NCBI RefSeq assembly: GCF_005774735.1
Contig: NZ_VBUM01000004.1
Span: 1-64,000 of the forward strand
DNA length: 64,000 nt
Direction of reading: 5' to 3'
From: Microbacterium sp. 5K110
GTDB taxonomy: Bacteria > Actinomycetota > Actinomycetes > Actinomycetales > Microbacteriaceae
How positions within the stretch are numbered: position 1 is the stretch's first letter; every line of letters begins with the position of its first letter. Shown in pieces: positions 1 through 64,000 of the stretch. The notes under the pieces were generated by a model, which was not told where the DNA came from, searched no databases, and saw nothing but the letters and a program-made list of their open reading frames with translations. The position numbers were made by a program, and so were the translations under genes.

Positions 1-567
1 CTCCTGCAGCGTGCCGGCGACGGGCGAGGGGATCTCGGTGTCGACCTTGTCGGTCGAGATCTCCAACAGCGGCTCGTCCACGGCGACGTCGTCGCCGACG
101 GCCTTGAGCCAGCGGGTGATCGTGCCCTCGGTGACGCTCTCACCGAGCTCGGGCAGCTTCACCTCGGTCGAGTCGTCCGAACCGGACGTCTCCGGTGCGG
201 GCTGCTCGGCCGGAGCGGCTTCGGCGGGAGCGGACTCCGCGGCGGGCTGGGCGGGGGTCTGCTCTTCGGCGGCGGGAGCCTCTTCGGCAGGAGCCGCTTC
301 GGGCGCGTCGTCGGACGACGAGCTACCGGAGCCATCACCGATCTTCGCGAGGATCGCGCCGACCTCGACGGTCTCGTCCTCCTGGACGAGGATCTCTTCG
401 ATCACGCCCGAGACGGGCGAGGGGATCTCGGTGTCGACCTTGTCGGTCGAGATCTCCAACAGACCTTCGTCCTCCTGGACGGTGTCACCGACCTGCTTGA
501 GCCAGCGGGTGACCGTTCCCTCGGTCACGCTCTCGCCGAGAGCGGGGAGGACGACGGAAGTGCTCAT
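1..567 (-). CDS. sucB: Dihydrolipoamide acyltransferase (E2) of a 2-oxoacid dehydrogenase, N-terminal part
   Basis: E2 core component of the 2-oxoglutarate or pyruvate dehydrogenase complex; it carries acyl groups on lipoyl-lysine arms. Only the first 189 residues are in the window, and the C-terminus lies off the left edge. Two lipoyl domains are visible, at about residues 1-75 and 125-189, each with the lipoylation motif [11 protein letters not shown] (the lysine of the first is K43). They are joined by an Ala/Pro/Glu-rich flexible linker. The start is ATG at 567, with AAGGAGA just upstream. It is the last gene of a leftward pepA-lpdA-sucB run, 54 nt after lpdA, so E2 and E3 are probably co-expressed. 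The substrate (succinyl or acetyl) cannot be decided without the catalytic domain. Confidence 0.9.
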
Positions 568-621
568 GGATATGTCTCCTTCGTACCGGATGCGGTGTCT
601 AGCTTAGTGACGGCTGGGGGA

Positions 622-1995
622 TCAGAGTGCGTGCAGCGGTTTGCCGGCGAGCGCGAGGAACGCTTCACCCAACGCTTCGCTCTGGGTGGGGTGGGCATGG
701 ACGAAGGGCGCGATGTCTTCCGGGTGCGCCTCCCATCCGACGGCGAGTTGCGCCTCGGTGATCAACTCGCCGACGCGATCGCCGACGAGGTGCGCTCCGA
801 CGATGGGCCCATCGACCCGCCGGACGATCTTCACGATGCCGGAGGTACCGATGATCTCGCTGCGCCCGTTGCCCGCGAGGTTGTACTCGTACGCCTGGAC
901 GGAGTCGGAACCGAAACGTTCCTGGGCCTGGGCCTCGGTGAGTCCCACGGAGGCGACTTCGGGGTGCGAATAGGCCACCCGGGGGACATCGACGTCGGGC
1001 ACCAGAACCGGTGCGAGACCGCCGATCTCCTCCGCCACGAAGATGCCCTGCTGGAATCCGCGATGGGCGAGTTGCAGACCCACGACGATATCGCCGACCG
1101 CCCACACGTGCGCGGCGGTGGTCCGGAGTCGTTCGTCGGTCGAGACGAAGCCGCGCTCCAAACGGATACCGGCCTCCTCGAAGCCCATGCCCGAGGTGGC
1201 GGGACCACGTCCGACGGCGACGAGCACGTAGTCGGCCTCCAGGGTGGTGCCGTCGTCGAGCGAGACGGTCACACCGTCCGCGCGCTCGGCGACCGACGAG
1301 AACCGTCGCCCGAGCTGAAAGGCGATGCCGCGCTTGCGGAAAGCCCGCTCGAGCGCCTTGCTCGACGAGACGTCCTCGGCGGGGAGCAGATGGGGGAGCG
1401 CCTCGACGATCGTGACCTCGACGCCGAACGAGCGCCACACGCTCGCGAACTCGACACCGATGACACCGCCGCCCAGCACCACGACACGGTCGGGAACGAC
1501 CTCGAGGTCGAGAGCCTGCTCACTCGTCAGGATCCGACCCCCGATCTCGAGACCCGGGAGGCTGCGGCTGTACGATCCGGTCGCGAGGATCACATCGGTC
1601 CCGCGGTACACGTCGTCTCCCACGCGCACGGCCGGACCCGCTTCGAGCGTCCCCTCACCGCGGACCACACGGATGCCGCGCGCCGAGATGAGCCCCTCGA
1701 GGCCCTTGAACTTCTTCGCGACGATGCCCTCACGGTAGGAGCGCACGCGAGCGGGGTCGATACCGTCGAACGACGCCCGTACCCCGATCTCCGCGGCCCC
1801 ACGCGCGGCATCGGCGACCTCGGCGGCGTGGAGAAGCGCCTTCGTGGGGATGCACCCGCGGTGCAAGCACGTCCCGCCGAGCTTGTCCTTCTCTACGAGA
1901 ACGACGTCCTTGCCCAATTCCGCCAGACGGAGGGCGGCGGCATACCCGCCGCTGCCCCCGCCCAGCACGACCACGTCGGCGCGGTACTCGGTCAC
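622..1995 (-). CDS. lpdA: Dihydrolipoyl dehydrogenase (E3)
   Basis: FAD enzyme that reoxidises the dihydrolipoyl groups of E2 with NAD+. The 457-residue length is normal for the family. Visible features are the N-terminal FAD-binding GGGSGG (residues 12-17), the redox disulfide in GGTCLHRGCIPTK (C43/C48), a second glycine-rich motif VVLGGGVIGVE for NAD, and the C-terminal dimer-interface motif HAHPTQSE that supplies the catalytic His-Glu pair. The start is GTG at 1995 and overlaps the pepA stop by 4 nt (GTGA), indicating translational coupling. sucB follows directly downstream. Confidence 0.96.
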   Translation of the reverse strand: MTEYRADVVVLGGGSGGYAAALRLAELGKDVVLVEKDKLGGTCLHRGCIPTKALLHAAEVADAARGAAEIGVRASFDGIDPARVRSYREGIVAKKFKGLEGLISARGIRVVRGEGTLEAGPAVRVGDDVYRGTDVILATGSYSRSLPGLEIGGRILTSEQALDLEVVPDRVVVLGGGVIGVEFASVWRSFGVEVTIVEALPHLLPAEDVSSSKALERAFRKRGIAFQLGRRFSSVAERADGVTVSLDDGTTLEADYVLVAVGRGPATSGMGFEEAGIRLERGFVSTDERLRTTAAHVWAVGDIVVGLQLAHRGFQQGIFVAEEIGGLAPVLVPDVDVPRVAYSHPEVASVGLTEAQAQERFGSDSVQAYEYNLAGNGRSEIIGTSGIVKIVRRVDGPIVGAHLVGDRVGELITEAQLAVGWEAHPEDIAPFVHAHPTQSEALGEAFLALAGKPLHAL

Positions 1996-3458
1996 CGGAT
2001 GCTCCCCGCCGAGATCAACTCCACGAGCGAGCGCACGGTGGCGCCGGTCACGCCCTTGTCGGTGAAGCCATACGGCGCGCCCTTGTTCATGCCGACACCC
2101 GCGATATCGAGGTGCACCCAGGGGATGCGAGGAGCATCGGCCTCGTCGGACACGCGTCCGACGAAGTGTCGAAGGAACAGGCCGGCGAAGAGCGAGCCGC
2201 CCGCGGGGTCGCCGATCTTCGCGTTCTGCAAGTCGGCGATGGGGGAGTCCAGCTCATCGACCATGTGGGCGGGCAGCGGCAACTGCCAGGCCAGCTCGGA
2301 CACGCGTCCCGCGGCAGCGAGGTACTCGGCGACCGCTTCGTCCTCGCCCATCACACCCGTGTGCCGGTTCCCGAGAGCGACGGTGATGGCGCCGGTGAGA
2401 GTGGCCACGTCGACGATGAGGTCGGGGTTCTCACGGCTCGCGGCGACGAGGCCGTCGGCAAGCACCAAGCGGCCTTCGGCGTCGGTGTTGAGCACTTCGA
2501 CGGTGCTGCCGTCGAGCATGCGCAGCACGTCACCGGGACGGGTCGCGCGGCCCGACGGCATGTTGTCCGCGATGCACAGCCACGCGCTGACGCGGACCGG
2601 AAGCTGCATCTCGGCGGCCGCCCGGAGCACCGCGAGCACCGTCGCGGCGCCGCACATGTCGTACTTCATCCCCACCATCGAGGCGGCGGGCTTGAGCGAC
2701 AGCCCGCCGGTGTCGAAAGTGATGCCCTTGCCCACGAGAGCGACGTGGCGCTCCGCACCGGTGGGGGAGTACTGCAGGTGCACGACGCGGGGCGGGCGGT
2801 CGGATCCCTGGCCGACGCCCAGGATGCCTCCGTAGCCGCCGTCACGGAGAGCCTGCTCGTCGAGCACCTCCACCTCTACGGGGAGACCCTTCACGGCCTC
2901 GACGGCGGCGTCGGCGAAGTCAGCCGGTCCGAGCCACTCGGCGGGGGTCGTCACGAGGTCCTTCACGAGCGCAACGGCGCCGGCGACCGCCGCCACGGCG
3001 GTCTGATCGGCCTCGGAGGGCGATGTGGCCGTGTGGACCGTCACGCGGGTCGCGCGGGCCTTCGGCGCCTCGCTCTTGTACCCGGCGAAGCGGTATCCGC
3101 CCAGGGCGGCGCCCTCGGCGAGCGTGCTCCACCCGGCCTCGACGAGCGACTGCACCGCGACGTGGTCGAAACCGGTGAGCTGACGAAGTCCCGTTCCGAC
3201 GGCGTCGCGGAGGGCAGCGGCATCCGGACTCGCACCGGCGCCGACGACGGCGACGGGCAGAGAGACACCGGGGACGTGCACGCGCTGGAACGACCCGGAC
3301 GCGCCGGTGAACCCGACGGACTTCAGCGACGCGCCCAGACCATCCCATCCCTGCGGATCGGAGGTCGCTCCGTCGGACTTCGCGACCACGAGGAGGATCG
3401 CATCGGCGTCGGACTCGAGGACGGAGCTGTCGGTGTGCGTCACGGAGGGGAAGGGCAT
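1992..3458 (-). CDS. pepA: Leucyl aminopeptidase (M17 family)
   Basis: Cytosolic, metal-dependent exopeptidase that removes N-terminal residues; 488 aa with the chosen start. The M17 signature NTDAEGRLVLADGL and the metal/substrate motif KGITFDTGG are both present. The open frame extends further upstream, to 3668, but would then run into the divergent PAC2 gene. ATG 3458 is preferred because AGGATGG lies at a suitable distance; ATG 3467 is the alternative. It is the first gene of the leftward pepA-lpdA-sucB unit, and its stop overlaps the lpdA start. Confidence 0.94.
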   Translation of the reverse strand: MPFPSVTHTDSSVLESDADAILLVVAKSDGATSDPQGWDGLGASLKSVGFTGASGSFQRVHVPGVSLPVAVVGAGASPDAAALRDAVGTGLRQLTGFDHVAVQSLVEAGWSTLAEGAALGGYRFAGYKSEAPKARATRVTVHTATSPSEADQTAVAAVAGAVALVKDLVTTPAEWLGPADFADAAVEAVKGLPVEVEVLDEQALRDGGYGGILGVGQGSDRPPRVVHLQYSPTGAERHVALVGKGITFDTGGLSLKPAASMVGMKYDMCGAATVLAVLRAAAEMQLPVRVSAWLCIADNMPSGRATRPGDVLRMLDGSTVEVLNTDAEGRLVLADGLVAASRENPDLIVDVATLTGAITVALGNRHTGVMGEDEAVAEYLAAAGRVSELAWQLPLPAHMVDELDSPIADLQNAKIGDPAGGSLFAGLFLRHFVGRVSDEADAPRIPWVHLDIAGVGMNKGAPYGFTDKGVTGATVRSLVELISAGSIR

Positions 3459-3564
3459 GGGTTCCATCCTAGGTTCGCGACTTGCGGGCGAAGCGGGACA
3501 CCCCGCGCGGTGGCTGTTCGCTAGAAGCGGGACGCTCCACCGCCGCCGTGTCCGGGGCGGCTCG

Positions 3565-3570
3565 TAGAGT
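3565..3570 (+). promoter_or_regulatory. Candidate -10 box (TAGAGT) of a leaderless PAC2-gene promoter
   Basis: TAGAGT ends six bases before the ATG at 3577, so transcription would be expected to start at the A of the start codon. There is no Shine-Dalgarno sequence in between. The -35 region is not obvious. The same arrangement recurs at several other genes in the window. Confidence 0.5.
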
Positions 3571-3576
3571 GGGGAC

Positions 3577-4503
3577 ATGCCGTATCCCGCACCGTTGTAC
3601 GACCGCGCTCCCGCCGCGCCGCCCGTGCCGTCGGGGCTGCCGCTAGTGATCGCTTTGACCGGCTTCACCGACGCGGGCGGTGCCGTGACACGTCTGGTGG
3701 AGTACTTCCGCGACGACCTCGAGCCTCACCCCGTGGTCGTGTTCGAGAACGACATGCTTCTCGACTACCGCGCGCGCCGGCCTCTCATCACCTTCGTCGA
3801 AGACCACCTGACCGACTACCGGCCGCCGAAGCTCGAGCTCTCGCTGGCCCACGACTCCCTCGGTCACCCGTTCCTCCTGCTGGCCGGCTACGAGCCCGAT
3901 TTCCTCTGGGACGCCTTCGTCGAGAGCGTCCTCGAGATCAGCGCGGGGCTGCAAGTGTCGTCCGTGACGTGGGTTCACGCGATCCCCATGCCGGTGCCGC
4001 ACACGCGTCCGATCGGAACGACCGTCAGCGGGACTCGCAGCGACCTCGCCGAGGCGCACTCGGTGTGGCGGCCTCACACGCACGTTCCGTCCACCGTGGG
4101 GCACCTCATGGAATACCGGTTCGCGGAAGCGGGCGCCAAGGTGTCCGGATTCGCCCTTCTCGTTCCCCACTACCTCGGAGACACCGAATACCCGGCGGCC
4201 GCATTGGCCGGACTCGACAGTCTCACGGTGGCGACGGGCCTGGTGTTCTCGGGAGAGGTGCTGCGCGAAGAGAACCGTGAGTTCCTCACCAAGGTCACCG
4301 AGCAGGTCGAGGGCAGCGACGAACTGACCCGCATGCTGCAGGGCCTGGAAGAGCGGTACGACGCCTACATGGCCGGCTCGACCTCGGCGACCCCGATCAT
4401 CCATACCGGGGATCTGCCCAGCGCCGACGAACTCGCCGCGGAACTCGAGCGATTCCTCGCCACGCGGCCCGGCGACGACGACCGGCGCGGTCGGCTCGGC
4501 TGA
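3577..4503 (+). CDS. PAC2-family protein (proteasome-assembly-chaperone-like)
   Basis: A 308-residue protein recognised as the actinobacterial PAC2 family by its opening LVIALTGFTDAGGAV and the overall layout; the molecular role in bacteria is not established. It contains no membrane segment or signal peptide and appears cytosolic. It is transcribed divergently from pepA, with a 118-bp gap. The ATG at 3577 follows a TAGAGT box by six bases, suggesting a leaderless message. The family assignment is fairly firm; function is unknown. Confidence 0.85.
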   Translation: MPYPAPLYDRAPAAPPVPSGLPLVIALTGFTDAGGAVTRLVEYFRDDLEPHPVVVFENDMLLDYRARRPLITFVEDHLTDYRPPKLELSLAHDSLGHPFLLLAGYEPDFLWDAFVESVLEISAGLQVSSVTWVHAIPMPVPHTRPIGTTVSGTRSDLAEAHSVWRPHTHVPSTVGHLMEYRFAEAGAKVSGFALLVPHYLGDTEYPAAALAGLDSLTVATGLVFSGEVLREENREFLTKVTEQVEGSDELTRMLQGLEERYDAYMAGSTSATPIIHTGDLPSADELAAELERFLATRPGDDDRRGRLG

Positions 4504-4773
4504 GCCGGACCGAATCCCGCAGTTCGTCCACGGGCCGCATCCGGAGCTTTCCGCCTCCACCGGAGGAATACGTCGCGGCGCGCGGTGGTTGTCTACGCAC
4601 AGATGCCCGGTGCACGTCAAGTCCCGCACCGGGAATGTGAGACAATGAAGAACCTGACCCGTTGTCGGCCGATCCCGGAGCCCGCTCCACAGGATGGGAC
4701 TTGACAAGGGTCTTACTAGTGTCCGAGAACGACCGGCGGCCGTGCAACGCGCGTTCCCGGTGAAAGGCGAAAC

Positions 4774-6087
4774 GTGGCAGGCACGAACACCAAGACCCGC
4801 TCCCGCAGTGCGAAGGACACAGACCTCGACACCGCGGAGGAGCCCACGACCGCGTCGAAGAAGACCGCGGCCAAGAAGGCCCCCGCCAAGGCCAAGGCCG
4901 CTCCCGCCAAGGCGAAGACCAAGGCCGGCGCCGACGACGACCTCGATGAGGACGACGTCGAGGAGGACATCGACGAAGAGATCGAGGTCGCCGACGACTC
5001 CGACGACGAGTCCGAGGACTCGGCGAAGCCCGCGGCCAAGAAGTCCGACGACGACAGCGACGACGACGACGAGACCCCGGCGACGCCCACCGAGGCCCTC
5101 CCGACCGGTGCGATCGTCATCTCCTCGAGCGACGAGGACGACGTCCCCGTCTACTCGGCGCAGATCACCGGCGCCACCGCCGACCCGGTCAAGGACTACC
5201 TCAAGCAGATCGGTAAAGTCCCGCTGCTGAACGCGGCCGAAGAGGTCGAGCTCGCCATGCGCATCGAGGCAGGCCTCTTCGCCGAAGAGAAGCTGTCGAA
5301 CATGTCCGCGGCAGAGAAGACGAGCCAGCTCGGTCTCGACCTGCAGTGGGTCGCCCGCGACGGTCAGCGCGCCAAGAGCCACCTCCTCGGCGCGAACCTG
5401 CGTCTGGTGGTCTCGCTCGCCAAGCGCTACACCGGCCGCGGCATGCAGTTCCTCGACCTGATCCAGGAGGGCAACCTCGGTCTGATCCGTGCGGTCGAGA
5501 AGTTCGACTACACGAAGGGCTTCAAGTTCTCCACGTACGCCACGTGGTGGATCCGTCAGGCGATCACGCGCGCCATGGCCGACCAGGCCCGCACCATCCG
5601 CATTCCGGTGCACATGGTCGAAGTCATCAACAAGCTCGCCCGTGTCCAGCGTCAGATGCTGCAGGACCTCGGTCGCGAACCCACGCCCGAAGAATTGAGC
5701 CGCGAACTCGACATGACCCCCGAGAAGGTCATCGAGGTGCAGAAGTACGGGCGCGAGCCCATCTCGCTGCACACGCCGCTCGGCGAGGACGGCGACAGCG
5801 AGTTCGGTGACCTCATCGAGGACACCGAGGCGGTCGTGCCGGCCGACGCCGTGGGCTTCACGATGCTGCAGCGTCAGCTCGAGTCGCTCCTGGACTCGCT
5901 CAGCGAGCGCGAGGCGGGTGTCATCCGCATGCGCTTCGGCCTGGGGGACGGCCAACCCAAGACCCTCGACCAGATCGGCGACACGTTCGGCGTGACGCGC
6001 GAGCGCATCCGCCAGATCGAGTCGAAGACGATGGCCAAGCTGCGGCACCCCAGCCGTTCGCAGTCGCTCCGGGACTACCTCGAGTGA
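4774..6087 (+). CDS. rpoD: RNA polymerase principal sigma factor (sigma-70 group 1)
   Basis: Primary housekeeping sigma factor, 437 aa. An acidic, Lys/Asp/Glu-rich N-terminal extension (about residues 1-125) is typical of actinobacterial SigA/HrdB. Region 1.2 starts at [16 protein letters not shown]. Region 2 contains the -10 recognition and melting helix, with [19 protein letters not shown] and [11 protein letters not shown]. Region 4 has the -35 HTH, with [11 protein letters not shown]. The start is GTG at 4774, with AGGCGAAAC upstream. The last codons overlap the next gene by 4 nt (GTGA). The 270-bp upstream gap (4504-4773) presumably holds its promoter; TTGACA occurs at 4701-4706, but I could not pair it with a convincing -10. 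Confidence 0.97.
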
Positions 6088-6782
6088 GCGGGCAGGCCAA
6101 CGCCGGCAAGGCGCTCACCGTCACCGTCGAGGGCACGTCGTACGCCCGCATCCCGATCCGCACCCGGGTCGTCATGCCGGGCGACGACCTCGACGCCTTC
6201 ATCCTCGAGTACGCGAAGGATGCCGTGCAGCCGGGCGACCTGCTGTTCGTCACCGAGAAGATCGTGGCGATCACGCAGGGCCGCTCGTTCAAGCTCGACA
6301 CGATCAAGCCCCGCAAGCTGGCGCTCTTCCTGTCGAAGTACGTCACCCGCACGCCCTACGGCATCGGTCTCGGCATGCCCGAGACGATGGAGATGGCGCT
6401 GCGCGAGTGCGGCACCCCTCGCATCCTGTTCGCCGCGGCCGTTTCGGCCGTGACCAAGGCATTCGGTCGCAAGGGAGACTTCTACCGCATCGCGGGCGAC
6501 AAGGCCCGCGCGATCGACGGCCCCACCAAGGGCACGATCCCGCCGTACAACCAGGCGGTCGTCCTGGGTCCGGAGCGCCCTCGTGAGGTCGCCGCGCACC
6601 TGAAGTCGCTGCTCGGCGTCGACCTGCAGGTCGCGGTCGTCGACATCAACGACCTGGGCGGCAACATCCTCGGGTCCACCATGGACAAGGCCGGCGAGAA
6701 GCGCCTCGTCGCGATCCTGAAGGACAACCCGCTCGGCCAGGGCCACGAGTCGACGCCGCTCGGCATCGTCCGCCCCGCCTGA
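6084..6782 (+). CDS. CofE/F420-0:L-glutamate-ligase-like protein
   Basis: A 232-residue protein resembling the coenzyme F420-0:gamma-glutamyl ligase fold (PF01996-type), with the N-terminal stretch [11 protein letters not shown] and [18 protein letters not shown] as the clearest family hallmarks. Catalysis on F420 is not demonstrated: no other F420 biosynthesis gene (fbiA, fbiC, fbiD) is in the window, so it may be a divergent paralogue. The GTG start at 6084 overlaps the rpoD stop by 4 nt, so translation is coupled to the principal sigma factor. A strong hairpin terminator follows at 6796-6829. Confidence 0.75.
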
Positions 6783-6795
6783 CACCGAACACACG

Positions 6796-6829
6796 GAAGG
6801 CCCGCTCTCTCATCGAGGGGCGGGCCTTC
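6796..6829 (+). terminator. Hairpin terminator after the rpoD operon
   Basis: Inverted repeat with GAAGGCCCG on the left and CGGGCCTTC on the right around a 16-nt loop, 14 nt after the CofE-like stop codon. It closes the rpoD transcript. Confidence 0.75.
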
Positions 6830-6844
6830 TCGGCATCCGGGAGC

Positions 6845-6915
6845 GCACAACTCCGGCAGGATCAGTCTGCCGCCGCTCGGAGTAGCGCGCTGGCGCGGGT
6901 ACGCAGGAGTTGTGC
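6845..6915. repeat. Intergenic inverted-repeat element, copy 1 (71 bp)
   Basis: Starts with GCACAACTCC and ends with the reverse complement GGAGTTGTGC. It has the same length as the second copy at 7008-7078. The two copies share their ends and the GGCGCGGGTA stretch just inside the right arm, while the interior differs. Together with the terminator they fill the 332-bp gap 6783-7114, in which I see no gene. Confidence 0.7.
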
Positions 6916-7007
6916 CTGCGCGCGGCCGGAGCGCCCGACACGACCGAGCGCGAAGACGAGGGCGAGGCACTCCCGCGCGGCTGCCATCGCCGAACGACCC
7001 CGGAACC

Positions 7008-7078
7008 GCACAACTCCTGCAGAAAACCGTCGCGACCACGCCGATCGGCGTTCAGGCGCGGGTATGCAGGAGTTGTGC
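7008..7078. repeat. Intergenic inverted-repeat element, copy 2 (71 bp)
   Basis: The arms are a perfect 14-bp inverted repeat, GCACAACTCCTGCA and TGCAGGAGTTGTGC. It lies 163 bp from copy 1 in the same orientation. It could be a REP-like or MITE-like element; no transposase is nearby. Confidence 0.7.
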
Positions 7079-7114
7079 GACCCGCGCGACGGCGGGCCTC
7101 ATGGCATCCGGTCG

Positions 7115-8137
7115 TCAGAAGCCGATCGCGGCTTGGTAACGGGGCTTGTGGCCGGTGCGGATGCCGGTGACGCTGGGCTTGTTCTCATAGACGCCGGCAC
7201 CCCAGTTGCCCTCGACGAGCACGGGTCCCTCGGGGCCGACGACGATGTCCCAGCCGACGTACTGCACCTGCGGGACGACGCGGGCGACCTTGTCGACGAA
7301 CGCCTTCACCTCGTCGATCATCGGCAGCTGGAAGTCGCCGATGCGGGCCCCGGAGTCGGGGTGGTTCTCGTGCACGTGCCCGTGCGAGTCGTAGCCGGCG
7401 CCGAGGGCGTGGCCGTTCTCGTCGAGCATCGTGTAGAAGCCGCCGAAGGTCATCTGGTCGCTCACCGCTCCGCGACCGAACTTCTGCGCCATGGCCAGGA
7501 TGTGCGTCTTCTCCCCGTCGAAGAACGCCGTGACACGCGTGGTGTTGACGGTGCCGGGGCAGACGGCGGCGAGGTCGTCGTGCTGGCGGATGACCTCTTC
7601 GACGAGGATCTCGCCGCGCTCGAGCAATCCGCGGTGGAACTCCGCCCAGTCCTCGATCTCGGCCGCGTGGTAGCGGTGCACGCCGGTTCCGGCCTGGCCC
7701 ACGGGCTCCTTGGTGACGATCGTGCCGAGACGCTCGGTGAAAGCGCGGAGCTCGTCGACGTTGCCTTGCTCCACGATCATCCAGTCGCGGCGGAGGAACT
7801 CGCTGAACCGGCGATCGAACTCGACCTTGTCCTGGAAGATGTAGCGATAGTCGGGGTGGTCGAACTTCTGCGAGATCTGGTTCGACACCGGGTGCGTCAT
7901 GTACGTCGCGCGCTCGGCCGGGCTGAGGATCGCGAAGTCGTAGTCGATGTAGTCCTGGAAGCCGACGTTCTTCACGCCCGCCTGGTACAGCATGTCGGCG
8001 ACCACGAGGGGCAGGGCTTTGCCGTGCTGCGCGGAGGCCTCTTTCGCTCGCTCGACCACCGACCCGACGTCGATGCGGCGGGCGCGTCCGGCGAGGTAGC
8101 GCAGACGGGTGACGGGGGAGAAACCCTGCTGAGGCAT
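7115..8137 (-). CDS. Sugar-transfer-associated ATP-grasp family protein
   Basis: A 340-residue protein of the ATP-grasp superfamily, probably the ATP-grasp_ST (PF14397) type. ATP-binding features are IVTKEPVGQAGTGVHR (phosphate-loop-like) and the metal-binding C-terminus WDIVVGPEGPVLVEGNWGAG. ATP-grasp enzymes join a carboxylate to an amine or thiol through an acyl-phosphate; the substrate here is unknown. The start is taken as ATG 8137, which gives only a 46-bp divergent gap from the racemase-like gene at 8184. A role with these racemases in cell-wall amino-acid chemistry is possible but unproven. Confidence 0.8.
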   Translation of the reverse strand: MPQQGFSPVTRLRYLAGRARRIDVGSVVERAKEASAQHGKALPLVVADMLYQAGVKNVGFQDYIDYDFAILSPAERATYMTHPVSNQISQKFDHPDYRYIFQDKVEFDRRFSEFLRRDWMIVEQGNVDELRAFTERLGTIVTKEPVGQAGTGVHRYHAAEIEDWAEFHRGLLERGEILVEEVIRQHDDLAAVCPGTVNTTRVTAFFDGEKTHILAMAQKFGRGAVSDQMTFGGFYTMLDENGHALGAGYDSHGHVHENHPDSGARIGDFQLPMIDEVKAFVDKVARVVPQVQYVGWDIVVGPEGPVLVEGNWGAGVYENKPSVTGIRTGHKPRYQAAIGF

Positions 8138-8170
8138 TGAGGCTCCGGGGTCGGGAACGGGGGACCCGGA

Positions 8171-8176
8171 TAGTCT
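8171..8176 (+). promoter_or_regulatory. Candidate -10 box (TAGTCT) for the racemase-like pair
   Basis: TAGTCT is followed by seven bases and then the GTG at 8184, so a leaderless transcript is plausible. It sits in the 46-bp divergent gap shared with the ATP-grasp gene. Confidence 0.4.
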
Positions 8177-8183
8177 AGATGCC

Positions 8184-8828
8184 GTGACCTCCGCGCCTTC
8201 CGTCCGTGCCGACGCCGGCCGAGGAGTGGCTCCGGTGGCCCGCCTGTCGGAGTCGGCGTTGCGCGCGAACGCTCTTCTCGCTCCCGTCGGGCCCGTCGAC
8301 GACGTCCTCGCCGTCGACGCGTGGGGCCACGGCGCGGAGTGGGTGGCATCCGTCCTCTCCACGCTGGACGTCGACGCCGGTGCCCTCGACGCGGCGACCC
8401 TGTTCGGGCTGCCCGGCGGCGATCCGCGGGCACGGCCCGTGCTGTCGCTGCACGGCCGCGTGCTCGGCACGAAGCCGCTGCGGGCGGGCGAGGGCGTGTC
8501 CTACGGCTACACGCACCGCGCCCCACGGGACACGACGGTCGCGCTCGTCACGGGCGGCTACGCGCAGGGCGTCGTCCGGTCCCTCGGCAACGCCGTCGAC
8601 GTCGCGATCGACGGGCGGCGTCATCGGATCGTCGGCCGTGTCGCGATGGACGTCTGCGTCGTCGACGTCGGCACCGCGCGACCCGTCCGCGGTGCCGACG
8701 TGGTCTTCTTCGGCGACCCCGAGTCGGGTCAGCCGTCGCTCCGGGAGTGGATGGATGCCACCGGCTGGGGCGCGGGCGAGATCGTCGCGGCCATCGGTGC
8801 GCGTGCGGAGCGGACGGTGGGCGCATGA
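8184..8828 (+). CDS. Alanine-racemase-like protein: C-terminal domain with deleted barrel
   Basis: A 214-residue relative of fold-type III alanine racemases that keeps mainly the C-terminal beta domain. It contains GEGVSYGYTH, in which Y107 corresponds to the catalytic tyrosine (Tyr265 of the Geobacillus enzyme), plus GGYAQG and GRVAMD. The N-terminus retains a short relic, AVDAWGHG, that aligns with the VKANAYGHG motif, but the PLP lysine is replaced by A43 and most of the TIM barrel is missing. On its own it should not bind PLP as a Schiff base. It overlaps the next gene by 4 nt (ATGA). That gene encodes the complementary half, suggesting joint function. The start is GTG 8184. Confidence 0.85.
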   Translation: MTSAPSVRADAGRGVAPVARLSESALRANALLAPVGPVDDVLAVDAWGHGAEWVASVLSTLDVDAGALDAATLFGLPGGDPRARPVLSLHGRVLGTKPLRAGEGVSYGYTHRAPRDTTVALVTGGYAQGVVRSLGNAVDVAIDGRRHRIVGRVAMDVCVVDVGTARPVRGADVVFFGDPESGQPSLREWMDATGWGAGEIVAAIGARAERTVGA

Positions 8829-9883
8829 CCGCCGAGTACCGGGTCGACCTCGACGCCTTCGCGCGCAATCTCACCCGGGTCCGAGAAGCCATCGCGCCCG
8901 CCGAGCACATGCTCGTCGTGAAGGACGACGCCTACGCGCACGGACTCGAGGCGATCGTGCAGCGGGCGACCGACGAGGGGGTCCGGTGGTTCGGCGCCTT
9001 CGACGTGGTGACCGGCCGAGCGGTCCGCGCCGTCGCCGGACCGGAGGCCCGGATCTTCGTCTGGCTGCTGGGCGGTGCCGACGACCTCGCGGACGGCATC
9101 GCGGCGGGTCTCGACCTCGGCATCGGCGACGAGTCCCTGCTCGACGACCTCGCAGCCCTCCCCGTGCCGACTGCACCGGCCCGCGTGCACCTCAAGATCG
9201 ACACGGGCCTGCACCGCAACGGCATCCGTCCCGAACGCTGGGACGCGGCGTTGGAGCGCCTCTCCGGGCTTGTGGATGCCGGCCGCGCCCGGTTCGAGGG
9301 CCTGTGGTCGCACATCGCCGAGGCCTCGGATGCCGACGACGACGACGCGCGCGCGATCTTCCTGGCTGCGCGGGAATCCGCCGTCGCCGCGGGGCTCACG
9401 CCGCGCTACTCGCACCTGGCCGCCAGCGCCGCGGGGTTCGCCCGAGCGCCGTTCCGTGAAGACCTCGTGCGGGTGGGGGCGTTCTCGTACGGCATCCGCC
9501 CCGCAGGCGGACCGGGGGAGTCGGAGTTGGGGATCGAGCCGATCTCTGCCCTCGTCGGCACCGTGACCGGCGTCATGGACGACACGGTGCGCGTGGACGT
9601 CGGCTCTCTTCTGGGTATTCCCTCTTCGCTGTCGGGGCGATTCTCCGTCCACACGCCCGCGGGCCCGCGCCTGATGCTCTCCATCGACGCCACCTCTGCG
9701 GTGGTCGCAGGATGGCAGGATGCCGCGATCGGCGACGAGGTGACGGTGTTCGGGCGCGGGGGAGTGGCATCCGCGACCGATCTGGCGGAGCTGATCGACA
9801 CGATCGGCGAGGAGATCGCTCTGCGGGTCTCGCCCGCCATCACCCGCCGCTACACGTCGAACGGGCCCCGTTCCGCTCGGTGA
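8825..9883 (+). CDS. Alanine-racemase-like protein: intact PLP barrel, degenerate C-terminal domain
   Basis: A 352-residue fold-type III PLP enzyme. The N-terminal barrel has the PLP-lysine motif VVKDDAYAHG (K33), the substrate region HLKIDTGLHRNGI, and VRVGAFSYGIRP with the conserved arginine. The C-terminal domain is recognisable (VGDEV-like IGDEVTVFG), but the segment that should contain the SYGxT catalytic tyrosine is absent, and GYADG and CMDQ are replaced by GSLLG and SIDA. The canonical racemase active site takes its lysine from one subunit's barrel and its tyrosine from the other subunit's C-domain; the upstream, translationally coupled gene supplies exactly the missing piece. The real substrate (Ala, Ser or other) is unknown. 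Confidence 0.88.
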   Translation: MTAEYRVDLDAFARNLTRVREAIAPAEHMLVVKDDAYAHGLEAIVQRATDEGVRWFGAFDVVTGRAVRAVAGPEARIFVWLLGGADDLADGIAAGLDLGIGDESLLDDLAALPVPTAPARVHLKIDTGLHRNGIRPERWDAALERLSGLVDAGRARFEGLWSHIAEASDADDDDARAIFLAARESAVAAGLTPRYSHLAASAAGFARAPFREDLVRVGAFSYGIRPAGGPGESELGIEPISALVGTVTGVMDDTVRVDVGSLLGIPSSLSGRFSVHTPAGPRLMLSIDATSAVVAGWQDAAIGDEVTVFGRGGVASATDLAELIDTIGEEIALRVSPAITRRYTSNGPRSAR

Positions 9884-9916
9884 GGAGCGGCGCGAGGCCC
9901 GTTCGGATGAGTCTGG

Positions 9917-10138
9917 TCAGTCGGCGGCGTTGAGACGAGCGGTCTCGTCGTGCCACGACGTCGCGATGCTGCGGAGCTTCTCTTCGTACTTGCGTCCGTG
10001 GTGGGCGCAGAAGAGGAGTTCGCTGCCGTTGACCTCGGCGGCGATATAGGCCTGCGCCCCACAGGAGTCGCAGCGATCCGCCGCCGTCAGGCGGTGGTCG
10101 AGAACGACGGACGCTTCGGGTGCGGTCGTAGTGGTCAT
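9917..10138 (-). CDS. DUF7455 small zinc-ribbon-like protein
   Basis: A 73-residue protein with CDSCGAQA and FCAHHGRKY, a probable zinc-binding pair (CxxC and CxHH). Small proteins of this kind are common next to type II topoisomerase genes in actinobacteria; the function is unknown. The ATG at 10138 is preceded by GAGGAGGG. It is divergent from parE across 164 bp that should hold both promoters. Confidence 0.85.
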   Translation of the reverse strand: MTTTTAPEASVVLDHRLTAADRCDSCGAQAYIAAEVNGSELLFCAHHGRKYEEKLRSIATSWHDETARLNAAD

Positions 10139-10302
10139 CTCGGGTGCCCTCCTCGTGGTCGTTGGGCGAGTCTGTCAATAGAACCACGGGGACGTTTCCC
10201 TTATGCCGCGTGGGCCTGACATTTCGCTGTGCGCGTACGTCGGCCCCGCGGGGCCGTGTGTCTGCAAGCCGATGTCGGGGCCCCCGATTACGCTGGGAGA
10301 TC

Positions 10303-12372
10303 GTGACGTCCGAGTATTCCGCCCATCATCTCCAGGTCCTCGAGGGCCTCGAAGCGGTACGCAAGCGCCCGGGCATGTACATCGGTTCCACCGATTCCCG
10401 TGGCCTCATGCACTGCCTGTGGGAGATCATCGACAACTCCGTTGACGAGGCGCTCGGCGGGCACGGCTCGCGGATCGAGATCGTCCTCCACGGCGACGGC
10501 AGCGTCGAGGTGCGTGACCGCGCCCGCGGCATCCCGGTCGACGTCGAACCGCGCACCGGACTCACCGGCGTCGAGGTCGTCTTCACGAAGCTCCACGCCG
10601 GCGGCAAGTTCGGCGGCGGCTCCTACGCGGCCTCCGGCGGCCTTCACGGCGTCGGTGCGTCGGTGGTCAACGCGCTGTCCGAGCGTCTCGACGTCGAAGT
10701 CGACCGCAGCGGCAAGACCTACGCGATGTCGTTCCACCGGGGTGAGCCGGGTGTGTTCTCCGGCGACGGCCCCGACTCGACCTTCACCCCGTTCGAGCGC
10801 AGCAGCGAGCTCCGCGTCGTCGGCAAGGCCCCGCGCGGCGTGACCGGCACCCGCATCCGGTACTGGGCCGACCGCCAGATCTTCACGAAGGATGCCGCGT
10901 TCGGTTTCGACGAGCTCGTGCAGCGCGCGCGTCAGACGGCGTTCCTCGTTCCCGGGCTCGAGATCGTCATCGCCGACCAACGGGGCGAAGAGCCCGTAGA
11001 GACGAGCTACCGCTTCGACGGCGGCATCTCGGAGTTCGCCGATTTCCTGGCCCCCGACAGCGCGATCACCGACACGTGGCGCTTGACCGGCACGGGCACC
11101 TTCACCGAGACCGTCCCGGTACTCCAGCCGGGCGGGTCGATGGTGCCGACCGACGTCGAGCGCGCCTGCGAGGTCGACATCGCCGTGCGCTGGGGCACGG
11201 GCTACGAGACCACGACACGGTCGTTCGTCAACATCATCGCCACGCCCAAGGGCGGCACGCACCAGCAGGGCTTCGAGCAGGGGCTCATGAAGATCCTCCG
11301 GACGCAGGTCGAGCAGAACGCCCGCAAGCTCAAGGTCGGCAACGACAAGATCGAGAAAGACGACCTCCTCGCCGGCCTCACCGCCGTGTTGACGGTGCGC
11401 CTCCCCGAGCCGCAGTTCGAGGGACAGACCAAAGAGGTGCTCGGCACCCCGGCCGTGCGCCAGATCGTCGCACAGGTGGTCACGAAAGAACTCGCTGCCC
11501 GCTTCGCCTCGCCCAAACGCGATGACAAGGCGCAGACGGCGCTGCTGCTCGAGAAGGTCGTCTCCGAGATGAAGGCGCGCATCTCCGCGCGCACCCACAA
11601 AGAAACCCAGCGTCGCAAGAACGCCCTCGAGTCCTCGTCGCTCCCGTCGAAGCTCGTCGACTGCCGCTCGAACGACGTCGCCGACTCCGAACTCTTCATC
11701 GTCGAGGGCAACTCGGCGCTCGGGACGGCGCGCGACGCGCGCAACAGCGCCTACCAAGCGCTCCTCCCCATCCGCGGCAAGATCCTCAACACGCAGAAGG
11801 CGTCGATCAGCGACATGCTGTCCAACGCCGAATGCGCGTCGATCATCCAGGTGATCGGGGCCGGCTCGGGTCGTTCGTTCGACCTCGACGCGGCCCGCTA
11901 CGGCAAGATCATCCTGATGAGCGACGCCGACGTCGACGGCGCCCACATCCGCACGCTGCTGCTGACGCTGTTCTTCCGGTACATGCGGCCGCTCGTCGAG
12001 GCCGGGCGCGTCTTCGCCGCGGTCCCGCCGCTGCATCGGGTGATCGTGATGAACCCGGGCTCCAAGCCCAACGAGACGATCTACACCTACAGCGAGCAAG
12101 AGCTGCACGCGCTGCTGGCGAAGCTCAAGAAGTCCAACAAGCGCTGGCAGGAGCCGATCCAGCGGTACAAGGGCCTGGGCGAGATGGATGCCGATCAGCT
12201 CGCGACCACCACGATGGACCGCGCCGGCCGCACGCTGCGCCGCGTACAGGTCCGCGACATCGAGGAAGCCGCCAAGGTCTTCGACCTGCTGATGGGCAGC
12301 GACGTGGCCCCGCGCCGCGAATTCATCGTGGACTCCAGCGACCGCCTGGCGCGCGAACGCATCGACGTCTGA
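10303..12372 (+). CDS. parE: DNA topoisomerase IV subunit B
   Basis: ATPase subunit of the type IIA topoisomerase that decatenates chromosomes; 689 aa. The GHKL ATPase domain has the N-box EIIDNSVDEALGG and the lid-region stretch GGLHGVGASVVNALS. The transducer domain is followed by TOPRIM with VEGNSALG and SDADVDGAHI. The C-terminus carries the conserved YKGLGEMDADQL. The start is GTG 10303, with GGGAGA upstream; the open frame extends back to 10144 but that part looks non-coding. It is named parE rather than gyrB because it lies next to a convergent parC and has the shorter ParE-like length. Confidence 0.92.
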   Translation: MTSEYSAHHLQVLEGLEAVRKRPGMYIGSTDSRGLMHCLWEIIDNSVDEALGGHGSRIEIVLHGDGSVEVRDRARGIPVDVEPRTGLTGVEVVFTKLHAGGKFGGGSYAASGGLHGVGASVVNALSERLDVEVDRSGKTYAMSFHRGEPGVFSGDGPDSTFTPFERSSELRVVGKAPRGVTGTRIRYWADRQIFTKDAAFGFDELVQRARQTAFLVPGLEIVIADQRGEEPVETSYRFDGGISEFADFLAPDSAITDTWRLTGTGTFTETVPVLQPGGSMVPTDVERACEVDIAVRWGTGYETTTRSFVNIIATPKGGTHQQGFEQGLMKILRTQVEQNARKLKVGNDKIEKDDLLAGLTAVLTVRLPEPQFEGQTKEVLGTPAVRQIVAQVVTKELAARFASPKRDDKAQTALLLEKVVSEMKARISARTHKETQRRKNALESSSLPSKLVDCRSNDVADSELFIVEGNSALGTARDARNSAYQALLPIRGKILNTQKASISDMLSNAECASIIQVIGAGSGRSFDLDAARYGKIILMSDADVDGAHIRTLLLTLFFRYMRPLVEAGRVFAAVPPLHRVIVMNPGSKPNETIYTYSEQELHALLAKLKKSNKRWQEPIQRYKGLGEMDADQLATTTMDRAGRTLRRVQVRDIEEAAKVFDLLMGSDVAPRREFIVDSSDRLARERIDV

Positions 12373-12509
12373 CCCGCGGCTTCCGGCCGAGGCCGTTCGT
12401 GCCGGCCCGACTCGGTGTGACGGCCCGAACCCGGTGCGACCGCCCGCCGCGGCGGGGGACCACGCCGAGTCAAGGCACGGCCCGAGCGGGTGCCCCTACG
12501 AGGGGCGAC

Positions 12510-14969
12510 TCAGCGGATCGCGGTGCCGATCGCGCCGACGACCGCGTCGAGAGGCGTTCCCGAGGCGTCGCGCTTGGCTCCGGGTTCGGGCAGCGTCCGT
12601 ACGGCACCGTCGGCGCCGACCGCGCGGGGGTCGGACCCGACCCATGCCAGGACGAGCGCATCCTCGCCGCGCAGCAGACGCTGTGCCCGCACGCCGCCGG
12701 TCGCGCGCCCTTTCGCAGGGAACTCCGTGAAGGCCGAGACCTTGGCGCTTCCGGCATCCGCACCGGTGAGAACGGCCGACGAACCGGCCACCGTCACGAC
12801 GACCGCGTCGAACGCCGAACCCCCGACGACCGCGAATGCGATGACGTGCGCGCCGTCGGACAACCGGATGCCGGACATCCCGCCGGCCGAACGCCCTTGC
12901 GGCCGCACGGACGAGGCGTCGAACCGCAGGAGCTGCGCGTCGCTGGCCACGAAGACCAGTTCTGCGGCGTCCGATGCCGGGGCGGCACCGACGACCCGGT
13001 CGCCGTCGCGCAGAGCGATGATCTCGATCTCGGGCTTCGTGCCGAGTTCGCTGGCCGCGACGCGCTTCACGATGCCCTGGGCCGTACCGAGAGCGATCGG
13101 CGGACCGTCGATCAACGGCACGAGGGCGACGACCTGCTCGCCCCTGCCGAGCGTCAGGTACTGCTCGACCTTCGTGCCCGCGGCCACCTGGACGGCGTTG
13201 CCCGGCACCGAGGGGAGGTCGACGGGGGAGAAGCGCACGAGACGTCCGGTCGAGGTCACCGCGCCGATGTCGCCCCGGGTCGTGGTGTCGACCGAGGAGC
13301 GGATCGCATCGTGCTTGGCCCGGCGCGTGGGCGGCACGACGCCGCCGCCGGGGGCATCCGCGGTGAGCTCGGCGCGCACCATCCGCCCGGTGGCCGAGAG
13401 GAACACCCGGCACGGAGCATCGGCGATCTGCAGGTCGGCGGCTGCCGCAGCCTTGGCCGACCGGGGCTGCACCGGACCGCCGTTGAGCAGCATCGTGCGG
13501 CGGGGCGTGCCGTACGCCTCGGCCGCCGCCTCGAGCTCGGTCGCGACTTGCGCGCGCAAGAGGGTCTCGCTGCCGAGCAGCTCGACGAGCTGGTCGATCT
13601 CGGCCTGCAGTTGATCACGCTCGGCTTCGAGCTCGATGCGCGAGAACTTCGTCAGACGCCGCAAGCGGAGCTCGAGGATGTACTCGGCCTGGGGATGCGA
13701 GAGGTCGAAGACCTCCTGCAGACGCGTGCGGGCCTCTTCGCCGTCATCCGAAGAGCGGATGACCTGGATGACCTCGTCGATGTCGAGGATCGCGATGAGC
13801 AGACCCTCCACCAGGTGCAGGCGCTCGCGCTTGCGGGCCAGGCGGTACTCGCTGCGGCGCGTGATGACGCGCAGACGGTGGTCGAGGTAGACCCGCAGCA
13901 TCTCCCGCAGTCCCAGGGTCTGGGGCTGGCCGTCGACCAGTGCGACGTTGTTGATGCCGAAAGAGTCCTCGAGCGGCGTGAGTCGATAGAGGTGCTCGAG
14001 CACCGCCCGCGGGTCGAAACCGGTCTTGATGCCGATGACGAGCTGCAGCCCGTGCTGCCGGTCGCTGAGGTCGGTGACATCGGCGATCCCGGTGAGCTTC
14101 TTGGACTGCACGGCGTCTTTGATCTTCTCGATCACACGCTCGGGTCCGACGAGATAGGGCAGCTCGGTGATCACGATGCCCGTGCGGCGCGGGCCGAGCG
14201 ACTCGATCGATGCCTTCGCTCGCGTGCGGAAGGACCCGCGGCCGTGCGTGTACGCGTCCTTGATGCCGTCGAGCCCGACGATGATGCCGCCCGAAGGCAG
14301 GTCGGGGCCGGGCACGAACTCCATGAGCTCCTCTACCGTGGCATCCGGGTTCTGGAGGAGGTGCGTCGCCGCCCCGACGACCTCGATGAGGTTGTGCGGG
14401 GCCATGTTCGTGGCCATACCGACCGCGATACCGGTGGCGCCGTTGACGAGGAGGTTGGGGAAAGCGGCCGGCAGCACGTCGGGCTGCTGGAACTGCCCGT
14501 CGTAGTTCGGGATGAAGTCGACGACGTCCTCGTCGAGGTTCTCGGTGAGCGCGAGCGCGGGCGGCGCCAGTCGCGCCTCGGTGTACCGGGGAGCGGCGGG
14601 GCCGTCGTCGAGCGAGCCGAAGTTGCCGTGCCCGTCGATCAGAGGCACCCGCAGCGAGAAGTGCTGGGCCAGACGCACCAGGGCGTCGTAGATCGGGGCG
14701 TCGCCGTGGGGGTGCAGCTTCCCCATGACCTCGCCGACGACTCGCGCGCTCTTGACGTGACCGCGGTCGGGCCGCAGACCCATCTCGGCCATCTGGTAGA
14801 GGATGCGGCGCTGTACGGGCTTCAGACCGTCGCGGGCGTCGGGGAGCGCCCGCGAGTAGATGACCGAGTAGGCGTATTCGAGGAAGGACCCCTGCATCTC
14901 GGTCGAGACATCGACGTCTTCGATGCGCTCGGCGACGGGGGAAGCGGCGGAGGAACGGGAATCGGGCAT
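12510..14969 (-). CDS. parC: DNA topoisomerase IV subunit A
   Basis: DNA-cleaving subunit, 819 aa, partner of the convergent parE. The N-terminus carries [16 protein letters not shown]-like gyrA/parC sequence, and the catalytic tyrosine lies in [10 protein letters not shown] coiled-coil region ([16 protein letters not shown]) precedes a C-terminal beta-pinwheel of repeated units such as [12 protein letters not shown]. The start is ATG 14969; an upstream open extension to 15086 would overlap the divergent hydrolase. The 137-bp gap to parE (12373-12509) contains only a short hairpin, GCCCCTACGAGGGGC. Confidence 0.92.
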
Positions 14970-15039
14970 AGGTACGGCCTCGGGTCGGGCGGGCGTCGTT
15001 CTCGACGGGGGCGAGGAGTCGTATGGAAGACTGGCCCCG

Positions 15040-16167
15040 ATGTCTCTCAGCCTACCGGCGGGTCCGCCGCGTGCCCGGAGCCTCACCGGTGTGGTGACTC
15101 AGGCGATCGCCGCCCTCGAGGGTCGGTCGGAGTGGTTCGCCCCCGCCCGCAGCGCCGTGGTGTTCGTCGTCGACGGGCTCGGCTCGCACAACCTGGCCGA
15201 GCGCCGTGGCCACGCGCGTTTCCTCGGCTCTGCCGGCTCGCGCCGCGACGTCGCGCGAACGGTCTTCCCCTCGACCACGGCGGCGGCGTTGACGAGCCTG
15301 CTCACCGGCACCGAGCCGGGGGAGCACGGCATCGTCGGCTACCGCACGCGGATCCCGGGCACATCGATCGCGGCGAATCAGCTGCACGGGTGGGAGACCG
15401 ACGGCCTGGATCCCTGCACGTGGCAGCGCAGCCGTCCGCTGCTCGAGATCGAAGCCGAGCGCGGACGACCGTGCTTCGTCGTGTCCCGCCCCGACTACAC
15501 CGGCACCGGATTCACCGCGGCGACACTGCGCGGCGCGGAGTTCGTCTCGTCCGCCGATGTGCGCGAGCGCGCGGCGATCGCCGCCGACCTGGCCGCGCGG
15601 CATCCCGGAGCCCTGGTCTACCTCTACGCGCCCGATCTCGACACGGCCGGCCACCGCGACGGCTGGGAGTCCGACCGCTGGACCGACGCCCTCGAACGCG
15701 TCGACGCCGCCGCGCGCGACCTCGACGGCGCGATCGACCCCGGCACGGGCGTGCTCGTCACCGCCGACCACGGCATGGTCGACGTTCCCGCCCACAAGCA
15801 CGTGCTGCTGTCGGACGGCGACCCTCTGCTCGAGGACGTCGAGATCGTCGGCGGCGAGCCCCGGATGCTCCACCTCTACGTCACCCCGGGGCGCGCGGAT
15901 GCCGTGGCGTCACGGTGGCGGGAGCGAGAGCAGTCGCGGGCGTGGGTCCTCACGCGCGACGAGGCGATCGCGGCCGGGTTGTTCGGCTCGGTCGCCCCCG
16001 AGGTGAGCGAGCGCATCGGCGACGTGCTCGTGGCCGCGCGCGGACGCTTCGCCTACTACGACGACCGCGAGAGCGACAAACGCCCTCAGCGCATGGTGGG
16101 CCAGCACGGGTCGCTGACCGACGAGGAACGGACGGTTCCGCTCCTGCGCCTCGGCGCGTTCGCCTGA
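15040..16167 (+). CDS. Alkaline-phosphatase-superfamily phosphodiesterase/nucleotide pyrophosphatase
   Basis: A 375-residue metal-dependent hydrolase. Superfamily features visible are the metal-binding [12 protein letters not shown], the nucleophile region [17 protein letters not shown] (Thr/Ser nucleophile), [13 protein letters not shown] and [10 protein letters not shown], which together supply the Asp/His ligands of the two metals. There is no signal peptide, so it is probably cytosolic. The start is ATG 15040, 70 bp from the divergent parC start. The substrate is unknown. Confidence 0.82.
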
Positions 16168-16180
16168 GAGCTGCGCTGAC

Positions 16181-17233
16181 TCAGCTCTCGTCGCTGCGCG
16201 CCCCGAAGACGATCTCGTCCCACGAGGGCATGGACGGTCGCCCCTTCGTGCGCCGCCCGGAGTCCGAGGATGCCGAGGGACCGGGGGTCCGATCCGGTTC
16301 GGTCTCGGTCGTCTCGGGCTCCTCCGCGCGGTAGCCCGGCTCGAGAGCGTCGAAGAGCGCGACGGGGGCACTGGGCGTGCGGGGTTCGGGTTCGCGGACC
16401 TCGGGCGTCCCCGGCAGGGGTTCGCGCTGTCCGCGTCGGCGACGCAGCGCCTCGAGGAGGTCGGCCGTCTCGGACGAGGTCACCGGTGCGTCGGGAGCCC
16501 GCTTGATCGCCGCAGCCTGAACCGCGGTGCTCACCGGACCAGTGGCCTCGACGCCGGGCTCATCCTCGATGTCGAGACGCCGCGGTCCGAAAGCGCCGCT
16601 GTCGAAGCGCGTGTCGTCCTTGGGGAGCGGAGTGTCCAGGGCACGCAACCGGGGGATCAACCCTTCGGGCAGCGAACCCTGGCGGGAGAGCTGGATCGCG
16701 TCGGAGTTCTGCGGCGACAGGCTGCTGCGGCGGGGGTCGAAGCCCCAGCGGGCGTCATGGTCGATGCCGTTGGCGGTGAACTCGAGCTTCACCATCCACC
16801 CCGACGGGTCCTTCCAGCTCGTCCACCGTTCCGCCGATGCGCCGGCTTCGCCGAGCTTCGCGCGGACGGCGGCTCCGAAGGTGACCGGGGCGTCGTGCTC
16901 GAGGGCCCCTCCGAGCAGCACGGGCACCGAGAGGGCCTGGGCGACGACGTGCTCGCGCTCGGCGAGCACCGGGCCTTCGAACCTCTCGACGTCTTCGACG
17001 CGGGCGTTCAGCAGCGCCGCGACCTCGCGCGCGGAGAGCCCCGCGCGAATGTGCGCCTGAATCTCGCGCGGGCTCGGGCGGGGCGCGCGCTCGTCGTCGT
17101 GCTCGCGCCCACGGCGCGCACGGCGCGCCTCGGCGCGCAGCACCTCATCGAGCGGCAGGGCGAATCGTTCGCCCGTCTCGGTCGCGACGACGAGGACGTC
17201 ATCCTCGGTTCCGATGACTTTGAGCTGTTCCAT
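16181..17233 (-). CDS. sepH: Septation protein SepH
   Basis: Actinobacterial cell-division regulator that interacts with FtsZ; 350 aa. The DUF3071 domain occupies about residues 1-165 (EQLKVIGTEDDVLVVATETG, then an HTH-like part with AHIRAGLSAREVAALL). A long, low-complexity, Pro/Glu-rich tail follows and ends with a conserved short motif, PSWDEIVFG. The start is ATG 17233, with GGAGGGG eight bases upstream; GTG 17242 is in frame but too close to that site. Confidence 0.92.
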   Translation of the reverse strand: MEQLKVIGTEDDVLVVATETGERFALPLDEVLRAEARRARRGREHDDERAPRPSPREIQAHIRAGLSAREVAALLNARVEDVERFEGPVLAEREHVVAQALSVPVLLGGALEHDAPVTFGAAVRAKLGEAGASAERWTSWKDPSGWMVKLEFTANGIDHDARWGFDPRRSSLSPQNSDAIQLSRQGSLPEGLIPRLRALDTPLPKDDTRFDSGAFGPRRLDIEDEPGVEATGPVSTAVQAAAIKRAPDAPVTSSETADLLEALRRRRGQREPLPGTPEVREPEPRTPSAPVALFDALEPGYRAEEPETTETEPDRTPGPSASSDSGRRTKGRPSMPSWDEIVFGARSDES

Positions 17234-17444
17234 GCGAAACACCCCTCCGATCTGCGGTCGACGCCCATGCTGTCATGGCCCCGCCGCCGGAGCCGGGAAT
17301 ATCGCGGGCGCGCCGCGAGTTTGACGCCTCGCAGCCCGCACTCACCCCGCCGAGCGCATTTGCTTATCGGGGTCGGGTCATGCAAACTATGGCCGCCCGT
17401 TCGGGCGATGCACCACAGAAAACCGGAAGTAGAGACCTTCACGC

Positions 17445-17738
17445 ATGGCCACCGATTACGACGCACCGCGCAAGACCGAGGACGACAGCGAGTCGATCGA
17501 GGCCCTCAAGGAGCGCGTGCCCGACAAGACGTCGGGGTCGATCGACAACGAGGATGCCGACAACCCTTCGGGCTTCGAACTGCCCGGGGCCGACCTGTCG
17601 GACATCGAGCTCGACGTCGTCGTGCTTCCCGCTCAGGAAGACGAGTTCACCTGTATGAACTGCTTCCTGGTGAAGCACCGCTCCCAGATCGCCGAGGAGA
17701 GCGGCTCCGGCTTCATCTGCCTGGAGTGCGCAGCCTGA
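17445..17738 (+). CDS. DUF4193 zinc-ribbon protein
   Basis: A 97-residue acidic protein with the family C-terminus [14 protein letters not shown] and FICLECA, a CxxC...CxxC probable zinc ribbon. DUF4193 is widespread and conserved in actinobacteria; its role is unknown. It starts at ATG 17445. Its 3' end overlaps the convergent DUF3093 gene by 26 nt. An AT-richer stretch around 17360-17395 may hold its promoter. Confidence 0.93.
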
Positions 17739-18204
17739 CCTGAGCGCGCTGGATCGCCGCGACGAGGCGATCCGGCGTCCGGGTGGACACCACCCACATC
17801 GGAGTCGGATCATCGGGGTCGGTCACGGGTACCGTGACGATCCCGTCGATCCCGCCCCGGATGACGTGCCAGGCCCGTCGGTCGAGACCACTCCCGCGGG
17901 CCGTTCGCGCCTCTTCGGCCACGACACCCGCGGGAACCCCGAGGAGCTCCACGGGGATGTGCGCCCGACCGGCGTGCAGTTCGCCGTCGCGTACCTCGAC
18001 GAGGGGGGAGAGCGCGACGAGCGCCGCGACGATCCCGACGCCCACCACGAGTCCGACCACCAGGGCGAGCGTGGTGTCGATGGGCGAGAAGACCAGCGCC
18101 GCCATCGGGCCGCAGACGGCTGCCGCGCCGAGAGCCCACAGCGATGGGCTCAGGCGTTCGCGGTACTCGATTCCGGTGCGGATGCCGCACCCCCTCTTCT
18201 GCAT
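17713..18204 (-). CDS. DUF3093 membrane protein
   Basis: A 163-residue integral membrane protein. Two hydrophobic helices lie near the N-terminus (about residues 20-60: [18 protein letters not shown] and [18 protein letters not shown]), followed by a soluble domain with [15 protein letters not shown]. The function is unknown. It is divergent from dut by 12 bp between start codons, and convergent with and overlapping DUF4193. Start ATG 18204. Confidence 0.88.
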
Positions 18205-18210
18205 TACCCT
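18205..18210 (+). promoter_or_regulatory. Candidate -10 box (TACCCT) for dut
   Basis: TACCCT ends six bases before the dut GTG at 18217, the same spacing as the other probable leaderless promoters. It abuts the start codon of the divergent DUF3093 gene. Confidence 0.35.
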
Positions 18211-18216
18211 CGTGGG

Positions 18217-18672
18217 GTGACCGAAACGGTGGACGTCCTCATTGTCGCATCCGAGCCCCCGGTCTTCGCCCACCCCGGCGATGCCGGAGCCGACCTCGTC
18301 GCCGCCGAGGCGGTGACGCTGCAGCCCGGTCGCCGCGCGCTCGTCTCCACCGGCGTGCGGATCGCCCTGCCCGACGGGTACGCCGCGTTCGTCGTCCCGC
18401 GAAGCGGCCTGGCCGCCAAGCACGGGATCACGATCGTCAACTCGCCGGGCACGATCGACGCGGGCTACCGCGGTGAGATCAAGGTCGCCCTTCTGAACAC
18501 CGACCTCGACGACGCGTACGAGATCGCGGTCGGCGACCGCATCGCGCAGCTGATCGTCATGCCCGTCCCACCCGTGCGCTTCATCCCGGTCGACGACCTC
18601 CCCGCCAGCGTGCGCGGGCAGGGCGGCTTCGGATCCAGCGGCTACCAGACCCCTTCAGGGAGCACCCGATGA
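18217..18672 (+). CDS. dut: dUTP diphosphatase
   Basis: Hydrolyses dUTP to dUMP and keeps uracil out of DNA. At 151 aa it has the normal length for a trimeric dUTPase. All five motifs are present: [32 protein letters not shown] and the C-terminal [10 protein letters not shown] that closes over the active site. The start is GTG 18217; the longer open frame back to 17866 lies over the opposite-strand DUF3093 gene. Its stop overlaps the DUF3710 start (ATGA). Confidence 0.96.
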
Positions 18673-19277
18673 CCGACGAATCCGACCAGCAGATCGAGGC
18701 CGCGCCGCCCGCCAAGAGCGGTCCCGTGGACCGCGAGACCGCGGGCCCCTTCGACGAGGCCGAGGCGAACGCCGTCCGCCCCTACATCGACCTCGGCGGT
18801 ATCAAGATCCTGCCGCGCGAGGGACTCAACCTTCGCCTCGAGGTCGAGGAGCAGACCAAGCGGATCGTGGCCGTCGGTCTCGACTACGCCGATTCCACTC
18901 TGCAGGTGCAGCCGTTCGCGGCGCCCCGCACGAGCGGACTGTGGGCCGAGACGCGGGATCAGATCCGCCAGCAGGTCAAGCAGCAGGGCGGCCGGGTCGA
19001 GGAGCGCGAGGGCCCGCTGGGCCCCGAGCTCCTCGCCGAGGTCCCGGTCGTGGCCGGTGCGGACGGCTCGGCCAAGCGCCTCGCCCGCTTCGTCGGCGTC
19101 GACGGACCGCGCTGGTTCCTGCGCGGCGTCATCGGGGGAGCCGCGACATCCGACGTCGAGGCGGCCGCGGCGGTCGAAGACCTCTTCCGTTCGATCGTCG
19201 TCGTCCGCGGCGGATCGCCCATGCCGCCCCGCGATCTGATCCCCCTGCGGATGCCGTCCGCCCCCGGCACGGCATGA
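18669..19277 (+). CDS. DUF3710 protein
   Basis: A 202-residue soluble protein of the actinobacterial DUF3710 family, characteristically located directly after dut. The conserved core includes [30 protein letters not shown] and [17 protein letters not shown]. The function is unknown. It is coupled by 4-nt overlaps to both dut and the DUF3159 gene. Confidence 0.92.
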
Positions 19278-20023
19278 GCGACGCTCCGCGCCCCGACGAC
19301 GCCGACCGCGTCCCGCTCGAGCCCCCGTCGGCGGCCGACAGCGTGTCGGCGGCACTGGGCAGCGCCGCGCGCCGGGCGGGACTGGACCCGTCGAAGCACT
19401 CCTCGACCGGCGCCGCCGTGTGGTCGGCGATGGGCGGGTGGCGCGGCATCCTGGAATCCGTCCTGCCGTCGCTGGCCTTCGTCGTGCTGTTCACCGTCAC
19501 GATCGATCCCGAGACGCGCCAGGGCGATCTGCTGCTGAGCCTCGGCGTCTCGGTCGGGCTGGCCCTGGTCTTCACGATCGCCCGCCTGGTCGCCAAGTCG
19601 CCGCCGAGCGCCGCCATCGGCGGCCTGTTCGCCACCGTCGCAGCCGCCGTTCTGGCACTGTTCACCGGTCGCGGGCAGGACAACTTCGTCTTCGGGTTCT
19701 TCACGAACGGCGCCTACGGCACCGCGTTCCTCGTGTCGGTGCTCGTCGGCTGGCCCCTCATCGGTCTGGCGGCCGGCTACCTGCTGGGAGAGGGCACCTC
19801 ATGGCGCGCCGACAAGCGCCAGCGCCGCGTGTTCTCCTGGCTGTCGCTCGGGTGGGCGGCCCTGTTCGCCGCGCGATTGATCGTTCAGCTCCCGCTGTAC
19901 TTCGCCGGCGACGTCACCGCACTCGGAACCCTGAAGATCATCATGGGCCTGCCCCTGTTCGCTCCCATGCTCGCGGTCACGTGGCTCGCCGTGCGGGCTC
20001 TCTCCCCACGTCGCGAGGCCTGA
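19274..20023 (+). CDS. DUF3159 membrane protein
   Basis: A 249-residue multi-pass membrane protein of the DUF3159 family, with about six hydrophobic helices between residues 55 and 245 and a conserved GRGQDNFVFGFFTNGAYG. The function is unknown. It is the last gene of the dut-DUF3710-DUF3159 operon. Start ATG 19274 overlaps the previous stop. A 24-bp AT-rich palindrome begins four bases past its stop codon. Confidence 0.92.
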   Translation: MSDAPRPDDADRVPLEPPSAADSVSAALGSAARRAGLDPSKHSSTGAAVWSAMGGWRGILESVLPSLAFVVLFTVTIDPETRQGDLLLSLGVSVGLALVFTIARLVAKSPPSAAIGGLFATVAAAVLALFTGRGQDNFVFGFFTNGAYGTAFLVSVLVGWPLIGLAAGYLLGEGTSWRADKRQRRVFSWLSLGWAALFAARLIVQLPLYFAGDVTALGTLKIIMGLPLFAPMLAVTWLAVRALSPRREA

Positions 20024-20026
20024 TAT

Positions 20027-20050
20027 ATTTATCTTGATATCAAGATAAAT
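20027..20050. promoter_or_regulatory. Perfect 24-bp palindromic operator candidate upstream of acnA
   Basis: The 24-bp sequence centred on TTGATATCAA is identical to its reverse complement and is strikingly AT-rich for this genome. It lies 110 bp before the acnA start and has no trailing T-run in either direction. The core TATCTTGATATCAAGATA resembles MarR-family operators, so transcriptional control of acnA is the likeliest role. Confidence 0.6.
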
Positions 20051-20159
20051 CTCCCTTGCTCCGCGGTTAGGTCGGCCTTCCTGGCATCGTCCGCACACCC
20101 CGGGGAAGATGGGAGAGGGCGGGCCGACGCCTGCGCATACGCCGACGAAGGAGACGATC

Positions 20160-22994
<2,835 letters not shown>

Positions 22995-23004
22995 CGCCAC
23001 CGCA

Positions 23005-23038
23005 CCGCGCCCCGGGAGCTTCGGCCCCCGGGGCGCGG
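23005..23038 (+). terminator. Hairpin terminator of acnA
   Basis: CCGCGCCCCGGG pairs with CCCCGGGGCGCGG around a short loop, ten bases after the acnA stop codon. Confidence 0.75.
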
Positions 23039-23053
23039 TCGCGTTTCTCCGCA

Positions 23054-23111
23054 TGAGTCGCCAGGACTTGTCGCCTCGCCGAGGGCGGGGGCGACAAATC
23101 CTGGCGACTCA
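23054..23111. repeat. 58-bp intergenic inverted repeat
   Basis: Two 22-bp arms (ends TGAGTCGCCAGG and CCTGGCGACTCA) match with one mismatch around a 14-bp centre. It follows the acnA terminator, is not needed for termination, and differs in sequence from the elements at 6845 and 25186. Confidence 0.65.
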
Positions 23112-23209
23112 CGCATGGGGGCGCAAGCCGTCGCCGAGCCCGTCGCACCCCCCGAGACTAGAATCGACAGACGCGCAGACCTCTGCGCGCACCGCACGAG
23201 AGGAGTCAC

Positions 23210-25159
23210 ATGGCTCTCCTACCCGGCATCCACGGTCCCCGTGACCTCGACGACCTCACTCCCGACCAACTGCGACAGCTCGCCGCCGAGATCCGCTCCT
23301 TCCTGGTCGAGAACGTCGCCCGCACCGGTGGGCACCTCGGACCCAACCTCGGCGTCGTCGAGCTGACGATCGCCCTCCACCGCGTCTTCGACTCCCCAGC
23401 CGATCCGATCATCTTCGACACCGGACACCAGTCGTACGTGCACAAGATCCTGACGGGCCGTCAGAACTTCGCCGACCTGCGCTCTCGCGGTGGGCTCGCG
23501 GGCTACCCGCAACGCTCCGAGAGCGAGCACGACATCGTCGAGTCCTCGCACGCGTCGAGCTCGTTGAGCTGGGCGGACGGCATCTCCCGCGCCTTCTCGC
23601 GTACGGGTCGCAAGGACCGCCACGTCATCGCCGTGGTCGGCGACGGTGCCCTCACGGGCGGCATGACGTGGGAGGCGCTGAACAACATCAGCGACGACAA
23701 CGACCGCAACCTGGTCATCATCGTCAACGACAACGGCCGCTCGTACGCCCCCACGATCGGCGGCATGGCGCGCTACCTCAACCGTGTGCGCACGAACGAG
23801 GCCTACCGTCACCTGCACCAGAGTTCGGCCACGCTCTTCCGACGCCTCGGACCGGCCGCCCGCGCCGTGTACCGCGGGGTTCGCGGCGGAACGCACGGCT
23901 TCCTCTCGCGCTTCACGAACAACGAGGCGCTGTACAGCAACCTCGACATCAAGTACCTGGGGCCCATCGACGGCCACGATTTCGAGTCGCTGCTCGAGAC
24001 CCTCGAACTGGCGAAGTCCTACGGTGCGCCCGTCATCGTGCACGCGATCACCGACAAGGGCAGCGGCTACGCCCCGGCGATGAGCGACGCCGCCGATCAG
24101 TTCCACGCCGTCGGCAAGATCGACCCGATCACGGGCGAGGCCCTCGGCTCGGGCAGCGGCCCGCAGTGGACCGACGTGTTCGCCGACGAGCTCGCCGCGG
24201 TGGGCGCCGAACGCGAAGACGTCATCGCGATGACGGCCGCGATGCTGCGGCCCACCGGGCTGCAGCCGTTCGCCGATCGCTTCCCCGAGCGCGTGTACGA
24301 CGTCGGTATCGCCGAGCAGCACGCCGTGGCCTCCGCAGCCGGTTTGGCCTTCGGCGGTCTCCACCCCGTCGTGGCGCTCTACGCCACGTTCATGAACCGC
24401 GCCTTCGACCAGGTCATGATGGACGTCGCCCTGCACAAGGCCGGCGTCACGTTCGTCCTGGATCGCGCGGGAGTGACCGGGCCGGACGGCCCGAGCCACC
24501 ACGGCATCTGGGACCTGGCGATGCTGCAGTTGGTACCCGGCATCCGAATCGCCGCGCCGCGCGACGCGACCCGCCTGCGCGAGGAGTTCCGCGAGGCGGT
24601 CGCCGTAGCCGACGCCCCCACCGTCGTGCGCTATCCGAAGGGCGGCGTCCCCGCGGACCTCGACGCGATCGAGCGCCTGCCCGACGGCGTCGACGTGCTC
24701 GCGCGCGGGTCGTCGGACGACGTGCTGCTGGTCGGCATCGGCCCCATGGTGCATTTGGCGATGGAGGTCGCGGAGCGCTTGAGGGCCCAGGGAATCGGAG
24801 CGACGGTCGTCGACCCCCGCTGGGCGATCCCCGTACAGCCCTCGATCGTCGAGCTCGCGGGCTCCCACCGCCTCGTCATCACGATCGAGGACGGCATCCG
24901 GGTCGGCGGCGTCGGTACCCGCGTGCGTCAGGTGCTGCGCGAGGCCGGTGTCGACACGGCAGTGGACGAGCTCGGCATCCCCGACGAGTTCATCGACCAC
25001 GCCACGCGCGAGCAGATCCTCGAGGACGCCGGACTCACGGCCGCGAAGATCGCCCACGACGTGGTCGCACAAGTACTCGGTACCCGCATCCCGATGGCGC
25101 GCCAGACCGAACCCGTCTGGCTGCCGGACGCCCGCGTGCGCGACGACGCCGAACGCTGA
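23210..25159 (+). CDS. dxs: 1-deoxy-D-xylulose-5-phosphate synthase
   Basis: First enzyme of the MEP isoprenoid pathway; it condenses pyruvate and glyceraldehyde 3-phosphate using TPP. 649 aa, full length. The TPP/Mg motif GDGALTGGMTWEALNN is visible, as are FDTGHQSYVHKILTGR near the N-terminus and the transketolase-like YDVGIAEQHAV with the catalytic glutamate. Start ATG 23210, with GAGAGGAG upstream. TAGAAT at about 23157-23162 is a possible -10 with a leader of roughly 45 nt. Confidence 0.97.
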   Translation: MALLPGIHGPRDLDDLTPDQLRQLAAEIRSFLVENVARTGGHLGPNLGVVELTIALHRVFDSPADPIIFDTGHQSYVHKILTGRQNFADLRSRGGLAGYPQRSESEHDIVESSHASSSLSWADGISRAFSRTGRKDRHVIAVVGDGALTGGMTWEALNNISDDNDRNLVIIVNDNGRSYAPTIGGMARYLNRVRTNEAYRHLHQSSATLFRRLGPAARAVYRGVRGGTHGFLSRFTNNEALYSNLDIKYLGPIDGHDFESLLETLELAKSYGAPVIVHAITDKGSGYAPAMSDAADQFHAVGKIDPITGEALGSGSGPQWTDVFADELAAVGAEREDVIAMTAAMLRPTGLQPFADRFPERVYDVGIAEQHAVASAAGLAFGGLHPVVALYATFMNRAFDQVMMDVALHKAGVTFVLDRAGVTGPDGPSHHGIWDLAMLQLVPGIRIAAPRDATRLREEFREAVAVADAPTVVRYPKGGVPADLDAIERLPDGVDVLARGSSDDVLLVGIGPMVHLAMEVAERLRAQGIGATVVDPRWAIPVQPSIVELAGSHRLVITIEDGIRVGGVGTRVRQVLREAGVDTAVDELGIPDEFIDHATREQILEDAGLTAAKIAHDVVAQVLGTRIPMARQTEPVWLPDARVRDDAER

Positions 25160-25185
25160 CACAGGTTCCCAGAACAGGGGACGCG

Positions 25186-25226
25186 CCGAGAACAGGCTGA
25201 TATCCACCGATCCGGCCTGTTCTCGG
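25186..25226. repeat. Intergenic inverted repeat after dxs
   Basis: CCGAGAACAGGC pairs with GCCTGTTCTCGG across a 17-bp loop. Imperfect outer copies of the same word (AGAACAGGGG at left, CCTATTCTCAG at right) flank it, so it may be a decayed larger element. Confidence 0.55.
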
Positions 25227-25261
25227 TGCGGAGCCTATTCTCAGCGCAGGCCCGCACGCAC

Positions 25262-25299
25262 GAGAACGGTGCCGCCCCCGCGGGGACGGCACCGTTCTC
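25262..25299. terminator. Bidirectional terminator between dxs and the fadB-like gene
   Basis: The 13-bp arms GAGAACGGTGCCG and CGGCACCGTTCTC form a perfect stem between the two convergent genes, ending seven bases before the fadB-like stop. Confidence 0.7.
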
Positions 25300-25305
25300 G
25301 TCGGT

Positions 25306-27444
25306 TCAGCCGCCGATGCCGCGGATGGGTGGGTGGTGGAACGTGTCGCCGAAGGCGCGCTCGGACGCCCCCTCACGGTCGAGGTACGGCGAGGCGCCGC
25401 CGTCGATGAAGGGCCAGCCGGCGCCGAGGATGAGGCACAGGTCGATGTCTTGGACCTCGGGGACCACACCTTCGTCGAGCATGATCTTGATCTCCTGCGC
25501 GAGGCCGTCCTGCACGCGGGCGAGGATCGTCTCGGCGGCGACCGGGGTTTTGCCGGTGACGAGCACCTTCTGCGCGGCCTTGGTCCAGCCTGTCACCCGG
25601 CCGCCCTTGTCCTTCTCGACGACCTCGGGCAGGGCCGCGAGCTCGTGGAAGTTCTCGGACGCGAAGAACCGGTCGGGGAAGGCCCCGGCCATCGTGTCCT
25701 GCACGTGCGCGGCGACCTTCCACCCGACCAGGTCGATGAGCTGGAACGGCCCCATCGGCAGCCCGAGCGGCGCGAACGCCTTCTCGACGACCGTGATCGG
25801 GGTGCCCTCGTACACCGCGCGCGCGGCCTCGCCCATGACCTTGGCGAGCAGCCGGTTCACGACGAAGCCCGGGGCGTCGGCGGTGAGCACGGCGTTCTTG
25901 CCGAGCCCCTTCGCGACGACGAACGCCGTCGACAGCGCGGCCTCGCTCGTGGCATCCGTCTTCACGATCTCGATGAGGGGCATCACCGCGACGGGGTTGA
26001 AGAAGTGGAAGCCGACGAGGCGCTCGGGGTTCGCCAGCGCCGAACCGATCTCGGCGACCGACAGCGACGAGGTGTTGGTCGCCAGAATCGTGTCGTCGGA
26101 GACGATCTTCTCGATCGCCGAGAACACCTCCTGCTTGACGCCGACCTCTTCGAACACGGCCTCGATGACGAAATCGCAGTCGGCGAACTCACCGCGATCG
26201 GTCGTGCCGTGCACGAGCGCCCGCAGCTGGTTGGCGGTGTCGGCGTCGAGCCGGCCCTTGGCCTCGAGCTTCCCGATCTCGTCGCGGATGGATGCCACGC
26301 CCTTGTCGACGCGGCCCTGGTCGAGGTCCGTGATGACGACGGGGACCCGCAGCTTCCGCACGAACAGCAGCGCGAACTGGGAGGCCATGAGGCCCGCGCC
26401 GATCACGCCGACCTTCGTGACCTTCTTCGCGAGCGCCTTGTCGGGAGCACCGACCGGCCGCTTCGCGCGCTTCTGCACGAGGTCGAACGCGTACATGGAT
26501 GCCGCGAACTGGTCGCCCGTGATCAGATCGGCCAGTGCCTCGTCCTCGCGGGCGAAGCCCTCGGCCTTCGTGCCGCTCTTGGCTTTGTCGAGCAGATCGA
26601 GCGCGACGTAGGGGGAGCGGGGGACCGTCCCGATCTTGCTCTCCAGCATGCCGCGGGCCATCTTGATGGCGATGGGCCACTTGGTGAGGCGCTCGAGCTT
26701 GCCGGGCTCGTTCTTGCGCTCGACCTTCACACGACCGGTCAGCACGCCGTCGGCCCACCGCAGCGAGTCCTCGAGGTAGGAGGCCGCCGGGAAGATGGCA
26801 TCCATGATTCCGAGGTCGAAGGCCTGCTGGGGCTTGAGCATCCGGTTCTGCTTGAGCGGGTTGGACACCACAACCTCGAGCGCGTTCTCGATGCCGATGA
26901 GGTTCGGCAGCAGGTAGGCGCCACCCCAGCCGGGGATGATGCCGAGAAACACCTCGGGCAGCGCGACCGCCGCGGCCGAGGCGTCGACGGTCCGGTACAT
27001 GGAGTTCAGCGCGATCTCGAGACCGCCGCCGAGGGCGAGGCCGTTGACGAACGCGAAGGACGGCACGCCGAGTTCGGAGAGCGAGCCGAGCACCTGGTGC
27101 CCGCGCTGGGCGATGAGGCGCGCGATGTCCTTGGAGGGGAGGTTGGCGACCTCGGACAGGTCGGCCCCGGCCGCGAGGATGTACTGCTTGCCGGTGATCG
27201 CGACCGCGTGGATCTCTCCCGCCGCTGCGCGCTGCTTCAGCGTCGCGAGCGTCTCGCCGAGCTCGGCGAGAGTCGCGGGCCCGAGGGTGTTCGGACGCGT
27301 GTGGTCGCGACCGTTGTCGAGCGTCACGAGCGCGAGCACGTTGCCCGAGGGCAGGCGCACGTCGCGCACGGGGGAGTGGGTGACGACCTCGTCGCCGGTG
27401 AGGGCGTCGAGGGGCGAGAAGTCGATGGCGTCGTAGTCGGTCAC
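25306..27444 (-). CDS. fadB: Fatty-acid oxidation complex alpha subunit (enoyl-CoA hydratase/3-hydroxyacyl-CoA dehydrogenase)
   Basis: A 712-residue bifunctional beta-oxidation enzyme. The crotonase domain (about residues 1-290) has AAGADLSEVANL and GLALGGGLEIAL (oxyanion hole) and PEVFLGIIPGWGG. The NAD-binding dehydrogenase domain starts at KVGVIGAGLMASQFA, with the catalytic region FHFFNPVAVMPLIEIV. C-terminal 3HCDH domains follow. The GTG start at 27444 overlaps the thiolase stop by 4 nt; the longer open frame runs through the thiolase gene in another frame and is not real. It acts with the upstream thiolase. Confidence 0.93.
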   Translation of the reverse strand: MTDYDAIDFSPLDALTGDEVVTHSPVRDVRLPSGNVLALVTLDNGRDHTRPNTLGPATLAELGETLATLKQRAAAGEIHAVAITGKQYILAAGADLSEVANLPSKDIARLIAQRGHQVLGSLSELGVPSFAFVNGLALGGGLEIALNSMYRTVDASAAAVALPEVFLGIIPGWGGAYLLPNLIGIENALEVVVSNPLKQNRMLKPQQAFDLGIMDAIFPAASYLEDSLRWADGVLTGRVKVERKNEPGKLERLTKWPIAIKMARGMLESKIGTVPRSPYVALDLLDKAKSGTKAEGFAREDEALADLITGDQFAASMYAFDLVQKRAKRPVGAPDKALAKKVTKVGVIGAGLMASQFALLFVRKLRVPVVITDLDQGRVDKGVASIRDEIGKLEAKGRLDADTANQLRALVHGTTDRGEFADCDFVIEAVFEEVGVKQEVFSAIEKIVSDDTILATNTSSLSVAEIGSALANPERLVGFHFFNPVAVMPLIEIVKTDATSEAALSTAFVVAKGLGKNAVLTADAPGFVVNRLLAKVMGEAARAVYEGTPITVVEKAFAPLGLPMGPFQLIDLVGWKVAAHVQDTMAGAFPDRFFASENFHELAALPEVVEKDKGGRVTGWTKAAQKVLVTGKTPVAAETILARVQDGLAQEIKIMLDEGVVPEVQDIDLCLILGAGWPFIDGGASPYLDREGASERAFGDTFHHPPIRGIGG

Positions 27445-28649
27445 TTGCGCTTCTTCTTTCCGTCGAAGAACGGGTTCTCCCAGATCACCGAGCCGCCCTG
27501 GCCGAGACCGACGCACATGGCCGTCAGGCCGTACCGCACGTCGGGACGCTCGGCGAAGTGCGCGGCGAGCTGGATCATGAGACGGACACCGGATGCCGCG
27601 AGCGGGTGGCCGAGGGCGATCGCGCCGCCCCACGGGTTCACACGCGGATCGTCGTCGGCGATGCCGAAGTGATCCAACAGTGAGATGACCTGGATCGCGA
27701 AGGCCTCGTTGAGCTCGAACAGACCGATGTCGTCGATCGTGAGTCCGGCCTTCTTCAGCGCCTTCTCGGTCGACGGGATCGGACCGATGCCCATGATCTC
27801 GGGCTGGACGCCGGCGAACGCGAACGAGACCATGCGCATCTTGGGCTGGAGGCCCAGTTCTTTCACCGCGTCCGCCCCGGCGAGCAAGCTGATCGTCGCG
27901 CCGTCGGTCAGGGGCGAAGAGGTACCGGCGGTCACGCGCCCGTGCGGGCGGAACGGGGTCTTGAGGGATGCCAGGCCCTCGAGGGTCGTCTCGGGGCGGC
28001 GCCCCTCGTCCTCCGTGGCGAGGCCCCAGGCACCGTCGGCATCCTTCACCGCGACGGGCACGAGGTCGGGCTGGATCTTGCCCGCCTCGTAGGCCGCCTG
28101 CACCTTGTGCTGGCTCGCCATGCCGAACCGGTCGGCGCGCTCCTTGGTCAGGTGCGGGAACCGGTCGTGGATGCGCTCGGCGGTCACGCCCATGTTGAGC
28201 GCGCCCGGGTCGACGAGCTTCTCGGCGACGAACCGGGGATTGGGGTCGGCGTTCCCGCCGATGGGGTGGTGCCCCATGTGCTCGACGCCGCCCGCGAGGG
28301 CGAGGTCGTACATGCCGACGCCGATCGAGGCGCCCATCGTGGTGACGCTCGTCATCGCACCGGCGCACATGCGCTCGATCGCGAGTCCGGGGACCGTCAT
28401 CGGCAGCCCAGCGAGGATCGCGGCGGTGCGACCGAGGGTCAGCCCCTGGTCTCCCGTCTGCGACGTCGCGGCGATCGCCACGTCGTCGATCCGATCCTTC
28501 GGCACCGTGCCGTTGCGCTCCATCAACCCGATGATCGCTTTGACGACCAGGTCGTCCGCGCGGGTGTTCCAGTACATGCCCTTCTCGCCGGCGCGCCCGA
28601 ACGGGGTTCGCACACCATCGACGAAGAAGACGTCAGACATCTCGGCCAC
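27441..28649 (-). CDS. fadA: Acetyl-CoA acyltransferase (thiolase)
   Basis: Catalyses the last step of beta-oxidation, thiolytic release of acetyl-CoA; about 402 aa. The nucleophilic cysteine is in RMCAGAMTSV, the conserved C-terminal signature is NPWGGAIALGHPLAASG, and the second active-site cysteine is in TAMCVGLGQGG. Starts at GTG 28649 or ATG 28640 are both possible; GGAGG at 28655-28659 fits GTG better. It is the first gene of the fadA-fadB pair, with GTGA coupling. Confidence 0.94.
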   Translation of the reverse strand: MAEMSDVFFVDGVRTPFGRAGEKGMYWNTRADDLVVKAIIGLMERNGTVPKDRIDDVAIAATSQTGDQGLTLGRTAAILAGLPMTVPGLAIERMCAGAMTSVTTMGASIGVGMYDLALAGGVEHMGHHPIGGNADPNPRFVAEKLVDPGALNMGVTAERIHDRFPHLTKERADRFGMASQHKVQAAYEAGKIQPDLVPVAVKDADGAWGLATEDEGRRPETTLEGLASLKTPFRPHGRVTAGTSSPLTDGATISLLAGADAVKELGLQPKMRMVSFAFAGVQPEIMGIGPIPSTEKALKKAGLTIDDIGLFELNEAFAIQVISLLDHFGIADDDPRVNPWGGAIALGHPLAASGVRLMIQLAAHFAERPDVRYGLTAMCVGLGQGGSVIWENPFFDGKKKRK

Positions 28650-28720
28650 TCTGCCTCCATACATTGGGATGCAACCAGCCTAGGAAACGCCCCGCGACCC
28701 GAAGAATCGGTTGTCCGAAC

Positions 28721-29917
28721 CTACGAAGTCGGTTCCCCCGCCTCGGGATCCTCGTTGAGGGAAGCTACAAAGCTATCGGCGATCACCTGTGCGGTCTGGT
28801 CAATCTGCCACGGGCGAGCACCCAACTCCGCCAGAACGGTCGAGACCGACGCCGCGGTGATCTCGGTGGGCGGAGTCCACGCCACGCGGCGCAGCGTCTC
28901 GGGAGTGAGGAGGTTCTCGGTCGGCATCCCCAGGTCTTCGGCCCGGGCCTCGACGGCCGGGCGGGCCGCCTTGAGTCGGCGGTCGGCGTCGGGGTTGCGA
29001 TCGCCCCATGCGCGCGGCGGCGGGAGCGTGTCGCTGGGCACGCGGTCGGGCGGCAGCTCGGTCGACTCGCGACCGGCGACGATCGCGTTCCACCAGCGGT
29101 CCAGCTGTGTGCGGCTCGCGCGCCCATTGAACTCCTTGATGCCCGCGAGCGCCTGCTTGCTCTGCGGGTCGGCGAGCACGGCGGCGACGAGGGCACGGTC
29201 GGGCACGAGACGGCCGGGGGCGACGTCCTGCTCGCGCGCGTAGTCCTCGCGGGCCTGCCAGAGCGCACGCGCCACTGCCAGCGACCGCCGGCCGCGCACG
29301 GTGTGCAATCCGCTCAGTCGGCGCCAGGGGTCGTCGCGTGGCGGCTTCGGCAGACGCGAGAGCACGGCCTCGAACTCCTGCCGGGCGAACTCCGTCTTGC
29401 CCTGCTCCTCGAGCTCGGCGACGAGTTTGTCGCGCACGTCGATGAGATGCTCGACGTCGAGCGCCGCGTACTCGAGCCATGACGCCGGCAGCGGACGCGT
29501 GGACCAGTCCGCCGCGGAGTGGGCCTTGGCGAGGACGATGCCGAGGGTCTGCTCGACGACCGCGCCGAGGCCGACCCGCTCGTGACCCAGCAGGCGCGCA
29601 CCCAGCTCGGTGTCGAAGATCTCCCGCGGCTCGAGTCCCCGTTCGCGCAGCGACGGAAGGTCCTGGCTCGCGGCGTGGAAGACCCACTCGACGTCGCCGA
29701 TGGCTTCCTGCAGCGGCGAGAAGTCCTCGATCGTGGACGGGTCGAACAGAAAGACCCCCGCCTCCCGGCGGAACACCTGGATGAGGTACGCCCGCTGCGA
29801 ATAGCGGAATCCCGACGCCCTCTCGACGTCGACCGCGACCGGTCCGACCCCGGATGCCAGGGATTGCGACGCTGCGCCGAGACCGGCGGCATCCTCGATG
29901 ACGGTGTACTCACTCAC
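28721..29917 (-). CDS. rnd: Ribonuclease D (DEDD 3'-5' exonuclease with HRDC domain)
   Basis: A 398-residue exoribonuclease for tRNA and stable-RNA 3' processing. The exonuclease residues are seen as VAVDVERASGFRYSQ (Asp/Glu), VFHAASQDLPSL (Asp) and YAALDVEHL (Tyr/Asp). One HRDC domain is recognisable around GRRSLAVARALWQAREDYAR. The GTG start at 29917 overlaps the 3' end of the DUF3000 gene by 8 nt, so the two are co-transcribed. Confidence 0.93.
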   Translation of the reverse strand: MSEYTVIEDAAGLGAASQSLASGVGPVAVDVERASGFRYSQRAYLIQVFRREAGVFLFDPSTIEDFSPLQEAIGDVEWVFHAASQDLPSLRERGLEPREIFDTELGARLLGHERVGLGAVVEQTLGIVLAKAHSAADWSTRPLPASWLEYAALDVEHLIDVRDKLVAELEEQGKTEFARQEFEAVLSRLPKPPRDDPWRRLSGLHTVRGRRSLAVARALWQAREDYAREQDVAPGRLVPDRALVAAVLADPQSKQALAGIKEFNGRASRTQLDRWWNAIVAGRESTELPPDRVPSDTLPPPRAWGDRNPDADRRLKAARPAVEARAEDLGMPTENLLTPETLRRVAWTPPTEITAASVSTVLAELGARPWQIDQTAQVIADSFVASLNEDPEAGEPTS

Positions 29918-30506
29918 GCGGGGGCCTCCGGGCTCCGAGAACCGCAACGCCCTCCGATCCCGGTGGGAGACCGGCGAGCATGCAGACAAGCTCCGCCCAC
30001 GCTTCGAGGTGAGGGCGGAAGGGACCGCGCGGCGACCATGACGCGCGAAGTTCGATCTGCGACCCCTCGCCCTGCGCCGCGAGCGCACCGAAACCGGTCG
30101 ACAGCGTCTTTGTCGCCGTCCCGGATTCGGAGTGACGCTCGGCACCGCGAGAATCGAGGGCATCGATCAGCCACGACCACGCGACCTCCGCCAAGAGAGG
30201 ATCGATGCCGATCTCGGGCTCGAGGGGGGCCTGGGCGAAGCAGACGACGCGCCACGCGCCACCCCACGCCTCAGGCTCGTCGGGGTCGTGCAGGAGAATG
30301 AAACGCCCGGTGCCGAACGGCGAGTCCGTCGCGTGTGCATCGGGACGCACATCGCCGGCGAGAGCGAGCGCCTGCGGCGCCAGACCCGCCGGGGAGGGGA
30401 TCTCGCGCACCACGAAGTCGTCGCGGAACGTCGTCGCGCGCAACTCGTCGGCCGCCCGGGCGAAGGGGGTCGCCGCCTCGGGTGAGCGGGGGTCTGTCAC
30501 GGCCAC
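29910..30506 (-). CDS. DUF3000 protein
   Basis: A 198-residue soluble protein of the actinobacterial DUF3000 family, usually found beside rnd. Conserved stretches include VVREIPSPAGLAPQALAL, GRFILLHDPDEPEAWGG and LEAWAELVCMLAGLPPGS. The function is unknown. The start is taken as GTG 30506, 19 bp from the divergent hydrolase; GTG 30500 is an alternative. Confidence 0.9.
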   Translation of the reverse strand: MAVTDPRSPEAATPFARAADELRATTFRDDFVVREIPSPAGLAPQALALAGDVRPDAHATDSPFGTGRFILLHDPDEPEAWGGAWRVVCFAQAPLEPEIGIDPLLAEVAWSWLIDALDSRGAERHSESGTATKTLSTGFGALAAQGEGSQIELRASWSPRGPFRPHLEAWAELVCMLAGLPPGSEGVAVLGARRPPRE

Positions 30507-30525
30507 AGACTAGAGTGAGGCCTCG

Positions 30526-31734
30526 ATGAACGCTCCCAGGCGCGCCGCGAGGCGCCGTGCCCCGCACCCGGCGGCCGGACCGCTGCGGATCGCCCTCACG
30601 GCACTGACGGCCGCCCTGGGCCTCAGCGCCACCGCGCTCGGAGCCGTCTCGTTGCGGATGGCGCGCACCGTCGTGACTCCCGCGGGCCGCATCCCCGACA
30701 TCGAGGTGGTGAGCCTCGACGTCGCCGCCCAGACGGTGACTCTTTCGCGCACACCCGACACGGTCCTGCCCGGCAGGTACGGCCTGTTCACCACGGGCAC
30801 CGCCGACTACCTGCGGCTCGGATCCGTCGTGAAAGAGGATGCCGCGACGGTCACCCGCAAGCTCCTCACCCACGTACCCGCGGACGCGCAGCTCGCCCCC
30901 GCGGCCGCCTTCAGCGGCTGGTACTACGACAAGCCCGACGACCTGCAGATCCCGTACCGCAACGCCCTCATCGGCACCCCGGTCGGCCCCTGCCCGGCGT
31001 GGGAGTTCCCCGCGGCCATCGACACCGACGTGTGGGTCATTCAGGTGCACGGTCGGGGCACGACCCGCGCCGAGGCGCTGCGGGCAGTGCCGGTGTTCCA
31101 CGACCTCGGCATCACGAGCCTCGTCGTGTCGTATCGCAACGATGGCGAGGCGCCGCGCAGTCGCACGGGCACGTATGCCCTCGGCGCCACCGAGTGGCGC
31201 GACGTCGATGCCGCCATCGGCTACGCCCGACGGCAGGGTGCGCGTCGCATCCTGCTGATGGGCTGGTCGATGGGCGGAGCGATCTGCCTCCAGACCGAGT
31301 TCTCGTCACCCCACCGCGACGTCCTGGTCGGGCTCGTCCTCGAGTCGCCGGTCGCCGACTGGCGCACCGTGCTGCGCTACCAGAGCCGGGAGCTGCGACT
31401 GCCCGCCCCCGTGCTCGGCTTCGCGCAGCAGATCCTGGGATCCGAGTGGGGAGCCGTCCTCACTCGGAGCGGCTCCGCCATCCCTCTCGACCGGCTCGAC
31501 GCCGTCGCGCGCGCGGACGAACTGCGGCATCCGGTGCTGATCCTCCACAGCGACGACGACGGATTCGTGCCGAGCGACGCCTCGCATGCCCTCGCCGAGG
31601 CGCGCCCCGACCTCGTCGCGATGGAGACGTTCTCGGTCGCCCGGCACACGAAGCTGTGGAACTACGACCAAGACCGGTGGACGCGCGCGATCACGGAGTG
31701 GGTGCGGGCGCGAGGACTCGCGACCGGGGAGTGA
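30526..31734 (+). CDS. Alpha/beta hydrolase with N-terminal membrane anchor
   Basis: A 402-residue protein. An Arg-rich start and one hydrophobic helix (about residues 21-42, IALTALTAALGLSATALGAV) suggest an inside-anchored membrane protein. The alpha/beta hydrolase triad is visible: nucleophile serine in GWSMGG, aspartate in HSDDDGFVP and histidine in ARHTKLW. A VIQVHGRGTT oxyanion motif precedes them. The substrate is unknown. TAGAGT at 30511-30516 ends nine bases before the ATG, so the leader is at most a few bases. Confidence 0.85.
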   Translation: MNAPRRAARRRAPHPAAGPLRIALTALTAALGLSATALGAVSLRMARTVVTPAGRIPDIEVVSLDVAAQTVTLSRTPDTVLPGRYGLFTTGTADYLRLGSVVKEDAATVTRKLLTHVPADAQLAPAAAFSGWYYDKPDDLQIPYRNALIGTPVGPCPAWEFPAAIDTDVWVIQVHGRGTTRAEALRAVPVFHDLGITSLVVSYRNDGEAPRSRTGTYALGATEWRDVDAAIGYARRQGARRILLMGWSMGGAICLQTEFSSPHRDVLVGLVLESPVADWRTVLRYQSRELRLPAPVLGFAQQILGSEWGAVLTRSGSAIPLDRLDAVARADELRHPVLILHSDDDGFVPSDASHALAEARPDLVAMETFSVARHTKLWNYDQDRWTRAITEWVRARGLATGE

Positions 31735-31749
31735 GGCGGATGCCGCGCG

Positions 31750-32190
31750 TCAGGCGCCGCTCTTGGCGCGCACCTGACGCTTCGCGCGCATGAGCATGCC
31801 CGTCATCCCTGCGATGCGCAGAGGGCTGACCGCGCGGGTCAGGCCGATGCTCTGCGGGAAGTCGTCGGGGACGGCCAGGACCTCGTCGACCGAGAGGCCG
31901 GTGAGACCCTGGGCCAGGATGCTGGCGAACCCCCGGGTCGTGGGAGCCTCCGCGGGCGCGGTGGCGTGCATCGCCACGAGTCCGGCCTCGTCGACGTCGA
32001 CCACGATGTAGACCGGCGACTGGCACTCCGCGACACGCTCGCACATCTCGGGGTGATCGGCGTACTGCGCCGGCACAGCGGGCAGCTCCTGCGAGAACTC
32101 GAGCAGCAACTGCAGACGGTCGGGCTCGTCGAGCTCGAGGAACTCGTCGCGGATCTCGGCGAGGCGGGCGGGGAGAGTGGTCTCGGACAT
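31750..32190 (-). CDS. sufE: SufE-family sulfur-acceptor protein
   Basis: A 146-residue protein that accepts persulfide sulfur from a cysteine desulfurase for Fe-S cluster assembly. The acceptor cysteine is C56 in RVAECQSPVYI, and the C-terminal half carries RGFASILAQGLTG. It is directly downstream of the rhodanese gene, so a small sulfur-transfer operon is likely. The start is ATG 32190, nine bases from GGAGG; ATG 32199 is directly abutted by that GGAGG. Confidence 0.92.
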   Translation of the reverse strand: MSETTLPARLAEIRDEFLELDEPDRLQLLLEFSQELPAVPAQYADHPEMCERVAECQSPVYIVVDVDEAGLVAMHATAPAEAPTTRGFASILAQGLTGLSVDEVLAVPDDFPQSIGLTRAVSPLRIAGMTGMLMRAKRQVRAKSGA

Positions 32191-32217
32191 CACCGTCATC
32201 CTCCCACGCCCACCGGG

Positions 32218-32280
32218 TCCGGGCTCAGCGTCCGGGGACCTCGCCGGGGTCCGGGCTCAGCGTCCGGGGACCTCGCCGGG
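32218..32280. repeat. Tandem duplication, 32-bp unit, at the 3' end of the rhodanese gene
   Basis: The sequence from 32218 repeats at 32250 with a period of 32 bp. The right copy contains the last codons and stop of the sulfurtransferase gene; the left copy lies outside it, in the gap before sufE. Confidence 0.85.
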
Positions 32281-33159
32281 TTCCGCACCCGAGACGATCG
32301 GCACGCGCACGGCGCTGCCCCACTCGGTCCACGACCCGTCGTAGTTGCGGACGTCCTCGAAGCCGAGCAGGTGCTTCAACACGAACCACGTGTGGCTGGA
32401 GCGCTCCCCGATGCGGCAGTACGCCACGATCTTGTCGCCGTCCTGCAGTCCCGCGCCGTCGCGGTACACGGCATCCAGTTCTTCGCGCGACTTGAAGCCC
32501 CCGTCCTCGGCCACGGCCTTGGCCCAGGGGACGCTCTGCGCGCTCGGGATGTGACCGGCACGCAGCGCCCCCTCGTCGGGGTAGGCCGGGGCGGTCGTCC
32601 GTTCGCCCGAGTACTCCTCGGGGGAGCGGACGTCGATGAGCGGGTTGCCGAGGTGCGCGAGGACGTCGTCCTTGTACGCGCGGATGAGCGAATCGTCGCG
32701 CTCCACGACGGGGTAGTCGGCGGGCTCGACGACCGTCTTGTCGGTGGTGACCGGCCGCCCCTCCGCGATCCACTTGTCGCGCCCGCCGTCGAGCAGACGC
32801 ACGTCTTCGTGGCCGAACAGGGAGAACACCCACAGCGCGTAGGCGGCCCACCAGTTGTTCTTGTCGCCGTAGATGACAACCGTGTCGTCACGGGAGATGC
32901 CCTTGCGGCTGAGCAGTGCGGCAAATCCCTCGCCGTCGACGTAGTCGCGCACCACGGGGTCGTTCAGCTCGGTGTGCCAGTCGACCTTGACCGCTCCGGG
33001 GATGTGCCCGGTCTCGTACAGCAGGACGTCCTCGTCGGATTCCACGACCACGAGGCCCGGCTGCCCGAGGCGTTCCTGCAGCCACTCGCCCGTGACGAGG
33101 CGGCCGGGTTCGGCGTACGCGGCGAACTTGGGGGAGGTGGTGTCGAACTCGACGGTCAC
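32257..33159 (-). CDS. sseA: Thiosulfate/3-mercaptopyruvate sulfurtransferase (two-domain rhodanese)
   Basis: A 300-residue rhodanese with two domains. The inactive N-terminal domain contains [20 protein letters not shown]. The C-terminal domain has the active-site loop [11 protein letters not shown] with the persulfide cysteine. The start is GTG 33159, with GAGGAGAC upstream. It lies ahead of sufE on the same strand. The final residues are encoded within a 32-bp tandem duplication, which leaves a second copy of the stop region downstream. Confidence 0.92.
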
Positions 33160-33277
33160 GGTGTCTCCTCGGTCGGGGTGGGGGAGCGGGCGGCGTAGGG
33201 TGGACACCGCACCTTCGACCCTAGGACCGCCGCGTCGAAGCAGGCACCTCTCCGTAAGACTGCGACACAGGACGGCC

Positions 33278-34315
33278 ATGACCTCTACGCCTGCGACGAC
33301 CGGCGTCGTGCACCTCATCGATCGTGAGCCGGCCATCTCGGGCGCCGAGATGGTGAGCGCCCTCGTGCCGCCGCCGCAGTTCGACGGCGCGACCTTCGAG
33401 TCGTACCGGGCGGATGCCGCTTACCCGTCGCAGCAAGAGGCGAAGGAGCTGCTCGAGGCGTTCGCCGGACGCACGAACGCGCCGGCGAAGAAGGGCGGGT
33501 TCTTCCGCCGCGCCGAGAAGACCCCGCCGATCAAACCGGGCGTCTACCTCGACGGCGGATTCGGCGTGGGCAAGACCCACCTGCTCGCCGCGATCTACCA
33601 CGCGATGCCCGCGCGGCGGAAGTACTTCGGGTCCTTCATCGAGTACACCGCCCTGGTCGGGGTCCTCGGGTACGCCAAGGCCGTCGAGCTGTTCCGCGGC
33701 TCCGACCTGCTGTGCATCGACGAGTTCGAACTCGACGACCCCGGCGACACGATGGTCATGACCCGGCTGCTCGGCGAGCTCGTGGCATCCGGAACCCGTC
33801 TGGCGGCCACCTCGAACACCCCGCCGAACGCGCTCGGCGAGGGACGCTTCGCCGCCCAGGACTTCTTGCGCGAAATCCAGTCGATGGCCGACAGTTTCCG
33901 CACGATCCGTATCGACGGCACCGACTTCCGGCAGCGCGCGATCGACGGCGAGGCCCGCGTCCTCTCGGATGCCGACTACGCCGACGCGATCCGGGATGCC
34001 GCCGCCCGTGGCGTCGCCACCGACGATGAGTTCGGCGCCGTCGTGGCGCACCTCGCCCGCGTGCACCCGTCACGGTTCATCCGCCTCATCGACGGCGTCG
34101 ACACCATCGGGCTGCGCGACGTGCAGGTCCTGCACGATCAGTCCGCCGCCCTGCGACTGGTCGCCTTCATCGACCGTGCCTACGACGCGCAGATCCCGAT
34201 CCGTGCCACGGGGGTGCCGCTGAACACCGTCTTCGCGGACGAGATGTTGTCCGGCGGATACCGCAAGAAGTACCTGCGGGCCGTGTCACGCCTGGTGGCG
34301 TTGACGCACTCCTGA
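33278..34315 (+). CDS. zapE: Cell division protein ZapE (AFG1-like ATPase)
   Basis: A 345-residue AAA-type P-loop ATPase of the ZapE/AFG1 family, linked in other bacteria to Z-ring stability. The Walker A motif is GGFGVGKTH and Walker B is [11 protein letters not shown], followed by the sensor region [17 protein letters not shown]. The start is ATG 33278; an upstream open extension overlaps the divergent sseA. TAGGGT at 33196-33201 is a possible -10 element. Confidence 0.92.
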
Positions 34316-34378
34316 ACGACCCTTTCATCGCGGCTTCGCGGCACGGGGAAATCTGATGTTTACACGCGACCGTCCGCT

Positions 34379-34394
34379 GTAACGCACTCGAAAC
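34379..34394 (+). promoter_or_regulatory. Candidate GlnR box upstream of amtB
   Basis: GTAAC-N6-GAAAC matches the actinobacterial GlnR half-site pair (gTnAC-N6-GaAAC). A second GAAAC occurs at 34413-34417, 23 bp on, close to the two-turn spacing of tandem GlnR boxes. It lies about 90 bp before the amtB start. GlnR activates ammonium transport under nitrogen limitation, so the context fits. Confidence 0.5.
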
Positions 34395-34483
34395 ACGAAT
34401 CCCACGCCGGTGGAAACCGGGGCTGTGGACACTGAGGGGACCCGACGCTACACCTGCGTCCCTGCAGAGAGGTTCTCTTCGAG

Positions 34484-35758
34484 ATGGATCAAGGCAACAC
34501 CGCATTCATCCTGATAGCAGCGGCACTCGTGCTGCTCATGACGCCAGGACTCGCGTTCTTCTACGGCGGACTTGTCAAGGCCAAGAGCGTCATCAGCATG
34601 ATGATGATGAGCTTCGGCGCCATGGGACTCATCGGAGTCCTGTGGGTCCTCTACGGCTACGCGATCGCCTTCCCCGCCACTGAGGCGGGCACCACGCAGG
34701 CCCCGTGGGCCATCGACTTCAACGAGCTCGGCCTCTCGGGCGTGCTCGAGACGCCGGAAGGCGCCGCCTACCCGCCGCTGGCCTTCGTCGCCTTCCAGGC
34801 CACGTTCGCCATCATCACCGTCGCGCTGGTCTCGGGTGCCATCGCCGACCGCGCCAAGTTCGGTTCGTGGATGGTCTTCGCCCTCATCTGGTCGACGGTC
34901 GTCTACTTCCCGGTCGCCAGCTGGGTCTTCAACTTCGGTCTCGCCGAGGACGGCTCGTTCTCGTACGGTGGCTGGATCACGAAGGGCATGCAGGACGTCT
35001 TCGGCGTCGGTGCGATCGACTTCGCCGGTGGTACCGCTGTCCACATCAACGCCGGTGCCGCAGCTCTCGCCCTCGCCCTGGTGCTCGGCAAGCGCGTCGG
35101 CTTCCAGAAGGGCGCCCACGTCCCCCACAACCCGCCGTTCGTGCTCCTCGGCGCGGGCCTGCTGTGGTTCGGCTGGTTCGGCTTCAACGCCGGTTCGGAA
35201 CTCGCCGCCGACGGCACCGCCGCTCTCGCCTTCGTCAACACGATCGCCGCTCCCGCCGCCGCTCTGCTGGCCTGGCTGATCGTCGAGAAGTTCAAGGACG
35301 GCAAGCCGACCTCCGTCGGCGCCGCTTCCGGCGCGGTCGCGGGTCTGGTCGCGATCACCCCCGCGTGTGCCGCGCTCGACCCGATCTGGGCGATCGTGCT
35401 CGGCCTGCTGGCCGGTGCCGTCTGCGCGCTGGCGATCGAGCTGAAGTTCAAGCTCGGCTTCGACGACTCGCTCGACGTGGTCGGCATCCACCTCGTCGGC
35501 GGTCTGCTCGGCACGCTGTACCTGGGCGTCTTCGCCCGGAACACGGGCCTCATCGAGAGCGGTTCCTTCAACCAGCTGCTCGTCCAGGCCATCGCCGCGC
35601 TGGCCGTCCTGGTCTACTCCTTCGTGCTGGCCTACATCATCGGCTTCGCGATCGAGAAGACGATGGGCTTCCGCGTCAAGAACGAGGACGAGATCGCCGG
35701 CATCGACACCGTCGTGCACGGCGAAGAGGGCTACGTCCTCAGCGACACCCGCGGCTGA
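34484..35758 (+). CDS. amtB: Ammonium transporter
   Basis: A 424-residue Amt-family channel with about 11 hydrophobic helices and an N-terminus outside, no cleaved signal. The pore twin histidines are in GGTAVHINAG and VVGIHLVGGLLG. The conserved AFFYGGLVKAKSV is near the N-terminus and NPPFVLLGAGLLWFGWFGFN is in the middle. No glnK or glnD follows within the window, unlike many actinobacterial loci. A GlnR-like box lies upstream. Start ATG 34484. Confidence 0.96.
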   Translation: MDQGNTAFILIAAALVLLMTPGLAFFYGGLVKAKSVISMMMMSFGAMGLIGVLWVLYGYAIAFPATEAGTTQAPWAIDFNELGLSGVLETPEGAAYPPLAFVAFQATFAIITVALVSGAIADRAKFGSWMVFALIWSTVVYFPVASWVFNFGLAEDGSFSYGGWITKGMQDVFGVGAIDFAGGTAVHINAGAAALALALVLGKRVGFQKGAHVPHNPPFVLLGAGLLWFGWFGFNAGSELAADGTAALAFVNTIAAPAAALLAWLIVEKFKDGKPTSVGAASGAVAGLVAITPACAALDPIWAIVLGLLAGAVCALAIELKFKLGFDDSLDVVGIHLVGGLLGTLYLGVFARNTGLIESGSFNQLLVQAIAALAVLVYSFVLAYIIGFAIEKTMGFRVKNEDEIAGIDTVVHGEEGYVLSDTRG

Positions 35759-35842
35759 CACCCGCACCCGCTCGACGGGGCGTCACGGATTCGTCCGTGG
35801 CGCCCCGTTCGTCGTGCGTCCGGCGGCGCGCGGCAGTCTGTC

Positions 35843-35848
35843 TAGGGT
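35843..35848 (+). promoter_or_regulatory. Candidate -10 box (TAGGGT) of a leaderless promoter
   Basis: TAGGGT ends six bases before the ATG at 35855 of the MazF-like gene, so the transcript would begin at the start codon. Confidence 0.45.
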
Positions 35849-35854
35849 GAGGGA

Positions 35855-36400
35855 ATGGGAACCGCGTCGCGCCTCGTCTCCGCCCTCCTGAGGGCCTTCC
35901 GCCCCTCCAGCCCCGTGCGGCGCTCCGCCCCCGCTCCTCGGCCGCAGGAGACCGGACGAAGGGCCGACGCCGTCCGGCCGGGCCAGGCGGCCGGTGAGAC
36001 GGCGACCGTCGAGGTGGCACCTCCGCGCCGGCTGACCCTGACGTATGCTCCCACGCGCGATGGCGCCCCCGACGGCGGCGAGATCATCTGGACGTGGGTG
36101 CCCTACGAAGAGCGCGACGGCCGCGGCAAGGACCGACCGGTGCTCGTCATCGGACGAGCGGATGCCACCCGCTCCTACGCCGTGCGCCTGACCAGCAAGC
36201 CGCACGCCGGCGACCGCGACTACCTCGCCCTGGGCACGGGGGAGTGGGACCCCCAGGGTCGCCCCTCGTGGGTCGACATCGAGCAGGTGTACCTCGTGCA
36301 CGACGCCGGCATGCGCCGCGAGGCCGCGGCCCTGGACCGACGCCGTTTCGACGCCGTGGCATCCGCTCTCGCGCAGCGGTACGGGTGGCGCCTGGGCTGA
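35855..36400 (+). CDS. Orphan PemK/MazF-family protein
   Basis: A 181-residue protein with a MazF/PemK-like fold (ribonuclease toxin family) in its C-terminal two thirds: WTWVPYEERDGRGKDRPVLV, VRLTSKPHAGDRDYLALG and WVDIEQVYLV. An Arg/Pro-rich extension of about 55 residues precedes it. No antitoxin-sized gene with the right orientation is adjacent, so it is either an orphan or a non-toxic housekeeping relative, as is common in actinobacteria. It lies between amtB and the prophage end. Confidence 0.8.
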   Translation: MGTASRLVSALLRAFRPSSPVRRSAPAPRPQETGRRADAVRPGQAAGETATVEVAPPRRLTLTYAPTRDGAPDGGEIIWTWVPYEERDGRGKDRPVLVIGRADATRSYAVRLTSKPHAGDRDYLALGTGEWDPQGRPSWVDIEQVYLVHDAGMRREAAALDRRRFDAVASALAQRYGWRLG

Positions 36401-36512
36401 CCCCCGGCTCGGCGCCGCGGCGCGGGCCGCAAAACTGCACGCCGCTGACAAAACCACAGCAGCCTGCAATGGAGATGTCAGGCGGGTGCAGTCTCGGCGT
36501 GCGTGCCCGGCA

Positions 36513-36866
36513 TCACGAGACCGTGGGCAGCACGCGGACCAACGTGTCGGCCGCGAGCGACAGGTTCGCAAGTTGGAACCAGATCACAGCCCCTGCGATC
36601 GCAACGAACCACAGCGTGTCGACGAGGGGGCTGCGACGGATGATCCGCTGCACGACGAGGGCGACCGGTGTCGCCATCGCGATAGTGGCTCCGGCAACCT
36701 GCGCGAACGCCATACGCACGTAGTCGTGGGCATCGGGACTGGACGATCTGGTGAAAGCTATTCCGAGCGCGAACGGCACGACCAGGACGCCCACCACAAG
36801 GATGACGCCGGAGGAGAAGCCGCCAAGGCGCGTGCCGGGCATCGGACGCGTCTCGGTCTGGGTCAC
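36513..36866 (-). CDS. Small integral membrane protein
   Basis: A 117-residue protein with three hydrophobic segments (GVILVVGVLVVPFALGIAF, FAQVAGATIAMATPVALVV, LWFVAIAGAVIWFQLANL). No family is recognised. The start is taken as GTG 36866. It is the last chromosomal gene before the prophage and is transcribed leftward. Confidence 0.65.
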   Translation of the reverse strand: MTQTETRPMPGTRLGGFSSGVILVVGVLVVPFALGIAFTRSSSPDAHDYVRMAFAQVAGATIAMATPVALVVQRIIRRSPLVDTLWFVAIAGAVIWFQLANLSLAADTLVRVLPTVS

Positions 36867-36923
36867 GGGTCGAGTCTAGGAAGACGGGCGTCGAGACCAT
36901 AAGGCCCTCGGCAGGAGACGACG

Positions 36924-36947
36924 AAGCCCCCGGCGAACCGGGGGCTT
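36924..36947 (-). terminator. Terminator of the interrupted tRNA-Val locus
   Basis: AAGCCCCCGG and CCGGGGGCTT form a perfect 10-bp stem with a CGAA loop. It lies directly beyond the 3' end of the tRNA-Val fragment and is probably the original tRNA terminator, now separated from the intact gene by the prophage. Confidence 0.7.
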
Positions 36948-36950
36948 ATG

Positions 36951-36995
36951 CGGTGGGCAATACCAGACTCGAACTGATGACCTCTTCCGTGTGAA
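36951..36995 (-). other. attL: duplicated 3' half of tRNA-Val(CAC)
   Basis: Read on the minus strand, this stretch gives the anticodon loop TTCACAC (anticodon CAC), the 3' anticodon stem GGAAG, variable loop AGGTC, T-arm ATCAG-TTCGAGT-CTGGT, acceptor strand ATTGCCC, discriminator A and CC. To the right the sequence no longer pairs with the anticodon stem and no D-arm exists, so only the 3' half is present. This is the expected att core left when a phage integrates into a leftward tRNA gene; the intact gene should sit at attR, beyond the window. Confidence 0.8.
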
Positions 36996-37069
36996 TCTAT
37001 CCAAGCGCATATAACGCCGAGAAGCAGCATGTAGCGACACGCAGCTTATCCCAGGTCAGCGGTTTAATC

Positions 37070-38239
37070 TCACGTAACGACGCGAAGGCCGGTATAGCCG
37101 CGAATAGTCGCGGCCTGCTCCACGTTCGCCCCATGCGGGGACCGCATCGCGTGTTCGATGTCGCTCGCCTCGGGCTGGAGGAAGTGCGCGTAGATCTCGG
37201 TGGTGGTGATGCTTGCGTGCCCGAGCAGATCGGCGATCCGGCCGAGCGGCACACCGTCTTGTGCGAGCCAACTTGCGTAGGTGTGTCGGAGGTCGTGCAG
37301 GCTGATCCCGAGATCGCCGAGGCCGGCCGCTTTCAGTGCTGGGATGAGGATGCGTTGTGAGAAGTTCCGGTCGTCACGTGCGCCTCCCTGTACTGCCGGG
37401 AACAGCAGGCCTGAGGGGCACTTGCCGTGTCGGTGCGGGAGGCCGCACCCGGTGGGCTCGGGCACGTCAAGTTCATCCACGGCCCATTGCAGGACCGGCA
37501 CGCGCCTGATCCGCCGACCTTTCGGGTAGGGCTTGATCTCGCGTCCATCCGTCACGTCGGCCACGGTCACGAACCCGCGTCGCAGATCGAGGTTGTGGAT
37601 GTGCAGGCCGGCCAGTTCACCCCAACGGATGCCGGTGCCGACGAGGAAGTCGAGCACGGCGCGGTCCTGCCGGTCAGCGACCTTGGCGACGAGCGCGGCG
37701 TATTGCTCGCGCGAGAGGAATACGGGATCAGTTGGTGGGTTCGGTGGCAGCTTGATTCTGACGGCGGGGTTCTCGGAAATCAGCTCGGCGTCGAGCGCCG
37801 CCATGAGGGACGAGCCGAACAGGTTGAGGTAGCGTCGCGCGGTCGCGGGCTTCCGATGACGAGGAGCGTCCTCGGAGCCTATGTTCTCTGCGATCAGCGC
37901 AGTGGCCCACGCCTTGACGTCCTGCCGCGTAATGAGCGCGAGCGGCTTATCACCCCAACGGGGCATCAGGTGCATAGCGACCACACCGGCTTCGGTCCTG
38001 CGCGTTTCGGGCTCGATTGCGCGAGACGGCCACCAGATATCGTGCCACTCGCGCCAGGTGATGAGGCCCGCGCGCGGGTCACGCCAGTCTGGTCGCTTGA
38101 CCTTCCCCTCAGCCTCGATCGCGGCGTCCCGCGCAGCCTTCTTGTGGGAGAACGTGCCGGGGAGGCTGATCGCGTCACCGTTGGGTAGACGGTAGCGGGC
38201 GCGATACCGGCCCGACGGGAGCTTTTCAGTCCATGCCAC
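37070..38239 (-). CDS. int: Tyrosine site-specific integrase
   Basis: A 389-residue phage integrase. The N-terminal arm-binding region (AP2-like, about residues 1-60) is followed by a SAM-like core-binding domain and the catalytic domain with GTGIRWGELAGL (Arg), HDLRHTYASW (His/Arg), LGHAS (His) and the nucleophile tyrosine in TTTEIYAHF. The gene reads toward attL, about 75 bp away. Directionality is probably set by the excisionase-like gene at 38969. Confidence 0.95.
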   Translation of the reverse strand: MAWTEKLPSGRYRARYRLPNGDAISLPGTFSHKKAARDAAIEAEGKVKRPDWRDPRAGLITWREWHDIWWPSRAIEPETRRTEAGVVAMHLMPRWGDKPLALITRQDVKAWATALIAENIGSEDAPRHRKPATARRYLNLFGSSLMAALDAELISENPAVRIKLPPNPPTDPVFLSREQYAALVAKVADRQDRAVLDFLVGTGIRWGELAGLHIHNLDLRRGFVTVADVTDGREIKPYPKGRRIRRVPVLQWAVDELDVPEPTGCGLPHRHGKCPSGLLFPAVQGGARDDRNFSQRILIPALKAAGLGDLGISLHDLRHTYASWLAQDGVPLGRIADLLGHASITTTEIYAHFLQPEASDIEHAMRSPHGANVEQAATIRGYTGLRVVT

Positions 38240-38312
38240 GAGTGTTCACCGAGCCGTGTTCGTCTGTGCGGGAGCGTCGATCGACGCTAGAGCGAAACAA
38301 GGTTGGGGCACC

Positions 38313-38450
38313 ATGTTCAGGGCAATGGCCATCGGGGAAGAGTTCACGCTGCTCGACGCAATATGCGAGGCACGCGAGCGGGGACTTTCGCTGGAGGAGT
38401 TCATCGCTGAAGCCGTTCGCGAGCGCGACCGATCAGAGTCTCTGGGGTGA
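38313..38450 (+). CDS. Possible small acidic protein between int and repressor
   Basis: A 45-residue frame (ATG 38313) with a helical, charged C-terminal half (EFTLLDAICEARERGLSLEE). It runs opposite to int and overlaps the 3' end of the repressor gene by 50 bp in antisense. The codon usage is only moderately host-like. It could be a real small gene or chance. Confidence 0.3.
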   Translation: MFRAMAIGEEFTLLDAICEARERGLSLEEFIAEAVRERDRSESLG

Positions 38451-38643
38451 CGCCGAGGGCGGTCGTGAACTCGATGAAGGCCCAGAGGGGCATCGGGCGC
38501 TCCTTGCGAAGGTAGTTACGGGTCGAGTCGTAGGGGCGGCCGACTCGAACGGAAAGCTCCCGCATCGTGATGCCGGTCGCGCCCAGTTCGCCGTTCAGCT
38601 CGTCGATGATCGCGGCTTGTAGCGCGTCGTCAGATTCGGTCAT
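38401..38643 (-). CDS. Prophage repressor (HTH, XRE-like)
   Basis: An 80-residue DNA-binding protein: the helix-turn-helix is about residues 25-65 (ITMRELSVRVGRPYDSTRNYL, then PLWAFIEFTTALGVTPETL). It is divergent from a Cro-like gene, the standard layout of an immunity switch, so it is the likely lysogeny repressor. It has no cleavage/oligomerisation domain, so induction by RecA autocleavage is not expected. The start is ATG 38643, seven bases after a TATGAT box, suggesting a leaderless mRNA. Confidence 0.8.
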   Translation of the reverse strand: MTESDDALQAAIIDELNGELGATGITMRELSVRVGRPYDSTRNYLRKERPMPLWAFIEFTTALGVTPETLIGRARERLQR

Positions 38644-38650
38644 GCGGCCC

Positions 38651-38656
38651 ATCATA
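38651..38656 (-). promoter_or_regulatory. -10 box (TATGAT) of the repressor promoter
   Basis: On the minus strand TATGAT is followed by seven bases and then the repressor ATG at 38643. The -35 is weak (TTCCGT at 16 bp). The 95-bp divergent region contains two similar words, GGCAAATCGACC (38659-38670) and GGTCATACGACC (38712-38723), that are candidate operators overlapping both promoters. Confidence 0.5.
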
Positions 38657-38703
38657 TTGGCAAATCGACCAGACGGAAGGGCCGTATTGCCCAATCGTGT
38701 GTG

Positions 38704-38732
38704 TTGAGTTTGGTCATACGACCCACTACGGT
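38704..38732 (+). promoter_or_regulatory. Early rightward promoter (TTGAGT-17-TACGGT)
   Basis: TTGAGT at 38704-38709, a 17-bp spacer, then TACGGT at 38727-38732; six bases later is the Cro-like ATG at 38739. The mRNA should start at the AUG. GGTCATACGACC, an inverted GGTC/GACC word, lies in the spacer where a repressor would block polymerase. Confidence 0.6.
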
Positions 38733-38738
38733 GGACGC

Positions 38739-38969
38739 ATGACCAACCCCCACGCGATTGTCGAGCGGATCGAGCAGGCGCGGCTCGCAGCACACCGGAG
38801 CGTTGCATGGCTATCCGAGGCCACGGGCATCGCGGACAAGACTCTGCGGCGGCGCCTCAACGCGCCGGACCAGTTCACGCTTGCGGAGTTGAACGCCATC
38901 GCCACTGCCCTCGGCGTCACGCTTGAGTACCTCTTCGCCCCGGCGGCCGCAGCGAAGGTAGCGGCCTGA
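38739..38969 (+). CDS. Cro-like HTH protein
   Basis: A 76-residue HTH protein with SVAWLSEATGIADKTLRRRL and FTLAELNAIATALGVTLEYL. It is the first gene of the rightward early operon and opposes the repressor. The ATG at 38739 is chosen over GTG 38697 because the promoter spans that region. Its stop overlaps the next start by one base. Confidence 0.85.
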   Translation: MTNPHAIVERIEQARLAAHRSVAWLSEATGIADKTLRRRLNAPDQFTLAELNAIATALGVTLEYLFAPAAAAKVAA

Positions 38970-39202
38970 TGGCTACCTACCTCACGACGGCGGAGGCCGC
39001 GAAGACAGCACGGAAGCACCCCGTCACGGTCCGCAAAGCGCTCGAGAGCGGTGAGCTGCACGGCTCGCAGCGAAGCGTGGGAGGTCGATGGACGATCCGC
39101 GAGGACTGTCTCGAGGCGTTCATTGAGGGGCGCCCCTGTGAGCACAAGGCGCGGGGCAAGCGATCGAACGTCACGCCCATTGCGGGCCGGGTGGCATCAT
39201 GA
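38969..39202 (+). CDS. xis: Excisionase-like/MerR-type HTH protein
   Basis: A 77-residue winged-helix protein with the excisionase-type pattern YLTTAEAAKTARKHPVTVRK followed by GGRWTIREDCLEAFI. It probably directs the integrase to excise and may also repress transcription. It overlaps the Cro-like gene by one base. The 191 bp after it (39203-39393) hold no gene I can support. Confidence 0.8.
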   Translation: MATYLTTAEAAKTARKHPVTVRKALESGELHGSQRSVGGRWTIREDCLEAFIEGRPCEHKARGKRSNVTPIAGRVAS

Positions 39203-39393
39203 CCGATCGCGACGCGGGATGCTGTCAGGCGGCGTCAGTCCGTGACGCCTGGCGCGCTGAGCGCGATGCGTTCAACGGCGGCAGCGAGAGCCGCACCAGC
39301 TCGCTCGACGCGCGATTCCCAATCGTCTCGGGAGACATCCTCGTGGGCACTCACGAGGCCGACCCTACTGCCGTGCGGGAGTTCGAGCTTCGT

Positions 39394-40005
39394 CTAGCTG
39401 ATGAATATCTTGAGCGTCTGTTGGCGTGGGTTCCCGATCTCGCTGAACCAGCGGATGTCGAAGGCTACCGAGATGCCGAACTGGGTGGGAGGGCGGAACA
39501 TCCGGTCGGCTCGGGCTTGTCGGATCGCGAGGTCTTCAATGAGCGCGTGATCCTGCCGCTGTTGCGGCAGCTCCGGGAACACGATGACAAAGCTCTCCAG
39601 ACGGGCTATGCGTCCGTTCGGGGTTACCACCTCCTCGACTTCGTCTCGTTTGACGAGGACGGTCGTGTTCACTGCGACATCGCGGCCGTGGTTGGTGACG
39701 GTGACGATGGACGTCTCCTGATCCCACTTCGCGCGCCATTCGACGTGCGATGGGTCGCGCTGCTTCGCGGCCTCGTGGACGGCGATCGAGTTCGCTTCCT
39801 CACTGAGTTTGTTCGCGTGCTCGGCAATGTCGTTTGCTTCGCGGGCCTTCCCGAGCGCCTCCGCGGCGAGGTCGTTCGCGGCCTTCGCGAACTTGTTGGC
39901 CTGCTTCGTGCGGCGATTCGCGACGCTCGCAACGACCAGACCGCCGATACCGGTGGCAGCGCCAACGGCAGCGGCGATCGCTTCGACCCCTGACCACTCA
40001 TCCAT
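39394..40005 (-). CDS. Leftward membrane-anchored coiled-coil protein (candidate lysogenic accessory gene)
   Basis: A 203-residue protein. An N-terminal hydrophobic helix (about residues 7-27, VEAIAAAVGAATGIGGLVVA) is followed by a long charged coiled coil (KAANDLAAEALGKAREANDI) and a C-terminal beta-rich domain (SIVTVTNHGRDVAVNTTVLV). It is transcribed against the early operon. Third-position GC is high in this frame and low in the opposite frame, which supports the leftward gene. No family is recognised; placement near the switch suggests expression in the lysogen. The start could also be at 40083. Confidence 0.65.
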   Translation of the reverse strand: MDEWSGVEAIAAAVGAATGIGGLVVASVANRRTKQANKFAKAANDLAAEALGKAREANDIAEHANKLSEEANSIAVHEAAKQRDPSHVEWRAKWDQETSIVTVTNHGRDVAVNTTVLVKRDEVEEVVTPNGRIARLESFVIVFPELPQQRQDHALIEDLAIRQARADRMFRPPTQFGISVAFDIRWFSEIGNPRQQTLKIFIS

Positions 40006-40068
40006 AACCCCGGAGCGTACAGGCGGCTCCGAGGTCACTTCGATCGACACCCGACTGAAGGGCACATC

Positions 40069-40401
40069 ATGACGGTTCAGCATTCCAACCCTGTTCGTTC
40101 CATCTTCGACGCCGACGCGGCAGTGACGGGCGCCGTCGATCGCGGCGCTGTCTTCCTCGACGAGGGCGGGAAGCCTCGCGCGGAGGCGATCGTGGTCCCC
40201 GCGCGGTTCGCGGGCGGCCCGTTCGTCGTCGATACGACGACGAACGGCGCGGCGGGCACGTCACACCGCGTCGTCAACCTCGAGGTGCCCGGCCTCGGCG
40301 ACATCGATCTCTTCCCGCACGAGGCGGTCGACCTCGCCCGCGCCTTGCTCTCGCGTGTGCGGTTCGCGCAGGAGTTCAGTGGTTCGGGGGACGCGGCGTG
40401 A
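40069..40401 (+). CDS. Phage early protein of unknown function
   Basis: A 110-residue soluble protein with no recognised family, starting at ATG 40069. It is the first gene of a long run of overlapping early genes and overlaps the next gene by 4 nt (GTGA). Features are a beta-rich N-terminus and the helix VDLARALLSRVRFAQEF. Confidence 0.65.
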   Translation: MTVQHSNPVRSIFDADAAVTGAVDRGAVFLDEGGKPRAEAIVVPARFAGGPFVVDTTTNGAAGTSHRVVNLEVPGLGDIDLFPHEAVDLARALLSRVRFAQEFSGSGDAA

Positions 40402-40709
40402 CTGCCGAGGACCGGCGTCGGCCGTCGCCGCCGCCGTCCCCGCGGCAGGTGATCACTGACGCCCGCGAGCGGATCGAGCTGGCATCCCGCAACGGGGGCG
40501 AGGCGGAGCTGCGGGAGGTGCAGCAGACCATGGCGCGTCTGACGGTGCACTCGCTCGCTGGCCGTGATCCTGGCCCCGCGTACGACTATGCGCTGGTCTC
40601 CGCCGAGGCGGAGGACGCGCTACGTCTGGCGATCGCGAAGCGGGTCTACCCGCGCGCTGTCGGGCGAAAGTCCTGGCGTCAGCCCGAGCCCGCGAGGGCG
40701 GTGTCATGA
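40398..40709 (+). CDS. Phage early protein of unknown function
   Basis: A 103-residue protein with a Pro/Arg-rich N-terminus and a helical middle (QVITDARERIELASRNGGE). It is coupled by GTGA at its start and ATGA at its end. No family is recognised. Confidence 0.6.
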   Translation: MTAEDRRRPSPPPSPRQVITDARERIELASRNGGEAELREVQQTMARLTVHSLAGRDPGPAYDYALVSAEAEDALRLAIAKRVYPRAVGRKSWRQPEPARAVS

Positions 40710-40918
40710 GCGACACCATGCGCACGGTCGCCGTACCTGGCAAGCCCATCCACTACGCCCGGGAGAACGCGCGAGTCCGGGTCGAGCGGCTGGAGCGGGT
40801 CGCCCGCGCTGGCCGTGACGCGAAGCGACTCGAGCGCGCTGAGCGGTACACCGAGCGGCGTGAGCTTCGCCGCCCCGCCGACGTCGTCGACAGCTTCCTG
40901 GCCGTCGAGGTCGGCTGA
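40706..40918 (+). CDS. Small basic helical phage protein
   Basis: A 70-residue, Arg/Glu-rich, probably coiled-coil protein (VRVERLERVARAGRDAKRLE). No family is recognised. ATG 40706 overlaps the previous stop. Confidence 0.6.
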   Translation: MSDTMRTVAVPGKPIHYARENARVRVERLERVARAGRDAKRLERAERYTERRELRRPADVVDSFLAVEVG

Positions 40919-40995
40919 CCAAATCCCCGAGGCGCATCCTCCCGGCACATGGCCGGTGTCCTGCGCTGCCCACCTATCGACTTGAGGAGTCGACC

Positions 40996-41136
40996 GTGAA
41001 CCCCGATCCGATCGTCATGGAGTACATCACCCGACGAATGGCGGAAGCGAGAGCCGCTCGCGCCGCCCGTCAGGAGCAATTGCATCGCGCGGCTGTGGCC
41101 CGCCGTCGCAGGTCGAAGCGGGGTGGGAAGCGATGA
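40996..41136 (+). CDS. Very small basic phage protein
   Basis: A 46-residue protein from GTG 40996, with TTGAGGAG upstream. It is Arg/Ala-rich (YITRRMAEARAARAARQEQL) and ends RRRRSKRGGKR, so nucleic-acid binding is possible. Its stop overlaps the next ATG (ATGA), which supports translation. Confidence 0.6.
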   Translation: MNPDPIVMEYITRRMAEARAARAARQEQLHRAAVARRRRSKRGGKR

Positions 41137-41381
41137 GCACGACGCTGGTTGCCGCGGAGTCGCTCAGCACCGCCGACGTCGCGCGAGCGTTCGGTGTGCT
41201 CGAGATCGCCGTCAGCCTGCCCGCCTCGCTGTTCGCGCTCTACGCGCAGCATGACCCGCTCCCGCTGCTGGTGAGCACCCCCTGCCCCGCGTGCGATACC
41301 GGGGTTCGGACGTTCGATCTCGAGTCGCGCCTGTTCGGATGCCTCGTCTGCGAGTACGCGAGCGATGAGAGGGACGCATGA
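41133..41381 (+). CDS. Small phage protein with zinc-ribbon-like cysteines
   Basis: An 82-residue protein with CPACDTG and CLVCEYA, two CxxC pairs that could bind zinc, after a helical N-terminal half. The function is unknown. It is coupled at both ends by ATGA overlaps. Confidence 0.65.
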   Translation: MSTTLVAAESLSTADVARAFGVLEIAVSLPASLFALYAQHDPLPLLVSTPCPACDTGVRTFDLESRLFGCLVCEYASDERDA

Positions 41382-41602
41382 GCACGCCGCCGACGGGCCG
41401 CACGTATGGCGACCGCGAGCAGACGCCTGTCCCGCACCCGGCGAACCGGTGCCCGACGACCGCGACGGAGGACCGTCCTCACGCGCCGCATTCCACGCTG
41501 ACGCACGCGTGCAAGGTCGAGGTCGGCCACGAGGGCGATCACCGCTGCGTGTGCGGGAAGACGTGGCCGCCGCTCGTCGGCGCGAGGGGAGCGACGGCAT
41601 GA
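41378..41602 (+). CDS. Small Cys/His-rich phage protein
   Basis: A 74-residue protein whose C-terminal half has HACKVEVGHEGDHRCVCGKTW, a pattern seen in many actinophage early proteins and possibly metal-binding. ATG 41378 overlaps the previous stop. Confidence 0.6.
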   Translation: MSTPPTGRTYGDREQTPVPHPANRCPTTATEDRPHAPHSTLTHACKVEVGHEGDHRCVCGKTWPPLVGARGATA

Positions 41603-41700
41603 CCCCTGAGGACTACATCCCGTGGCAGGTGGGCCTCCCGCTGGCCGCCGTGCTGTGGGTTGTCGTGATCGGCATGTGGCGGGGCTGGTGGGGACGGTGA
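41599..41700 (+). CDS. 33-residue single-pass membrane peptide
   Basis: ATG 41599 to the stop at 41698-41700. One hydrophobic helix (VGLPLAAVLWVVVIGMWRGW) makes up most of it. ATGA and GTGA overlaps with both neighbours indicate that it is translated despite its size. Confidence 0.55.
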   Translation: MTPEDYIPWQVGLPLAAVLWVVVIGMWRGWWGR

Positions 41701-42584
41701 CCGAGTATCAGGGTGCTGTCCTCGGGCTCGACGAGGAGACGTATCACGCACACCCGGCGCTGTCGTCGACCGGCGCCCGGCAGTTGCTCGAGGCACCCGC
41801 CCGGTTCGAGCACGCTCAGTCGCAGCCGCGCGCGCCGCGGAAGGCGTTCGACGTCGGCACGCTGGCGCATTCGAAGGTGCTCGGTGTCGGCGCGGGCGTG
41901 GCCGTCTACCCGGACGGTGCCGGCGACCACGTGTTCGCTGACCCGGAAACGGGGGAGGAGTTCGACAACGTGCTCGCGTCGAACGGGGCTGCATCGACGA
42001 AGCTCGCGAAGTCGTTCGAGGTGTGGGCACGCACGCAAGGGTTGGTGCCGCTCAAGCGCGCCGAGGCCGACGAGGTCAACGCTATGGCGGAGGCGGTGCT
42101 GTCGCACCCGACCGCGCGTGTCCTGCTCGAGCAGGCGGGGCATCCCGAGGTGTCCGTGTTCGGCACCGACCCGGCGACGGGCGTCGAGTGCCGCGCCCGG
42201 TTCGACTTCCTCGGCCGGGTCGGCGTCGACCTCAAGACGTTCTACGGGGCGGCGACGCCGGTCAAGTTCGCGAAGACCGTCGCCGACCACGGATACCACG
42301 TGCAGAGCGCGCACTACGAGGACACCCTGTCCTTCATCGGCGAGCAGATCGACGCGTTCGCGTTCATCGTCGTCGAGAAAGACCCCCCGTATCTCGTCGC
42401 CGTGTTCGTCCTCGACGACGACTACCGCGAGATCGGCGCCGCCCGCGCCAAGCGCGCCCGCGAGCTGTTCGCGGCATCCCGGGATTCGGGCGTGTGGCCC
42501 GGCTACCCGTCCCAGATCCAGATCGCGCGCCCGCCGCAGTGGGCCGTCCACGACCACATCGACGCCACGGAGGCCGAACGATGA
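41697..42584 (+). CDS. PD-(D/E)XK exonuclease (RecE/Cas4-like)
   Basis: A 295-residue nuclease of the RecE-C-terminal/DUF3799 type. The N-terminus has YHAHPALSSTGARQLLEAPA (typical of this family), followed by FDVGTLAHSKVLG. The catalytic core is CRARFDFLGRVGVDLKTF (D...DxK) with later YHVQSAHYEDTL. It probably resects double-stranded ends for phage recombination, together with the following gene. The start is GTG 41697, overlapping the previous stop. Confidence 0.85.
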   Translation: MTEYQGAVLGLDEETYHAHPALSSTGARQLLEAPARFEHAQSQPRAPRKAFDVGTLAHSKVLGVGAGVAVYPDGAGDHVFADPETGEEFDNVLASNGAASTKLAKSFEVWARTQGLVPLKRAEADEVNAMAEAVLSHPTARVLLEQAGHPEVSVFGTDPATGVECRARFDFLGRVGVDLKTFYGAATPVKFAKTVADHGYHVQSAHYEDTLSFIGEQIDAFAFIVVEKDPPYLVAVFVLDDDYREIGAARAKRARELFAASRDSGVWPGYPSQIQIARPPQWAVHDHIDATEAER

Positions 42585-43354
42585 CCGACGTTCTGCTGCC
42601 TACCGACGAGAAGCCGTCGCGCATCCATAGGCCCGCCGCGGCCCCGGTGCCGCTCCCGGTCGACGACGTCGCGCAGACGCTCGCCGAGTACACGCGCTAC
42701 GCCCTGTCGACCGGCGCTCGCCTCGAGATCGATCCGGTGGAGTTCACCGCCGACGGTGAGGTGTGGGTGCCGCTGTGGCTCCGCGCCGAGCACCCGGAGG
42801 CGGCGCGCGCCACGGTCCGACGCGACGGCATCCCGACGGTGGTCTACCGGCGATGGGCGGAGGCGCTACCCGGCCCGCTGGTTACGACGACCGACGGTCG
42901 TCTGTGGCGCGACATCTGGGAGGCGAACCCGACCGAGCGTCTCGAGTCCTACGTGCTCCGCGCAGCGCTCGCGCGCGCGTTCGCTGACGTCATCGGCGAC
43001 CGGCCCGAACCGGGCAAGCCGGTTGCACGGCCCGTCGAGCGCAAGTCGGAAGAGTTCATGGCAGACCCGCCCATCCCCGAGTTCGAGCGGCTGGCGGACG
43101 AGATCCTCGCCCGATACGAGGCAGCAGAATCGCCTATCGCGTCGATCGCGGCGTACCCGCAGGAGGCGGCCGTGATGCCGACGACTCGCGTCGAGTCCCG
43201 TCCTGGCCCCACGTCGTCGGCGTCGCGTCCTGCCGTCGTGCCTCGACCTCCGGCGCCGAACGTTCCGCACCTGGAGAACGTCAAGCCGGTGTCGCGGAAG
43301 GCGAAGTCTCGCGGCGATCGGGACAGCGGTCGGCGCGGGGGTGGCCGGTGGTGA
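42581..43354 (+). CDS. Unknown phage protein, possible RecT-like annealase
   Basis: A 257-residue protein directly after the RecE-like nuclease. The stretch RLWRDIWEANPTERLESYVL followed by RAALARAFADVIGD resembles the RecT/Red-beta core pattern (W...P..ML...A...A.R.AF). The N-terminus is shorter than usual and the C-terminal 90 residues are Pro/Arg-rich and disordered. The position favours a recombination partner, but the family match is weak by eye. Confidence 0.6.
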   Translation: MTDVLLPTDEKPSRIHRPAAAPVPLPVDDVAQTLAEYTRYALSTGARLEIDPVEFTADGEVWVPLWLRAEHPEAARATVRRDGIPTVVYRRWAEALPGPLVTTTDGRLWRDIWEANPTERLESYVLRAALARAFADVIGDRPEPGKPVARPVERKSEEFMADPPIPEFERLADEILARYEAAESPIASIAAYPQEAAVMPTTRVESRPGPTSSASRPAVVPRPPAPNVPHLENVKPVSRKAKSRGDRDSGRRGGGRW

Positions 43355-43557
43355 CGGTGCGCGCCTCGGAGGAGGCAATGGCTCCGGTGCTCGCGCTCGG
43401 CGACATCCTGACGGTGTGCCGTCGCTGCGGCGTTCCTCGCCGTGAGCATCCGGTCTGGCAGGACGCGGGTCACGCCTACGTCGGTCTGACGCAGCGCGAA
43501 GCCGAGGCGCTCGTGCAGGAGTCCTCTGGGGGTGAGCTGTCGTGGCCCGCGCAGTGA
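43351..43557 (+). CDS. Small phage protein with CxxC motif
   Basis: A 68-residue protein containing ILTVCRRCGVPRREHPVW, a possible half zinc finger. GTG 43351 overlaps the preceding stop (GTGA). The function is unknown. Confidence 0.6.
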   Translation: MTVRASEEAMAPVLALGDILTVCRRCGVPRREHPVWQDAGHAYVGLTQREAEALVQESSGGELSWPAQ

Positions 43558-44048
43558 AGCACCGTACGGGTGCGGGTGCGGCGATCAACCCCGACCACGT
43601 CGTGATGCACCGGGCGATCGTGGTCGGCGTCGCGGTCACCCTGCTCGCGGCGGTGATGACGTCGTGGCACGGTCTGTCGCTGATCGCGGAATGGCAGGGG
43701 CTCCCTGAGCCGATGCGGTGGCTGACGCCCGTGATGGTGGATGTCCCGCTCGTGGTGCTGACGGCGGCGCGTGGGGCGCTTGCGAAGCGTGGCATCCGTG
43801 CTCGCGGGATGCTCGCCGGGATCGTCGCGCTGACCGTGTTCTCGTCGGCCGCGAACGTCGCTCACACCATCGCCGGGGCAGACCTGGCATCCGTTCCCCT
43901 CTGGGGTGGTGCGGTGACGAACGGTCTGGCGCCGTGGCTCATCCTCGCGATGACGGAAGTCCTGTGGCTCGTGGTGACGCGTCACCCGGCCCCGCCCCGA
44001 CCGCCCGCGAAACCGCGGCCGAAGCGACCGAAGGGGGCGGGCTCGTGA
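43542..44048 (+). CDS. DUF2637-type membrane protein
   Basis: A 168-residue protein with four hydrophobic helices (for example AIVVGVAVTLLAAVMTSWHG and PLVVLTAARGALAKRG) and a basic, Pro-rich cytosolic tail ending PRPKRPKGAGS. DUF2637 proteins are common on actinobacterial plasmids and phages and are associated with transfer or partition functions, but their role is unproven. The start is GTG 43542, overlapping the previous gene by 16 nt. Confidence 0.75.
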   Translation: MARAVKHRTGAGAAINPDHVVMHRAIVVGVAVTLLAAVMTSWHGLSLIAEWQGLPEPMRWLTPVMVDVPLVVLTAARGALAKRGIRARGMLAGIVALTVFSSAANVAHTIAGADLASVPLWGGAVTNGLAPWLILAMTEVLWLVVTRHPAPPRPPAKPRPKRPKGAGS

Positions 44049-44212
44049 TCGTCCTCCTCATCGCGGCGCTGCTGCTGACCGCGGCCGCGGCCTACGGGTT
44101 CGCTCACGCGCTCGCCCGCGGAGCATGGTCTGGCGTCGTCATCTTCCTCACAGCGTTCGCATTCGCGTCGCTGCTCGTCATCGCACTCACCCGAGAGGTC
44201 ATTACGTCATGA
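44045..44212 (+). CDS. 55-residue membrane protein
   Basis: GTG 44045 overlaps the DUF2637 stop. Two hydrophobic segments (MIVLLIAALLLTAAAAYGF and SGVVIFLTAFAFASLLVIAL) suggest a small two-pass membrane protein. It probably acts with the preceding membrane protein. Confidence 0.6.
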   Translation: MIVLLIAALLLTAAAAYGFAHALARGAWSGVVIFLTAFAFASLLVIALTREVITS

Positions 44213-44628
44213 GCGTGAAGGAGCAGATGGGGTACGCCCTCGCGTGTGACTTCCCGGGCTGCTCGGTCCAGACTCGCGACCTCGGCGACTACGGGTTCTG
44301 GGGCGACATCGGCTCGGCGGTCGACGAGTGGACCGACCACGACGGGTACTCGGGTGATCTCGGCGACTTCTGCTACGAACACACGGTCTGGTCCGACGAG
44401 GAGGACGAGGAGTCCGACGGCGAGCGGGTGCCGATGCAGCACACGCTCGAGAACCTGTTCGCCCTGGCCGAGCGGCGTGTGCGGGAACGGATTGACGTGT
44501 GCACGCGCAGCGCGCTGCTGAGGCACGAGCGCCGCTGCGCGGACATGGCGCAGCGGGACGCGAACCGCCGAAGCTACGCAGAGCGTTCGCTGCGCGACTT
44601 AGCTGAGCGTCTGGCGGCGCTCCCGTGA
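44209..44628 (+). CDS. Acidic phage protein of unknown function
   Basis: A 139-residue protein with an acidic middle (WSDEEDEESDGE) and a helical, Arg-rich C-terminus. Cysteines in CDFPGCSV and FCYEHT may bind metal. No family is recognised. ATG 44209 overlaps the previous stop. Confidence 0.65.
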   Translation: MSVKEQMGYALACDFPGCSVQTRDLGDYGFWGDIGSAVDEWTDHDGYSGDLGDFCYEHTVWSDEEDEESDGERVPMQHTLENLFALAERRVRERIDVCTRSALLRHERRCADMAQRDANRRSYAERSLRDLAERLAALP

Positions 44629-45053
44629 CCGGCCCGGGGGAGTTCAAACCGGCGACGGTGGAGCTGATCTGGGAGCGCGACGAAGGGCGGTGCGCGCTCT
44701 GCGGCGTGGGGCTCCACTACCTGCTGCGGGGCGACCTGTGGTCGGCGCATCACCGTGAGGATCGGGGTATGGGCGGCGTGAAGCGCGCCCGGCACGGGCG
44801 GGTACAGCCTCGCGCCTACCTCGCTCTCGCGGCGAACGGTGTCGCGCTGTGCGGCTCGGGAACGACCGGATGCCACGGAGACGTGACCCGCGAGAAGGTG
44901 CCCGCTCATTACGGGTTCACCGTCTCGCGGATCGGTATCCGCCGCCCGGTGGACGTCCCTATCCGGCACTACCTGCACGGGTGGGTGCTCCTGGACAACG
45001 ACGGCGGGTTCTCGCCTGTCGAGGAGCCTGACGCGAGGGAGCTTGCCGCGTGA
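44625..45053 (+). CDS. HNH endonuclease (early region)
   Basis: A 142-residue HNH-type nuclease. CALCGVGLHYLL provides the first CxxC, WSAHHREDRGMGG the catalytic histidine pair, and LALAANGVALCGSGTTGCHG the asparagine and second zinc site. The start is GTG 44625. This nuclease is distinct from the HNH gene near the terminase. Confidence 0.8.
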   Translation: MTGPGEFKPATVELIWERDEGRCALCGVGLHYLLRGDLWSAHHREDRGMGGVKRARHGRVQPRAYLALAANGVALCGSGTTGCHGDVTREKVPAHYGFTVSRIGIRRPVDVPIRHYLHGWVLLDNDGGFSPVEEPDARELAA

Positions 45054-45454
45054 ACGGCTCAGGCGAGGTGGGGGTGTTCAACCCTCAGGCGGGCGATGCG
45101 CGACGCGAGGTCGGCGGCGGCCGTGGTGTCGCCGTAGCTGCTGGCGACGCTCAGGTGGTACTCGAGCCCGGCAAGATCTCGGGCGGGGTCGACGGGCTGG
45201 CTGCGGATGGTGTCCCCGTTGGGGGTGGCGGCTTCGATCACGGCGGTGAGCTTACGGCCGCGGTCAGCTCAAAAAGCGCTCGTGCTCGGCTGGTTGAGGT
45301 TGACGGAGTTGTCATCTATCTCTGCCTGGCGTCGGCGTCGACTCTGGCGGCGTTCGAGGGTAACAGGCTGGCGATGCTCGTCGCGGCTTCGTGGGCGTTC
45401 GACGTGCTGTTCGCGGTGGCTCGGCGCAACATTCGGCGGGTGAGGCGTGCGTGA
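45050..45454 (+). CDS. Phage protein with C-terminal membrane segment, start uncertain
   Basis: A 134-residue frame from GTG 45050, overlapping the previous stop. The C-terminal third (VVIYLCLASASTLAAFEGNR then LAMLVAASWAFDVLFAV) looks like a real membrane protein. Residues 1-65 are low-complexity Gly/Ala/Val and look like the shadow of the opposite-strand frame at 45059-45241. There is no alternative start codon in the frame before 45373, so either the whole frame is used or the arrangement is more complex. Confidence 0.45.
   Translation: MNGSGEVGVFNPQAGDARREVGGGRGVAVAAGDAQVVLEPGKISGGVDGLAADGVPVGGGGFDHGGELTAAVSSKSARARLVEVDGVVIYLCLASASTLAAFEGNRLAMLVAASWAFDVLFAVARRNIRRVRRA
45059..45241 (-). 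CDS. Possible leftward 60-residue gene
   Basis: Minus-strand frame encoding a plausible small helical protein (PVDPARDLAGLEYHLSVASS, then AADLASRIARLRVEHPHLA) with very high third-position GC. It is antisense to the N-terminal part of the frame at 45050. It would be a lone leftward gene inside the rightward operon. Confidence 0.35.
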   Translation of the reverse strand: MIEAATPNGDTIRSQPVDPARDLAGLEYHLSVASSYGDTTAAADLASRIARLRVEHPHLA

Positions 45455-45750
45455 GCCGGCTTATTGGGGAGGCGTTCGCCGAGTGGCGGGAGTGTCGAGC
45501 GGCGTTCGACGAGGTGCTCGAGGCGGCGTATTCGCGCGCGGAGGAGGCGACGAACGGCGCGCTGCTGAACGCGCGAGGGCGCGAAGCACGGGTGAAGCCT
45601 CGGTCGATCTTCTACGGGCCGCAGGTGCGGGCGCTCGCGTACGCGTCGCCGGAGCTGCTCGAGCATTGGGAGGAGCACCCTCGGGTGACGTACGCCGAGT
45701 TCGAGCGGCAGTGGGTTGCGGCGCGGGAGGCGGAGCGGTGGGCATCGTGA
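45451..45750 (+). CDS. Phage early protein of unknown function
   Basis: A 99-residue helical, charged protein (LIGEAFAEWRECRAAFDEVL). No family is recognised. GTG 45451 and its stop both take part in 4-nt overlaps. Confidence 0.65.
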   Translation: MSRLIGEAFAEWRECRAAFDEVLEAAYSRAEEATNGALLNARGREARVKPRSIFYGPQVRALAYASPELLEHWEEHPRVTYAEFERQWVAAREAERWAS

Positions 45751-46055
45751 GCGGATGCCAGTACGGGTGCTGCACGGCGGAGGTCGCGGCGCTCCCCGAC
45801 GGCGGGTGGAAGAACACCGACAAGGGGTGGGTGATCGACGATCGCCGGGCGGAGCACCTGCGGCGGGAGTGGGCGGCGACGTCCGCGCGCATCGACCGGA
45901 TGCAGGCCGACTACCCGAAGTGCAAGGGATGCGGTCAGTCGGCGCTCGCGCTCGACGCGGCCGGGCTGTGCTCGAAGGTGACCGAATCGCACCGCACGTA
46001 CCGGGCGCGGCTGGGGTTGTCTCCGGTCCCCGCGGGTCGAGGGGGTCGGCGATGA
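45747..46055 (+). CDS. Cys-rich phage protein, probable zinc binder
   Basis: A 102-residue protein with CQYGCC at the N-terminus and YPKCKGCGQSA further on. The second half has a KVTESHRTYRARLGLSP tail. The function is unknown. GTG 45747 is in a GTGA overlap; GTG 45738 is an alternative. Confidence 0.65.
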   Translation: MSGCQYGCCTAEVAALPDGGWKNTDKGWVIDDRRAEHLRREWAATSARIDRMQADYPKCKGCGQSALALDAAGLCSKVTESHRTYRARLGLSPVPAGRGGRR

Positions 46056-46882
46056 GCGATCGCACGTGCGCCTGGTGCCGTGGGCTGATCCCCGCCGCCG
46101 CGCGCCGAGACGCCGTGTGCTGCTCCGTGCGGTGCCGGCAGGCTCGGCACCGGTTCAATTCCGGGGTAGGCGTCGCGACCGACGTCGGCGACGACGTCTT
46201 GCGCCTGGCATACGCCGACCCGCCCTACCCGGGGAAGTCACGCCGCTACTACGGCAGCCACCCCGACTACGCGGGCGAGGTGGATCACACGCGTCTCATC
46301 GAGCAGCTCAGCGACGGATACGACGGGTGGGCGTTGTCGACGTCAGCGGAGGCGTTGCAGTCGGTGCTCGCGATGTGCCCGGCTGGGTCGCGTGTCGCCG
46401 TGTGGGTCCGGGGCGAGCGGCCGACCCGTAGCGCGGGCCCGCTGAACGCATGGGAACCGGTCATCTATTGGGGTGGCAGGCGGGACGCGTCGCGTTCCAC
46501 CATGGCGGGCGAGAAGGCGTCGCGCCCACCAGGTGGACGCGTCGCGGAGGACCTGCCCGACGCGTCGCGTGACACCGGCGCGCCGCGACCCGTCGCGCCG
46601 GCCGGCGGTCACGACGCGTCGCGCCGCGCGGCCGCGAGCGGTTCGCTGGTGGCCGCGGTCGACGCGTCGCTCGGATCCGCGCGACGTGTCGACGTGCTCG
46701 CCTATCGTCCGGGTGCCCGCACCACCGAGCCCGCCCGCGTGGTCGGCGCCAAGCCGGCCGCGTTCTGCCGGTGGGTATTCGATCTCCTCGGCGCGGAACC
46801 GCAGGACGACTTCACCGACCTGTTCGCCGGCTCGGGCGGCGTCGCCCGAGCATGGGCCGTGTTCTCGGGACGTGCCGCATGA
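46052..46882 (+). CDS. Phage DNA methyltransferase (DPPY type) with zinc-finger N-terminus
   Basis: A 276-residue probable N6-adenine or N4-cytosine methyltransferase. The N-terminus has CAWCRGLIPAAARRDAVCCS (zinc-finger-like), then the catalytic LAYADPPYPGKSRRYYG motif. Near the C-terminus is the SAM-binding FTDLFAGSGGVARAW motif, so the motif order is catalytic before SAM-binding. Between them is a low-complexity linker (residues about 140-210) in which the DNA word GACGCGTC recurs. No cognate endonuclease is adjacent, so self-protection or regulation is likely. Confidence 0.75.
   Translation: MSDRTCAWCRGLIPAAARRDAVCCSVRCRQARHRFNSGVGVATDVGDDVLRLAYADPPYPGKSRRYYGSHPDYAGEVDHTRLIEQLSDGYDGWALSTSAEALQSVLAMCPAGSRVAVWVRGERPTRSAGPLNAWEPVIYWGGRRDASRSTMAGEKASRPPGGRVAEDLPDASRDTGAPRPVAPAGGHDASRRAAASGSLVAAVDASLGSARRVDVLAYRPGARTTEPARVVGAKPAAFCRWVFDLLGAEPQDDFTDLFAGSGGVARAWAVFSGRAA
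46484..46670 (+). repeat. Five iterated GACGCGTCGC words inside the methyltransferase gene
   Basis: Copies begin at 46484, 46536, 46559, 46613 and 46661; each contains the palindrome GACGCGTC. Four are in the same reading phase (Asp-Ala-Ser) and one, at 46536, is in another phase, so conservation is at the DNA level rather than in the protein. Partial copies occur near 46517 and 46590. Confidence 0.7.
46861..46877 (+). repeat. 17-bp direct repeat at the methyltransferase stop
   Basis: GTTCTCGGGACGTGCCG is repeated exactly at 47448-47464. Both copies end one or two bases before the ATGA stop/start overlap of their gene, so the repeats bracket the MmcB-like gene. Confidence 0.8.
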
Positions 46883-47469
46883 CTGCTGAGACTGAGCGGA
46901 CAATGCTCGATCGCCTGTGCGTCCGGTACGGCCGCACGTACAAGAACGGCGAGTACGTCGGCCGCGAGTTCGCGCGCGCCGAGCACGTGCCGGTCGGACT
47001 CGGGTTCGAGCGCTCGCGCATCGCGGACTTCCTCGCCGTGCGCATGTTCCTGAGCCACGGATACGAGCACCTATCGACGGCCGAGCGCTCGAGGCTGGCA
47101 CGCGAGGGGGTCCAGTACTGGCGAGACAAGACGCCGACCCTGATCGGGCACGAGGTCAAGGTGTCACGGTCGGACTGGCTGGCTGAGCTACGCGATCCGG
47201 AGAAGGCAGAAGCGTGGAAGCGCTACTGCCACGGCTGGTATCTGGTCGTGTCGGATGCGGCGATCGTGCGCGACGGCGAACTACCCGACGGGTGGGGGCT
47301 GATGGTGAAGCACGGCAAGTCGTTGCGCACTGTGGTGCGCGCGCCGCGGCTGAAGCCCGAGCCGCTCGACATGATGCACACCGCCGCGCTCGTGCGCGCC
47401 GTGATGCACACCCAAGCTCGGGATGCCGCAGCGCTGGCGCGCGCCGCGTTCTCGGGACGTGCCGAATGA
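46879..47469 (+). CDS. MmcB-like PD-(D/E)XK nuclease
   Basis: A 196-residue protein resembling MmcB-family DNA repair proteins. The nuclease-fold motif is LIGHEVKVSRSDWLAELRD (E-x-K), after an N-terminal FERSRIADFLAVRMF region, with RYCHGWYLVV downstream. It probably acts on DNA; the exact role is unknown. Both ends carry the ATGA coupling. The same 17-bp word precedes its start and its stop. Confidence 0.7.
   Translation: MTAETERTMLDRLCVRYGRTYKNGEYVGREFARAEHVPVGLGFERSRIADFLAVRMFLSHGYEHLSTAERSRLAREGVQYWRDKTPTLIGHEVKVSRSDWLAELRDPEKAEAWKRYCHGWYLVVSDAAIVRDGELPDGWGLMVKHGKSLRTVVRAPRLKPEPLDMMHTAALVRAVMHTQARDAAALARAAFSGRAE
47448..47464 (+). repeat. 17-bp direct repeat at the MmcB-like stop
   Basis: Second copy of GTTCTCGGGACGTGCCG, 587 bp after the first, encoding the same C-terminal FSGRA in both genes. 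Confidence 0.8.
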
Positions 47470-48533
47470 TGCCGCGGTTCGCGATGACCTATGTCATCTA
47501 CTGGCCCGAGCGGGCAGTGCTGAAGGTGGGGCGCACGTCGCAGTGGTCCCGTATCGAGGCGATGACGTCGACCGGGGGGCACGTGCTGGTGCTGGCTCGG
47601 GGGACGGATGCCACGTGGGAGCGGGAGGCGCTGCGGGTGCTGGCCCGGTGGTTCCCAGGCGCGTTCCGATCCGAGCTGGACGCGTGGTCGCTCATGCCGT
47701 ACGGCCGCGGCTGGACCGAGTGTTTCACCGTCCCCGAGGACTACCTGCCGTTGGCGGTGGATCTGTGTTTCGAGGGCTTTGCGAGAGGGAACGAGACGGG
47801 TGTCAACGAGGAGCGTTCAGCGGAGGATCAGCGCGGCCGATCTCGACTTCGTCGGGTATCTACGGGCGCCGCACGAGGCGAAGCCGACGGCGATCGGGCT
47901 GTGGACGAAAGCGACGGACGTAGCGGGCCGGTGCCTGCTGGTGCCGGAGCTGATCGCCGCGGCGATCTACCCGGGCGAGGCCGCCGCGGCGTTGGTGGTA
48001 CGGCACGTGTTGATGCTCGAGGAGTCGGGGTTTCTCCTGCGGTACGAGCACGAGGGCGACGAGCTGCTAGCGCTGCTGCATCCGCTGCGGGCCGACAAGC
48101 GCGGGGCGGTGTCGGACTACCCGCCGCCGCCTCCGCGGGGGGTTCCTCGGAATCCCGTGGCTATGGAGGGGGAGCGGGTGAGCGCGCGGGAGCGGGCGGA
48201 GGCGCGGGTGCGTGCCGAGCAGGCCGAGCGGGAGGGCGAGTGGGCAGCGTGGCGGGAGCGGGGCGAGCGCTCCGCGCCGCCGCGTCGGCCGCTGCTGCTG
48301 GACGCCCCGCCGATCGGCTGCGTGGATCACCCGAACGGTCGGCGGGCGGACTGCGGACCCTGCGGCACGGCTCGCCGTCAGCACGACCGGTGGGTGGCGC
48401 AGCAGCGGTACACGGAGCAGCTCACGCGGTGGGAGGAGGAGAGCGATGCAGACGATGCGAAGCCGTGGTGACGCGTGCGTTCCGCTCGCGGAGCGCCGCA
48501 CGGCCGCCGACGACGCGTTCGACGAGTTCCTGA
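47466..48533 (+). CDS. GIY-YIG-like N-terminal protein whose frame lacks a stop and reads through the next gene
   Basis: From ATG 47466 about 111 residues look like a real domain: VIYWPERAVLKVGRTSQWSR resembles GIY-YIG/T5orf172-type sequences, and ALRVLARWFPGAFRSELDAW follows. After about 47800 the composition turns to Gly/Ala/Arg repeats, and the frame continues, without stop, through the gene at 47800 to 48533 (355 aa in all). Either the stop was lost, a base is missing in the assembly, or there is a +1 frameshift. Normal sister junctions have a 4-nt stop/start overlap, which is absent here. Confidence 0.5.
   Translation: MMPRFAMTYVIYWPERAVLKVGRTSQWSRIEAMTSTGGHVLVLARGTDATWEREALRVLARWFPGAFRSELDAWSLMPYGRGWTECFTVPEDYLPLAVDLCFEGFARGNETGVNEERSAEDQRGRSRLRRVSTGAARGEADGDRAVDESDGRSGPVPAGAGADRRGDLPGRGRRGVGGTARVDARGVGVSPAVRARGRRAASAAASAAGRQARGGVGLPAAASAGGSSESRGYGGGAGERAGAGGGAGACRAGRAGGRVGSVAGAGRALRAAASAAAAGRPADRLRGSPERSAGGLRTLRHGSPSARPVGGAAAVHGAAHAVGGGERCRRCEAVVTRAFRSRSAARPPTTRSTSS
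47800..48471 (+). CDS. Phage early protein, possible winged-helix DNA-binding domain
   Basis: A 223-residue protein with a compact helical N-terminal domain (LIAAAIYPGEAAAALVVRHV then LMLEESGFLLRYEHEGDELL), consistent with a winged helix such as those in phage replication or regulatory proteins. The C-terminal half is charged and helical, ending with CVDHPNGRRADCGPCG, a possible zinc site. The start is GTG 47800. It is in the +1 frame relative to the upstream gene. Confidence 0.65.
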   Translation: MSTRSVQRRISAADLDFVGYLRAPHEAKPTAIGLWTKATDVAGRCLLVPELIAAAIYPGEAAAALVVRHVLMLEESGFLLRYEHEGDELLALLHPLRADKRGAVSDYPPPPPRGVPRNPVAMEGERVSARERAEARVRAEQAEREGEWAAWRERGERSAPPRRPLLLDAPPIGCVDHPNGRRADCGPCGTARRQHDRWVAQQRYTEQLTRWEEESDADDAKPW

Positions 48534-48685
48534 GGTCGGTGTCCCGTGCTGGTCGACGTCGGGTCGCGGTGCTCGCTGAGGCGCGGCCGACACCGTGGGA
48601 CGCGGCGCTACAGCGTGAGCGTCGGTACGACGAGGAGACGGACATGCGACGTCGGTTCATTCGAGGGTTGGGGGTAGGTCGATGA
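48446..48685 (+). CDS. Small basic phage protein
   Basis: A 79-residue Arg/Ala-rich helical protein (AADDAFDEFLRSVSRAGRRR). ATG 48446 lies inside the end of the previous gene (26-nt overlap). Its stop overlaps the next ATG (ATGA). The function is unknown. Confidence 0.6.
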   Translation: MQTMRSRGDACVPLAERRTAADDAFDEFLRSVSRAGRRRVAVLAEARPTPWDAALQRERRYDEETDMRRRFIRGLGVGR

Positions 48686-49698
48686 CGCCGTGTGCTCTGG
48701 GTTGTACGGAGACGGGTCGTCACTTCGCCGACTGTTCCGTTTACGACGGGGTCGATCACGTCAACCCGTGCAGGGGGTGCATGCCGACGGAGGCGCTCGC
48801 CGGCATGGTGGTGTGCGACCGGTGTCGCCGTCGGTTCCGGTGGATGCTGCACGAGGTGTCGGATCTGGTGGGCCGGTTGCGGTCGGTCGCGGACCCGACG
48901 TCGGCGACGTGCTACGAGGATCTCGTGCAGCGGGGCGGCGGGTCGGGCCGCGGCGCGACACGGGCTCCGCTGCCCTCGGACCTGGCGGATGCGTGCACGG
49001 CCGTTCAGATGGGCCTCTGGCGTCTCGCGGGCGCACAGGGGCACCGACCCCGGTCGGACTCCGAGGGCGCAGCTGAGGACGCGAAGGTGCACGCGAAGGT
49101 GATCCTCCGCGCTCTCGAGTCCTGGCACCTCGCGGACGAGTTCCGCATGTCGACGCTGCACGACGTGCTGTGGACTCGCCACGTCGCGGACGAGGACGGG
49201 CTGAGGTCGGGGTGGTCGGCCGCGGATGCCCTGTCGCGGTGGGGGGCAGAACGTCGAGAGTTCCTCGAGCTGGCGCTTGAGCCGTCGCGCGCGCTCAGGC
49301 CGGAGCCGCTGCTGCTGCTCGCGGCAAACGGCCGGGAGCTGTCGGCGCCGATCGCGGAATGGGGAAACGGTGGGGACGGGCTCCTGACGCGGCAGCAGGC
49401 CGCGCAAGAGGCGGGCTCGGATCGCACGCTGCGGCGATGGGTCGCGAAGGGCGAGCTGCGACCGGAGACGTACGCCGTGATCGACGGTGCGCGGCGACCG
49501 ATGTTCCGTCGATCGACAGTGCTCGCGGTGCGGGATCGGATCGGCGCCAACAGGGGCGCCGGGCAGAGGGACGAGAGTGGGCGGTTTGCGTCCCAGGGAG
49601 ATGGGGCCGCGGCATATGGTACTAGGACACACTCACCGAGGGGGCGACGCAGTGAATCTTGTGACCGTGAATGGCGTGCAGATCGAGATCGAAGATGA
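48682..49698 (+). CDS. Phage protein with N-terminal zinc-binding region and C-terminal HTH
   Basis: A 338-residue protein. The N-terminus has clustered cysteines (CALGCTETGRHFADCSVYDG, CRGCMP, CDRCRRRF), and residues 200-300 include an HTH-like LLTRQQAAQEAGSDRTLRRW with KGELRPETYAV. The tail is disordered and Arg-rich. It could be a DNA-binding early regulator. ATG 48682 overlaps the previous stop. It is the last large rightward early gene. Confidence 0.7.
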   Translation: MTPCALGCTETGRHFADCSVYDGVDHVNPCRGCMPTEALAGMVVCDRCRRRFRWMLHEVSDLVGRLRSVADPTSATCYEDLVQRGGGSGRGATRAPLPSDLADACTAVQMGLWRLAGAQGHRPRSDSEGAAEDAKVHAKVILRALESWHLADEFRMSTLHDVLWTRHVADEDGLRSGWSAADALSRWGAERREFLELALEPSRALRPEPLLLLAANGRELSAPIAEWGNGGDGLLTRQQAAQEAGSDRTLRRWVAKGELRPETYAVIDGARRPMFRRSTVLAVRDRIGANRGAGQRDESGRFASQGDGAAAYGTRTHSPRGRRSESCDREWRADRDRR

Positions 49699-50038
49699 TC
49701 GGACCGCTCTCCATGTGCGAGAGGCGCTCATCGACCTGCTGATTGATGGGAGGCGGTTTGCTGTGACGGGGAAGGGCTCGCTGCCCGATGGGTCGATGCG
49801 TCTCACGACCACTGTCGCGGGGCCGGGCTGCGATCTCGTCTTCTACCTGAATGAGGAAGCCGCGGAAATCGAGCTGAACAGCGATTGGTCGTACGCGATG
49901 ATCGCGTGGGCCGAGCAGTCGGGCCGATTCGAGGTGTGGAGCGAGGACGACACTGAACGCGTTATGGACGGGGTCGTGCGGTTGCAGGCGATCGAGGAAG
50001 ACCTGAAGGCATCCGACACGACCGGCTCGACCGCGTAG
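49652..50038 (+). CDS. Phage protein of unknown function
   Basis: A 128-residue acidic protein (IEIEDDRTALHVREALIDLL, FYLNEEAAEIELNSDWSY). The start is GTG 49652, with GAGGGGG upstream, overlapping the previous gene by 47 nt. TATGGT/TACTAG around 49615-49625 could be a -10 for a separate transcript. It sits at the junction with the leftward cassette. Confidence 0.65.
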   Translation: MNLVTVNGVQIEIEDDRTALHVREALIDLLIDGRRFAVTGKGSLPDGSMRLTTTVAGPGCDLVFYLNEEAAEIELNSDWSYAMIAWAEQSGRFEVWSEDDTERVMDGVVRLQAIEEDLKASDTTGSTA

Positions 50039-50092
50039 CAGCCGACGGCCTCGTGGGCGAGCCGGTCCAAGCGGTGCGCCCGGTCGTGTGGC

Positions 50093-50455
50093 TTAGTCCG
50101 CTAGGGCATCTCGGAGTTCGTCGAGCGTGAGGTAGTCGAGTAGCTGGCGGAGCGAATCGGGCATCGTGAGGCCGGCGGCTTGAAGGGCGATCGCCATGCC
50201 GTCGATTGCGATCTGTCGCTCGAAGGCGGTGTCGGGATCGGGGATGTAGCCGGTCTTCATGCGATGGAGCGCGACCTCGCGGAGCGCAGATCCCCGGTCC
50301 TGCGTGGCGGCGGCTTGTGATTCGGCCTGCTCGTGCTGCGCTTGAGCGTGTTCGATGATCTGCTCCGGAATGCGCGTGATGCGGTAAATGAAAATCGCCA
50401 CGCCCGCGAAGATGACTCCGATGCCGAGGAGCATGAGCAAGTGGCCCGCGTTCAT
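50093..50455 (-). CDS. Leftward single-pass membrane protein
   Basis: A 120-residue protein with one N-terminal hydrophobic helix (LLMLLGIGVIFAGVAIFIYR) followed by a helical, charged cytosolic or extracytosolic domain (IIEHAQAQHEQAESQAAATQ). It is the last gene of the leftward cassette 50093-51828, and no family is recognised. Start ATG 50455. Confidence 0.65.
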   Translation of the reverse strand: MNAGHLLMLLGIGVIFAGVAIFIYRITRIPEQIIEHAQAQHEQAESQAAATQDRGSALREVALHRMKTGYIPDPDTAFERQIAIDGMAIALQAAGLTMPDSLRQLLDYLTLDELRDALAD

Positions 50456-50464
50456 GCCGGCAGG

Positions 50465-50764
50465 CTAGGGCCGCTCGGCGGCTGTGGGGTTTCGGGTCGG
50501 TGAACGAGGGGAGGCCTGCGTCCGAGGGTTGGAACGCTCGGGTTCCGACCGATCGGTAGCTCGGTCGGTCACGGTGCGAGGTTTGCGGCCCGCTCCGGCT
50601 CCCTTTCCGGGGCGGGCCGCGTTCCATTCGTCGATCGTGTCGGGCGTCCAGCCGCGCACGTCGCCGATCTGCGCGTCGGGCTCGGGCATCTTGTACCGGC
50701 TGAGAGTGCTCGCTGCGACGCCGATTCGGTTGGCGACCTCGCTACGCGATAGATACCGGATCAT
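50465..50764 (-). CDS. Leftward HTH protein (AlpA/excisionase-like)
   Basis: A 99-residue protein: an N-terminal helix-turn-helix (MIRYLSRSEVANRIGVAAST, LSRYKMPEPDAQIGDVRGW) with a basic, disordered tail. It may autoregulate the cassette or act on the excision switch. The start ATG 50764 overlaps the upstream small gene (ATGA). Confidence 0.7.
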   Translation of the reverse strand: MIRYLSRSEVANRIGVAASTLSRYKMPEPDAQIGDVRGWTPDTIDEWNAARPGKGAGAGRKPRTVTDRATDRSEPERSNPRTQASPRSPTRNPTAAERP

Positions 50765-50916
50765 TTGCGGGTGCTCTCTCGGCTGATCGTCGCGTACCCG
50801 GTAAGGGCGGCGGCGAGCACGGCGAGAGAGCCGGCCCACACGGCTTCGGCGATGAACGCGAGCGTCGCGGCGATGAGCGCGACGACGATCGCGGCGTATT
50901 CGATTGCTTTCGTCAT
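50761..50916 (-). CDS. 51-residue membrane protein
   Basis: ATG 50916 to the stop at 50761-50763. Two hydrophobic stretches (IEYAAIVVALIAATLAFIAE and WAGSLAVLAAALTGYATI) suggest a small two-pass membrane protein. It is coupled to the HTH gene by an ATGA overlap. Too short for most gene finders, but well formed. Confidence 0.55.
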   Translation of the reverse strand: MTKAIEYAAIVVALIAATLAFIAEAVWAGSLAVLAAALTGYATISRESTRK

Positions 50917-50940
50917 GGTGGGGGTCCGATGATGGACGGC

Positions 50941-50973
50941 GGGGCCGGAGGTACTTTCTCTACCTCCGGCCCC
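50941..50973 (-). terminator. Hairpin terminator inside the leftward cassette
   Basis: GGGGCCGGAGGTA and TACCTCCGGCCCC form a perfect 13-bp stem with a seven-base loop, eight bases after the stop of the 34-residue gene. It should terminate or attenuate the transcript before the 51-residue gene. Confidence 0.65.
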
Positions 50974-50980
50974 TCGTGGT

Positions 50981-51085
50981 CTAGTCCTTCTTCCGTTCTC
51001 CGGCCTTCCTCCACAGTGCTAGGGCTGTGATGAGGGCTGCGGTGGCGGTGATGAGCTTGACCACGTTGTCCACTATCTCGGACAT
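50981..51085 (-). CDS. 34-residue hydrophobic peptide with its own promoter and terminator
   Basis: ATG 51085 to the stop at 50981-50983. The sequence has a single hydrophobic helix (VVKLITATAALITALALW) and a basic/acidic tail, KAGERKKD. A near-perfect ribosome-binding site, AGGAGGTGAG, directly precedes the ATG, and a hairpin terminator follows. The size and layout resemble type I toxin peptides or small holin-like proteins; neither is proven. Confidence 0.6.
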   Translation of the reverse strand: MSEIVDNVVKLITATAALITALALWRKAGERKKD

Positions 51086-51113
51086 CTCACCTCCTCTCTG
51101 TTGTTGTAGCTTA

Positions 51114-51142
51114 ATCATACATCGTCAAGATGCATGAATGCA
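51114..51142 (-). promoter_or_regulatory. Candidate leftward promoter (TGCATT-17-TATGAT)
   Basis: On the minus strand TATGAT lies at 51114-51119, with TGCATT 17 bp further upstream. The latter is part of the symmetrical word TGCATGAATGCA at 51131-51142, a possible operator. It is about 30 bp before the start of the 34-residue gene. Confidence 0.45.
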
Positions 51143-51177
51143 GGTGTCGAGTGAGGAGAATGCGTGCGGAACCCTGT

Positions 51178-51828
51178 TCAGGAGCCGACGAACAGTTGCC
51201 CGATGAGCCCCGAGGCTGCCGCTCCCGCTCCTGCGTTCGCGGCTGACGCGAGCACGCCCTTTAGTGCCGGGATCAGCCGCTTGAGCACCTTCTGATCCGG
51301 GTTCGGCTTGGCAGTCTCGGCGACGATCAACGTCGCGTACTCCCTGGCGACATCGACCTCCTCAGGGTCGATCCCCATTGTTTTTTCGATCAGCGCTAGC
51401 GCACGTCCGACAGCATCCGCCAGGTGCTCGTAGCCTGCTGCCACTGGGAGCTGCTGGGTCACGGTGCTTCCATCCACGGCGATATTGACGTGGCTCCCGT
51501 TCACGACGATGACGTGCCCTCCCTGGGGCGCGGGTGGCTCAGGCGCGGGCGGGGCCGCCGAATACTTGACCTCGATATGGCGTATGCGGCTTGATCCCTG
51601 ATCGCGCACGTCGACCTGACTCGCGTATGCCGATTCGCGACCGCCTCGGGGGTCGTCCCATTCCATGCGGTCGCCGTTGTAGATAGGTACGTCGACCTCG
51701 AAGAATATCGATTCGGGTTGCACCAATGCTTCCGCCTCGAACGGTGCCCGGCCCGGCTTCTCCGGGCCGGGGGTAATCGCGACCTTCTTGGTGCCGCCGA
51801 GTCGGCGCATGGATGTCAAGAAACTCAT
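51178..51828 (-). CDS. Leftward prophage accessory protein of unknown function
   Basis: A 216-residue protein. An N-terminal beta-rich region (ESIFFEVDVPIYNGDRMEWD) is followed by the repeat-like HVIVVNGSHVNIAVDGSTV linker, then helices (DPEEVDVAREYATLIVAETA) and a Gly/Ala-rich hydrophobic C-terminus (GVLASAANAGAGAAASGLIG) that could insert into a membrane. No family is recognised. It is separated from the rightward genes on both sides and is a candidate lysogenic accessory or defence gene. Start ATG 51828. Confidence 0.65.
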   Translation of the reverse strand: MSFLTSMRRLGGTKKVAITPGPEKPGRAPFEAEALVQPESIFFEVDVPIYNGDRMEWDDPRGGRESAYASQVDVRDQGSSRIRHIEVKYSAAPPAPEPPAPQGGHVIVVNGSHVNIAVDGSTVTQQLPVAAGYEHLADAVGRALALIEKTMGIDPEEVDVAREYATLIVAETAKPNPDQKVLKRLIPALKGVLASAANAGAGAAASGLIGQLFVGS

Positions 51829-51931
51829 TCGTACCTCGGGTGTCTCGTCGGCTGATTAGCTGGGTCCAGTTTGGCGGCCCACCGTAATGGCCGCACCCCC
51901 TCGTAAGCTGAGCTTGCGCAAGTCTTGTAAC

Positions 51932-51963
51932 CGAGAGCCCTCGCCCCGCGGCGGGGGCTCTCG
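51932..51963. terminator. Hairpin in the gap before the lysis module
   Basis: CGAGAGCCC and GGGCTCTCG form a 9-bp stem around a GC-rich loop. The rest of the 410-bp gap 51829-52238 contains the palindromes AAGCTGAGCTT (51905-51915) and CTTGCGCAAG (51913-51922) but no gene I can support. It probably holds the start signals of the leftward gene and of the late region. Confidence 0.5.
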
Positions 51964-52238
51964 TCGTTAAACGCGCATCGTCTCTCGGCTGGTGCCCCGG
52001 CTCGAGATCGGCGCACCGCACCGTTTCGCCTCCCCCCTTTGTCGTCGAGCCGCCGCGCATTCATGCGGGCGCCGCATGGGGGCGCGGACGGTTCGGTGTG
52101 CCATGTCCCGCATGGTGCGGGGGAGCAACCGCGGATGCTCTGACAATGCGCGGCGCGGACCCGGCGTGATGACCGGAGGAGCGGGGCGGTGGGCGTATGC
52201 CTCCGCCCCGCTCCGCTCGAACGCGAGAGGAGAGCATG

Positions 52239-54131
52239 ATGCTTTACCCGAACGGTTCTACGGAGCGCCCCACCGTCACGAGCGGGTTCGGTCCGCGCCA
52301 GGCGTCGGGCGGTGCGTCCAGTTACCACCGCGGCGCTGACCTCATCGGTTTCTCAATCATCCGGGCGGTCGCCGCGGGTGTCGTCAAGTGCTCGGGCAGC
52401 GCACCGCGCGGCTGGGAGAACGGCGGCGATCAGGTCTGGATTCAGCACGACGGATTCTTCTCGAAGAGTCTCCACCAGGCACGTTCGCTCGTCTCGGACG
52501 GTCAGTGGGTCAACGAAGGCGACCCGGTCGGCATCGGGATCATGGGGCAGTCCGGTAGCGCGCAGGGCGTGCACCAGCACCTCGAGATCACGCCCGGCGA
52601 GCTGCACTTCGGCAACTACGGTCAGGTCGACCCTCTCGCGTTCATCGCGGCGCGTCTCAGCCGCGGCGGGTCGACGGCATCCGTCGGCGGTCAGCAGCGT
52701 CGCACGCGTGCCGTCGCGAACGGCCGCGCCGAGGCGTCGTCGCAGTCCGCGCTCGTCGGCGACCCGCTCCAGGACGCGACGGTGGGCGACTTCGTCGGCT
52801 TCGCCCGCGGTGAAAGCGTCGAGGGCAACGATGTCTGGTTCAAGGGCACGTCGGGCCGCTGGTTCTGGTCTGGTGCGTTCGAGGGTGGCGCGAACACCGC
52901 GAACCTTCCGGACCTGACCCCCGCGGCGTCGCTCGGTGGGCAGCAGCGTCGCACGACGACCGAGCTGAACGGCCGCGCGGACGCCCGCGTGAACGCGACG
53001 CTGAAGCAGACGCTCCCGGCCGGCGCCGTCGGCGACTTCGACGGCTGGAAGTACGGCGACGCCGTCGGTACGGAGAACCGGTGGGTTCGCGGCGCACACT
53101 CGGGGGACTGGTTCTCGCTCGCCTACCTCGAGCCGAGCAACGTCGACAACCTCGCTGACCTGAACCCGGCCGCTCCGACGCCTTCGGCGAGCAACGAGCG
53201 TGTCGTCGGCGCGGGAGGCGCGAACGGCCGCACCGGCCCCGGTCGCAACTACACCGTGGCGCAGAGCCTTCCGGCAGGCACGGTCGGCACGTTCAACGGC
53301 TGGACGCGCGGTGAGACGGTCGAGGGCATCGATGTCTGGTTCCGGGGCGCGCTCGCGGGCAACTGGTTCTGGTCGGGCGGCTTTACGTCGCAGAGCACCG
53401 ACGGGCTCGAGCAGATCGCTACGCCCACCGCCCCGCCGCCCACGGCCACGCCGACCGGGGACAACCCGCTCGGCCTGCCGACGCATACGCCGTTCTACCC
53501 GGATGCCGTGATCGGCCTAGACGCCCCGCTCGGCAACTCGCCCCGCGGCACGAAGGGAAAGCCGGCCGTCCCGGCGCCGGTCATCATCGACCAGTTCCAC
53601 ATTCACCGCACCGGCTCGTCGGGGGATGACGGCGCGTGGTTCAGCAAGGACAACGACCGCAGCTCCTGCCCGCACCTTCACGTTCTCGGGAACGGGCGAA
53701 CCCGGGAGTTTATCCGTCCGAGCATGAAGCCGGCGCTCACCGGTCCCGACTGGAATTGGCGCGGCTACGGTGTCGAGATCCAGGGCGACGGCGACGGCAC
53801 CGCCGAGCAGTTCGAGCGTGTCGCCGACGTCATGGCCTGGCTCGCGTCCTACGAGGGCAAGACGCTCGACGGGGTGCTGGTGATGTACAACCTGCGGCAG
53901 CGGGAAAACACCACGATCACGCACCGCGAGATGCTCCCGGGCACCGAATGCCCGGGCGAGTGGTGGCAGTCCCGGGTTGACGCGCTGCTCGTGCGAGCGC
54001 GTCAGATTCTCCTCGGGCGCTACACCCCGGCCGCTCCTGAGCCGGGCAAGGGTGACGTCGTCGAGGTGCCCCGCTCGAAGCTCCAGGAGATATTCGAGTG
54101 GCTCAAGGGTGTCCTGGGCCGGCGATCGTGA
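52239..54131 (+). CDS. Bifunctional endolysin: M23 peptidase, three SH3-like repeats, amidase
   Basis: A 630-residue cell-wall hydrolase. Residues about 1-145 are an M23 zinc endopeptidase (YHRGADLIG and VHQHLEI provide the His/Asp ligands). Three SH3b-like repeats of about 80 residues follow, each with a DFxGW/VGDFVGF core and W-rich end (WFKGTSGRWFWSG, WVRGAHSGDWFSL, WFRGALAGNWFWSG). The C-terminal 200 residues are a PGRP/amidase_2-type domain (DQFHIHRTG, GYGVEIQGDGDG, ITHREMLPGTECPG). ATG 52239 fits the AGGAG site better than ATG 52236. The two catalytic domains cut peptide and amide bonds in peptidoglycan. Confidence 0.9.
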   Translation: MLYPNGSTERPTVTSGFGPRQASGGASSYHRGADLIGFSIIRAVAAGVVKCSGSAPRGWENGGDQVWIQHDGFFSKSLHQARSLVSDGQWVNEGDPVGIGIMGQSGSAQGVHQHLEITPGELHFGNYGQVDPLAFIAARLSRGGSTASVGGQQRRTRAVANGRAEASSQSALVGDPLQDATVGDFVGFARGESVEGNDVWFKGTSGRWFWSGAFEGGANTANLPDLTPAASLGGQQRRTTTELNGRADARVNATLKQTLPAGAVGDFDGWKYGDAVGTENRWVRGAHSGDWFSLAYLEPSNVDNLADLNPAAPTPSASNERVVGAGGANGRTGPGRNYTVAQSLPAGTVGTFNGWTRGETVEGIDVWFRGALAGNWFWSGGFTSQSTDGLEQIATPTAPPPTATPTGDNPLGLPTHTPFYPDAVIGLDAPLGNSPRGTKGKPAVPAPVIIDQFHIHRTGSSGDDGAWFSKDNDRSSCPHLHVLGNGRTREFIRPSMKPALTGPDWNWRGYGVEIQGDGDGTAEQFERVADVMAWLASYEGKTLDGVLVMYNLRQRENTTITHREMLPGTECPGEWWQSRVDALLVRARQILLGRYTPAAPEPGKGDVVEVPRSKLQEIFEWLKGVLGRRS

Positions 54132-54283
54132 AGACGCCGACGTTCGAGCAACTGGTGGCACGGGGTTCAACCCGGCACGCGGCGCGCCGCGAGGTTCATC
54201 GTGTCGCGTGCCTTCTCGGCGTGGCCTGCGGGCTCGTGCTGGGCGGCGTCGCGGCGCTGTGCATCATCGGCGCGCCTTCCTGA
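54128..54283 (+). CDS. 51-residue single-pass membrane protein
   Basis: GTG 54128 overlaps the endolysin stop. A basic N-terminus is followed by one hydrophobic helix (VACLLGVACGLVLGGVAALC). Its position in the lysis module suggests a small holin, antiholin or accessory role. Confidence 0.6.
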   Translation: MKTPTFEQLVARGSTRHAARREVHRVACLLGVACGLVLGGVAALCIIGAPS

Positions 54284-54314
54284 CTGATCAACGTAGAAAC
54301 GAGGGGGGTGTCTC

Positions 54315-54695
54315 ATGGCTGATCCGGTGATGCTCGCCTGGATCGCGTTCGCTGGTGTGTTCGCGACGGCGCTCGCCGCGATCCTGGGCCACCTCCTCGG
54401 TGCGTCCACGGCGCGTCGCACGGCGCGCCTCCAGGCCGACACGGCGGCGCAGACGGCCGCGGCGCAGCAGGAGGCGACCCGCGTCGCCCATGACGCGGCG
54501 CAGTCGACTGCGGCTGACCGAATGATCGACCAGCTTCAAGAGGAGCTGGCTCGTTACCGAAAGGCGACAGACGCGCGTCTGGATCGTCTCGAGGCGGAGA
54601 ACCGCGGTTACCGCGCGTTCATCGGCGTGCAGCGCGACCACATGGCGCAGCACGGTATCCCACTGCCGGATTGGCCCGAGGGGCTCCCGCGGTGA
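54315..54695 (+). CDS. Lysis-module membrane protein with coiled coil
   Basis: A 126-residue protein: an N-terminal hydrophobic helix (VMLAWIAFAGVFATALAAIL) and a long Ala/Gln/Glu coiled coil (MIDQLQEELARYRKATDARL). Type II holin or spanin-like functions are possible. The start is ATG 54315, with GAGGGGGG-like sequence upstream; the gene starts 31 nt after the previous stop. Confidence 0.65.
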   Translation: MADPVMLAWIAFAGVFATALAAILGHLLGASTARRTARLQADTAAQTAAAQQEATRVAHDAAQSTAADRMIDQLQEELARYRKATDARLDRLEAENRGYRAFIGVQRDHMAQHGIPLPDWPEGLPR

Positions 54696-54724
54696 TTCAC
54701 GACTACGACCCGAAGGGGGTTCGG

Positions 54725-55516
54725 ATGAAAGAGTTCTGGGCGCGCGTTGCGCGCTGGTTCACGGATTCGCGTCGTCAGGCGGTGCAGGCGTCGATTGCGT
54801 CGCTCGTGGCGCTGTTCACGATGCTGGGTGTCACGACACAGGCGCAGTCGTCGGCGCTGCTCGACCTGTCCGCGTCGGCTCTGCTGCTCGTGCAGGGCGT
54901 CATCGGCCTGTCGCTGCTGCGCCGGTCGGACGCGTACACGTGGCTGAACGAGCACGGCCGGGGCGCGGTGTACGCGCTCGCGCTCGCCGTCGGCGCGGTC
55001 GGGGTGGCCTTCACGGCGTGGGGCGACGACACGGCCGCGCAGATCGCAACGGTGACGACCGCTGTCCTGTCGATCTTCACCGCGTTCGTGCAGGTGGTGA
55101 ACGTGGGCACCCTGTCGAGCCCCTGGCCGCTGGCTGACCCGCCCGAGTGGCAGAGCAAGCTCGCCGCGTTCGCGACGACTCGCGCCGCGGTCGTCGAGCA
55201 CGCGAAGCCGGAGGAGAACCCGGCCACGTTCAAGACCGAGCGAGATCCCGCAGAGGCCGCGCCGGCATCGGGTCTGACGGTCGGGGTGTACGCGCCGGGC
55301 AGAGCGGCGCCCGAGCCGCTCCGCGCGCGGGCGGTCCGTCAGCTCGCGCCGTTGCCCGTGGGTGCGGTGACGATCCTGACCTCTCTCGATGAGGCGCGTG
55401 GCCTGCGGTTCGACGCGGTCCTGTTGGTGGGTGAGCCCACCCCGGCCGTGCTCGAGGCGCTAGCTCCCACCTACGCGACGTCGACCCTGCGCGTGCCCGT
55501 GCAGGTGCTCGCGTGA
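54725..55516 (+). CDS. Holin-like membrane protein with soluble C-terminal domain
   Basis: A 263-residue protein: four hydrophobic helices in the first 140 residues (for example ASIASLVALFTMLGVTTQAQ, ALLLVQGVIGLSLL), consistent with actinophage holin families. A soluble domain of about 120 residues follows. The ATG at 54725 has AAGGGGGT at good spacing; GTG 54692, overlapping the previous stop, is the alternative. Confidence 0.7.
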   Translation: MKEFWARVARWFTDSRRQAVQASIASLVALFTMLGVTTQAQSSALLDLSASALLLVQGVIGLSLLRRSDAYTWLNEHGRGAVYALALAVGAVGVAFTAWGDDTAAQIATVTTAVLSIFTAFVQVVNVGTLSSPWPLADPPEWQSKLAAFATTRAAVVEHAKPEENPATFKTERDPAEAAPASGLTVGVYAPGRAAPEPLRARAVRQLAPLPVGAVTILTSLDEARGLRFDAVLLVGEPTPAVLEALAPTYATSTLRVPVQVLA

Positions 55517-55956
55517 TCCCCATGACCCTCTCGAGGCGAGAGAAGGCGCTGGCTCTGGCGATCCAGGCCGGCGTGAACCATCCGACGCTGGATGTTCTGG
55601 AGGTAGCGCGCAAGTTCGATGAGTTCCTGAGCGCGAACCCGGGGATTCCGGAGCCGCAGCGCCCGCCGACGCGCGGCCGGATCGTGCTCTACACGCTGTC
55701 GGAAGCCGACGTGCACGCGATCAACCGGCGCCGCAGCGACGCGACTGCGAGCGGCGTCGGCGGAACGCATTCGGGTGCTCAGGTGCACGTCGGCAACGAG
55801 GCGCGTGTCGGCGACGTCGTACCCGTGGTGGTGGTGCGGGTGTGGCCCGACGGCATCAACGGGCAGGCGTTGCTCGACGGCAACGACACGCTGTGGCTGA
55901 CGTCGCGGCGTGAGGGTACCGAGCCCGGGACGTGGGCGTGGCCGCCCCGCGGGTGA
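55513..55956 (+). CDS. Phage protein of unknown function (between lysis and packaging genes)
   Basis: A 147-residue soluble protein: a helical N-terminus (LSRREKALALAIQAGVNHPT) and a beta-rich C-terminal half (VGDVVPVVVVRVWPDGINGQ). GTG 55513 overlaps the previous stop. No family is recognised. Confidence 0.65.
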   Translation: MIPMTLSRREKALALAIQAGVNHPTLDVLEVARKFDEFLSANPGIPEPQRPPTRGRIVLYTLSEADVHAINRRRSDATASGVGGTHSGAQVHVGNEARVGDVVPVVVVRVWPDGINGQALLDGNDTLWLTSRREGTEPGTWAWPPRG

Positions 55957-56105
55957 TCGCGCCCGTCTCGGGTGTGATCGGGTTCGCGGTGGTGCCGGAT
56001 CGGCCGCGAATGTTTCCGCCTGTCGAAGCGATCGTCTCGCAGCAGGCGGACCCCCCGGAGCGGGCGGTGTCCCGGGTGGAACGGGAACGGGCGCGCCGAG
56101 CCTGA
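55953..56105 (+). CDS. 50-residue phage protein
   Basis: GTG 55953 overlaps the previous stop (GTGA). It is a short protein with a hydrophobic start (IAPVSGVIGFAVVPDRPRMF) and a charged tail (ERAVSRVERERARRA). The function is unknown. Confidence 0.5.
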   Translation: MIAPVSGVIGFAVVPDRPRMFPPVEAIVSQQADPPERAVSRVERERARRA

Positions 56106-56129
56106 GCCCGGACGACCGGGAGGTGAGCG

Positions 56130-56420
56130 GTGCCACACGATGCCGAGAAGCTCAGCGCTACCGAGTACGCGCGGCTCCTCGGCATCGTGTGCCCGCGAGG
56201 GTCCGTGTGCTGGCTGTGCCGTGGTCGGCGCGGACCGATCAGGTTCGACCTTCGCGCTCGGCATCCGCTCGGCCCTTCCCTTGACCACGTCATCCCAGCG
56301 TCGAAGGGCGGCACATGGGATCTGTGGAACCTGCGACCCGCGCACTTCGGGTGCAACGCTCGTCGCCGCGATCGTGCCCCGTCCGTGCCGCGCGGCACGC
56401 GCTCGCGACGGTGGGCCTGA
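56130..56420 (+). CDS. HNH endonuclease adjacent to the terminase
   Basis: A 96-residue HNH nuclease with CWLCRGRRG, LDHVIPASKGGTWDLWNLRP and FGCNARRRD (H-N-C pattern with zinc cysteines). In HK97-type siphoviruses this small HNH protein works with the terminase in packaging, and its place just before terS fits. The start is GTG 56130. The 258-bp gap that follows (56421-56678) has no gene; it may hold the cos site, but I cannot identify one. Confidence 0.85.
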   Translation: MPHDAEKLSATEYARLLGIVCPRGSVCWLCRGRRGPIRFDLRARHPLGPSLDHVIPASKGGTWDLWNLRPAHFGCNARRRDRAPSVPRGTRSRRWA

Positions 56421-56678
56421 CACGCCCGACGTCGTGAGAGCGGACGCGCAGTGCCGGGGCGAGGCGCCACCCCCAGGATCATGTGCAGTTTTTTCCCGAC
56501 CCCCCACCAGCGCTCACCCTCGCTCCGCCCAAAAATCTCTCTCCCCGGTTCGTTCTACGCACTTGTAGGGCGCTGTAGGGCTGAGCGCGGTGCTGAGCGG
56601 CTGCGGGCGGGTGCCGATGGGCAACGGGTCGCGGGCTGATTCGGCGGCGTCAGATGGTCACTGAGCGGAGGTGGTGCC

Positions 56679-57323
56679 GTGGGTGGGAAACCGTTGCCGC
56701 CGCACGGCACTCGCGGTAGATACCGGCTGAAATGCGGGTGCGACAAGTGCCGAAAGTGGAAGTCGGATGACATGGCCGCGTACCGCGAGCGCAAGCGCGC
56801 AGCGGAGGCCGGCGAGTCCCCGTCTGAGGGCGCGACGAGGGCTCGCCCTACACGTGCCAAGAGCCCTACAGCTCCTCGTGCTGGGGCTGAGGGTGGCGCG
56901 ACCGAACGGCCCATGTCGGTGCGCCGCCCGGGGCTGGATGATCCGCTCGCTCAGATGATCGACGACGCGCTGTTCGACGCGCGCGGTGACGCGACTACGG
57001 CCGCGATCGTCGCGGCTGAGCGCATCCGTGAGGCCGGGTGGTTGCATCGTGACGAGGTCGAGCCGCTGGATCTGCTCGAGCCGTCATCCGCGATCGAGCG
57101 AGCGGCGAGAGAAGCGCTCGTCGACCCGAAGGACGCGGCGACGCGGCTGCGGCACGAGCTGGTTTTCCGCGGCGCGCGGTCGCTGGATGACCCGAAGAAC
57201 GCGAGGTACTTCGCGAGCACCGTCGAGGCGGTGCGACGTGTGCTCGCGGACCTGATCGCGGGAGGTGGTGCGGATGACGCCGCCGCGATCATGGACGCGA
57301 TCAGGGGCGCCGCAGGGGATTGA
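56679..57323 (+). CDS. Terminase small subunit
   Basis: A 214-residue DNA-recognition subunit of the packaging motor. The N-terminus has a cysteine-rich GRYRLKCGCDKCRKWK segment of a type common in actinophages; a disordered linker and a helical domain (DDPLAQMIDDALFDARGDAT, WLHRDEVEPLDLLEPSSAIE) follow. It is assigned partly on position, directly before terL and overlapping it by 50 nt. Start GTG 56679, with GAGCGGAGG upstream. Confidence 0.7.
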   Translation: MGGKPLPPHGTRGRYRLKCGCDKCRKWKSDDMAAYRERKRAAEAGESPSEGATRARPTRAKSPTAPRAGAEGGATERPMSVRRPGLDDPLAQMIDDALFDARGDATTAAIVAAERIREAGWLHRDEVEPLDLLEPSSAIERAAREALVDPKDAATRLRHELVFRGARSLDDPKNARYFASTVEAVRRVLADLIAGGGADDAAAIMDAIRGAAGD

Positions 57324-58848
57324 GACGGTCCCGCGGTGGGTGACGCCGCGGAACCCGGCGCGGGAGTCGCGCGGCCGTGAGGTTGTCGGCGTCATGCGTG
57401 TTCTCGGTCAGGAGCCGATGCCGTACCAGCGGGAGATCTTCGACACGGCGTTCGAGGTCGATGCGTTCGGTCAGCTCTGGTATCGCGAGATCGTCATCAT
57501 CCTTCCGCGGCAGTCGGGCAAGACGACGATCGTCATCCCGTGGGGCACGCACCGTGCGCTCATGTGGCCCGAGCGGCAACACATTCTTTACATCGCACAG
57601 ACGTACGCGAAGGCGCTCGAGAAGCTGACCGACGAGCAGCACTACCGGATCAAGCGGTCGCCGATCGGTCGGCTGCTCCAGCCGAGTCGCACCGGGACGA
57701 CGCTGCGCGCGACGAACGGCATGCATCACATGCTGTTCAAGAACGGGTCGAAGTGGTCGATCGACGCGGCTACGGAGACGGCCGGGCACGGATCGACCCT
57801 CGGGCTCGGCATCGGCGACGAGCTGTTCGCGCAGAAAGACGACCGTCTCGAGCAGGCGATCTCGCCGGCCATGATCGCGGTCGCGGACGCGCAGCGTCTC
57901 TGGATCTCGACGGCGGGATACTCGCAACGCAAGTCGCCGTTCCTGTGGGAGAAGAAAGAGCAGGGCCGCGCGCGCGTCGAGCTGCTCCGCGCCGACCTGG
58001 CGCTGCTGAACGATCCCCGCTACCGGTCGCTGTACATCGAGTACTCGGCGCCGATGGATGCCGACCCGGACGACCCGCTCACCTATTGGGGCTGCATGCC
58101 GGCCCTCGGGTTCACGCAGTCGCTCGCGAACGTGATCAGCGAGCGGGAGAACCTCAAAGACGGGTTCTTCCGCCCGTACCTGAATTGGTGGGCGGACGAA
58201 CTCACCGTCGAATGGAAGATCCCGAAGGCGAAGTGGGAGGCCGTCGCCGACCCGGATTCGGAGCCCGCCGAAGGTCAGCCGGTGGTGTACGTCATCGATG
58301 TGTCGCCGGATTCCACGTGGGCGTCGATCGGTGTCGCCGGTCCTCGGGAGGACGGCGCGATCCACGGCGAGGTGCTCGCCGACGCGCCCCGCATCCTCGA
58401 CTACGACGACGCCGACCCGACCGGCTGGCTCATCCACGGCGACCGAGATCGGGATATCCCCGGCATCCTCGACGTGCTCAAGAGGGACGACGGGCCGGTG
58501 TACGTCGAGCTGAAGACGGCCGGGTTCCTCGTGCCGAAGCTGCAAGAACTCGGCGTCGATGTGCGAGTGATGGCTGATACGGACATCGCCGTGGCCGGGC
58601 CGGGCCTGCTCGACGCGGTGCTCACCCGTCAGTTTCGTCACACCGGGCAGGAAGAGATCACCGACGCGCTCCAGGAGGCGGCGGTGCAGGCGTTCGGCGA
58701 CGGGTGGAAGTTCACCCGCAGCAAGAGCATGCGCCCGATCACCGCGCTCGTCTCGGTCGCGTACGCCCGGCAGATGCTCTCGAAGCTGCTGCCCGAACTG
58801 TCGTACGACCCGCTCGCGGCGTTCCGTGAGGCGAACCGCTCCGACTGA
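57274..58848 (+). CDS. Terminase large subunit
   Basis: A 524-residue packaging ATPase/nuclease. The Walker A motif is LPRQSGKTTIVIPW and Walker B is LGLGIGDELFAQ. The RNase-H-like nuclease domain begins around VYVIDVSPDSTWASIGV and includes VYVELKTAG. ATG 57274 is chosen because GGAGGTGG lies five bases upstream. Confidence 0.93.
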   Translation: MTPPRSWTRSGAPQGIETVPRWVTPRNPARESRGREVVGVMRVLGQEPMPYQREIFDTAFEVDAFGQLWYREIVIILPRQSGKTTIVIPWGTHRALMWPERQHILYIAQTYAKALEKLTDEQHYRIKRSPIGRLLQPSRTGTTLRATNGMHHMLFKNGSKWSIDAATETAGHGSTLGLGIGDELFAQKDDRLEQAISPAMIAVADAQRLWISTAGYSQRKSPFLWEKKEQGRARVELLRADLALLNDPRYRSLYIEYSAPMDADPDDPLTYWGCMPALGFTQSLANVISERENLKDGFFRPYLNWWADELTVEWKIPKAKWEAVADPDSEPAEGQPVVYVIDVSPDSTWASIGVAGPREDGAIHGEVLADAPRILDYDDADPTGWLIHGDRDRDIPGILDVLKRDDGPVYVELKTAGFLVPKLQELGVDVRVMADTDIAVAGPGLLDAVLTRQFRHTGQEEITDALQEAAVQAFGDGWKFTRSKSMRPITALVSVAYARQMLSKLLPELSYDPLAAFREANRSD

Positions 58849-58861
58849 AAGGAGGCCGATC

Positions 58862-59035
58862 GTGCCTGAACATGACCGCACGGAGCTTCTCACCACCGTG
58901 CTCGAGGTGGTCGGTATCGCGCTGATCGTCGTCGGGATCAGCCTGTGGTCGATCCCCGTCGCGCTGATCGTCGCTGGCATCGGCGCGCTGGCTGCGTCGT
59001 ACGCGATCAAGCCGTGGCGAGGTGGTCAGCGGTGA
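58862..59035 (+). CDS. 57-residue two-pass membrane protein
   Basis: GTG 58862, with AAGGAGG upstream, to a stop overlapping the portal start. Two hydrophobic helices (VVGIALIVVGISLWSIPVAL and VAGIGALAASYAI). It is located between terL and portal, an unusual place for a membrane protein; the function is unknown. Confidence 0.6.
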   Translation: MPEHDRTELLTTVLEVVGIALIVVGISLWSIPVALIVAGIGALAASYAIKPWRGGQR

Positions 59036-60201
59036 GCTTCCTTCCTCGTGCGGAGAAGCGCGACCTCGACTCGTCGAGCCTGTGGGGCTCGTTCTCCCCG
59101 TCGCTCGTCGGGCCGCGGAAGGTCACGCAACTCGCGCCCGTCTACGGTGCGGTCGGGCTGATCGCCGACCTGATCGCGAGCACGCCGATCTCCGTCGCCC
59201 GTGAGGTCGGCAACGGCGAGGAGGAGCCCGCCGAAGCGCCGCCGTGGCTGACCGACCCGGACCCGTTCCTGTCGGTCTACGACTGGAGCAAGCTCATGGT
59301 CACGCTCTTGCAGCTCCGCGGGAACGCGTTCGGGCTGGTCGACCAGTATCGCCGGTACGTGCGGTGGCTACCCCCGGAGTGGGTGACGGTCAACGATTCG
59401 AATCCGCTGAACCCGGTCTACCACGTGCTGGGGCGAGAAATACAGCTCGTCAAGCGGGGCGGCAACCTGATCCACCTCCGCAACTTCGTGGAGCCCGGAC
59501 GGGCGATGGGGCTCTCTCCCATCGAGCACTTCGCGGCAACGTTCGACATGGCGACGCTCGCGAGCGAGTACGGCCGGCGTTGGTTCCGCAACGCGTCGGT
59601 GCCGCCCGGTGTTCTGTCGGCGAAGACGTCGAAGCTGTCGCCCACGCTGCTGCGCGAGGCGCGCGACGACTTCGTGAACGCCGCGAAAGACGGCAAGCCG
59701 GTGGCACTGCCCGGAGAGTGGGACTACACCAAGATCTCCCTCACCGCGGAAGAGGCGCAGTTCCTCGCAACGATCGAGGCGAGCGCGACCATTATCGCGA
59801 CGATCTACCGGCTGCCGCCCGAGGACATCGGCGGGAAGGCGGGCAACTCCCGCACGTACAGCAACCGCGAGATGGATCAAGAGCTGCTGAACGTGCGAAC
59901 GCTCCAGCCGATCACACTCAACGTCGCTGCCGCATTCGGCGACATTCTGCCGCCTGGTCACAAGCTGCGTTTCCACCTCGAGGCGCTCGCCGAGCCGAGC
60001 CTGCTCGATCGTGCGCGGGTGGATTCGGAGGAGCTGAAGAACCTGACGCTCACGCCGGAGGAGGCGCGACGGCGTCGTGGTCGCAGTCCCCTCACCGACG
60101 CGCAGCTCGACCGTGGGTACGAGCTGTTCCGGAAGAACCGGTCCGAGTCGGAATCGACGTCGAACGCGACATCGCTCGCGCTCACAGAGGAGGCATCATG
60201 A
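59032..60201 (+). CDS. Phage portal protein (HK97-type)
   Basis: A 389-residue portal through which DNA enters the capsid. Family features are TQLAPVYGAVGLIADLIAST, LLQLRGNAFGLVDQYRR, the stem region FRNASVPPGVLSAKT and LPPEDIGGKAGNSRTYSNRE. GTG 59032 overlaps the previous stop. Confidence 0.9.
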   Translation: MSFLPRAEKRDLDSSSLWGSFSPSLVGPRKVTQLAPVYGAVGLIADLIASTPISVAREVGNGEEEPAEAPPWLTDPDPFLSVYDWSKLMVTLLQLRGNAFGLVDQYRRYVRWLPPEWVTVNDSNPLNPVYHVLGREIQLVKRGGNLIHLRNFVEPGRAMGLSPIEHFAATFDMATLASEYGRRWFRNASVPPGVLSAKTSKLSPTLLREARDDFVNAAKDGKPVALPGEWDYTKISLTAEEAQFLATIEASATIIATIYRLPPEDIGGKAGNSRTYSNREMDQELLNVRTLQPITLNVAAAFGDILPPGHKLRFHLEALAEPSLLDRARVDSEELKNLTLTPEEARRRRGRSPLTDAQLDRGYELFRKNRSESESTSNATSLALTEEAS

Positions 60202-60872
60202 CGATCACCATCGAACGCCGCGGCACGCATCAGGCGGTCGAGTTCCGCGCCACCGACGGAGGTAGCGGGCTCGGCGTCATCGGCGGGTACGCGCTCGTCT
60301 TCGACACGCTCAGCCGCGACCTCGGCGGTTTTTGCGAGGAGTTCGCCCCGGAAGCGTTCGGGGCGCCTGGGAAGGGCGGCGCGCTCGACCTGTCACTGCA
60401 CACGCGGGTGATCTGCCGGTCCGAGCACGACAGCCGTCTGCTGCTCGGCGCGACCGACTCGGGGACGCTTCGCGTCTTCGTCGATGACACCGGCATCCGG
60501 TACGAGGATGATCTGCCGAACACGTCGGCGGGTCGAGACGCCGCGGTGCTCGCCGAGCGCGGCGACTACCGGTTCTCGTCGTTCTCGTTCACCGCGCTCG
60601 ACGAGCAGTGGCGCCAGGACGCGGACGGGCGCCTGGTCCGCCGCGTCACCCGCGCGACCCTGCACGACGTGAGCCCCGTCGCTGACCCGGCCTACTGGTC
60701 GTCGTCCACGGCGATGCTCCGCGCGATCGACCTCGACGCCGTGCGCGCGTCCCTCATCCCCCCGCCCGCCGAGCCCGGCGAGCGAGAGGCAGCGGTGCGC
60801 CGCGCCGCTGCCGCCATGACACGCGAGACGCATCCCGCGCTCGTGACCCGAGCCCGCAAGCGCGGGATCTGA
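60198..60872 (+). CDS. HK97-family prohead protease
   Basis: A 224-residue capsid maturation protease with GVIGGYALVFDTLSR at the N-terminus, the catalytic ICRSEHDSRLLLG region and YRFSSFSFTAL (likely active-site serine). ATG 60198 overlaps the portal stop. It lies directly before the capsid gene, so it cleaves the capsid's N-terminal delta domain. Confidence 0.88.
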   Translation: MTITIERRGTHQAVEFRATDGGSGLGVIGGYALVFDTLSRDLGGFCEEFAPEAFGAPGKGGALDLSLHTRVICRSEHDSRLLLGATDSGTLRVFVDDTGIRYEDDLPNTSAGRDAAVLAERGDYRFSSFSFTALDEQWRQDADGRLVRRVTRATLHDVSPVADPAYWSSSTAMLRAIDLDAVRASLIPPPAEPGEREAAVRRAAAAMTRETHPALVTRARKRGI

Positions 60873-60887
60873 GAAAGGAGAACCCGG

Positions 60888-62162
60888 ATGACCAGCATCC
60901 AGGAACGCATCAAGTCCCTCGCCGACGAGCAGAAGCGGGCGTGGGAGACGGAGGGCAAGCCGCTTGCGGACATCGCCGCCGAGCGAGCCCTGACGGCCGA
61001 GGAGCACGCGAAGTTCGAGAAGCTCACCCGAGCATTCGACGACTTCGACGACCGGATCACGCTGCTGCGCCAGCAGCGTGACATCGAGCAGCGCGCGATC
61101 GACTTCGCCGCGGACGTGCTCGGCAACCCGTCGGCGTTCGGCCCCGCGGCCGACGTCGCCGCGTTCGCGAACGAGATCCGCAACGCGCTGCGCTCGGCGT
61201 CCTCGCCTCTCGAGTACGCGGCGTCGATCGAAGAGGCACGGGCGATCAGCCGACTGCTGCCCGCGGGTACGCCCGCTGTGGTGGCGGCGCAGGCGCGCGC
61301 GCTGAGCGTGGGGACGCCGACGGCGGGCGGTAACACCGTCGGCAAGACCTTCCTCTCGCAGCTCATCGAGCCGCTGCGTCAGTTCTCCGGCATCTACGCG
61401 GCCGGCGCGTACGTGCTCACCACGGAGAAGGGCGACGACGTGATCCTGCCGCGCCTCACGAGCTTCGGCGCCGCGGCGCCCGCTCCTGAGGCGACGCAGC
61501 TCACCGGTACCGATCCCGCGTTCGCGCAGATCACCCTCAAGGCCTACGGGTACGGCGACTACCGCGGCATCAGCCGCGAGCTGGTCGACGACTCCCTCGT
61601 GGACATCGAGGGGCTCGTGTCCCGCCTGATCGGCGAGAACATCGCCGTCCTGTTCGGGCAGAAGCTGGCGACGGGCGCGGGCGGCACCGAGCCGACCGGC
61701 ATCGCCACCGCGGCCACGGCCGGCGTGACCGGTGCCACGGGCGTCGGCGGTGCGCCGACGTGGGACAACCTGATCGACGTCCAGGAATCGGTTCTCGCGC
61801 CCTACCAGGCGAACGCCTCGTGGGTCGCAGCGAACACCGCCGTCGCGGCGGCGCGGAAGCTGAAGGACAACAGCGGCCGTTACTACTGGGAGCCGAACGG
61901 TCAGACCGGCGCACCCGCGCAGCTCCTCGGTGCGCCTGTGTACCGCGACCCGTTCCTCTCGCCCCTCGGCGCCGGGTCGAAGTCGATCTTCTACGGCGAC
62001 TTCTCCCGTTACTGGGTCCGTCTCGTGGGGTCGACCCGCATCGAGCGTTCCGACCAGGCGCTCTTCGGTGCCGACCAGATCGCCTTCCGCGGCAAGCTCC
62101 GCGCGGACGGTGCTCTCATGGACGCCTCGGCGGTCAAGTCGTTCGTCGGTGGTGCAGCGTGA
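60888..62162 (+). CDS. Major capsid protein (HK97 fold)
   Basis: A 424-residue shell subunit. Residues 1-115 form a helical scaffolding delta domain (IQERIKSLADEQKRAWETEG) that the protease should remove. The HK97 core follows, with FLSQLIEPLRQFSGIYAAGA, IIVLPRLTSFG-like ILPRLTSFGAAAPAPEATQL and the C-terminal IFYGDFSRYWVRLVGS. AGAAAGGAGAA upstream gives a strong start. No separate scaffold gene exists, as expected for this type. Confidence 0.95.
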   Translation: MTSIQERIKSLADEQKRAWETEGKPLADIAAERALTAEEHAKFEKLTRAFDDFDDRITLLRQQRDIEQRAIDFAADVLGNPSAFGPAADVAAFANEIRNALRSASSPLEYAASIEEARAISRLLPAGTPAVVAAQARALSVGTPTAGGNTVGKTFLSQLIEPLRQFSGIYAAGAYVLTTEKGDDVILPRLTSFGAAAPAPEATQLTGTDPAFAQITLKAYGYGDYRGISRELVDDSLVDIEGLVSRLIGENIAVLFGQKLATGAGGTEPTGIATAATAGVTGATGVGGAPTWDNLIDVQESVLAPYQANASWVAANTAVAAARKLKDNSGRYYWEPNGQTGAPAQLLGAPVYRDPFLSPLGAGSKSIFYGDFSRYWVRLVGSTRIERSDQALFGADQIAFRGKLRADGALMDASAVKSFVGGAA

Positions 62163-62572
62163 CCGCCCGCAAGCAGGCCGCTCGTCCCGAGGAGGAGGCG
62201 CAGGCGACCCCTGCGGCTCCCGCGGAGGCGGAGACGGCGGATGCCACGGATGCCGCGGCGTCTGTTGCGCCGGAGGCGCCCGTGGCGGCGGCGACCACCG
62301 ATGCCGAGAAGGACGCCGAGATCGCTCGCCTGCGGGCGGAGGCGGCGGAGTCGCAGCGCAAGCTCGACCTCCTCCTCGCCGGGCAGCCGATCGATCCCGA
62401 ACCGCAGGTGGTGCTCGAGTCGCTCGAGGGCGACGTGGCCGTGCGGATGCTGATCACGATCAGCGGTTCGCGTGACGGCGAGCCCTGGCCCGCCGCAGGC
62501 GGTGTCGTGACGCTGCCCGCGGCGGAGGCCGCGCAGTACATCGCAATCGGGTACGCCGCGCGAGCGGAGTGA
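62159..62572 (+). CDS. Phage head protein of unknown function
   Basis: A 137-residue protein with an Ala/Glu-rich disordered N-terminus, a coiled-coil stretch (EKDAEIARLRAEAAESQRKL) and a small beta-rich C-terminal domain (VRMLITISGSRDGEPWPAAG). GTG 62159 overlaps the capsid stop. A strong hairpin follows, so it ends the capsid transcript. It could be a capsid-associated or tail-linker protein. Confidence 0.65.
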   Translation: MTARKQAARPEEEAQATPAAPAEAETADATDAAASVAPEAPVAAATTDAEKDAEIARLRAEAAESQRKLDLLLAGQPIDPEPQVVLESLEGDVAVRMLITISGSRDGEPWPAAGGVVTLPAAEAAQYIAIGYAARAE

Positions 62573-62587
62573 ACCGAGGCGTCTGAG

Positions 62588-62627
62588 CCGAGGGGCGCGG
62601 CACCTGACCGGGTGCCGCGCCCCTCGG
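62588..62627 (+). terminator. Strong hairpin after the capsid-associated gene
   Basis: A perfect 17-bp stem (CCGAGGGGCGCGGCACC and its complement) with a TGACCG loop, between the head gene and the connector gene. It may terminate part of the transcript and keep the capsid expressed above the downstream genes. Confidence 0.7.
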
Positions 62628-62651
62628 TCGTCGCACAGGAGGGGAGAGGCC

Positions 62652-63014
62652 GTGGCGAAGAATTGGCCGCTTCGCGCGAACGATTTGCGCAAAGCGCTCG
62701 AGTACAGCGTCGGGCAGGACGACGCCGCCGAGCTGGAGATGTACATCAAGGCCGCGTGTGAGCGCGTGGACCGTAAGACCGGCCGCGACGTCGAACCGAC
62801 CCGGCACGAGGTGAACGGGCACGTCCCGGCACTGTTCGTGCTGGCTGCTCGCCGCACGGCGAAGCTGTGGTGGCAGCAAGACAAGAAGGGGCCGCGGGCG
62901 CGCCCTACGGGCGAGGAGCTGGCCCCGAACGAGGGCATCGGCGGTATCGACCTTCCTCGCACCGTGGCCGGCATCCTGGCCGACTACCCGCCGCGGCCGG
63001 GGTTCGGCGCATGA
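62652..63014 (+). CDS. Head-tail connector/adaptor protein
   Basis: A 120-residue helical protein of the gp6/gp15-like connector type (LRANDLRKALEYSVGQDDAA, EMYIKAACERVDRKTGRDV), with a partly disordered C-terminus. GTG 62652, with AGGAGGGGAGAG upstream. Its position after the capsid fits. Confidence 0.75.
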   Translation: MAKNWPLRANDLRKALEYSVGQDDAAELEMYIKAACERVDRKTGRDVEPTRHEVNGHVPALFVLAARRTAKLWWQQDKKGPRARPTGEELAPNEGIGGIDLPRTVAGILADYPPRPGFGA

Positions 63015-63487
63015 GCGAGCTTGTGGTCGTGAGCGCGACCAGCTCGGTGCTCAAGGCCCGCGCGGGGCTCATCGCTGCGGTGCGTGCTGCTCTCGCCGCC
63101 GATCGGTCGGTGGACATCGAGGCCGGGTTCTCGGGTGCCCCGGAGAATCCGGATTGGGTCGCGTTCGGCGACGTCGACCAGGCCGTGGACCCGAAGACGA
63201 TCGGGCCGCGGCGGTCGTATGACGAGATGATCACGCTCGGCATGAACGTGGGGGCGTGGCGGTCGGGGCGCGGCGACGACGTGGTGAATGCCGCGTACGC
63301 CCGCTGCGACGAGCTGCTGTCGAAGATCTGGGCGTACATCGCCGACGGCGACAACATCACGCTCGGCGGCGTCGTCGCGTGGTGCTGGCCCGGGTCGGCT
63401 TCGTGGGCGGGTGCAGAGGTTGAGGGCGGGTTCCAGGTGGAAGTCGCCGCGGAGTTCGTGTGCACGCACCGAGTGCGGGCCGCGTAG
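63011..63487 (+). CDS. Head-tail joining/tail terminator protein
   Basis: A 158-residue protein (SSVLKARAGLIAAVRAALAA, then VGAWRSGRGDDVVNAAYARC) resembling tail-completion proteins of siphoviruses. ATG 63011 overlaps the previous stop. Assigned by position as well as pattern. Confidence 0.7.
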   Translation: MSELVVVSATSSVLKARAGLIAAVRAALAADRSVDIEAGFSGAPENPDWVAFGDVDQAVDPKTIGPRRSYDEMITLGMNVGAWRSGRGDDVVNAAYARCDELLSKIWAYIADGDNITLGGVVAWCWPGSASWAGAEVEGGFQVEVAAEFVCTHRVRAA

Positions 63488-63501
63488 GAAGGGAGACAAG
63501 G

Positions 63502-63813
63502 GTGGCGAAGTTTAAGAACGTCGGGCCGCTGGGCGCGCTCGACATCGACGTGCTCGGGCTGCGCGGGATCGAGGTCGGCGAGGTGTTCGAGGTGCCCGAT
63601 CACCTCGCGGCGGCATTCGTCGGACAGGTCGAGATCTACGAGGTCGTGGACGTGCCGCAGTCCGTGCACGACGCGTACGCCGCGTCGCTGGCGGAGGAAG
63701 CGGACATCAGGGGGGAAACCGTCGCGCCGGCCGGTGAGGGCGACGCGTCGCCCGGACCTGCGCGCACGCGTCAGCGGAAGGCCGATCAGGAAAGCCAGGA
63801 GGGTGAGAAGTGA
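63502..63813 (+). CDS. Phage structural protein, small, upstream of tail tube
   Basis: A 103-residue protein with a compact domain (LDIDVLGLRGIEVGEVFEVP) and a disordered charged tail. GTG 63502 has GGAAGGGAGAC upstream. It may be a tail-associated cofactor; the function is unknown. Confidence 0.6.
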   Translation: MAKFKNVGPLGALDIDVLGLRGIEVGEVFEVPDHLAAAFVGQVEIYEVVDVPQSVHDAYAASLAEEADIRGETVAPAGEGDASPGPARTRQRKADQESQEGEK

Positions 63814-64000
63814 CCACGCAACTCGATTTCTCGGTGGGGCTCGGCCTCGAAGCCGCGTTCGCCACCATCACGCCCGCTACACGATTCTTCGAGTCGGAAG
63901 CGAAAGCGAAGTGGGACGTCAAGACGGCGATGAGCAAGGGGCTCCGTCCGACGAAGGGCGTCGACCGGACGTCGCGACAGTCCATCTCTCACGTCGAAGG
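63810..64000 (+). CDS. Major tail (tube) protein, N-terminal part
   Basis: The start is GTG 63810, overlapping the previous stop; 63 complete residues lie in the window and the frame continues beyond the right edge. The sequence LDFSVGLGLEAAFATITPAT then KAMSKG-like KTAMSKGLRPTKGVDRT matches the layout of siphovirus tail tube proteins. Confidence 0.7.
   Translation, partial: MTTQLDFSVGLGLEAAFATITPATRFFESEAKAKWDVKTAMSKGLRPTKGVDRTSRQSISHVE

Follow-up and report, generated by a model that had tools for sequence, protein, structure and literature searches.

A tandem gene pair of Microbacterium as a probable heteromeric racemase of the alanine racemase family

Two overlapping genes of Microbacterium, here called A and B, quite probably encode the subunits of an obligate heteromeric PLP-dependent amino acid racemase of the alanine racemase family. 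In this proposal B would supply the barrel with its PLP lysine, together with the residues holding the cofactor and the substrate carboxylate, and A would lend the C-domain that carries the tyrosine as second acid/base, just as the partner chain does in an ordinary homodimer. Of the two usual active sites, one would be retained. A heteromeric racemase is well supported by the sequence comparisons, and A and B are very probably functional only as a pair. The pair appears to have descended from a tandem duplicate, and the same reciprocal loss was apparently repeated in Leifsonia and Homoserinibacter.

Results

The gene pair and its models

The window, the whole stretch of 64,000 nucleotides that was analyzed, contains both genes and the neighbors discussed below (Table 1). 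The first-pass annotation had proposed that the two genes are coupled, and indeed the TGA of A and the ATG of B overlap as ATGA at 8825-8828. The only Pfam family in A is Ala_racemase_C (PF00842; residues 86-211, E 6.5e-31, 107 bits over a cut-off of 25), preceded by an N-terminus that is a short remnant of the first barrel strand and helix. B matches Ala_racemase_N (PF01168) over residues 7-226 (E 1.6e-44, 152.7 bits against a cut-off of 24.1), with a weak and partial match to Ala_racemase_C at profile positions 68-127 (25.1 bits against the cut-off of 25). Both proteins miss the TIGR00492 equivalog cut-off of 168, A scoring 96.7 and B 101.6. The residues read by the first-pass annotation were borne out by alignment: A carries tyrosine Y107 in VSYGYT and alanine, Ala43, at the position of the PLP lysine; B carries lysine K33 in VVKDDAYAHG, has a gap at the SYGxT site and a C-domain devoid of the SYGxT hairpin, and its GYADG and CMDQ motifs are altered (GYADG to VDVGSLLG, MDQ to IDATSAVV).

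Table 1. Coordinates of the gene pair, its neighbors in the window and the GatD-like gene of M. resistens
Feature	Position	Strand	Remarks
rpoD/sigA-type sigma factor	4774..6087	+	Left border of the conserved locus; product presumably of the rpoD/sigA-type family
CofE-like amide ligase (PF01996)	6084..6782	+	GatD-like gene in this place in other loci; role putative
ATP-grasp protein (PF14397, E 1.5e-30)	7115..8137	-	Divergent; start taken as ATG 8137
Subunit A	8184..8828	+	GTG start, 214 aa; alanine racemase C-domain, Y107 (VSYGYT)
Subunit B	8825..9883	+	ATG start, 352 aa; complete barrel, PLP lysine K33
parE-type topoisomerase subunit	10282..12372	+	Right border of the conserved locus; start approximate; product presumably of the parE-type family
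GatD-like protein of M. resistens	L126:6953-7726		Stands beside MurT with both Pfam domains

Single-chain AlphaFold2 models are of high confidence for both B (mean pLDDT 94.7, pTM 0.91) and A (mean pLDDT 88.8, pTM 0.85). The B model aligns with the alanine racemase (Alr) of S. lavendulae (1vfh, VIA; Z 41.1, rmsd 1.9, 348 residues), and the A model with 201 residues of the 373-residue chain of the M. tuberculosis enzyme (6scz, VIA; Z 23.0, rmsd 2.5). Among the structure matches listed, all 50 for B are racemases, as are those for A except two engineered proteins.

Two complete racemases with both the lysine and the SYG motif are encoded elsewhere in the genome (L001 and L002). A complete alr elsewhere together with a pair that is not conserved had been named beforehand as evidence against the proposal; the first of these exists, and the pair is nevertheless conserved. 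Since the pair is not the sole racemase, the complete enzymes point to a special role for it and are not counterevidence.

Reciprocal conservation of catalytic residues

In alanine racemase structures each active site draws the K39 set of residues from one chain and the Y265 set from the other; residue numbers here follow what we take to be the Geobacillus Alr numbering. We aligned 57 pair rows (L007-L033 and L036-L065, of which L036 is the window), representing 56 distinct loci because L024 and L045 are one locus; L003 and L006, which are the window again, and the complete racemases L001, L002, L034 and L035 were excluded. Equivalents of the PLP lysine K39 and of K129, R136, H166, S204 and R219 are present in B in 57/57 rows, and the Y265 column of B is a gap in all 57, so the tyrosine whose presence in B would have spoken against the proposal is absent throughout. 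In A the equivalents of Y265, Y284 and M312 are found in every row, D313 is found in 47 and replaced by N in 10, and the lysine position always holds some other residue (R 31, A 13, D 7, T 4, P 1, S 1). Each residue set of the shared site thus survives in exactly one gene of all 57 pairs, as the first-pass annotation had seen in one. The same picture emerges when the window is taken together with 26 pairs found in titled records, a set from which L117, L121 and L180 were left out as partial at contig ends: K33 in 27/27, Y107 in 27/27 and A without the lysine in 27/27.

The two genes stay together. An A locus was detected in 27 of 34 other genomes of the genus in the relatives search, with B adjoining A in all 27, and the 30 best loci of a family-level search covering 299 genomes, one of which (L036) is the window's own, have A next to B in 30/30 cases. 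A match to B at E <= 1e-55 was found in 100 of 119 genomes of the genus in an earlier, smaller set and in 295 of 366 in the larger one, for which as a rule five candidates per genome were scored; both counts include the query genome. The pair also occurs in other genera. Co-occurrence, which had been suggested as a check, is therefore widespread, and together with the lack of the tyrosine in B it supports the reading of the pair as a probable obligate heteromer.

When start codons are assigned by rule, the start of B in 56/57 rows falls between 13 nt upstream and 44 nt downstream of the end of the A stop codon, a 4-nt overlap being the commonest arrangement. In the remaining row, L050 (the same as L161, from the MAG Microbacteriaceae LF-bin-143), A and B lie in one open frame of 716 codons, consisting of a barrel-length A part that lacks the lysine and YGHG, a C-domain with ISYGYTYR, and then B. 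The barrel remnant is not recognizable in A of L048, L051, L057 and L065. The first-pass annotation's description of A as having lost most of its barrel consequently holds for some lineages and not for the fusion.

The rpoD-parE locus

A comparison of 21 pair loci, 20 from relatives and the window, found parE in 21/21 and rpoD in 20/21. All 21 contain either an ATP-grasp gene (13 loci) or a GatD-like gene (8 loci, seven recognized by clustering and L078 by profile), and the 27 titled parE-locus pairs, the fusion counted with 26 others, divide into 17 with the ATP-grasp gene, 9 with the GatD-like gene and 1 with neither. In the window the ATP-grasp gene lies 46 bp from A and is divergently transcribed from a likely ATG at 8137, in agreement with the first-pass annotation, and its product is a possible ligase partner in the pathway. 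A parE-type gene was found in 16/16 genomes searched. Where the pair is missing, ATP-grasp and GatD-like genes can still lie beside parE; the neighborhood is therefore partly positional, and the locus favors a cell wall role but is no proof of one. Outside the parE region, the pair of M. schleiferi (L220) has an ATP-grasp gene directly upstream on the same strand, and the pair of APC 4015 (L221) has neither an ATP-grasp nor a GatD-like gene within 16 kb.

Several features of this locus are recorded here as separate observations. In part of Microbacterium and relatives, a CofE-like ligase and a PF14397 ATP-grasp protein replace the GatD-like gene between rpoD and parE, as if one ligase system had been exchanged for another. 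Three pair-less loci of the same genus (L103, L108 and L109) have two tandem ATP-grasp genes on one strand in the same place. A possible small protein is encoded on the minus strand between B and parE (window 9920-10139, approximate), with conserved pieces in some relatives. The record L153, which bears the title Planococcus sp. APC 4015, looks mislabeled, since its rpoD-parE locus resembles that of Microbacterium and its ParE is 87% identical to the query.

MurT was looked for in a single locus, that of M. resistens (L126), where MurT (PF08245, PF08353), the GatD-like protein (PF07685), A and B follow in this order on one strand. The column of the glutaminase cysteine in 50 GatD-like sequences of the Microbacteriaceae holds T in 19, G in 17, A in 10, S in 3 and N in 1, and cysteine in 0/50; these are profile hits above 100 bits, with some species perhaps counted twice, and hits of 100 bits or less, such as L162 and L188, were excluded. 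The cysteine is kept in 8/8 controls from other families of the order, and a ninth control, which belongs to the Microbacteriaceae itself, lacks it; L241 and L242 (under 100 bits) and loci with no profile hit were excluded as controls. In group-B walls the alpha-carboxyl of D-Glu carries the cross-bridge, with which an apparent loss of glutaminase chemistry would fit. According to PMC6085368, MurT/GatD amidates the D-Glu of the peptidoglycan precursor, and replacement of Cys94 by glycine in S. aureus abolishes amidation.

Cell wall chemistry and the distribution of the pair

PMC10757982 reports D-ornithine walls for M. testaceum, for the M. liquefaciens clade with M. maritypicum, and for M. 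indicum, L-lysine walls for M. arborescens and M. imperiale, and D-ornithine for M. radiodurans, though it lies in the M. arborescens cluster. PMC10978784 lists ornithine for the type strain of M. schleiferi and for strain ET2, the latter described as L-ornithine from an amino acid analyzer. The pair is present in three species reported to have D-ornithine, M. testaceum (L113, L114), M. maritypicum (L152) and M. indicum (L167); in M. schleiferi, strain FXH-192, for which the ornithine report concerns the type strain; and in ET2 (G471), for which L-ornithine, taken literally, counts against a D-ornithine role. It is absent in M. arborescens (G591), reported to have L-lysine, which is not among the B positives of the 366 genomes. 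The tally is thus three D-ornithine, one ornithine and one L-ornithine species with the pair and one L-lysine species lacking it, six species only. The identity of G591 follows from 100% identity over 124 residues to PDB 2yjj, which we take to be from M. arborescens. Eight relatives of G591 (92-98%) are likewise not among the B positives of the 366 genomes; of these nine genomes, G377 and G520 are listed as negative and the other seven are counted from their absence among the positives, and M. radiodurans, with its D-ornithine, may be one of the nine. M. saccharophilum (Lys) was not recognized, the best identity being 89% among 38 GH68 sequences (one genome twice) to 3vsr, presumably the M. 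saccharophilum fructofuranosidase. Eight species with no wall typing here also have the pair: M. jejuense, M. aoyamense, M. yannicii, M. luticocti, M. resistens, M. murale, M. aurantiacum and M. kyungheense.

Outside Microbacterium, Curtobacterium walls contain D-Orn and Leifsonia walls are of the Dab type, despite which Leifsonia carries a pair. Rhodoluna lacicola has D-Ala-D-Dab according to PMC4156110, and in a Rhodoluna MAG a single racemase match but not the pair was found, which makes it probable that synthesis of a D-diamino acid does not require the pair. Frigoribacterium has D-Lys in a published table. A family-wide D-ornithine rule was considered and rejected, given the D-Dab of Rhodoluna lacicola, the pair-less Rhodoluna MAG, and the complete tandem racemases kept by Frigoribacterium, with its D-Lys, and by Curtobacterium. 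Within the genus, five ornithine species against one L-lysine species are thin evidence on the substrate, and the distribution is compatible with the D-ornithine hypothesis and nothing stronger.

From the locus and the wall chemistry, we infer that the pair serves peptidoglycan. Its predicted product is a D-diamino acid (in Microbacterium, D-ornithine) that would enter the group-B cross-bridge at the D-Glu alpha-carboxyl, attached there either by the neighboring ATP-grasp protein or by MurT together with the cysteine-less GatD-like protein. On the combined evidence of locus, wall chemistry and distribution, the case for D-ornithine and a neighboring ligase stands at about even odds, an estimate lowered slightly on account of the single L-ornithine report among the five for ornithine. 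That report also tempers the most specific version, which we offer tentatively and as falling somewhat short of even: a dedicated group-B D-diamino acid racemase, made a heterodimer by twice-independent complementary loss, with a repurposed D-Glu-activating machine (MurT and the cysteine-less GatD-like protein, or the ATP-grasp and CofE-like proteins) building the cross-bridge from D-Glu to D-Ala. The heteromer might instead be real and serve another D-amino acid or pathway, such as a special pool of D-Ala, D-Ser, D-Glu or D-Lys. We regard this as unlikely, though it is the strongest of the alternatives: the Leifsonia pairs and the small number of typed species, with ET2 among them, speak for it, whereas the ATP-grasp or GatD-like neighbor (accompanied by MurT in L126) speaks against it, as does the ornithine reported for all five typed species with the pair, as D-ornithine in three.

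Origin from tandem racemases

Complete racemases lie side by side in Curtobacterium (two genomes) and in Frigoribacterium, Clavibacter, Herbiconiux and Subtercola (one genome each), and both copies in all of these have the lysine and the tyrosine. The barrel tree unites 17 of 18 B rows with copy 2 of Curtobacterium and Frigoribacterium in a single starred group (100/97). The tree of the C-domain (124 columns, 67 rows) puts 17 of 18 A rows with copy 1 of the same two genera (90/92), a grouping that is not starred. That copy 2 of a tandem duplicate became B is accordingly well supported by the phylogeny, and that copy 1 became A has weaker support. In both tandem copies of Curtobacterium and Frigoribacterium (L197, L198 and L200), the equivalent of Alr K129, a lysine that is carbamylated in known structures, is replaced by C, V, G, A or T.

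The Leifsonia pairs (L131, L132 and L135) show the same reciprocal losses as the others. Leifsonia and Homoserinibacter B group with copy 2 of Herbiconiux, Clavibacter and Subtercola (98/94), and Leifsonia A has no resolved placement in the C-domain tree. A single clade of all 18 B rows is rejected, with a log-likelihood lower by 47.9 and a p-AU of 0.003, a value that is indicative because the grouping was named after the first tree had been viewed. These trees suggest a second, independent origin of the reciprocal loss in Leifsonia and Homoserinibacter, and complementary loss on two separate occasions is the pattern expected of a composite heteromer.

The phylogeny also bears on whether B could be a self-sufficient PLP enzyme with changed chemistry, to which A is a regulatory or stabilizing subunit and not the donor of the tyrosine. 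Fold-type III enzymes lacking the alanine racemase tyrosine exist, and B is a predicted full fold-type III chain that keeps every barrel residue checked; however, A retains the residue set of a partner chain (the Y265, Y284, M312 and D313 positions given above) and not a mere interface, and the same complementary losses seem to have taken place in two lineages, so that we consider a self-sufficient B improbable.

Selection on both genes

Nei-Gojobori estimates of dN/dS against L007-L010 are 0.258, 0.219, 0.277 and 0.266 for A and 0.205, 0.213, 0.255 and 0.239 for B; residues 1-85 of A alone give 0.294-0.392. Purifying selection acts on both genes, and A does not look like a decaying gene. The idea that A and B are decaying tandem duplicates, one or both becoming pseudogenes beside an intact alr, could draw on the complete racemases elsewhere in the genome, on the 71 of 366 genomes of the genus with no B match at E <= 1e-55 and on the Homoserinibacter B (L169), which looks truncated after the barrel, but it is largely refuted by the selection estimate for A and is scarcely credible beside catalytic residues invariant in 57/57 rows and a pair found across most of the genus and in other genera.

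Discussion

If the heteromeric reading is correct, the pair is a clear natural case in which a homodimer with shared sites became an obligate heteromer by complementary loss, and extant genomes still preserve its traces in tandem relatives that are complete, in a fusion and in what looks like a second origin. A, B and their neighbors would then be candidates for supplying D-ornithine and for building the group-B cross-bridge in Microbacteriaceae. A search of titles and the beginnings of abstracts found no paper on genes of this kind or on a split or heteromeric alanine racemase; the fold and chemistry are known, and the predicted division of labor between two genes appears not to be described in the literature searched.

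The closest known system is the canonical alanine racemase (PF01168 and PF00842, TIGR00492), a homodimer with composite sites shared between its two chains, which has the same fold, PLP lysine motif and tyrosine motif as the pair. The pair differs in that separate genes encode its two chains, neither of which has the parts contributed by its partner, and in its one predicted site where the homodimer has two. No single chain has both lysine and tyrosine, as A lacks the lysine and B the tyrosine in 57/57 rows, and the complementary catalytic residues are conserved in partner genes that stay together, in the 57 rows and in the fusion L161. The tandem racemases of Curtobacterium, Frigoribacterium, Clavibacter, Herbiconiux and Subtercola are adjacent like A and B, but both of their copies are complete. 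The broad-spectrum, lysine and serine racemases of fold type III (Bsr/Bar, 4dza, VanT) have the fold of B and are single-chain entries; the B model matches 4dza, titled a lysine racemase, with Z 34.2 and rmsd 2.1 over 334 residues, below its score with 1vfh. In serine palmitoyltransferase, an enzyme of another fold type, a paralogue without the PLP lysine (LCB1) completes the active enzyme with LCB2. In contrast to LCB1/LCB2, the loss in A and B is reciprocal, the fold is type III, the pair is bacterial, and in the window the partner A is little more than a C-domain.
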